From positions 1 through 27,355 of IMG/VR virus record IMGVR_UViG_3300037488_001822: 27,355 bases of DNA. The stretch is one strand, 5' to 3'. The notes below the pieces were generated by a model that saw only the letters and a program-made list of their open reading frames with translations, did not search any database and had not been told where the DNA came from. Each line of letters opens with the position of its first letter. The stretch's first letter is position 1. This stretch comes from a virus. Made by a program: the position numbers and the translations under genes. Positions 1 through 27,355 of this stretch are shown here, in pieces.

Positions 1-40
1 TTTTACTGTCGAGATTACCAGTCAAAAAATTAAGATCTAT

Positions 41-64
41 AAAAACGGTTTGATATATAAAACC
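41..64 (-). terminator. weak intrinsic terminator after the lipoprotein gene
   Basis: On the minus strand a GGTTT...AAACC stem (5 bp, 8-nt loop, 47-64) is followed directly by GTTTTT. It lies just past the stop codon of the leftward lipoprotein gene and would end that operon. The stem is short, so efficiency is uncertain. Confidence 0.4.
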
Positions 65-71
65 TTAGATA

Positions 72-1094
72 TTATTTTAGAATAATATTCTCCGGCGCAA
101 TTCCTAAAAGAATTGCGGCTTGCTCGATTGGCTTCTCTAATACATAATTCCTGTTTGTATAATCAGGATATGGTATAAAGTTACCGGGCGACACCTGATG
201 ATTACCCTGAAGCGCTGCACTCCAGATAAATGTGATTACACCCCGTTGTTGTGCGGTTGCTATCATTGATCTAATTTGATTTTCCGATATAGCTCCATTT
301 GCATGTGTTGTGTCGGTATTAAAATAAAACGTATCACCATCGTTATTCCATATATCACCGGGTCTTAGGTTTCCTAATGAAGCTATTGAACTTCCATGAG
401 ACTCATATCGAACCACTCCAAACTCTCCAGGTCTTCCGCCATTTCGCACTATCTTAGAATGATCAGCCCAACCAGCAGTTGCTAACAAATCTATGAGTAT
501 CTGAAACGTTTCGGGTGTTTGGTTATCTTCCAATTCTGGACAAATCAAAACCTCTGCCCCAAGCGCTTCCAACTTCCTGGCGTGGGCAATCGCTTGAACA
601 AACAAATTTAAAACCGCTGACTGCATCGTCGAGTTCGTTTGTAACAATCGAACAAACTCTTGATCGCATGTCGCTTTGCCAACAACATTGTTAAGCCATT
701 GATCACGGCACTTTCGCATAGAGGGACCGTTCAGTACATGTATTTCATGAGTTACTAAATGGCCATCATTGATAAACCCTGCGATAGTATTTTCAATCTG
801 TGAGTTATCTGGAATTTCCGGAAAGGTGAACAGCTCGTTGGTTGCTATATGTCGCACAACTTTAGCAACTGATTTATAACCAATACCATCAGGGGTTTGA
901 TAATCTTCTAAAGGAAATTTATTAACAACACCAAGAGCAAATGTTGATACACCAAGCGCGGTTGTATTTTCTAATATTTCATTTTGTATTCTTCCCTGAC
1001 GATTTGATGTTGGTGAAGATCCGCCTGAACCACCGCCGCAAGCAGTTAATACTAAACACCAAATGATTACAGATACATATCGACGTATTGACAT
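72..1094 (-). CDS. secreted lipoprotein, 340 aa, function unknown
   Basis: The N-terminus is a clear lipoprotein signal: MSIRR, then a hydrophobic stretch (about residues 6-17), then lipobox LTAC with Cys19, followed by a Gly/Ser-rich linker (GGGSGGSS). The mature protein should be attached to the host envelope. The remaining 310 residues alternate predicted strands and helices, with acidic and polar motifs such as VLICPELEDN and THEIHVLNG that recall TIM-barrel glycosidase-like proteins, but no family can be assigned from the sequence alone. It is the last gene of a leftward operon and overlaps the preceding gene by 28 bp. A full-length bacterial-type lipoprotein is unusual in a T4-like tail region. 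Superinfection exclusion, host surface modification or a captured host enzyme are possible; none is shown. The composition looks less AT-rich than its neighbours, which may point to transfer. Confidence 0.85.
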   Translation of the reverse strand: MSIRRYVSVIIWCLVLTACGGGSGGSSPTSNRQGRIQNEILENTTALGVSTFALGVVNKFPLEDYQTPDGIGYKSVAKVVRHIATNELFTFPEIPDNSQIENTIAGFINDGHLVTHEIHVLNGPSMRKCRDQWLNNVVGKATCDQEFVRLLQTNSTMQSAVLNLFVQAIAHARKLEALGAEVLICPELEDNQTPETFQILIDLLATAGWADHSKIVRNGGRPGEFGVVRYESHGSSIASLGNLRPGDIWNNDGDTFYFNTDTTHANGAISENQIRSMIATAQQRGVITFIWSAALQGNHQVSPGNFIPYPDYTNRNYVLEKPIEQAAILLGIAPENIILK

Positions 1095-1507
1095 ATTGGT
1101 TTCCTTATGGATTCAAGAACTGGTTGTAAATCTTTTGTGGCGAAGGTTAGATAATAGCCGATAGCGTCATTGCTCCAATAATGTATTGCTAAGTTAAAGT
1201 CTATCTCGCTGATAAAAGTTTTGATAGTTTCTCTAAAAAGTTTTACCGTTTCTTCTATTGTTAGACCGCTGCGAAATAAAATATAACCTTTTGTGTTTTC
1301 GGCTATATCTTTATCGGGATGTCCAGAGCAAGAAAAAATTGGAATTAATATTCGTGATTGAAAAAAGAAATTAAGATACTGAACCAAATCGTTATCGATA
1401 TTACCAGCAACTAATTCTTTTCTATAACATTCATATGCATCATTATATTCATCTTCGCTTGCAACGTTTCCTTCTAATTCATTTACATACTCAAATGTTT
1501 TATGCAT
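1067..1507 (-). CDS. hypothetical protein with CSGHP motif, 146 aa
   Basis: This is a soluble acidic protein without signal or membrane segment. The centre carries FSCSGHPDKD (about residues 58-67), followed by strand-forming segments GYILFRSG and IGYYLTFA. A C-S/E-G-H-P motif next to a hydrophobic strand occurs in uncharacterised phage and bacterial proteins, and the arrangement resembles Tyw3-like folds. That link comes from memory of the motif and is not proven. The gene starts 2 nt after the phosphoesterase stop and overlaps the lipoprotein start, so the three are co-transcribed. Function unknown. Confidence 0.75.
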   Translation of the reverse strand: MHKTFEYVNELEGNVASEDEYNDAYECYRKELVAGNIDNDLVQYLNFFFQSRILIPIFSCSGHPDKDIAENTKGYILFRSGLTIEETVKLFRETIKTFISEIDFNLAIHYWSNDAIGYYLTFATKDLQPVLESIRKPICQYVDMYL

Positions 1508-1509
1508 AA

Positions 1510-2142
1510 TTAATTTCCAAATAAAAACTTTGATATGATACTACTAAATGCGTCTGGTTGTTTTGCAGAGTCGAGTTCCAGTGTTACAATACTTTTTTTC
1601 TTTTCTTCAATTGCTTTTTCTAAAGCAATATCAATTTTTTCAATAACATATTCTAAAGTGATTGGTGTATAGTTCCAAACATCAACGCCGACATCTACTG
1701 ATCTACCTTGACCTGGAAGTTTACCATGACTGTGACCATATAGATGATATGACCCGTGGTTCATGAAGGGCCATGATCGATGCGCATAGTGTGAGAGCCA
1801 AATTCTAATATCCTTTTTTTGCCGCTGCGTTCGAATCATGTGAACGTCTTTGACAAACTCAAATCTTTTTACAAGAGGATCTTTGATCACCCCCTGATCA
1901 TGATTGCCTCTGATTAAACATATTCTTCCTTTCAATCGATTGGCAATTCTATCACTAAGCCATTTTGGAGAACCAAAACCAAAATCTCCGAGATGGTATA
2001 CTGTATCATCTTTGTTGACAACGGAGTTCCAGTTATTGATTAAAGTTTCGTCGTGGTCTTGCTTTGTTTCAAACGGTCGATCACAATATCTAATTATGTT
2101 GGCGTGACCAAAATGTGAATCGGCGACAAAGAAAACTGTCAT
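1510..2142 (-). CDS. calcineurin-like metallophosphoesterase
   Basis: All metal-ligand motifs of the calcineurin-like phosphoesterase superfamily are present in order: D8-x-H10 (ADSHFGH), G52-D53 (LGDFGFG), G79-N80-H81-D82 (RGNHD), H118 (LSHYAH) and G136-H137-x-H139 (YGHSHG). The compact form of about 170 residues plus the N-terminal DSHFGHANII signature matches small YfcE-like phage and bacterial phosphoesterases. It should hydrolyse a phosphomono- or diester using two metal ions; the natural substrate is unknown. A Lys/Glu-rich tail (residues 171-210) extends beyond the core. The start overlaps the mazG-like stop by 4 nt (ATGA), suggesting translational coupling and a shared role in nucleotide metabolism or signalling. 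Confidence 0.93.
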   Translation of the reverse strand: MTVFFVADSHFGHANIIRYCDRPFETKQDHDETLINNWNSVVNKDDTVYHLGDFGFGSPKWLSDRIANRLKGRICLIRGNHDQGVIKDPLVKRFEFVKDVHMIRTQRQKKDIRIWLSHYAHRSWPFMNHGSYHLYGHSHGKLPGQGRSVDVGVDVWNYTPITLEYVIEKIDIALEKAIEEKKKSIVTLELDSAKQPDAFSSIISKFLFGN

Positions 2143-2492
2143 CTGTTATCACCATCACCTTTGATTTGTTCTCGTTCCAATCTAGAGAAAAGTTTTTCAA
2201 GATTCTTCTTTGCAATTTCCTGTAGGTCTAGATTTAGTTCGGTTGCAAGATTCGATATATACCAAAGCACATCACCCAATTCTTTTTCTAATGCTTGTCG
2301 GGTTTCTTCTGTGAGAGTTCCGTTATTATCGCGGATAGTCTTTTTAATTTTTTCAGCAACCTCACCCGCTTCACCACAAAGACCTAATGTTGGATATGTT
2401 ATATTTTTTCCTTGGTCTGGATAGATGGCAGTCTGTCTAGCATAAAATTGATATTGCCGAAAGTTACTGGTTGAGCCAAATTCTATTTTCAT
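2139..2492 (-). CDS. mazG: MazG-like nucleotide pyrophosphohydrolase
   Basis: The 117-residue protein is a single-domain all-alpha NTP pyrophosphatase. It shows the E-x-x-E (E41, E44 in GEAGEVAEK) and E-x-x-D (E71, D74 in ELGDVLWYI) magnesium-binding motifs of the MazG/dUTPase-like family. Members cleave NTPs or dNTPs to NMP and pyrophosphate. Phage copies are proposed to alter host nucleotide pools or (p)ppGpp signalling, but which applies here is not visible. Length fits the single-domain class rather than the tandem E. coli enzyme. The gene overlaps the downstream phosphoesterase by 4 nt. Confidence 0.93.
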   Translation of the reverse strand: MKIEFGSTSNFRQYQFYARQTAIYPDQGKNITYPTLGLCGEAGEVAEKIKKTIRDNNGTLTEETRQALEKELGDVLWYISNLATELNLDLQEIAKKNLEKLFSRLEREQIKGDGDNR

Positions 2493-2514
2493 AATTATTC
2501 AGTTATTCAGAAAG

Positions 2515-2718
2515 TTATATCTCGGTGAGAATCAGATATGATTCTGATGTAACGGAATCGAAGCCGCGTTGGTCAATGTTATAATGTTTGCCCGTGTTAT
2601 CTCTCACGGCGACAATGCGATTGTCAAAACTAAAAACCGGATAGTATTTTGTTTCCTTTGCCAATTCTTCCAGGTTAAGTTTTATTTGTCGTTTTCGTTT
2701 TTTATTTTTCATATGCAT
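2515..2718 (-). CDS. hypothetical basic protein, 67 aa
   Basis: This is a small protein with a very basic N-terminus (KNKKRKRQIK) and a C-terminal half rich in predicted strands (VFSFDNRIVAV). Two in-frame ATGs exist, at 2718 and 2712; the first is kept because neither has a convincing Shine-Dalgarno sequence. It overlaps the preceding gene by 17 nt. No family is recognised. The basic tail could bind nucleic acid, which is inference only. Confidence 0.65.
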   Translation of the reverse strand: MHMKNKKRKRQIKLNLEELAKETKYYPVFSFDNRIVAVRDNTGKHYNIDQRGFDSVTSESYLILTEI

Positions 2719-2893
2719 CTAACGTAAAAGTAAAACCAACCAACTTAGTTTTTGGTCCAACACGAAGAGACAGCAATCGCTGCACATCGTATAGAGTTGC
2801 ATTTTCACTGTCTGTACGAATATTCAAATGATATATATCACTTTCGTAATAATGTGTTATTATCAAAGTGCCCATCCCGTTAAGATTATTCAT
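2702..2893 (-). CDS. hypothetical protein, 63 aa
   Basis: A short, probably alpha/beta protein containing LYDVQRLLSLRVGPKTKLVG. It overlaps the lytic transglycosylase stop by 8 nt and the downstream gene by 17 nt, typical of the tight packing here. An internal ATG (MGTLIITHYY) is an alternative start. No recognisable family. Confidence 0.65.
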   Translation of the reverse strand: MNNLNGMGTLIITHYYESDIYHLNIRTDSENATLYDVQRLLSLRVGPKTKLVGFTFTLDAYEK

Positions 2894-3497
2894 TATTATT
2901 CAAATCATTTAATAATTTTTTATGTGTCGAATTAATATTGAAAGCATATCGTTTGACTTGATTTGGAACGTCAGTACTCTTGGATATATTACCTGGTCCC
3001 CAGTTATATGCCATCAATGCCTTTGTTTTATTACCATCGAATTTATCTTGTAAGTATTTAACATACATGATACCAAGTTGTATATTATAAGAAGGATCTT
3101 TTAAAAAGTCAACTCCTTTCCATTCAAAGCCAGATCTCTTTGCAATGTATTTGGCAGTCTCTGGTTGTAACTGCATTAAGCCATAATCGTTGGTTATCGA
3201 ACGTATTGCAGGTTTAAACCCCGATTCATGCCCGACTATAGCCGCCACGTATAACGCATCAATATTTAATTTTTTGCTCTCGTAAACTATTGTTTCAGCT
3301 ATATGTTTAGAATCGATTTTTTTGTTATATTTTTGAATATGATCGTTTAAGACTAATATTTTTTTAGGGCAATAATTCCCGCGATGAGCCACATGTATTT
3401 GTTCAATCAAATATATGTTATACTCAAAACATAACACTAAAAATATAAGATAAGGATATAATACAACTCGTAATAACGTCACAATATTTTTCATCAT
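2886..3497 (-). CDS. membrane-anchored lytic transglycosylase (SLT domain)
   Basis: The protein cleaves peptidoglycan at the MurNAc-GlcNAc bond. After an N-terminal hydrophobic segment (about residues 5-30, uncleaved signal anchor or signal peptide) comes a Slt70-type goose-lysozyme-like domain. Its catalytic glutamate lies in VGHESGF (E91 from the chosen start), followed by GLMQLQP (106-112) and MAYNWGPG (162-169), all diagnostic of the SLT family. The open frame extends upstream to a TTG at 3524, but that would place the start inside a near-perfect sigma70 promoter (3507-3535), so the ATG at 3497 is chosen (203 aa). It may act in lysis or in local wall opening during DNA entry. This matters because gp5 in this phage has no lysozyme domain. 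Confidence 0.9.
   Translation of the reverse strand: MMKNIVTLLRVVLYPYLIFLVLCFEYNIYLIEQIHVAHRGNYCPKKILVLNDHIQKYNKKIDSKHIAETIVYESKKLNIDALYVAAIVGHESGFKPAIRSITNDYGLMQLQPETAKYIAKRSGFEWKGVDFLKDPSYNIQLGIMYVKYLQDKFDGNKTKALMAYNWGPGNISKSTDVPNQVKRYAFNINSTHKKLLNDLNNNE
3084..3112 (-). promoter_or_regulatory. possible internal sigma70 promoter
   Basis: Minus-strand TTGACT, 17-nt spacer, TATAAT inside the lytic transglycosylase gene. It could boost the small downstream genes. In AT-rich coding DNA a chance match is possible. Confidence 0.3.
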
Positions 3498-3506
3498 AAT
3501 GGTTTT

Positions 3507-3535
3507 ATTATAGCAGTTTCTCAATAGATTGTCAA
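3507..3535 (-). promoter_or_regulatory. consensus sigma70 promoter, lytic transglycosylase operon
   Basis: The minus strand reads TTGACA (3530-3535), 17-nt spacer, TATAAT (3507-3512): a 12/12 consensus promoter. The ATG of the lytic transglycosylase begins only 9 nt after the -10 box, so the transcript would have a leader of about 0-3 nt. A 9-nt direct repeat (ATCTATTGA) lies across the -35 box and the spacer. Confidence 0.85.
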
Positions 3536-3550
3536 TAGATTAATATGCAA

Positions 3551-3780
3551 TTAAATCAATAAGTTATTTATTTTAATTGCTTCATGGCGTTTAATAGCCG
3601 CCTCTACACGTTCATTATTTTTTATATGGACAGTTTTCTTACCATTGAATCTTTAATTTTATAATATAAAGATTCTATAAAATTTTTATAAAAAATATCA
3701 TTTTCATCTGGTTTCAAAGTAATATTCGCTTTTTCTATATATTCTAATATTTGTTTTCGAATGTTCTTTTTTTTATCCAT
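3551..3780 (-). pseudogene. small gene with apparent 1-nt frameshift (76 aa if restored)
   Basis: An intact frame from the ATG at 3780 encodes 52 residues (starts MDKKKNIRKQILEYIEKAN) and stops at 3622. Immediately before the stop, the -1 frame opens and reads a protein-like sequence ending KNNERVEAAIKRHEAIK and stopping at 3551. Adding one T at the TT at 3648-3649 would join the two as ...KIKDFNGKKTVHIK... and gives exactly 231 nt (76 aa). Either the gene has a real deletion, the assembly lost a base, or the 52-residue product is the true one. No slippery heptamer is present, so programmed frameshifting is unlikely. Lys-rich, function unknown. Confidence 0.5.
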
Positions 3781-3784
3781 AGTG

Positions 3785-3808
3785 TGACACAACTTTTAAA
3801 AAGTGTCA
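3785..3808. promoter_or_regulatory. dyad just upstream of the 3780 gene
   Basis: Inverted repeat TGACAC / GTGTCA with a 12-nt spacer that is itself partly palindromic (ACTTTT/AAAAGT). It ends 5 nt before the ATG at 3780. It could be an operator or a hairpin masking the start. Confidence 0.3.
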
Positions 3809-3891
3809 ATCTACTAAACGTTTATTGTATAATCTTTTTTATAACACCAATTCGCTTTAAATTTAAATCAATGTGTCTATAATATAATATT

Positions 3892-4656
3892 TTAGATTGC
3901 GATGCGTAATATATCCATTATTTTAGCAGACAACTGGGCAATTGTCAAACTATCTCTGGGTATAAAGGTTTTTTCTAAGAAACCATTATCCTCAAATGCA
4001 GTTCCTTCAGTTGATTCAAAATAATCAAAAAGACCTTCTGGATCTCCTTCAGATGTTCCTTCGATTCCATATTTTATATAATTATCGATTAATTCATCTT
4101 TGCTCAAATCATTAATAACTGTAACAGATTCTAAATATGTTAAATAGTTCATCAACACACTTATTCCTTTGTCAGCCCGTACCTGCCGGTCCTGTATAGC
4201 ACGTTGGTTAAAAATATTACCAAGATCGACCTGTTCATCCATAGTGAAAAATTGATCACGAACTTCATGTGTTGTACAAAAATGTTCACTGGCTTCTTTA
4301 AGTTCGTTAGATGTCATTGTTGTATAATTTTGTTGTACATATGCAATTAATCTTCTACGTTGAGTGCGATACAGATGATCTCCTCCACACTTCCAACATC
4401 CAACACAAGCTTCATGAAATACGCCAATTAAACCATTAGGTTTATGATTTATAACAATATTAATAACATCTTGATCAATAACACTATCGTCTAAGTTTTT
4501 GACTGTCACTGTTTCAGTTTCTGGTACATTACCCCAATTGATAGGAAGTTTGTGCTCAACTTCAGCAGTCGGAAAGACTGCTTTAATTTCATTGGTTAGT
4601 TTATTTTCGTTTATTTCTTCCGGTAAATTTTCTGTGATTTGAATTGTTTTACTCAT
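3892..4656 (-). CDS. hypothetical protein with CxxCxxC cluster, 254 aa
   Basis: No family is recognised. The N-terminal 75 residues look beta-rich (VTVKNLDDSVI, INIVINHKP). A possible metal site follows: C84, C87 and C90 in ACVGCWKCGGDH, with C127 and H130 (CTTH) about 37 residues later. The C-terminal half is helical and acidic. The start is 2 nt after the collagen-like fibre stop, so the two are co-transcribed. Its position resembles that of fibre-assembly chaperones or fibre partners downstream of phage fibre genes, but there is no sequence evidence for such a role. A virion component or an unrelated late protein is equally possible. Confidence 0.8.
   Translation of the reverse strand: MSKTIQITENLPEEINENKLTNEIKAVFPTAEVEHKLPINWGNVPETETVTVKNLDDSVIDQDVINIVINHKPNGLIGVFHEACVGCWKCGGDHLYRTQRRRLIAYVQQNYTTMTSNELKEASEHFCTTHEVRDQFFTMDEQVDLGNIFNQRAIQDRQVRADKGISVLMNYLTYLESVTVINDLSKDELIDNYIKYGIEGTSEGDPEGLFDYFESTEGTAFEDNGFLEKTFIPRDSLTIAQLSAKIMDILRIAI
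3920..3948 (-). promoter_or_regulatory. possible sigma70 promoter in the 3' end of the 254-aa gene
   Basis: Minus-strand TTGACA (3943-3948), 17-nt spacer, TAAAAT (3920-3925), overlapping the last codons of the 254-aa gene. It points at the small gene starting at 3780 and the block beyond. Matches 11 of 12 consensus positions but lies in coding DNA. Confidence 0.4.
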
Positions 4657-4657
4657 G

Positions 4658-8140
<3,483 letters not shown>

Positions 8141-8240
8141 GGTATCTTTTTAATATTATAGTTAAAACTGTACAATGTTATTTATTTAAATAGAAATGTA
8201 TTGAATGAAAAAAGAGGGGAACTTTTATGACTACAAAAAC

Positions 8241-8339
8241 GACTGGAAAGTCCGGTTAAGTTAACTTTCGCGAGTGAGTTCCCAGAACACTCCCAACTAA
8301 TTAAAATAATTCCGCTTACTTACATTTTCCAGTCTCGCG
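8241..8339 (-). other. structured non-coding element upstream of the fibre gene
   Basis: The 231-nt gap 8141-8371 has no gene. It contains a perfect 9-bp inverted repeat (GACTGGAAA 8241-8249 / TTTCCAGTC 8326-8334) and a second one (CGCGA 8269-8273 / TCGCG 8335-8339) interleaved with it, so an RNA from either strand could form a pseudoknot with stems of 9 and 5 bp. An internal hairpin (GAGTG..GTTC CCA GAACACTC, about 8272-8292) competes with the second stem. On the minus (fibre mRNA) strand the last arm is followed by GTTTTTG, as in a terminator. It is either a leaky terminator or a structured 5' leader. No tRNA features are present. Confidence 0.5.
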
Positions 8340-8368
8340 GCTATTCGATTAATTGAAAATTGATAGTA

Positions 8369-8376
8369 TATTTATA
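8369..8376 (-). promoter_or_regulatory. T4-type late promoter TATAAATA for the fibre gene
   Basis: Exact TATAAATA on the minus strand, overlapping the stop region of the 8372-8704 gene. Transcription would start near 8362 and give a leader of about 220 nt that includes the structured element. The octamer alone is not rare in AT-rich DNA; position and orientation support it. Confidence 0.55.
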
Positions 8377-8704
8377 TCAAAAAAGATCGGATTTTCAAAA
8401 AAAGATATTTAAAAATATTCATATCTAACATATTCAATTCTCTAAGAATTATATACAACTGCTCGTCTGGCAAATAATTTTTAGATTTGCTTTCTATTTC
8501 TTTATAGTAAATAATAGTATCTTTGTTCAACGAACTATATAGATCGTCCGGGTTGACAACTGGTAGTAAACTCAAATATATTCGTAATATACCAAATTGA
8601 AAGCGAGCATATAGCATATGACCAGAACTAAAAAACGCTTCCCATTGGCTAAACATATTTTCGCCCGTACGCTGAATATCTTTAATTTTAAGTTTTAGTG
8701 CCAT
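8372..8704 (-). CDS. hypothetical protein, 110 aa
   Basis: A helix-rich protein of no recognised family, with many aromatic and hydrophobic residues (QFGILRIYLSLLPVV, IFKYLFLKIRSFLI). The frame extends to a TTG at 8719, but the ATG at 8704 is preferred because it overlaps the previous gene by only 10 nt. It is the last of a run of small leftward genes and its 3' end carries the late promoter of the fibre gene. Confidence 0.65.
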   Translation of the reverse strand: MALKLKIKDIQRTGENMFSQWEAFFSSGHMLYARFQFGILRIYLSLLPVVNPDDLYSSLNKDTIIYYKEIESKSKNYLPDEQLYIILRELNMLDMNIFKYLFLKIRSFLI

Positions 8705-8892
8705 ATATATTTTTTGCAAATCGTCCGATAGTCCACGCCGCTTTCTAAGTCATGGAAGACCAGACTTTGAATTTCGTCAAAAAGTTCAGGTTTCAATTCC
8801 ATGTTATTGGCAAACGCATAACCAGACTCGATATAGTATGAATCAATTTCTTTTCGATTTGTTTCAATTTGTATTTGTTTTTCCTTACACAC
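8695..8892 (-). CDS. hypothetical protein, 65 aa
   Basis: A small charged protein starting at GTG (8892), with a Lys/Glu/Gln-rich N-terminus and a helical C-terminus (LFDEIQSLVFHDLES). It lies 7 nt after the previous stop and overlaps the next gene by 10 nt. Function unknown. Confidence 0.6.
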   Translation of the reverse strand: MCKEKQIQIETNRKEIDSYYIESGYAFANNMELKPELFDEIQSLVFHDLESGVDYRTICKKYIWH

Positions 8893-8899
8893 AATTCAC

Positions 8900-9235
8900 T
8901 TACTTGGTTAGATATTCAATATCCTCAATAGTTGTAAAAAACGATACGCCTGGCAACGGCGGCTGTTGATCTGTACGAGTGCCAATCAATTCTATTTGCA
9001 CGACACCAAAAGCCATGGTAAGTTTTTCGATTCTTTCAAATAATATAATTGCTATTTCATTTGTATGACCGTGTTTGATCTTTAGTGTTTTGCCAACAAA
9101 TTCTTTAGTCAATTGATTTTTTAAAAAACTATGTGACATTTCTAGTTTCTTTAAATCCCCGGTCATAAGATAACCAATGTAACCACAAAGAAACATTGTT
9201 GCGCGGATTTCGTTGATATTAGAAAACCCAAACAT
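8900..9235 (-). CDS. hypothetical protein, 111 aa
   Basis: An unknown soluble protein. The N-terminal half has a short hydrophobic helix (TMFLCGYIGYLM), the C-terminal half beta-type segments ending VSFFTTIEDIEYLTK. The ATG overlaps the previous stop as TAATG, so it is translationally coupled to the 78-aa gene. Confidence 0.7.
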   Translation of the reverse strand: MFGFSNINEIRATMFLCGYIGYLMTGDLKKLEMSHSFLKNQLTKEFVGKTLKIKHGHTNEIAIILFERIEKLTMAFGVVQIELIGTRTDQQPPLPGVSFFTTIEDIEYLTK

Positions 9236-9471
9236 TATTTTTCTTCCTTGCTATAATATAAATGAACTGCATTAACCGTTTTAAATGGTCCCTCGTCTTT
9301 TGTGCGAACAAGCTCGTGGCGGCCATAATAATCTTCTTTGTTAATATCTAGAGCAACGCGACAACACTCAATGTCGGTAACCGAATTAACACCACCTTCA
9401 TATCCTCGAATGATAACCTCGTCTTCTTGGTCACATTCATTTAATATACGAATCAGTTGTTTAACTTTCAT
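9235..9471 (-). CDS. conserved phage-type hypothetical protein, 78 aa
   Basis: The start MKVKQLIRILNECDQEDEVI fits a widespread family of small phage and bacterial proteins beginning 'M-x-V-x-L-I-x-x-L-x-x-(c)-D-x-x-x-x-V', followed by strands and a final strand NAVHLYY. The role of this family is not known. It lies 11 nt downstream of the 114-aa gene and is coupled to the next gene by TAATG. Confidence 0.75.
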   Translation of the reverse strand: MKVKQLIRILNECDQEDEVIIRGYEGGVNSVTDIECCRVALDINKEDYYGRHELVRTKDEGPFKTVNAVHLYYSKEEK

Positions 9472-9482
9472 AATTAATACCT

Positions 9483-9827
9483 TTAACTGTTTACATCAAT
9501 AATAGATTTTGGATGCTTGGCTGCCATCTTCTCAAGATCTTTTAGAAATTGAATCGCGGTTTCATACGAACCCCAGTTATTTTCTGGATTAAACCGCTGA
9601 TAATAATCTTTTCTAGATTGCATGTCTTCAATAGCAGATTGAAGATATTGTCGAACATCTTCAGCACTTTTCTTGTGAAGTGCTCTAATGCCGTCAGTTT
9701 CATGTAATCCAGCTATGCGTAATGCATCACAGAACATTCTAGAACAATTGAATGTGTGATTAAAGTTTTCTAGAACAAATGGCTCAGCGCCACCCGTATC
9801 AATTTCAAAACTAACGTCATAACCCAT
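9483..9827 (-). CDS. conserved phage hypothetical protein (DTGG / NPENNWGSYE family), 114 aa
   Basis: The protein starts MGYDVSFEIDTGG and contains a His/Asn-rich segment (FNHTFNCSRMFCDAL) and the signature FNPENNWGSYETAIQFL (about 79-95). I recognise this layout from a conserved, uncharacterised phage protein family that begins at the equivalent Met. The open frame extends seven codons upstream to a TTG, but the ATG at 9827 matches the family start, has GTGAGG upstream, and leaves room for the sigma70-like promoter at 9860-9888. Function unknown. Confidence 0.8.
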   Translation of the reverse strand: MGYDVSFEIDTGGAEPFVLENFNHTFNCSRMFCDALRIAGLHETDGIRALHKKSAEDVRQYLQSAIEDMQSRKDYYQRFNPENNWGSYETAIQFLKDLEKMAAKHPKSIIDVNS

Positions 9828-9859
9828 TGAATAAAACCTCACAGTCAAACATTATAAAA

Positions 9860-9888
9860 ATTATAGCATAATCAAATTACAATTGCAA
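9860..9888 (-). promoter_or_regulatory. sigma70-like promoter for the 9827 gene
   Basis: Minus-strand TTGCAA (9883-9888), 17-nt spacer, TATAAT (9860-9865). It overlaps the end of the upstream 73-aa gene and sits 32 nt before the ATG at 9827. Confidence 0.6.
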
Positions 9889-10098
9889 GGGTTCTAATTT
9901 ACCAAGAAGTTTGTCTGTAGGGGCACTGAATAACTGAATGTCATAACCAGGAGCTTCGCCAAGAGTTGCGGCATCAAGTCGAAGTTGTCTTAGAAGAGTG
10001 TTCCTAACTTGCTTTGCTGCCGACTCTTGTGTGAAGATGCCTTTAATTTCGGTTTCTCCTCGACGATTTATTTTTGCAAGAATATAAACATCGGCCAT
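9877..10098 (-). CDS. hypothetical protein, 73 aa
   Basis: A small protein with an N-terminal strand (VYILAKINRRGET), a basic helix (AAKQVRNTLLRQLRLDAA) and a C-terminal strand. It has the clearest ribosome binding site of this block (AAGGAG, 5 nt before the ATG). No family recognised. Confidence 0.75.
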   Translation of the reverse strand: MADVYILAKINRRGETEIKGIFTQESAAKQVRNTLLRQLRLDAATLGEAPGYDIQLFSAPTDKLLGKLEPLQL

Positions 10099-10132
10099 AT
10101 TAACTCCTTATATTGTTTAACTTTAATATTTA

Positions 10133-10351
10133 TTACAATAAAACATCTAAACCATTCCGTAAATTAATCAAATACTTGTGGTTAATAGAATTTCTAAAAC
10201 CGTTTTCATTATAAACAAAACGAATATTATCAACCACAAACGTTTTTTGTTTTGGCCCATCCTTGAATATTTCTTGTGCGCCGGTTTGCATTAAATGTTT
10301 TAGATCGGCCACAGTTTGAACGTTCAAAGTTTTTAAAATATAATTTATCAT
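10133..10351 (-). CDS. hypothetical protein, 72 aa
   Basis: The start at 10351 is chosen because this ATG overlaps the previous stop as ATGA; a longer frame from a GTG at 10366 is less likely. The N-terminus is amphipathic (INYILKTLNVQTVADLKHLM), followed by strands FVVDNIRFVYN. Unknown function. Confidence 0.65.
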   Translation of the reverse strand: MINYILKTLNVQTVADLKHLMQTGAQEIFKDGPKQKTFVVDNIRFVYNENGFRNSINHKYLINLRNGLDVLL

Positions 10352-10593
10352 ATACACTCTACCCACAATTTAAAAGACCGTTCAATCTCATCTTGATCTA
10401 CTTTCATAATAATATTCACTGACATAAAAGTAGCGCGTCTAAAAAAATAATCTATGTGTTTAATAACCTTTTTGTTAAACCACGTTTTTGTTTCATACCC
10501 AACCTTTTCATGGCGATCAATATAAGCTACGGGTTTACCATATGAATACAGTACTTCATATCTATCACCTCGTATAATCGCGCCATTGGACAT
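10348..10593 (-). CDS. hypothetical protein, 81 aa
   Basis: A basic, aromatic-rich, probably beta-strand protein (YEVLYSYGKPVAYIDRH) with a C-terminal acidic helix. It is coupled to the upstream 56-aa gene by TAATG and to the downstream gene by ATGA. No family recognised. Confidence 0.7.
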   Translation of the reverse strand: MSNGAIIRGDRYEVLYSYGKPVAYIDRHEKVGYETKTWFNKKVIKHIDYFFRRATFMSVNIIMKVDQDEIERSFKLWVECI

Positions 10594-10763
10594 TATAGTT
10601 CCCGCTCTTTCATTATTGTTAGAAGTTCATGGGCAAGTTCTTTCAATTCGGTTGGTTTTGTTACACCATATAGGTCTAATTGTTCATCTATCATTTGTTT
10701 AAAAACTATTAGCCCAGTATCGCTTAATGTTCTAAGATCTTTTTTTTCTTCTTCAGTAATCAT
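10593..10763 (-). CDS. hypothetical helical protein, 56 aa
   Basis: A short acidic, all-helical protein (MITEEEKKDLRTL...LTIMKEREL). The real-gene case rests on the TAATG overlap with the next gene and a start free of any other frame. It is the first gene of a leftward operon fed by the late motif at 10917-10924. Confidence 0.65.
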   Translation of the reverse strand: MITEEEKKDLRTLSDTGLIVFKQMIDEQLDLYGVTKPTELKELAHELLTIMKEREL

Positions 10764-10804
10764 ATTATTTTATAAAGCTTTCAATAAAAAGTTCTTATAA
10801 TACT

Positions 10805-10833
10805 ATTATCGTACTATTTGAATAAAAACTCAA
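10805..10833 (-). promoter_or_regulatory. possible sigma70-like promoter
   Basis: Minus-strand TTGAGT, 17-nt spacer, GATAAT, 42 nt before the 56-aa gene. Matches 9 of 12 consensus positions, so weak. Confidence 0.3.
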
Positions 10834-10916
10834 TACCTTTAGAACGCCCATTCTATAAGAAAAAGTCTAATATCGTTGAATGATTAGAAAGAATACACGA
10901 AAACTATGTGCTTAAG

Positions 10917-10924
10917 TATTTATA
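10917..10924 (-). promoter_or_regulatory. T4-type late promoter TATAAATA
   Basis: Exact minus-strand TATAAATA in the intergenic gap 10764-11001, directed at the 10763-8372 gene run. The predicted leader is about 145 nt. Confidence 0.5.
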
Positions 10925-10953
10925 AGGATTGCTCAAACAGCTGCTAAAACCCC

Positions 10954-10987
10954 CTAAAAAAATAATATTATATTGAAAAATATTATT
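10954..10987 (-). terminator. AT-rich intrinsic terminator after the 126-aa gene
   Basis: Minus-strand stem AATAATAT / ATATTATT (10980-10987 with 10961-10968) followed by a run of T. It lies 15 nt past the stop of the 11002-11382 gene. The stem is all A-T, so it is probably weak. Confidence 0.4.
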
Positions 10988-11001
10988 AATTATCAGCCAA
11001 A

Positions 11002-11382
11002 TCAATCTTTCTGTACCCACTTTAATAACTGTCTGGTTTCTTTCAACATTTCGTTAAAAGAAAAAAGAACTATACGGTCTTCGTATTCGCCATGTATGAT
11101 CACAATACGATCTGATATTCTTTCACAGAAACTTGTACAAAAAAACTGCCAAGTATCTGTAATACCATTCCAACACATTACCAAATGAAAAGATTTTCTC
11201 CTGGGTAAAAAAACATCGAAGTGGGCAATCAACAAATCGGGAGTCGGATAACTCCAGAAATTGGCCTTGACCTTTTTGTTTTGTATAGTATCTTCGATTA
11301 ACTTAATCAGTCGGTGAACCCGTTTCTGAAATGTAATAGGCAACTGCTCACATTGTTTTTTTTCTTGTGTCGTAAACATCAT
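11002..11382 (-). CDS. hypothetical protein, 126 aa
   Basis: An unknown protein with a basic N-terminal helix (FQKRVHRLIKLIEDTIQNKK), a central beta-type region with several aromatic residues and Cys (SFHLVMCWNGITDTWQFFC), and a final helix. The first ATG overlaps the previous stop (TGA and ATG share one base), so it is coupled to the 87-aa gene. Confidence 0.7.
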   Translation of the reverse strand: MMFTTQEKKQCEQLPITFQKRVHRLIKLIEDTIQNKKVKANFWSYPTPDLLIAHFDVFLPRRKSFHLVMCWNGITDTWQFFCTSFCERISDRIVIIHGEYEDRIVLFSFNEMLKETRQLLKWVQKD

Positions 11383-11645
11383 CAGTGTTTATCAATACCA
11401 ATTTTATGGTCCATAAGATTTAAGGTAAAGCTGGTAGAAACTATTTTACCATTTTCTTGTGTGTACACGATAGCAGTTATTTCTTCGGAAAGACCAGACC
11501 GATCATATATACACACATTTCCAACATCATTGGGTAAAGTATTATTAGATTGAAAATACTCCACAATACGTGTTAACAATTCTGGCGGTGTCTTTGTTGG
11601 GATGTTGTTGATTTTTTTTATTAAAACATCTTTAATTGTTTTCAT
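11382..11645 (-). CDS. hypothetical protein, 87 aa
   Basis: The N-terminal half is helical (MKTIKDVLIKKINNI...LLTRIVEYFQ), the C-terminal half strand-like (ITAIVYTQENGKIVSTSFTL). A Shine-Dalgarno AGGA lies 9 nt upstream and a perfect sigma70 promoter 24 nt upstream. Unknown function; first gene of a two-gene unit. Confidence 0.75.
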   Translation of the reverse strand: MKTIKDVLIKKINNIPTKTPPELLTRIVEYFQSNNTLPNDVGNVCIYDRSGLSEEITAIVYTQENGKIVSTSFTLNLMDHKIGIDKH

Positions 11646-11668
11646 GTTTATATCCTATAATAATTAAA

Positions 11669-11697
11669 ATTATATTACTAGTCAAAATAAATGTCAA
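11669..11697 (-). promoter_or_regulatory. consensus sigma70 promoter
   Basis: Minus-strand TTGACA (11692-11697), exactly 17-nt spacer, TATAAT (11669-11674), a 12/12 match. It lies in the gap between the 11703 stop and the 11645 start, and gives a leader of about 17 nt including the ribosome binding site. Confidence 0.85.
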
Positions 11698-11702
11698 TTG
11701 TT

Positions 11703-11987
11703 TTATTTGCCCAATACTATTCGTCCAACGAATCGCCTATCAACACTTTCATTCAAATTATTATATATTAATTTATAAACGTTTACGCAAACGCTAGTAT
11801 TAATATCAGCGCCCAGTTCAACTACGTATTTGGTTTTACTCACATCAACACTCGTGTCCCATTCTGAATGTATATCGACTTCTTTAACCCAACCTATATT
11901 TGGATCAACATGAGTATCAACCAATTCTAAATAAGAAAAAAATAATGTATTAACAGGCAATTTGTATTTTTGACTTAACTTCCACAT
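11703..11987 (-). CDS. hypothetical protein, 94 aa
   Basis: A beta-rich unknown protein (HSEWDTSVDVSKTKYVVELG, NVYKLIYNN). The ATG lies 38 nt inside the previous gene; a TTG at residue 10 (LPVNTL) is a possible later start just before that gene's stop. Overlap and direction make it part of the same operon. Confidence 0.65.
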   Translation of the reverse strand: MWKLSQKYKLPVNTLFFSYLELVDTHVDPNIGWVKEVDIHSEWDTSVDVSKTKYVVELGADINTSVCVNVYKLIYNNLNESVDRRFVGRIVLGK

Positions 11988-12168
11988 CTATAAGCGGTTG
12001 TATATAAAAATCATTCAATAACCGAAGCTTTGATGGTTTTGGCTTTCGCAATTCGATCATTCTTTTATCTGGTGTATCGCCGTTATAATTGGCCTTATAA
12101 ACAAAAAAAACTAGCAATGCCCCAATCAAAATTCCCAGTGATAAAAACTTCAAATTTTCTTCATTCAT
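11950..12168 (-). CDS. small single-span membrane protein, 72 aa
   Basis: The chosen start MNEENLKFLSLGILIG is fixed by an ATGA overlap with the 37-aa gene; a longer frame to 12258 overlaps that gene entirely. One membrane segment (about residues 7-24, FLSLGILIGALLVFFVYKA) is followed by a basic, Pro-rich tail (RKPKPSKLRLL), so the C-terminus is probably cytoplasmic. Second or third of three consecutive small membrane proteins. A role in lysis or superinfection immunity is possible but unproven. Confidence 0.7.
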   Translation of the reverse strand: MNEENLKFLSLGILIGALLVFFVYKANYNGDTPDKRMIELRKPKPSKLRLLNDFYIQPLIDVEVKSKIQIAC

Positions 12169-12278
12169 AATAAACTCACTATTGCTATAATTAAACAAAT
12201 TAAAGAATACGTGCAAAATAATCCAATGAGAGCGGCCAAAAACAAATCTATTAAACAATCAATAAAAAATCTTAACAT
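12165..12278 (-). CDS. 37-aa hydrophobic membrane peptide
   Basis: A very short gene starting right after the TAG of the 101-aa gene and ending with ATGA into the next gene. Nearly the whole product is hydrophobic (LFLAALIGLFCTYSL, then LICLIIAIVSLL), consistent with one long or two short membrane helices. The exact joins on both sides support translation. Function unknown; small phage membrane peptides include holin regulators and immunity proteins. Confidence 0.65.
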   Translation of the reverse strand: MLRFFIDCLIDLFLAALIGLFCTYSLICLIIAIVSLL

Positions 12279-12584
12279 CTATGCACCATAGTATATATTC
12301 AACAATTTTTGTCTAATTAGTGGACTTCTAATAAAATTTTCTTTTTTGCCCATAACCAACACACAATTATCTTCAGCCAGTTTGTCAGTTGAAAAAATGA
12401 ATTCTATATTGTCATACTTCAACCCCCGCACAGTTTTCGTATACTTCTCTTTGGGAATTTTCGTTACTAGCGTTGAAATTGTTTCGTATAATTTGATATC
12501 TTTTTCTTTAACCACATTTTTCCTATTATTATATTTTATTAACACCACCAGCAATAAAATCAAGAACATCATTAACTTTAGCAT
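12279..12584 (-). CDS. small membrane-anchored protein, 101 aa
   Basis: An N-terminal hydrophobic helix (residues 3-17, KLMMFLILLLVVLIK) is followed by a soluble, Lys-rich domain. The topology could be type II (C-terminus outside) or a signal anchor. The start lies 56 nt inside the preceding gene; the in-frame Met5/Met6 are alternatives. It is directly followed by the 37-aa membrane peptide. No family recognised. Confidence 0.7.
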   Translation of the reverse strand: MLKLMMFLILLLVVLIKYNNRKNVVKEKDIKLYETISTLVTKIPKEKYTKTVRGLKYDNIEFIFSTDKLAEDNCVLVMGKKENFIRSPLIRQKLLNIYYGA

Positions 12585-12957
12585 CGATATAATAGTTTTC
12601 TAGTTCAATTCTTTTATTGTGTATAAAAGCAACAAACTTTTCGTCTTTGATTGAAATAGATATTCGGTTCGGCGAATATTTATCGTCTAGGCATAATATC
12701 TCAACAACATCGTGCAATGCGGCTTCAGGAGAAACTCGAAAAAGGGAAAGCCGATTTTTAAATCTAAAACCAAAATCATATTCCATGTTATGCACTTGCA
12801 AACCTTCAGACTGAATTGGTATTATATATTCTCCTTGTTCAAATATAAATTCTCCTGGCTGGTGTTCGGTGGTTACTTTTCCATCGATGTTGGCCAATAG
12901 ATTATAATAAAAATTGACTAACTTGTTTTTAGCGCGTAACGAACTCACTGAACTCAT
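12529..12957 (-). CDS. hypothetical protein, 142 aa
   Basis: An unknown soluble protein with a strong ribosome binding site (AAAGGAG, 8 nt before the ATG). The N-terminus is basic and helical (LRAKNKLVNFYYNLLANI), the centre strand-rich (GEFIFEQGEYIIPIQ, YDFGFRFKNRL), and the C-terminus helical (NDVLDFIAGG). Largest gene of the small-gene block. Confidence 0.75.
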   Translation of the reverse strand: MSSVSSLRAKNKLVNFYYNLLANIDGKVTTEHQPGEFIFEQGEYIIPIQSEGLQVHNMEYDFGFRFKNRLSLFRVSPEAALHDVVEILCLDDKYSPNRISISIKDEKFVAFIHNKRIELENYYIDAKVNDVLDFIAGGVNKI

Positions 12958-12958
12958 A

Positions 12959-13192
12959 TTATATCTCCTTTAATCTAATACTACCATTAACATAGACACG
13001 ATCATTTGGTCGAGAAAATAGTTCAATTATCCTATCTGTAACCCTAATGGTTACATGACGAGATGAATCTGATAAAAAAAATCTATCAGAGCATAGACAA
13101 TCGTTGGTTTCAATGAACTGTATCATATCAAACCCAACAACGTTCTTTGGTATTTTTAAAAAGTATCTGGCTTTTTCACCGGGAATGTTCAT
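12959..13192 (-). CDS. hypothetical protein, 77 aa
   Basis: A beta-rich basic protein containing ARYFLKIPKNVVGFD and HVTIRVTDRIIELFSRP. It ends 1 nt before the next ATG and follows the previous gene by 5 nt. Unknown function. Confidence 0.7.
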   Translation of the reverse strand: MNIPGEKARYFLKIPKNVVGFDMIQFIETNDCLCSDRFFLSDSSRHVTIRVTDRIIELFSRPNDRVYVNGSIRLKEI

Positions 13193-13197
13193 TGGTT

Positions 13198-13419
13198 TTA
13201 TGCAGCCGATGAAAAATCAATTCGGCCAATCTCTTTACCGCCGTCTTCAGTTTCAGTTGACAAGTCCATCAATACAACTGAATGATTATAAACATATAAT
13301 AAATAACCGTTTTTGTGGTGAAAAATCAAACACGACTTTGTTGGGTCTGAGTCTTCACAAATTTCAACTGCAACAAACCCGGTATTATTTTCTGGCAATT
13401 TAAATTGATTGTCATTCAT
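13198..13419 (-). CDS. hypothetical protein, 73 aa
   Basis: The start at 13419 (MNDNQFKLPENNTG) is preferred over the ATG at 13437, since it begins 1 nt after the upstream stop and has AAAGG upstream. The body is beta-type (YLLYVYNHSVVLMDLS), with a late acidic Gly-rich turn. It and the 12959 gene share a similar size and strand pattern, so they may be distant paralogues, which is inference. Confidence 0.65.
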   Translation of the reverse strand: MNDNQFKLPENNTGFVAVEICEDSDPTKSCLIFHHKNGYLLYVYNHSVVLMDLSTETEDGGKEIGRIDFSSAA

Positions 13420-13420
13420 G

Positions 13421-13645
13421 TCATTTACCTTTATCATTATATAAAAGAGTGTTTAAGAGTTTCATGTGACCCGTACCATCGCGGTATTCGTCATATAAAA
13501 CTTTAACATCTTTAGATGTTATTAGTATTTGAAGTGCTGGCAAATCGTCAATACTGCCCTGTATTAATATCAAATTTTTAAAATCTGATATACACAGAGT
13601 AGAGAACCATTTAAATAATTTGGGTAAAGTAAACCAACAATTCAT
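13421..13645 (-). CDS. hypothetical protein, 74 aa
   Basis: First gene of the small-gene operon. An aromatic N-terminus (NCWFTLPKLFKWFSTLC) precedes an alpha/beta region (LPALQILITSKDVKVLYDEY). It is served by the promoter at 13663-13691, which leaves a leader of only about 10 nt with no Shine-Dalgarno sequence. Unknown function. Confidence 0.7.
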   Translation of the reverse strand: MNCWFTLPKLFKWFSTLCISDFKNLILIQGSIDDLPALQILITSKDVKVLYDEYRDGTGHMKLLNTLLYNDKGK

Positions 13646-13662
13646 AATATATCACTAATGTT

Positions 13663-13691
13663 ATGATAACAAAAAACGATTGAAATGTCAA
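13663..13691 (-). promoter_or_regulatory. strong sigma70 promoter for the small-gene operon
   Basis: Minus-strand TTGACA (13686-13691), 17-nt spacer, TATCAT (13663-13668), 11 of 12 consensus positions, in the gap between gp6 and the small-gene run. The ATG follows 17 nt after the -10 box. Confidence 0.8.
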
Positions 13692-13722
13692 TAGCTTATT
13701 AATCAAAAATATCAACAAGTTA

Positions 13723-15639
13723 CTATAAAGCCTTATCTTCTACGCTTACTTTGATGTCTTGTCCATCAATGACCAATATAAGGTTTCTTGCCGAATCAAT
13801 GTCATACACGAACGGTGTTACATAAAATTCAACATGGTTCATATTACCAATCCAACTGGTGGGGGTAAATAACTCATTGATTTTAATAGTTCCACTCTGC
13901 GAATTAATCGTGCCCATCTCTTTCACTTTAGTCAGCGTGTTATCTTGATTTATATAAAACATTGTTAAGATATCACTTTCTAAAGAATCTTCGGCGAATA
14001 TACAGGGTACTATACTCGAACCCACGAGATAATAAAAAGCTGAAGAGTATATAGATTTTCCGTAAATATTCTTTTTAATATTGGTATTATCAATTTGATT
14101 CGCAAAAATTAACTCGAAGGTTTCTTTAATTCCTAAAGTTGGATATATAATCTTTTTCAAGGAAACACTAGAAAGGTTTGAATAGATACCCGCATCAGTA
14201 TCATCAATACGGGTAACAAGATCTGAATATACAAAACCTCTACCAAAGCGTTCTAAAACAGTTTCGCTGTAATTTAAAATTGTTTGATATACTGCATATT
14301 GTATTTCTTGTTTTCTTTTTATGCTATTACGAAAATCGAATTTTACATCCGAACTTATAATTAAATAGAGATAATCTGGATCGACAATTACTGGATCTTG
14401 TGTAACAACGCAGCGCGGGCGTATAATATCGTTAACAATAGCGTCTTTATTTTCGTTATTTAATACATATCCTTCAGATGGTTTGATGCTAACAAAAACC
14501 TTTCCCCACTGTGGTGGAACGTTTTCCTCACCGCCCCATACTGCGATAGAGTCGATGCGCGGATATTTCCGTAAAATCGTTTGTTCAAAGTCGAGTTCTG
14601 TTACCGCTCGGTTTTGCATTTCGTAATTAATGGGCGCAAAATACTTAATGCTCTTATCACTTTCTGGATCGTTCCCACCACTTGCCTGGGTCATTGTTTG
14701 TATAGTTTCTACCGTAATTCCACTAGTGGGTGGATCTGCTCTGCCAATACCCCCGGCAGCCGTGAACTGTTTAATACCGTTGGCATTGATACCCCCCTGC
14801 GAAACAATGTATTCTATGACGACAACGTTGCCCGGTTCTAAACCATTAGACGAAATCTCTCCCAAGCTGTTAGTTTGAAACCCAGCTGATATTACGCCAT
14901 CGCCAAAATAAACCTCGCATAGATTGTTTTCAGTGTATTGTAAATAGAAAACTTTTGAATCTGATGTTAATTCAGTTATATCATTTGCATAAACAAATGG
15001 TGTTAGCCCCAGATTTGTCGTCGATTTTTGAACCCACACCTTAATCGTAGAAACGTCTACGTCTGCATTTGGTATAGTAAATCTTTGATTCGCGTCGGGC
15101 GTAACTAGGGTTCGTTGTGTTAACCGAATGCCTTCAATAATATCAAATTCACTAAAAAATTTTCCAGTGGTTGTATCGTAATCGCTTGGAGCGCCACTTG
15201 GGTTTGCGTAATATAAGGTCTGCGGTTCTGCTACAATAAATTGATATGAAGTTCCGTCAGTACCTTCCCCCATAAAAATAGTTTCTTTATCAATAAAGAT
15301 TTGTTGAGGTAGTGGTTTAGATGGATCTGGTGTAAAATCGACACGAATCGTTGATCGTGCAGACATCATTGATGATGGTAAATAACCCAAAAGCTTGGCC
15401 TTTGAAACAATATCAGAGCGAAGCTGAGCACTGTCTAGGAACATTTCGCTACAAGCCATATTCAAATAGAAAGCGTTATATGCTGTATTATAAGCTAACA
15501 AATCTAATAAGTATGCAAAGCCGCTTGCTTCGAAATCATAGTCGGCCATGTTTGGTTTTGATCTTAAGAAATCTTTTAAAGATTCTTTAATCTGATTGAA
15601 ATCGATATTTGAAATTTTTAATAACTGATTGTCTGCCAT
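13723..15639 (-). CDS. gp6: baseplate wedge protein gp6 (baseplate J-like)
   Basis: gp6 dimers join the wedges into the baseplate ring around the hub. The N-terminal signature is well preserved: ISNIDFNQIKESLKDFL, then YLLDLLAYNTAYNAFYLNM and SEMFLDSAQLRSD (about residues 46-80). The 638-residue length is close to T4 gp6 (660). The central part with GDGVISAG and NGIKQFTA..GGIG and the long strand-rich C-terminus agree with the baseplate J-type core and dimerisation domains. It starts 2 nt after the gp25 stop with TTAGGTAG upstream, and is the last gene of the leftward baseplate operon. Confidence 0.95.
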   Translation of the reverse strand: MADNQLLKISNIDFNQIKESLKDFLRSKPNMADYDFEASGFAYLLDLLAYNTAYNAFYLNMACSEMFLDSAQLRSDIVSKAKLLGYLPSSMMSARSTIRVDFTPDPSKPLPQQIFIDKETIFMGEGTDGTSYQFIVAEPQTLYYANPSGAPSDYDTTTGKFFSEFDIIEGIRLTQRTLVTPDANQRFTIPNADVDVSTIKVWVQKSTTNLGLTPFVYANDITELTSDSKVFYLQYTENNLCEVYFGDGVISAGFQTNSLGEISSNGLEPGNVVVIEYIVSQGGINANGIKQFTAAGGIGRADPPTSGITVETIQTMTQASGGNDPESDKSIKYFAPINYEMQNRAVTELDFEQTILRKYPRIDSIAVWGGEENVPPQWGKVFVSIKPSEGYVLNNENKDAIVNDIIRPRCVVTQDPVIVDPDYLYLIISSDVKFDFRNSIKRKQEIQYAVYQTILNYSETVLERFGRGFVYSDLVTRIDDTDAGIYSNLSSVSLKKIIYPTLGIKETFELIFANQIDNTNIKKNIYGKSIYSSAFYYLVGSSIVPCIFAEDSLESDILTMFYINQDNTLTKVKEMGTINSQSGTIKINELFTPTSWIGNMNHVEFYVTPFVYDIDSARNLILVIDGQDIKVSVEDKAL

Positions 15640-15641
15640 AT

Positions 15642-16034
15642 CTACCTAACACGTTCTAAAAAAAAGTCGACTTTGAGGGGATTAACTTGATTCTTGATAT
15701 TAAACCAAATTGAAACTGAATAACCATTATTATCTACATCCGGCACTACCTCAACCCGCAATAGACTAATGCGGGGTTCAAATAAATTCAATGCCGATTC
15801 AATTGATGACTGTAGACTGACACTTGTAAAGGGAGATATGTTGTCAAATAGCAATCGCTTTACCTCGCAACCAAACTGAGTATCAAAATGTCTTTCGTAT
15901 ATACTTGTTAATACAATATTTTTAACTGCTCTTTTAACCGCATCTTCATCTTTTAAGTATACCAAATCTTGTGTATTTGGATGTACGGGTAAGTCGAGGT
16001 TTAAATCTTTATATTTTCTAGTTGGTTGAGTCAT
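15642..16034 (-). CDS. gp25: baseplate wedge protein gp25 (lysozyme-like fold)
   Basis: gp25 is the small wedge protein that clamps gp6 and contacts the first sheath ring. The 130-residue size matches T4 gp25 (132). Recognisable features are an N-terminal helix following VYLKDEDAVKRAVKNIVLT, ER(H)F...GCEV, and the conserved E-P-R in LFEPRISLLRVEV (about 95-107). Gene order gp5-gp25-gp6 is conserved in marine T4-like phages. The gp5 stop lies 13 nt upstream. Confidence 0.95.
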   Translation of the reverse strand: MTQPTRKYKDLNLDLPVHPNTQDLVYLKDEDAVKRAVKNIVLTSIYERHFDTQFGCEVKRLLFDNISPFTSVSLQSSIESALNLFEPRISLLRVEVVPDVDNNGYSVSIWFNIKNQVNPLKVDFFLERVR

Positions 16035-16047
16035 ATATCTATTTAGT

Positions 16048-18207
16048 TTAACTTCCTACTTTTACTGGCATGTTACCATTACCACGACACATCTTAGCTG
16101 GAGTGCCAATTAAATATTCATAACCATTATATACAACCTTGACATCCTTTTGAATGGTGTCAATAGTAGAATTGACCCCATCTTTTGAAAATTCTTCCGA
16201 ACCGCTAATATAACTTCTTCCATCCTTAGCAAATTTAAATAGGTCGCATCCATAAATTGATTTAACGTATTGCGCATTCTCAACAAACTTTCCATTTGTA
16301 TCTAGCAACTTACACACCATTGAATTGTTTTTCTTTTCTGGAGATACCACACTTGGGAAAAACATTGTTGCAACACCTTCCATGTTGACTGGACTCCAAA
16401 TCGTAGCTTCAGGAGCATCAAAGGGTACGATAGGTTCTGTATACTTTTCATCAAAGATAGCAGCTGATAGTTCTCGCACCTGTAATTCAATCGCCGCAAC
16501 AGAATCGACCGAACTAGCTGCTGCCGCAACGGCGGCGGAGGGTACACTAAACGAATCAGATTGCGCCATCATCTTTTTGATAATCTGTTGTATGACCGCT
16601 TTAATAATCGTTTCAATGATCATCTTAATCATCATTTCGGCGATGCTATTTTGCCCTGGTGGAATCGGCGGGTCTACCATCGGCATCGCAGGAACCGTGT
16701 CGTTTATGTATACGTTTTTAGGAGATCTGACATTTACCGGACCATCAGACCAAATCGTGTGACCTAATAGTTGTCCAAAACTCAAATCCATAATATCTTC
16801 AGCAATACGTATAAAAAAATCTGGACAAGCATCGATTACTGCACCCACCGTCAATCGCGCCGATGATCCAAGCGTCAAGTCTGTTCTGGAACCAGCTACC
16901 TTAGTTGTCAGTTTCCCCCCTACGTCAAGCGTGAAGTCGCCAACGCATGACAAGTTCATATCTTTTTTAGCATTAATATTAACACTTTTAAGAGCTGTAA
17001 TGGTTGCATTTTCGTGTGTAATGATATTTGTATAACCATAAACGTGAACCGTATAGTCTTTATCTACAAGGACATATTTGTCTTTCTTAATTTCTCCGCT
17101 TTCGTTTTCTTCGATTAGATAATTACGATTCTTTTTAATACGTATATTTTCATCGCCGTCCATAACATATTTGTCATATAATCCTTTTCGTATTGTTAGA
17201 TTATAATCACCACCTTCACCGATTGTAACATCATAATTATAACCATCCTGACAATCTTTATTTACAAACAGTTTCTTATTCCAATCAACGGTTTCAATAT
17301 CCATTGCCTCAATGTGTGTATAGCGACTTTTTAATACAATATGAAACTCGTCATCGACTATTTTTTCAACAATTAGACCCTGTGGGTGTATCTCTTTGAA
17401 CGTGCCTGCCCTATGAAACCAATGCAGCCGTTCTTTGCCTGGTGTATCATCGCGTTCAATTAAATGCCCGCCTTCAGAGTAATATGCGTGATTATAAGGA
17501 TATAGGGTTGCATATTGAGTTTCTTGTTCGGTAAAAGGTTTACCGTCTGACTTGTGATCGCTACCAACCTCAGATGATGGATGTATAGCAACTGGTATAT
17601 CTCTTTGCCCTATATCAATATTATCTTTTTTAATTTGTACCAGGGTTTGATCTATAAACTCGTTTCTTTCAAACCGACTAGCCGTCGACTCTTTATTATT
17701 GACATATGTTAAAAGTGGATCTGATTTTTCATTCTGAGGGAACCTTGAGTGAGAACCCATCTCTATTAGTTCCGAGCCACTGCCGTCATCGTGTTGTATT
17801 GGAAACGAAAGAGGTTCTCGTGGCACTTGATGTCCAGCTAATATTGAATCGGGGCGAGGGTCGTTGAATCCCTTTGCCGGGTCAGCCTCAATTTCAGGAA
17901 TGCCCGGTACTACGCCAATCATGACAGGCTCTTGAGCTACTACACCATCACGAAAGAAACCGACAATCCAGTCCCCTTCTTTTGGCCCTACCACATTCCT
18001 TCCACTATCTAAATCGGTCAACGGATAACTCCATGGAAGGCCAGCAGTAGGCATCTCTAATTTATTTTCAGTGTGCCACCCAAAATATCTAACCCTACAT
18101 CGTCCAAGGAATAATGGATCGTTGCGATCTTCGACAACACCGATTGCCCAGATAAAACCGTCTAACCCAATATGATTTCTTTGTAGTCGTGGTTTGCTTA
18201 TTCTCAT
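16048..18207 (-). CDS. gp5: baseplate hub spike gp5, without lysozyme domain, 719 aa
   Basis: gp5 forms the trimeric puncturing spike under gp27. Residues 18-115 are the OB-fold (WAIGVVEDRNDPLFLGRCRV...GDWIVGFFRDG), as in T4 gp5. The segment HLIERDDTPGKERLHWFHRAGTFKEIHP (written here only as landmarks: DDTPGKER, AGTFKEIHP) opens the beta-helix, which then runs with strand repeats such as NYDVTIGEGGDYNLTI and ALKSVNINAKKDMNL to about residue 460. The T4 muramidase domain that sits between these two parts is missing: about 120 residues of unrelated linker replace it. About 240 extra C-terminal residues follow, including a hydrophobic Ile/Met stretch (IAEMMIKMIIETIIK) and an Ala-rich segment, with no T4 counterpart known to me. 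It is co-transcribed between gp27 and gp25. Confidence 0.92.
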   Translation of the reverse strand: MRISKPRLQRNHIGLDGFIWAIGVVEDRNDPLFLGRCRVRYFGWHTENKLEMPTAGLPWSYPLTDLDSGRNVVGPKEGDWIVGFFRDGVVAQEPVMIGVVPGIPEIEADPAKGFNDPRPDSILAGHQVPREPLSFPIQHDDGSGSELIEMGSHSRFPQNEKSDPLLTYVNNKESTASRFERNEFIDQTLVQIKKDNIDIGQRDIPVAIHPSSEVGSDHKSDGKPFTEQETQYATLYPYNHAYYSEGGHLIERDDTPGKERLHWFHRAGTFKEIHPQGLIVEKIVDDEFHIVLKSRYTHIEAMDIETVDWNKKLFVNKDCQDGYNYDVTIGEGGDYNLTIRKGLYDKYVMDGDENIRIKKNRNYLIEENESGEIKKDKYVLVDKDYTVHVYGYTNIITHENATITALKSVNINAKKDMNLSCVGDFTLDVGGKLTTKVAGSRTDLTLGSSARLTVGAVIDACPDFFIRIAEDIMDLSFGQLLGHTIWSDGPVNVRSPKNVYINDTVPAMPMVDPPIPPGQNSIAEMMIKMIIETIIKAVIQQIIKKMMAQSDSFSVPSAAVAAAASSVDSVAAIELQVRELSAAIFDEKYTEPIVPFDAPEATIWSPVNMEGVATMFFPSVVSPEKKNNSMVCKLLDTNGKFVENAQYVKSIYGCDLFKFAKDGRSYISGSEEFSKDGVNSTIDTIQKDVKVVYNGYEYLIGTPAKMCRGNGNMPVKVGS

Positions 18208-18228
18208 ATCTAAATTTAATAATAAAAA

Positions 18229-19740
18229 TTATATTTTTGACATAGCATCAATATACAATGGTACTGGATCTAAGTATTCAATTTCAGATTTAAAAGAATC
18301 TTTTACAATTTCAATATCGTGAAAATATGCATCCTTCTGGAGTCTATGACGAATGGCTGTAATTAAATATTTGCCCGATAAATACTTTTCAGGTTCATCG
18401 CCATATTTCTGTGGCCAACCCATAGCATTTGGTAGAGCAAATTCTATAACATTGCCAGCCTTTCTTTCAGAATTTCCTGGTAGAGTTAAGGCTAGTCTTA
18501 CATTTTGTATTTGTTGGAACTGCGATTGTCGTTGTAAAATATATTTTTCAATCTGCGTTGGCATGATGCCGGGTTCCTTTCCGGCAATCCACGGAATTTT
18601 ATCGTGGTCTTTATTAGTTCCCATCACATTGAAACGAGCCATATATGGTTCGCCTAAAGCATCTAAACCATCGGTGCACAGTTTATTTGCTTCTAGATGT
18701 TTCTGTTTATCAAACTCTTTCATATAATCAAAATCATATTCAAAGTATCGCTGTCTAACAGGATCATATGTCAAAAGTTTCGACGCATACATACCATGTT
18801 GTAAGTTTGATAACACATCATAATAATCAACAAAATCATAGTCATGTACATTTCGAACTTCTTCATCAATAGCTTTATTCAGAGGGCTGACATATACATC
18901 ACTCCACTGAAACAATAATACTTCTTTAGGTTCTTGTTCGAATAATTTTTCAAGTGATACAAAATGAAAACCTTTTATCGTCTCATAAAAAACATAACTT
19001 GACCCCGCTCTTCCGACTGGAATTGACCGCGAACATATAATATTAATTGTTTGTGATGGTGTCCAATTTGATATTGCAAAATCTTGTTCAAACATTGTTG
19101 GCTCAATTTCAAGAGGTTTGCTTGAAGCAAAATATCCTTTGTATACAATATCTACAATATCCGAGTACAATTTCTTTTTATATGCTAGCCGAACCTTTTT
19201 CTTTTTGTTTACAATCAATTCAGGCGAAGTAAAGTGAAGTACATAATATTGCGCCTTATCACGGACGGTCTTCCGATTTGTTAATTTGACAACACGAAAA
19301 CTCATTTTATAACTTTCGGTATCACTAATTTCTTGATATTGTTGATCAGGATAAATTGGTTTGAACAATGAACCAAATAAACTTTCAGCTGGTTGTTTTT
19401 TGGTGCCAGGTCTATAGAATGATATTTCTAATCTCTCTTCGCCGATGAGTGGAAAAAGCGTTGTCAAGTCCCACGTATCCATCAAAGATATGTTACCACT
19501 GATAAAGTTATTAAAAATATCCTCGAATATATTAATCTCAATACGAACGTTAGTTAAATCTAATGGTTCTGCGCCGTTCCATGGATATAGTTTAACATAT
19601 TCAATTGTAAAATCGTCAGCCCCACGAATACTCTCAGGGTCGTTTGTGTATTCTGTGTTATCCAAAGATTGATTTTCTTCACCATAAGAAGGCAAATTTG
19701 GATCTGTTGGGTTTTGTAGATTGCGTTCATCGATTGCCAT
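18229..19740 (-). CDS. gp27: baseplate hub protein gp27, 503 aa
   Basis: gp27 forms the hub ring that links the gp5 spike to the tail tube. The N-terminal tube-like domain is visible in VRIEINIFEDIFNNFISGNIS and RLEISFYRPG, and the C-terminal hub domain in NVRLALTLPGNSERKAGNVI, followed by LSGKYLITAIRHRL. This is the typical end of contractile-tail hub proteins. It is longer than T4 gp27 (391), mostly in the middle (about 200-380). It lies directly upstream of gp5, its structural partner, and 6 nt downstream of gp53. Confidence 0.9.
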   Translation of the reverse strand: MAIDERNLQNPTDPNLPSYGEENQSLDNTEYTNDPESIRGADDFTIEYVKLYPWNGAEPLDLTNVRIEINIFEDIFNNFISGNISLMDTWDLTTLFPLIGEERLEISFYRPGTKKQPAESLFGSLFKPIYPDQQYQEISDTESYKMSFRVVKLTNRKTVRDKAQYYVLHFTSPELIVNKKKKVRLAYKKKLYSDIVDIVYKGYFASSKPLEIEPTMFEQDFAISNWTPSQTINIICSRSIPVGRAGSSYVFYETIKGFHFVSLEKLFEQEPKEVLLFQWSDVYVSPLNKAIDEEVRNVHDYDFVDYYDVLSNLQHGMYASKLLTYDPVRQRYFEYDFDYMKEFDKQKHLEANKLCTDGLDALGEPYMARFNVMGTNKDHDKIPWIAGKEPGIMPTQIEKYILQRQSQFQQIQNVRLALTLPGNSERKAGNVIEFALPNAMGWPQKYGDEPEKYLSGKYLITAIRHRLQKDAYFHDIEIVKDSFKSEIEYLDPVPLYIDAMSKI

Positions 19741-19746
19741 AATATA

Positions 19747-20829
19747 CTATGCTTTTAGAAGAGTTTTAAATTCCTGTAAAATCTGTGCGGCGTACCGAGA
19801 ATCGATTAATTTAATACGTCTTTTCTTTTCATTTAGATCATATTCGTATTGAAAGTTTGTAATAGCTCTTTTAGTACCAGAATCTACTTTAAAGTCTTGT
19901 ATAAGATGCTGCTTTGCATCAGTTGTTAAATATGAAGATATATCTTCCTGCGTATAGTAAACTTGTGGAGGATCATAATTATAATCAACATGCATTTCGA
20001 TAAAATAGAAATTACCATTGATATCTATCAACCGAACGATTTGGCGATTTGTTCCATGCTCTGTGAAATCATAATTGTAATCTGACGCGGTTGTTGTAAT
20101 ATTTTCATATATGTCATTATACCAAGTATCAAAATCTACAATCATGTTTTTGTTATTGATATAGTGGTGTATCGTTTGGTGAGCAACGATAAACCCATCT
20201 CGCAATTCGCCGTCATTGTATAACGTCCACTTATCCTGATCGTACATATCAATAATATTACAGCCTTGGGGCAAATAACCATCAACCGTAACAACAACAC
20301 CATTGTTCGATAAAATTTTCAACCATACACCATTTGCCCAATCTAATTGGTTATAGAAAAATGCATAGTCATCTACGAGGTAGTTGTTTGCCCAAACACC
20401 GGTTTCCCGTTTAAATGTCGCATCATCAATTCGAAATCCCATAATACTCTTTTGAGATGTGTGGCTAGTATTGCAACGATATAGTTTTGAATTGTATTGT
20501 ACCTTATTTTCTTCGATGTATGGAACATTGGGTTTCCAAGAAGTCTCTTGATACTTGTGATCAATAAAAGGATAAAATTCATTATATGTCAAAGGCCAAT
20601 CGCGAATGGGATCGAATATGTCATTCGCATAAAAAATTAACCAAGTATATTTGTAATTGCCATAATATTTGTCGGCTAAGATATCTGGTCTTTCATGATC
20701 TTGAATTGTGTGTTCATTATATAAATATACATTCTTTTTTAGATAATCGCGAATTTTATTACGAAGTGTGATGTTCGTGCAAGTCTCTTCGGCATAAGTA
20801 ACTGTTGGAAAAAACCGAAAATAGTCCAT
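19747..20829 (-). CDS. gp53: baseplate wedge protein gp53, 360 aa
   Basis: The N-terminal 110 residues carry the gp53 signature: F..V.YAEE, then HERPDILADKYYGNYKYTWL, IFYANDIFDPIRDWPLT, and a Tyr-rich YPFIDHKYQ. T4 gp53 has the same PEEFANAIYGN..LYWVLL..NDNYDPYYGW pattern but only 196 residues. The remaining 250 residues here (Tyr/Asp-rich, with VTVDGYLPQG and a C-terminal ITNFQYEYDLNEKKRRIKLI) are an extension seen in marine T4-likes. It completes and caps the wedge. The gp48 stop lies 2 nt upstream. Confidence 0.9.
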   Translation of the reverse strand: MDYFRFFPTVTYAEETCTNITLRNKIRDYLKKNVYLYNEHTIQDHERPDILADKYYGNYKYTWLIFYANDIFDPIRDWPLTYNEFYPFIDHKYQETSWKPNVPYIEENKVQYNSKLYRCNTSHTSQKSIMGFRIDDATFKRETGVWANNYLVDDYAFFYNQLDWANGVWLKILSNNGVVVTVDGYLPQGCNIIDMYDQDKWTLYNDGELRDGFIVAHQTIHHYINNKNMIVDFDTWYNDIYENITTTASDYNYDFTEHGTNRQIVRLIDINGNFYFIEMHVDYNYDPPQVYYTQEDISSYLTTDAKQHLIQDFKVDSGTKRAITNFQYEYDLNEKKRRIKLIDSRYAAQILQEFKTLLKA

Positions 20830-20831
20830 TG

Positions 20832-21704
20832 TTACCAGCCCTCACGAATTCTTTGTTTCGTTAATATTTCATTTTCTCTAAAATGTAATGACATTGTTAT
20901 ACACACAGGATGACTAGATTTAAAGAATGCTGGGACACCAGCTCCGTTATATTCAACATTACATGCAAGCAATGCACAGGCAGATGTACGAAATAAGAAT
21001 TTTAATCCAGGGGCATAGAAACCGATGATAAAATTGTTAGGGTATATAAAATACTTTGACATGGCTGCACTGGCCCCGCCACCGCCGGTTGTAAAATCAG
21101 TAGAACCTTCTGGATGCATTGCATATTTAATCTGAAAAATAATGTCTTGAATTTCGATAGCCTCTTTTTGACTCTTTGGTAAGAAGGTAAAATCTAATAT
21201 AAACTCTCGAAAGGACATACCAACAAATCGTAGCGCTGCGTGGGGGTTGACCATTCGCCGGGTACTAACTTCAAAGGCCGCGCTGGCGTTCAGGCCAGTG
21301 AATTGATCAATGACCTTTCCACCAACTTGCTGGGCTGTTGCTTCTAAAAATCCCATGATGTTTTTCCCAAGTGTGGAAGTATCTTTTCCCATAAGCGCCT
21401 CTGCCGCCTGTTGCGCCTCTCCCGTCAGAAACCCCAAATCAATCGTTTCCCAGTTGGCATTGTAAGCAACCTTAACCGAAGTGGGCATATATAGTCCAAT
21501 AGCATATTGAGTTCTCGCCTGAGTAGCGACCGAATCAACAACATTCAGATGCACAAAAGGAAGATCTGACATGGAATCTTTAAGCTGTATCGGATATGCC
21601 AAAGCCGGTCGCGGTATCCATGCCTTGTAGAAATCTTTTGTTCCTTCTTTATATTCCGCAAACTGTGGAGTGTCACCAGTTTCCGATTCGCGTCTGGTTG
21701 CCAT
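20832..21704 (-). CDS. gp48: baseplate tail tube cap gp48
   Basis: gp48 sits on the hub under the first tail tube ring. The C-terminal half has the conserved gp48/gp54 tail-tube-like pattern: TRRMVNPHAALRFVGMSFRE, FTFLPKSQKEAIEIQDII, FIIGFYAPGLKF, and a final HPVCITMSLHFRENEILTK. The 290 residues are somewhat shorter than T4 gp48 (364). It is the first gene of the leftward baseplate operon; the late promoter motif at 21763-21770 lies 59 nt upstream. Confidence 0.88.
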   Translation of the reverse strand: MATRRESETGDTPQFAEYKEGTKDFYKAWIPRPALAYPIQLKDSMSDLPFVHLNVVDSVATQARTQYAIGLYMPTSVKVAYNANWETIDLGFLTGEAQQAAEALMGKDTSTLGKNIMGFLEATAQQVGGKVIDQFTGLNASAAFEVSTRRMVNPHAALRFVGMSFREFILDFTFLPKSQKEAIEIQDIIFQIKYAMHPEGSTDFTTGGGGASAAMSKYFIYPNNFIIGFYAPGLKFLFRTSACALLACNVEYNGAGVPAFFKSSHPVCITMSLHFRENEILTKQRIREGW

Positions 21705-21718
21705 TTGATAAATCTCGC

Positions 21719-21726
21719 TATAAATA
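21719..21726 (+). promoter_or_regulatory. T4-type late promoter TATAAATA, rightward
   Basis: Exact TATAAATA on the plus strand in the divergent gap between gp48 and gp4. The predicted start is near 21733, with a leader of about 45 nt to the gp4 start. It overlaps, face to face, with the leftward motif 36 bp away. Confidence 0.65.
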
Positions 21727-21762
21727 TCAATTATACCAATAAATGGTTATAATATCAATTAT

Positions 21763-21770
21763 TATTTATA
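21763..21770 (-). promoter_or_regulatory. T4-type late promoter TATAAATA, leftward
   Basis: Exact TATAAATA on the minus strand, upstream of gp48 and the whole baseplate operon. It lies next to the gp4 ribosome binding site (AAGGG, 21770-21773). Confidence 0.65.
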
Positions 21771-21777
21771 AGGGATT

Positions 21778-22221
21778 TTGACATACAAAGGCCACTATAC
21801 TCCTCATAAAGCCGAAAAATATAGCGGTTCCTTACCGATTGTGTATCGAAGTAGTTGGGAACTTGGTTTAATGAGGTGGTGCGATCAGAACGATAAGGTA
21901 TTGTCGTGGGGGAGCGAAAGTGTTATTATACCATATTACAACGAAACTGATAAAAAGTACCATCGCTATTATGTTGATTTCAATATAAATTTTAAAGGTG
22001 AGGGTACTTATCTTATTGAAATTAAACCAAAAGCCAAATTGCTGGTTCCTAAAAAATGCCAGAGCGGAAAACTGACAAGAAGGTACTTAAGGGAAGTTCT
22101 AGAGTATGGCCAGAACTATGCGAAATGGAAAGCTGCTCAGAAATATGCAGGTGAGCGCGGTTATAAATTTCAAGTTTGGACAGAAGATACACTAAAGAAC
22201 TTGGGAATACTAATTATCTAG
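21778..22221 (+). CDS. gp4: head completion protein gp4 (nuclease-like)
   Basis: gp4 (also called gp50/65-linked head completion protein) is added to filled heads before tail joining. The whole 147 residues align by eye with T4 gp4 (150): YKGHYTPHKAEKYSG, then YRSSWELGLMRWCD, WGSESVIIPY, HRYYVDFNI, LIEIKPK, RRYLREV and AKWKAA. The E..W.SE, YY-D-F and EIKPK residues are the nuclease-like core (E, D, E-x-K). The start is TTG, supported by AAGGG 4 nt upstream and by alignment with the T4 N-terminus; no ATG is near. First gene of the rightward operon. Confidence 0.9.
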   Translation: MTYKGHYTPHKAEKYSGSLPIVYRSSWELGLMRWCDQNDKVLSWGSESVIIPYYNETDKKYHRYYVDFNINFKGEGTYLIEIKPKAKLLVPKKCQSGKLTRRYLREVLEYGQNYAKWKAAQKYAGERGYKFQVWTEDTLKNLGILII

Positions 22222-22239
22222 AATAAATATATATTACTT

Positions 22240-22935
22240 ATGGCATCAATAGAAGCTTTCAAAAAGAAAATTAAATTGGGTTTAGCAAGACCCAATCGAT
22301 ATGTTGTACAAATTACATTTCCAGCAGGGTTTTTAAATGCGGATACAACGAATGTAATTGCATATAACGACATAAGTTATGCGTGGAGTGGTTATTTTAA
22401 AAGCCGAATGAATGATGCTTCAAACTCAAGAACCCTATCTCTTTTATGTGAAAGCGCTGAGCTTCCGGGCGTACATTTTGCAACCACCGAAGATAAACAG
22501 TGGGGACCAGTTCGTAAGATACCATACCTACCGGTGTACAATGATCTAAGTTTTGTATTCATGTGCGATAACTATATGAAACCCAGATTATTATTTGATC
22601 AGTGGCAAGCTGTGGTTATGGACAAATATGATTTTAAATCGTTTTTTTACGAATCATATATTGCAACAGTGACGGTCAGTTTACTCAACGAACACAATCA
22701 TTCAATTTATACAATCAAATGTTTTGAAGCTTATCCTATTGAAGTTACCACACAAACATTATCATACGGCGAAACGGATACTTATCTTAAACTTGAAGTT
22801 AAGATGGCATATCGATATTGGGATATGAGCGATGAAACTGAAACCTTTAAACAAACTTTTGCCAATCACAATGAAAAGGCATCCTTTGCACGACAAAATA
22901 ACAACGTAGAAAGTGGTATTGGATCGGGCGATTGA
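22240..22935 (+). CDS. tail tube family protein (gp54-like initiator favoured over gp19)
   Basis: A 231-residue protein with the tail-tube fold pattern: N-terminal FKKKIKLGLARPNRYVVQIT, then LLCESAELPGVHFAT, a strand pair NDLSFVFMCDN, FDQWQAVVM, and a C-terminal YPIEVTTQTLSYGETD..LEVKMAYRYWD. T4 gp19 (tube) and gp54 (tube initiator on the baseplate) share this fold. The neighbours gp4 and gp48 and the lack of a sheath gene next to it favour gp54, but gp19 cannot be excluded. The last 25 residues are polar and probably disordered. A near-match to the late motif (AATAAATA at 22222-22229) lies just upstream. Confidence 0.8.
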   Translation: MASIEAFKKKIKLGLARPNRYVVQITFPAGFLNADTTNVIAYNDISYAWSGYFKSRMNDASNSRTLSLLCESAELPGVHFATTEDKQWGPVRKIPYLPVYNDLSFVFMCDNYMKPRLLFDQWQAVVMDKYDFKSFFYESYIATVTVSLLNEHNHSIYTIKCFEAYPIEVTTQTLSYGETDTYLKLEVKMAYRYWDMSDETETFKQTFANHNEKASFARQNNNVESGIGSGD

Positions 22936-22967
22936 CTTTATTATTTTTAATATTATAGGAGAATGAT

Positions 22968-23693
22968 ATGACCTTACCTACTTTAACTGTGCCTACTTTT
23001 GATGTGGTTGTTCCTTCGACGAACAAACCCATTAAGTGTAGACCCTTTCTAGTAAAAGAAGAAAAAATTCTTTTAATGGCTTTGGAAAGCGCAGATGAAA
23101 ATGAATCGGTTAATGCTGTTAAACAAATTTTAAACAACTGTATCGTTGATTTGAAACAGCATGAAATTGATACCTTTGCTATCTTTGATTTAGAATATAT
23201 CTTTTTAAAGATTCGTTCGAGATCAAAGGGTGAAAAAGTTCAGATATCCTACAAGGGTATTGAAGATGCTGAATGTGAGGAGTGTAGAAAAACTAAAACT
23301 TATACAATTGACTTAAACAAAGTTGAAATTATTAGAGATCCAGATCATAGTATAAAGATACCAATAACAGATGATATTGGTGTAATGATGCGATATCCGG
23401 CGTTCTCTTTAGTTGAAAAGTTAGATAAAGGAACTGAAACGGAAATCATGTTTGATCTTGTGAAAACGTGCATTGAATCGATTTATGACAAAGAGGATGT
23501 ATATTTAATTAAAGATTATTCAACTGAAGAAGTTGAAAAGTTTATTGAAAGTTTAACATCTGAGCAGTTGGAAAGAATATTTCAATTTTTTACAACGATG
23601 CCGCGTATTGAATATGTACTTGATTTGAGTTGTGAAAAGTGCGGCAGGAAAGAGGTTCAAGTTCTTACGGGGCTTAACCGTTTTTTCCAATAA
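22968..23693 (+). CDS. gp26: baseplate hub assembly protein gp26-like, 241 aa
   Basis: The start LPTLTVPTFDVVVPS..KPIKCRPFLVKEEKIL matches the T4 base plate (gp26-type) family of marine T4-likes, as do FAIFDLEYIFLKIRSRS (about 63-79) and the C-terminal DLSCEKCGRKE. Two Cys pairs, CEEC (about 101-104) and CEKC (about 223-226), could bind zinc. A perfect AGGAGA ribosome binding site lies 5 nt before the ATG. T4 gp26 acts in hub assembly, together with gp51, ahead of gp29. The gene ends in a slippery heptamer followed at once by a -1 frame that continues for 64 codons (next entries). Confidence 0.85.
   Translation: MTLPTLTVPTFDVVVPSTNKPIKCRPFLVKEEKILLMALESADENESVNAVKQILNNCIVDLKQHEIDTFAIFDLEYIFLKIRSRSKGEKVQISYKGIEDAECEECRKTKTYTIDLNKVEIIRDPDHSIKIPITDDIGVMMRYPAFSLVEKLDKGTETEIMFDLVKTCIESIYDKEDVYLIKDYSTEEVEKFIESLTSEQLERIFQFFTTMPRIEYVLDLSCEKCGRKEVQVLTGLNRFFQ
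23681..23687 (+). promoter_or_regulatory. candidate -1 programmed frameshift site, T TTT TTC
   Basis: In the gp26-like frame the codons are CGT TTT TTC CAA TAA, giving the X XXY YYZ heptamer T TTT TTC at 23681-23687, two codons before the stop. A -1 slip leads straight into the 64-codon frame that ends by ATGA overlap with the next gene. No strong downstream hairpin is evident by eye. Confidence 0.65.
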
Positions 23694-23881
23694 TTCTTGG
23701 TGATGAAACATTAGAAAATTTGTATAAGACTAATTTCTTTTTGATGTATTTCCAGAAATTTAGTCTTGAGGAACTTGAGAACATGATACCTTTCGAGCGT
23801 GAGATCTATTTGCTTTTGTTGAATGAACAAATACGTAAAGAAAACGAAGAGTTAGAGAAACATAATAGGCAGAAACGATGA
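23687..23881 (+). CDS. -1 frame extension of gp26 (gp51-like), 64 codons
   Basis: After the slip, the product reads ...LNRFF then PIILGDETLENLYKTNFFLM, continues with YFQKFSLEEL and ENMIPFEREIYLLLL, and ends NRQKR at TGA (23879-23881). Full fusion length is 304 residues (240 + 64). There is no in-frame start near its beginning; the first ATG is codon 20 and has no ribosome binding site, so independent expression would lose the first third. The MIPFEREIY motif and the charged coil after it fit the small T4 gp51 hub-assembly catalyst class. The stop overlaps the next ATG as ATGA, strong evidence that this frame is translated. Confidence 0.7.
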   Translation, partial: PIILGDETLENLYKTNFFLMYFQKFSLEELENMIPFEREIYLLLLNEQIRKENEELEKHNRQKR

Positions 23882-24192
23882 AACTAAAACAGTTGCCCAT
23901 AAGATTTAATTTACCTGGTGGTGTACAGGTCAGAAGAAACCGCCGACGAATGGCATGGTTATCGTTACTGTCAATGATTGGCATAGTTCTTTTGATGATG
24001 TTTTTTATTAACCCAACTCGTATCGAATCTTTAAGTGGTATTATTGAAACGTTATTTTATTGTTTATCTGCTATTGTATTGGCATATAATGGAGTCGCAT
24101 TATACGATGATAACAATCTATTAAAGTCACAGCACACAAAAGACGATAGCGAAAATGATGAAGAAGCCGCTATTAATAAGGGAAGTAAATAG
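23878..24192 (+). CDS. small membrane protein with two helices, 104 aa
   Basis: A basic N-terminus (RRNRRRMAW) precedes two membrane segments, about residues 26-44 (WLSLLSMIGIVLLMMFFI) and 52-72 (IIETLFYCLSAIVLAYNGVA). A highly charged C-tail follows (KDDSENDEEAA). Size and topology fit a class II-like holin, but nothing confirms lysis function, and its place between hub assembly genes and the tape measure is odd for a holin. The start overlaps the frameshift product's stop (ATGA). It may instead be a virion membrane-interaction protein. Confidence 0.8.
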   Translation: MKLKQLPIRFNLPGGVQVRRNRRRMAWLSLLSMIGIVLLMMFFINPTRIESLSGIIETLFYCLSAIVLAYNGVALYDDNNLLKSQHTKDDSENDEEAAINKGSK

Positions 24193-24195
24193 ACA

Positions 24196-27100
24196 ATGGC
24201 TACTCAAAAAGATCTAGAAAAAAAATATAAACAACTAAAAACCCAAGCTCAGAAATTAAAAAAAGATCTTCTTGCTAGTGGCTATGATATTAAGAAACCA
24301 GAGCAACTTGAAATTTTAAAACATGTCGATATAGCCGATTTCATACAAGATATGAATGGGACCGTTTATGACTTTTTTCAATGTATTAACAATGGCTTTG
24401 AAAATTTTGCAAACCAAATTAAAAATATAGAAAAGATAACCAGTCGATCTGAAAACGATATAAAGAAAATTGTTACCGAAAACCAAGATTTGCAGAATGT
24501 TATTAAAAAAATTAATAACCAAATTGTTCAATCTTTACCAAAAGATGAAAAAGAATTTGAAAAGCTGTCACAGACGTTGGCACAGAACGAAAAAACTTTT
24601 CAAGAGAGCTTTGGTGAATATACAGATTATAGTAAACACATTGCTTCAGAATTGCAGAAAATACAACAAACTGCTAGAGGCGCTGAGTCGTTTCGTGATC
24701 TAAAAAATTTGGCAAAACAGACAAACACCTGGAAAGAAATTTTACTTGAAAATTTTGAAAACACAGCCGAAAGATCTCACCTGTTGGAACAGGTTACACT
24801 TCAACACGAAACTCTAAATAAAGAAATGAAAAAACGTTCTGGCGTTTTTCATAGAACCGCGAAGTTTTTTGGTAAGCATAAAGGAACGATGGCTTCGATT
24901 GTCGGCGCTGCCACAACGCAAAGCCCACTAGCATTATGGATGTTTGATGCAATGTTTAGTGCGGGAGAGCGAAGAAAGCAAGCTGCACAGATGTCCAAAA
25001 AATATAAGACTGCACAATTATATAATACACGAGATTTCTTACAGTCGCAAGAAACTGGCAAACCGGTTAGATCTAGCACAAGATCTAGAACCATTGATAG
25101 CGAATCTAGACAATTTGAAAGCGGTGTATTTGAACAAATTTTAGATCAACTAAGTTTACACACAGAATATTTAAAAAATATTTCTCGAGTTGAAAATAAA
25201 ACTCATGTCGCTATCGATGAGCAAACACAAACGATTAAGCAAAACGAATCACATCGTATACGAGAGCAGGCATCTGCTGATTTTGCTTCTGAAGAATCTG
25301 CCACCGAAACGAATGATGAAAAGTGGAGACTGAAATTGGCTCAAGTCACCGCCGCCGGGGCTGTCGGTGGACCCGGTGGACCCGGTGGACCGGGTGGTGG
25401 CGGGTGGGTATCGTCAATAAAAGACACAATACTAACATATCTTGGTATCAAAACCGGGGTGGGTATGATAAAAAACTTACTCCCAAAGGCTAAAGGCATG
25501 GGCACCCTGGCTCTAGGAGTAACTGGAACTGCGCTGGCAGCAAGGAACATTAACGAATCAATAGATCAAAGTAAACGATATGGCGTAAGTCCCGCTGTCG
25601 GAGCGGCTTCATCACAACTCATACCAGGTGCGACAACCGCTGTGGCGGGGTTGGCAACCGGGGGGCTTTTTGGCACTAGCGCTGGATATGCCGGAGGCGA
25701 AGCACTTCAAGCTATACTTCCTGACAAAGAAAAGGGTAATATTGCTAGAGGTATGCAAACCGTAGTAGATGAATGGAAACGGCAGCAATCTTTAGAGCGA
25801 GTATTTAAAGGAACAATTTATAATAAAAAACTTGCGGATCGTGGTCGAAAAGAACTTGCTGAGTTGGAGAAAGAAAAATATAACAGAGCTAAAGAATCTT
25901 ATATAGCGCAAAAACAATATGATATGATACAAAAACAAAACGTGATTCGCGCTGATATTACACAAACAAGAGAAGAGATTAAGTTAGCTACAGATGCTAC
26001 GCGGAAAGAAGCTTTAAAGCGAATCTTGGGGCAGCAGGAAAAAAGGTTAGGCGATTTGATTGGTGAATATGATCAGATGCTTGTCAGGCTCGATGAGTAT
26101 AGAAAAGACCAAGAGCGGGGAGAAAAGAAAACTACCACAGCAAAAGGGAAGGTTCTCGACAAAGAACAAAAAGTTCTCGATAAGGAACGTGGGCTACTAG
26201 ATAAAAAAACAACTGCAATAGATAAACCCGTTCCAACAGAACTACAAGCTCAGCGCGATTTGGCTAAAACTTGGTTAGCTAAGCATATGCTTGGTTATAT
26301 GAATAAGGTAGTTGGCGAAAAACAAAAAACACAATCTAAACAATTAGATATTAATAAAAAAACGAACACTTCTGCATTATTAGCCGCTGCTACGGCTGCC
26401 TTGTTCATAAGGCCAGGAAGGGGGCCTGTAGGAAAGAGAACTCCTTCAACGCCATTTAGTCCTGAAGGGATTCCTTATCCAAACGACATTCGAAAAATTC
26501 GGGAGAAAATTCTAGGTAAGGAAAAGTTAACACCGGAAGAAAAAACAAGATGGGACGATTTCCGAAGTCGTGCGGGGGCTGCTGCTGGCAAAAGTAGAGT
26601 GCAACCAACCGAATCTATATATACCATTCCCGGCAGAGGCGCAGTTGGTTTACGAACTAAAGATACGTCATATAGCCCAGAGGGAGTTCCATACCCCAAA
26701 GATGTGCAACACATACGCGAAAAGATTATAGCTAAAGAACCATTGACCAATGAAGAAAAAAAGAGATGGAATGAATTTCGCCAGAAAGTTCAAGCAGGAA
26801 CAGAAGGAACTTTAGTTAACCCTAAAGATGCAAATGCTAAAATTGCAACCATTCCAGGTAAAGGTCCAGTTGGTCAAAGAACACCAGAAACCCAATTTAG
26901 TCCTGAAGGGATTCCTTATCCACCAGATGTACAACAGATACGTGAAAAGATTATAGGCAAAGAGAAGTTAACACCGGAAGAAAAGAAAAGATGGGACGAT
27001 TTTAGAGGTCGCGCTAATGCAGCTACAGGCAAGGGTGGAGCACCACGGCCTAAACCAATCTACAGTATTCCAGGTAAAGGTCCAGTTGGTCAAAGAACAC

Positions 27101-27355
27101 CAGAAACCCAATTTAGTCCTGAAGGGATTCCTTATCCACCAGATGTACAACAGATACGTGAAAAGATCACTGGTGGAAAGACCTTGACCCCAGAAGAACA
27201 ACAGCGATGGAGTGATTTTCGTGGTCGCGCCGCTGCAACACAACCAATGTATAGCAAACCTGGAGAAAAATCTGCACGAATCGGTGGAAAAGTCTACAAA
27301 GATCAAGAATTAGTCAAAAAACTTCGGGGAACTGACACAACACTCACCGATGCTC
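24196..27355 (+). CDS. probable tail tape measure / gp29-like protein, partial (>1053 aa)
   Basis: An open frame from ATG 24196 continues past the window end, at least 1053 codons. Residues 1-210 are coiled-coil (LEKKYKQLKTQAQKLKKDLL, QIKNIEKI). Then comes a short hydrophobic part (ASIVGAATTQSPLALWMFDA), a Gly-Pro hinge (GGPGGPGGPGGGG, about residue 390-405), hydrophobic Ala/Gly segments (GTLALGVTGTALAAR; ATTAVAGLATGGLFGTSAGYAGG), a long charged coil with VLDKEQKVLDKERGLLDKK, and 72-75-residue tandem repeats. The length, helical coil, hydrophobic island and position after gp26 and its extension fit a tape measure, which in T4 is gp29 (590 aa); this one is much larger. A C-terminal enzymatic domain may lie beyond the window. 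Start: GGGAAG about 10 nt upstream, 3 nt after the previous stop. Confidence 0.7.
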   Translation, partial: MATQKDLEKKYKQLKTQAQKLKKDLLASGYDIKKPEQLEILKHVDIADFIQDMNGTVYDFFQCINNGFENFANQIKNIEKITSRSENDIKKIVTENQDLQNVIKKINNQIVQSLPKDEKEFEKLSQTLAQNEKTFQESFGEYTDYSKHIASELQKIQQTARGAESFRDLKNLAKQTNTWKEILLENFENTAERSHLLEQVTLQHETLNKEMKKRSGVFHRTAKFFGKHKGTMASIVGAATTQSPLALWMFDAMFSAGERRKQAAQMSKKYKTAQLYNTRDFLQSQETGKPVRSSTRSRTIDSESRQFESGVFEQILDQLSLHTEYLKNISRVENKTHVAIDEQTQTIKQNESHRIREQASADFASEESATETNDEKWRLKLAQVTAAGAVGGPGGPGGPGGGGWVSSIKDTILTYLGIKTGVGMIKNLLPKAKGMGTLALGVTGTALAARNINESIDQSKRYGVSPAVGAASSQLIPGATTAVAGLATGGLFGTSAGYAGGEALQAILPDKEKGNIARGMQTVVDEWKRQQSLERVFKGTIYNKKLADRGRKELAELEKEKYNRAKESYIAQKQYDMIQKQNVIRADITQTREEIKLATDATRKEALKRILGQQEKRLGDLIGEYDQMLVRLDEYRKDQERGEKKTTTAKGKVLDKEQKVLDKERGLLDKKTTAIDKPVPTELQAQRDLAKTWLAKHMLGYMNKVVGEKQKTQSKQLDINKKTNTSALLAAATAALFIRPGRGPVGKRTPSTPFSPEGIPYPNDIRKIREKILGKEKLTPEEKTRWDDFRSRAGAAAGKSRVQPTESIYTIPGRGAVGLRTKDTSYSPEGVPYPKDVQHIREKIIAKEPLTNEEKKRWNEFRQKVQAGTEGTLVNPKDANAKIATIPGKGPVGQRTPETQFSPEGIPYPPDVQQIREKIIGKEKLTPEEKKRWDDFRGRANAATGKGGAPRPKPIYSIPGKGPVGQRTPETQFSPEGIPYPPDVQQIREKITGGKTLTPEEQQRWSDFRGRAAATQPMYSKPGEKSARIGGKVYKDQELVKKLRGTDTTLTDA
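26458..27250 (+). repeat. tandem 72-75-residue repeats in the tape measure gene
   Basis: The motif SPEGIPYPxDVQxIREKI..KEKLTPEEKxRWDDFRxRA occurs at 26458, 26674, 26899 and 27115 (spacing 216, 225 and 216 nt). Copies are linked by IPGKGPVGQRTPETQF-type connectors. Copies 3 and 4 share 101 identical bases (26851-26951 and 27067-27167), showing a recent duplication. The array may continue past the window. Confidence 0.9.

Follow-up and report, generated by a model that had tools for sequence, protein, structure and literature searches.

The window (the whole stretch of 27,355 nucleotides that was analysed, positions 1 to 27,355 of the IMG/VR virus record IMGVR_UViG_3300037488_001822) carries on its plus strand a gp26-like gene whose 3' end is overlapped by a gp51-like reading frame in the -1 phase. 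This pair lies between a tail-tube-like gene and a candidate tape measure gene, and the features of the locus are as follows:

22240..22935, plus strand: tail-tube-like protein (gp19/gp54-like; phrog_45, E 3.6e-37), upstream of the putative chaperone gene
22968..23693, plus strand: gp26-like gene, candidate short tail assembly chaperone (TAC-N or 'G' form), 241 aa, ending ...GLNRFFQ*; PF12322, E 4e-60; phrog_150, E 3e-64
23669..23672, plus strand: GGGG, the window's weak copy of a Shine-Dalgarno-like element, about 9-10 nt 5' of the slippery site
23681..23687, plus strand: predicted slippery heptamer T TTT TTC for a -1 shift, its last base being re-read as the first base of CCA
23691..23693, plus strand: 0-frame stop TAA of the gp26-like gene, one codon past the heptamer
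23687..23881, plus strand: -1 frame encoding the gp51-like extension (putative T part of the long form, TAC-NC), 64 residues, with the stop TGA at 23879-23881; phrog_634, E 7.5e-19
23878..24192, plus strand: small ORF resembling a membrane protein, coupled through ATGA to the 3' end of the -1 frame, with a homologue at locus L001 (61%) and weakly at L002, L006 and L107
24196..27354, plus strand: large ORF, tape measure candidate by position and composition, at least 1053 aa, running off the window

The 3' end of the gp26-like gene reads GGG CTT AAC CGT TTT TTC CAA TAA, and T TTT TTC sits in X XXY YYZ phase relative to the gp26-like frame, at exactly the coordinates that the original prediction had given. 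The 64-residue extension encoded in the -1 frame opens PIILGDETLENLYK... and, as had been proposed, has no start of its own nearby: a stop codon at 23675-23677 closes the frame just 3 nt 5' of the heptamer, so that no start codon upstream of the heptamer is usable and entry there needs a shift. The earliest possible starts inside it are TTG 23720 and ATG 23744, both well within the conserved part and lying 27 and 51 nt 3' of the gp26 stop, rather than near that stop as in a coupled independent gp51 gene. The overlap of its TGA with the ATG (23878) of the following ORF is likewise as predicted. The window thus shows the end of a short-form gene overlapping a start-less shifted frame with a short extension, as in systems of the G/GT type.

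The order of chaperone, extension, small ORF and annotated tape measure gene is shared with the phages Cr30 and HTVC008M, which makes it likely that the junction stands ahead of the tape measure gene, as the original prediction had held. Homology did not add to this: family searches with the ORF at 24196 returned no informative match, and BLASTP found no similarity between it and the tape measure protein of HTVC008M. This ORF contains several similar repeats of ~60 residues (PGRGPVGxRTPxTxFSPEGIPYP...EKxRWDxFRxRA). Elsewhere in the window, the minus strand encodes a 1160-residue collagen-like protein with GPTG repeats (4658-8140; PF01391, E 4e-128) that adjoins baseplate genes, and these repeats also produce long plus-strand ORFs in antisense. 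A gp53-like baseplate wedge protein (19747-20829, minus strand) also matches a carbohydrate-binding module (PF02839, E 9e-7).

We examined the relationship of the two parts to gp26 and gp51 of phage T4 using profile-profile comparisons. The gp26-like protein has the PF12322 (T4_baseplate) domain that marks the short form of the T4 family, and its family aligns with T4 gp26 (hhalign, 99.2%, E 3e-19). The extension matches phrog_634, described as 'baseplate hub assembly catalyst', with a weaker match to the C-terminus of phrog_150 (positions 238-280, E 2.4e-5), indicating that in some phages both parts are encoded in one frame. T4-type gp51 is organized in precisely this way: its residues 1-202 form a complete gp26-like domain (PF12322, E 6e-57; hhalign against the gp26 family of the window, 97.5%, E 7e-12), while residues 204-244 match the extension encoded here by the -1 frame (hhalign, E 1.8e-6). 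T4-type gp26, on the other hand, is the PF12322 domain alone, with no tail. Thus, T4 gp26 corresponds to the short form and T4 gp51 to the long form, as products of paralogous genes. The original prediction had equated gp26 with G and gp51 with T, and for T4 this one-to-one correspondence fails, since T4 gp51 holds the entire gp26-like domain as well as the tail; judging from the sequence matches, it is only the stub annotated as 'gp51' in marine phages that corresponds to the T part. In T4, genes 26 and 51 lie on opposite strands as two separate full-length genes, whereas the window has one gene with a -1 extension. In T4-type phages, where the long form has its own gene, gp26 does not end in T TTT TT but, for example, in GAG TTC TTT GAG. 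An ORF of Campylobacter phage CC_R7 (L106:1740-2480), annotated as hypothetical, encodes a gp26-like domain and a gp51 tail in a single frame and matches phrog_23772, phrog_634 and phrog_150.

A structural model of the gp26-like protein (pLDDT 91.9), for which the alignment was built from viral-contig loci only, was compared with the PDB. The only matches above a Foldseek probability of 0.1 were 2OB9 (HK97 gp13) and 3FGX, with values of 0.2-0.3 and E 1.9-5.3 that are below significance; both have been described as tail assembly chaperones (PMC9603447). A sequence search against solved structures gave no match, and a PDB fold search with T4-type gp51 returned nothing meaningful.

A protein-guided scan of IMG/VR recovered 80 loci, of which one is truncated and 79 have complete junctions. 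Near the 3' end of gp26, all 79 have T TTT TTC or T TTT TTT, and every gp51 part that tblastn detected at an IMG/VR locus lies in the -1 frame. Among 16 isolate junctions of this type, 12 combine T TTT TTN in the same phase with a -1 gp51 part: those of P-SSM2, ACG-2014j, Mosig, HTVC008M, the KVP40-type ValKK3 and phi-pp2, Aeromonas Ah1, Caulobacter Cr30, Acidovorax ACP17, Sinorhizobium phiM9 (with T TTT TTG), Agrobacterium Atu_ph04 and Pseudomonas Astolliot. The other four isolates, namely three Ackermannviridae and Vibrio D528 (L088, L089, L091 and L092), have retained the -1 frame but not T TTT TT; hence, the heptamer is not universal. The expectation that relatives would keep both heptamer and -1 frame is accordingly borne out by the IMG/VR junctions and by three quarters of the isolates, and gives way in the Ackermannviridae and Vibrio D528; with these exceptions, the in-phase slippery sequence is conserved across relatives as in G/GT-type systems. 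In place of the heptamer, these four have sites such as GAA ATT TTC ATT TAA and CAC GTT TTT CGC TAA, and most of them have an ATG overlapping the gp26 stop (TAATG), which is absent in L092.

To describe the junctions with the heptamer we used a set of 87 (the T6 set: 79 IMG/VR loci, seven isolates and the window). In every one the slip site precedes the stop by one codon or slightly more, and the gp51-type -1 frame is open. The 0-frame stop falls 3 nt past the heptamer in 77 junctions, including that of the window, and 9-42 nt past it in the remaining 10, so that the stop shifts its position while the heptamer stays, making the heptamer the more constant of the two. The T run ranges from 6 to 8 and is only 6 T long in 52 of the 87. 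The extension, always in the -1 frame, is 79% identical to that of the window in L001 and about 30-58% at other loci; it measures 55-69 aa at every locus where it is complete, and the residues P35, E37 and Y41 are kept across families. Among the relatives we saw no broken -1 frame alongside a kept heptamer, and in 38 of 53 relatives (<70% identical) the -1 frame lacks any ATG, GTG or TTG close to the junction.

We then asked whether the heptamer is conserved as nucleotides, using codon tests on the 53 loci that are <70% identical. The codon before Phe-Phe specifies Asp (22 loci), Ser (18), Asn (9), Arg (2) or Gly (2), and yet its third base is T in all 53 (log10 P -12.3 against the codon-usage expectation); similarly, the first Phe is TTT in 53/53 (log10 P -7.8), these probabilities being indicative rather than exact as the loci are related. 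The Phe-Phe at the junction is encoded as T TTT TT at every one of the 53 loci, whereas only 12 of the 61 Phe-Phe pairs found elsewhere in these genes are encoded in this way (Fisher p 4e-21). It is in this conservation, rather than in the presence of a heptamer, that the excess over chance lies: by itself the motif is unremarkable, with two further in-phase T TTT TTN (15663 and 16819, both minus strand) among the genes scanned in the window.

The sequence upstream of the heptamer shows a second shared signal. Across the family, the mean energy of the duplex with the anti-Shine-Dalgarno sequence of 16S rRNA peaks sharply at -6.2 kcal/mol in an 8-nt window starting at offset -15, which places the Shine-Dalgarno-like core about 9-10 nt 5' of the heptamer, the spacing typical of Shine-Dalgarno-stimulated -1 shifts. 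Under synonymous codon resampling the family signal of -6.24 falls to -4.61 +/- 0.21, and none of 400 resamplings attained it (about 8 sd). The window's own pairing, at -5.0 kcal/mol, is weaker than the family average. Judging from these sequence patterns, the Shine-Dalgarno-like stretch probably promotes slippage across much of the family. On the 3' side, no stable hairpin was found in the window (z about +1), and the family mean z over 50 nt is only -0.89; a downstream RNA hairpin as stimulator was dropped in view of this inconsistent structure.

Taken together, these observations argue that -1 programmed frameshifting on T TTT TTC very probably yields two tail assembly chaperones, one short and one long, from a single gene, a reading that had been put forward with the analogy to G/GT and that the comparison, through the conserved heptamer, phase and -1 frame, strongly supports. 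The majority of ribosomes would terminate at the TAA at 23691 and release the 241-aa gp26-like short form, while a minority, at a rate that is itself a prediction, would slip back by one base on T TTT TTC and go on to read CCA ATA ATT... These would append the 64-residue gp51-like tail, the likely counterpart of the C-terminus of T4 gp51, to give a long form of ~304 residues with the predicted junction peptide ...NRFFPIILGDETLENLYK. By analogy with lambda gpG and gpGT, the short form may coat the tape measure protein, with the long form perhaps joining this complex to the tail tube. The proposed chaperone role draws on the lambda analogy, the gene order, the weak fold match and the T4 literature, in which gp26 and gp51 are listed as hub assembly chaperones (PMC3004832).

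One alternative is that the gp51 part constitutes a small gene of its own, expressed without any shift through termination-reinitiation or from a weak start. In its favour, GenBank annotates this part as its own CDS in many phages, and the KVP40-type phages, Cr30, phiM9, Atu_ph04, L002 and L020 have an in-frame ATG at or just past the stop (TAATG or TGATG). However, in the window the frame is closed 3 nt before the heptamer, and use of TTG 23720 or ATG 23744, neither with an evident Shine-Dalgarno sequence, would lose 11-19 residues of the conserved extension; moreover, the heptamer is present in all 53 relatives including the 38 that have no start near the junction, and reinitiation leaves the constraint on the third-base T unexplained. 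We therefore consider a separate gene improbable, and reinitiation was rejected on the absence of start codons near the junction and the recurrence of the arrangement. A shift by the RNA polymerase rather than the ribosome could make the same fusion, as a U run of 6-8 might permit transcriptional slippage; but such slippage usually needs runs longer than 6 T, most of the runs here are no longer than that, and the Shine-Dalgarno-like element at 9-10 nt is a stimulator of ribosomes, leaving this possibility slightly less probable still.

Two further readings deny that any shift takes place. Homopolymers are error-prone, and the domain and tail do occur in one frame in T4 gp51 and in the CC_R7 protein, so that the frame break might be a sequencing or assembly error in what is truly one continuous ORF. 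Against this, 79 independent contigs from metagenomes and more than 10 finished phage genomes show an identical break in identical phase, at T runs of only 6 in 52 of 87 cases, and this recurrence refutes an error. It is hardly more credible that the heptamer is kept merely for the sake of the Phe-Phe near the end of gp26, with the -1 ORF as a decayed remnant: both phenylalanines are indeed invariant in the alignment, but the T TTT TT encoding is not shared by most other Phe-Phe pairs of the same genes, and a remnant would not be expected to retain P35, E37 and Y41 across families or a length of 55-69 aa at every complete locus.

Frameshifting thus being the preferred reading, its distribution bears on the origin of the T4 arrangement. 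In a tree of 43 rows, the T4-type gp26 proteins cluster together, as do the T4-type gp51 proteins, and the two clusters jointly occupy one side of a branch (support 96/85), with all frameshift-type proteins, including those of the Ackermannviridae, on the opposite side. The KVP40-type and Ah1 phages, which belong to the Straboviridae, keep the frameshift; hence, the simplest reading is that one duplication, giving the T4 genes 26 and 51, replaced an older frameshift, a polarity that we infer from a tree whose root is not fixed. On balance we favour a scenario in which a Shine-Dalgarno-stimulated T TTT TTN shift is widespread and probably ancestral in the T4 superfamily, was lost once by duplication in the T4 lineage, and changed again in the Ackermannviridae, where the -1 frame would have been kept with a different, undescribed joining site.

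Comparable arrangements are known from other systems. The lambda slippery sequence for gpG/gpGT is G GGA AAG, likewise with a -1 shift. As in lambda (reviewed in PMC5009743), the window has a short form and a -1 long form directly 5' of the tape measure position, with a short C-terminal extension; the two differ in the slippery sequence, T TTT TTC here, and in the larger size of the gp26-like protein, the comparison with gpG being one of arrangement. The chaperone locus of Vandenendeviridae and Andersonviridae (phage Adele, PMC12846349) also shifts to -1 at T-rich sequence close to the 3' end of the short-form gene, with the -1 frame open in all relatives, but its motif is GTTTTT; this comparison is made by description. 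Among Shine-Dalgarno-stimulated shifts such as that of E. coli dnaX, the element about 10 nt 5' of the heptamer is held in common; the dnaX site has, in addition to its upstream element at ~10 nt, a downstream hairpin, unlike the present family with no consistent hairpin.

The title of Vladimirov, Gautam and Davidson (Virology 2022, 566:9-15; PMID 34826709) states that the tail assembly chaperones of T4-like phages have been identified. This work is credited with poly-T slippery sequences in T4-like short-form genes (PMC12846349), and is cited by PRFect (PMC10885494) for some T4-like phages that do not frameshift but encode the two forms in a short gene and a longer fusion gene. As presented by these two citing papers, the 2022 study covers both the chaperones and the slippery sites; thus, the central inference is already published, and the proposal that gp26 and gp51 are the T4 counterparts of the chaperones, while supported, is not new. 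The Shine-Dalgarno-like element and the tree result were not found in the literature searched, though the 2022 paper may contain them. The window is, then, almost certainly a further and well-supported example, as read from sequence, of an arrangement already known in phages, with a predicted frameshift product.

This arrangement links the long-unclear gp26 and gp51 of T4 to tail assembly chaperones, and the frameshifted gene and the duplicated genes offer a natural comparison for how the ratio of short to long form is set. It also accounts for the state of 'gp51' in marine T4-like phages, a fragment of 55-69 residues, mostly start-less, which annotation drops or gives a wrong start. In the public records, the gp51 extension is unannotated in ACG-2014j (L081), and internal starts truncate the annotated extension in others, for instance those of Mosig (L083), HTVC008M (L109) and phi-pp2 (L112).
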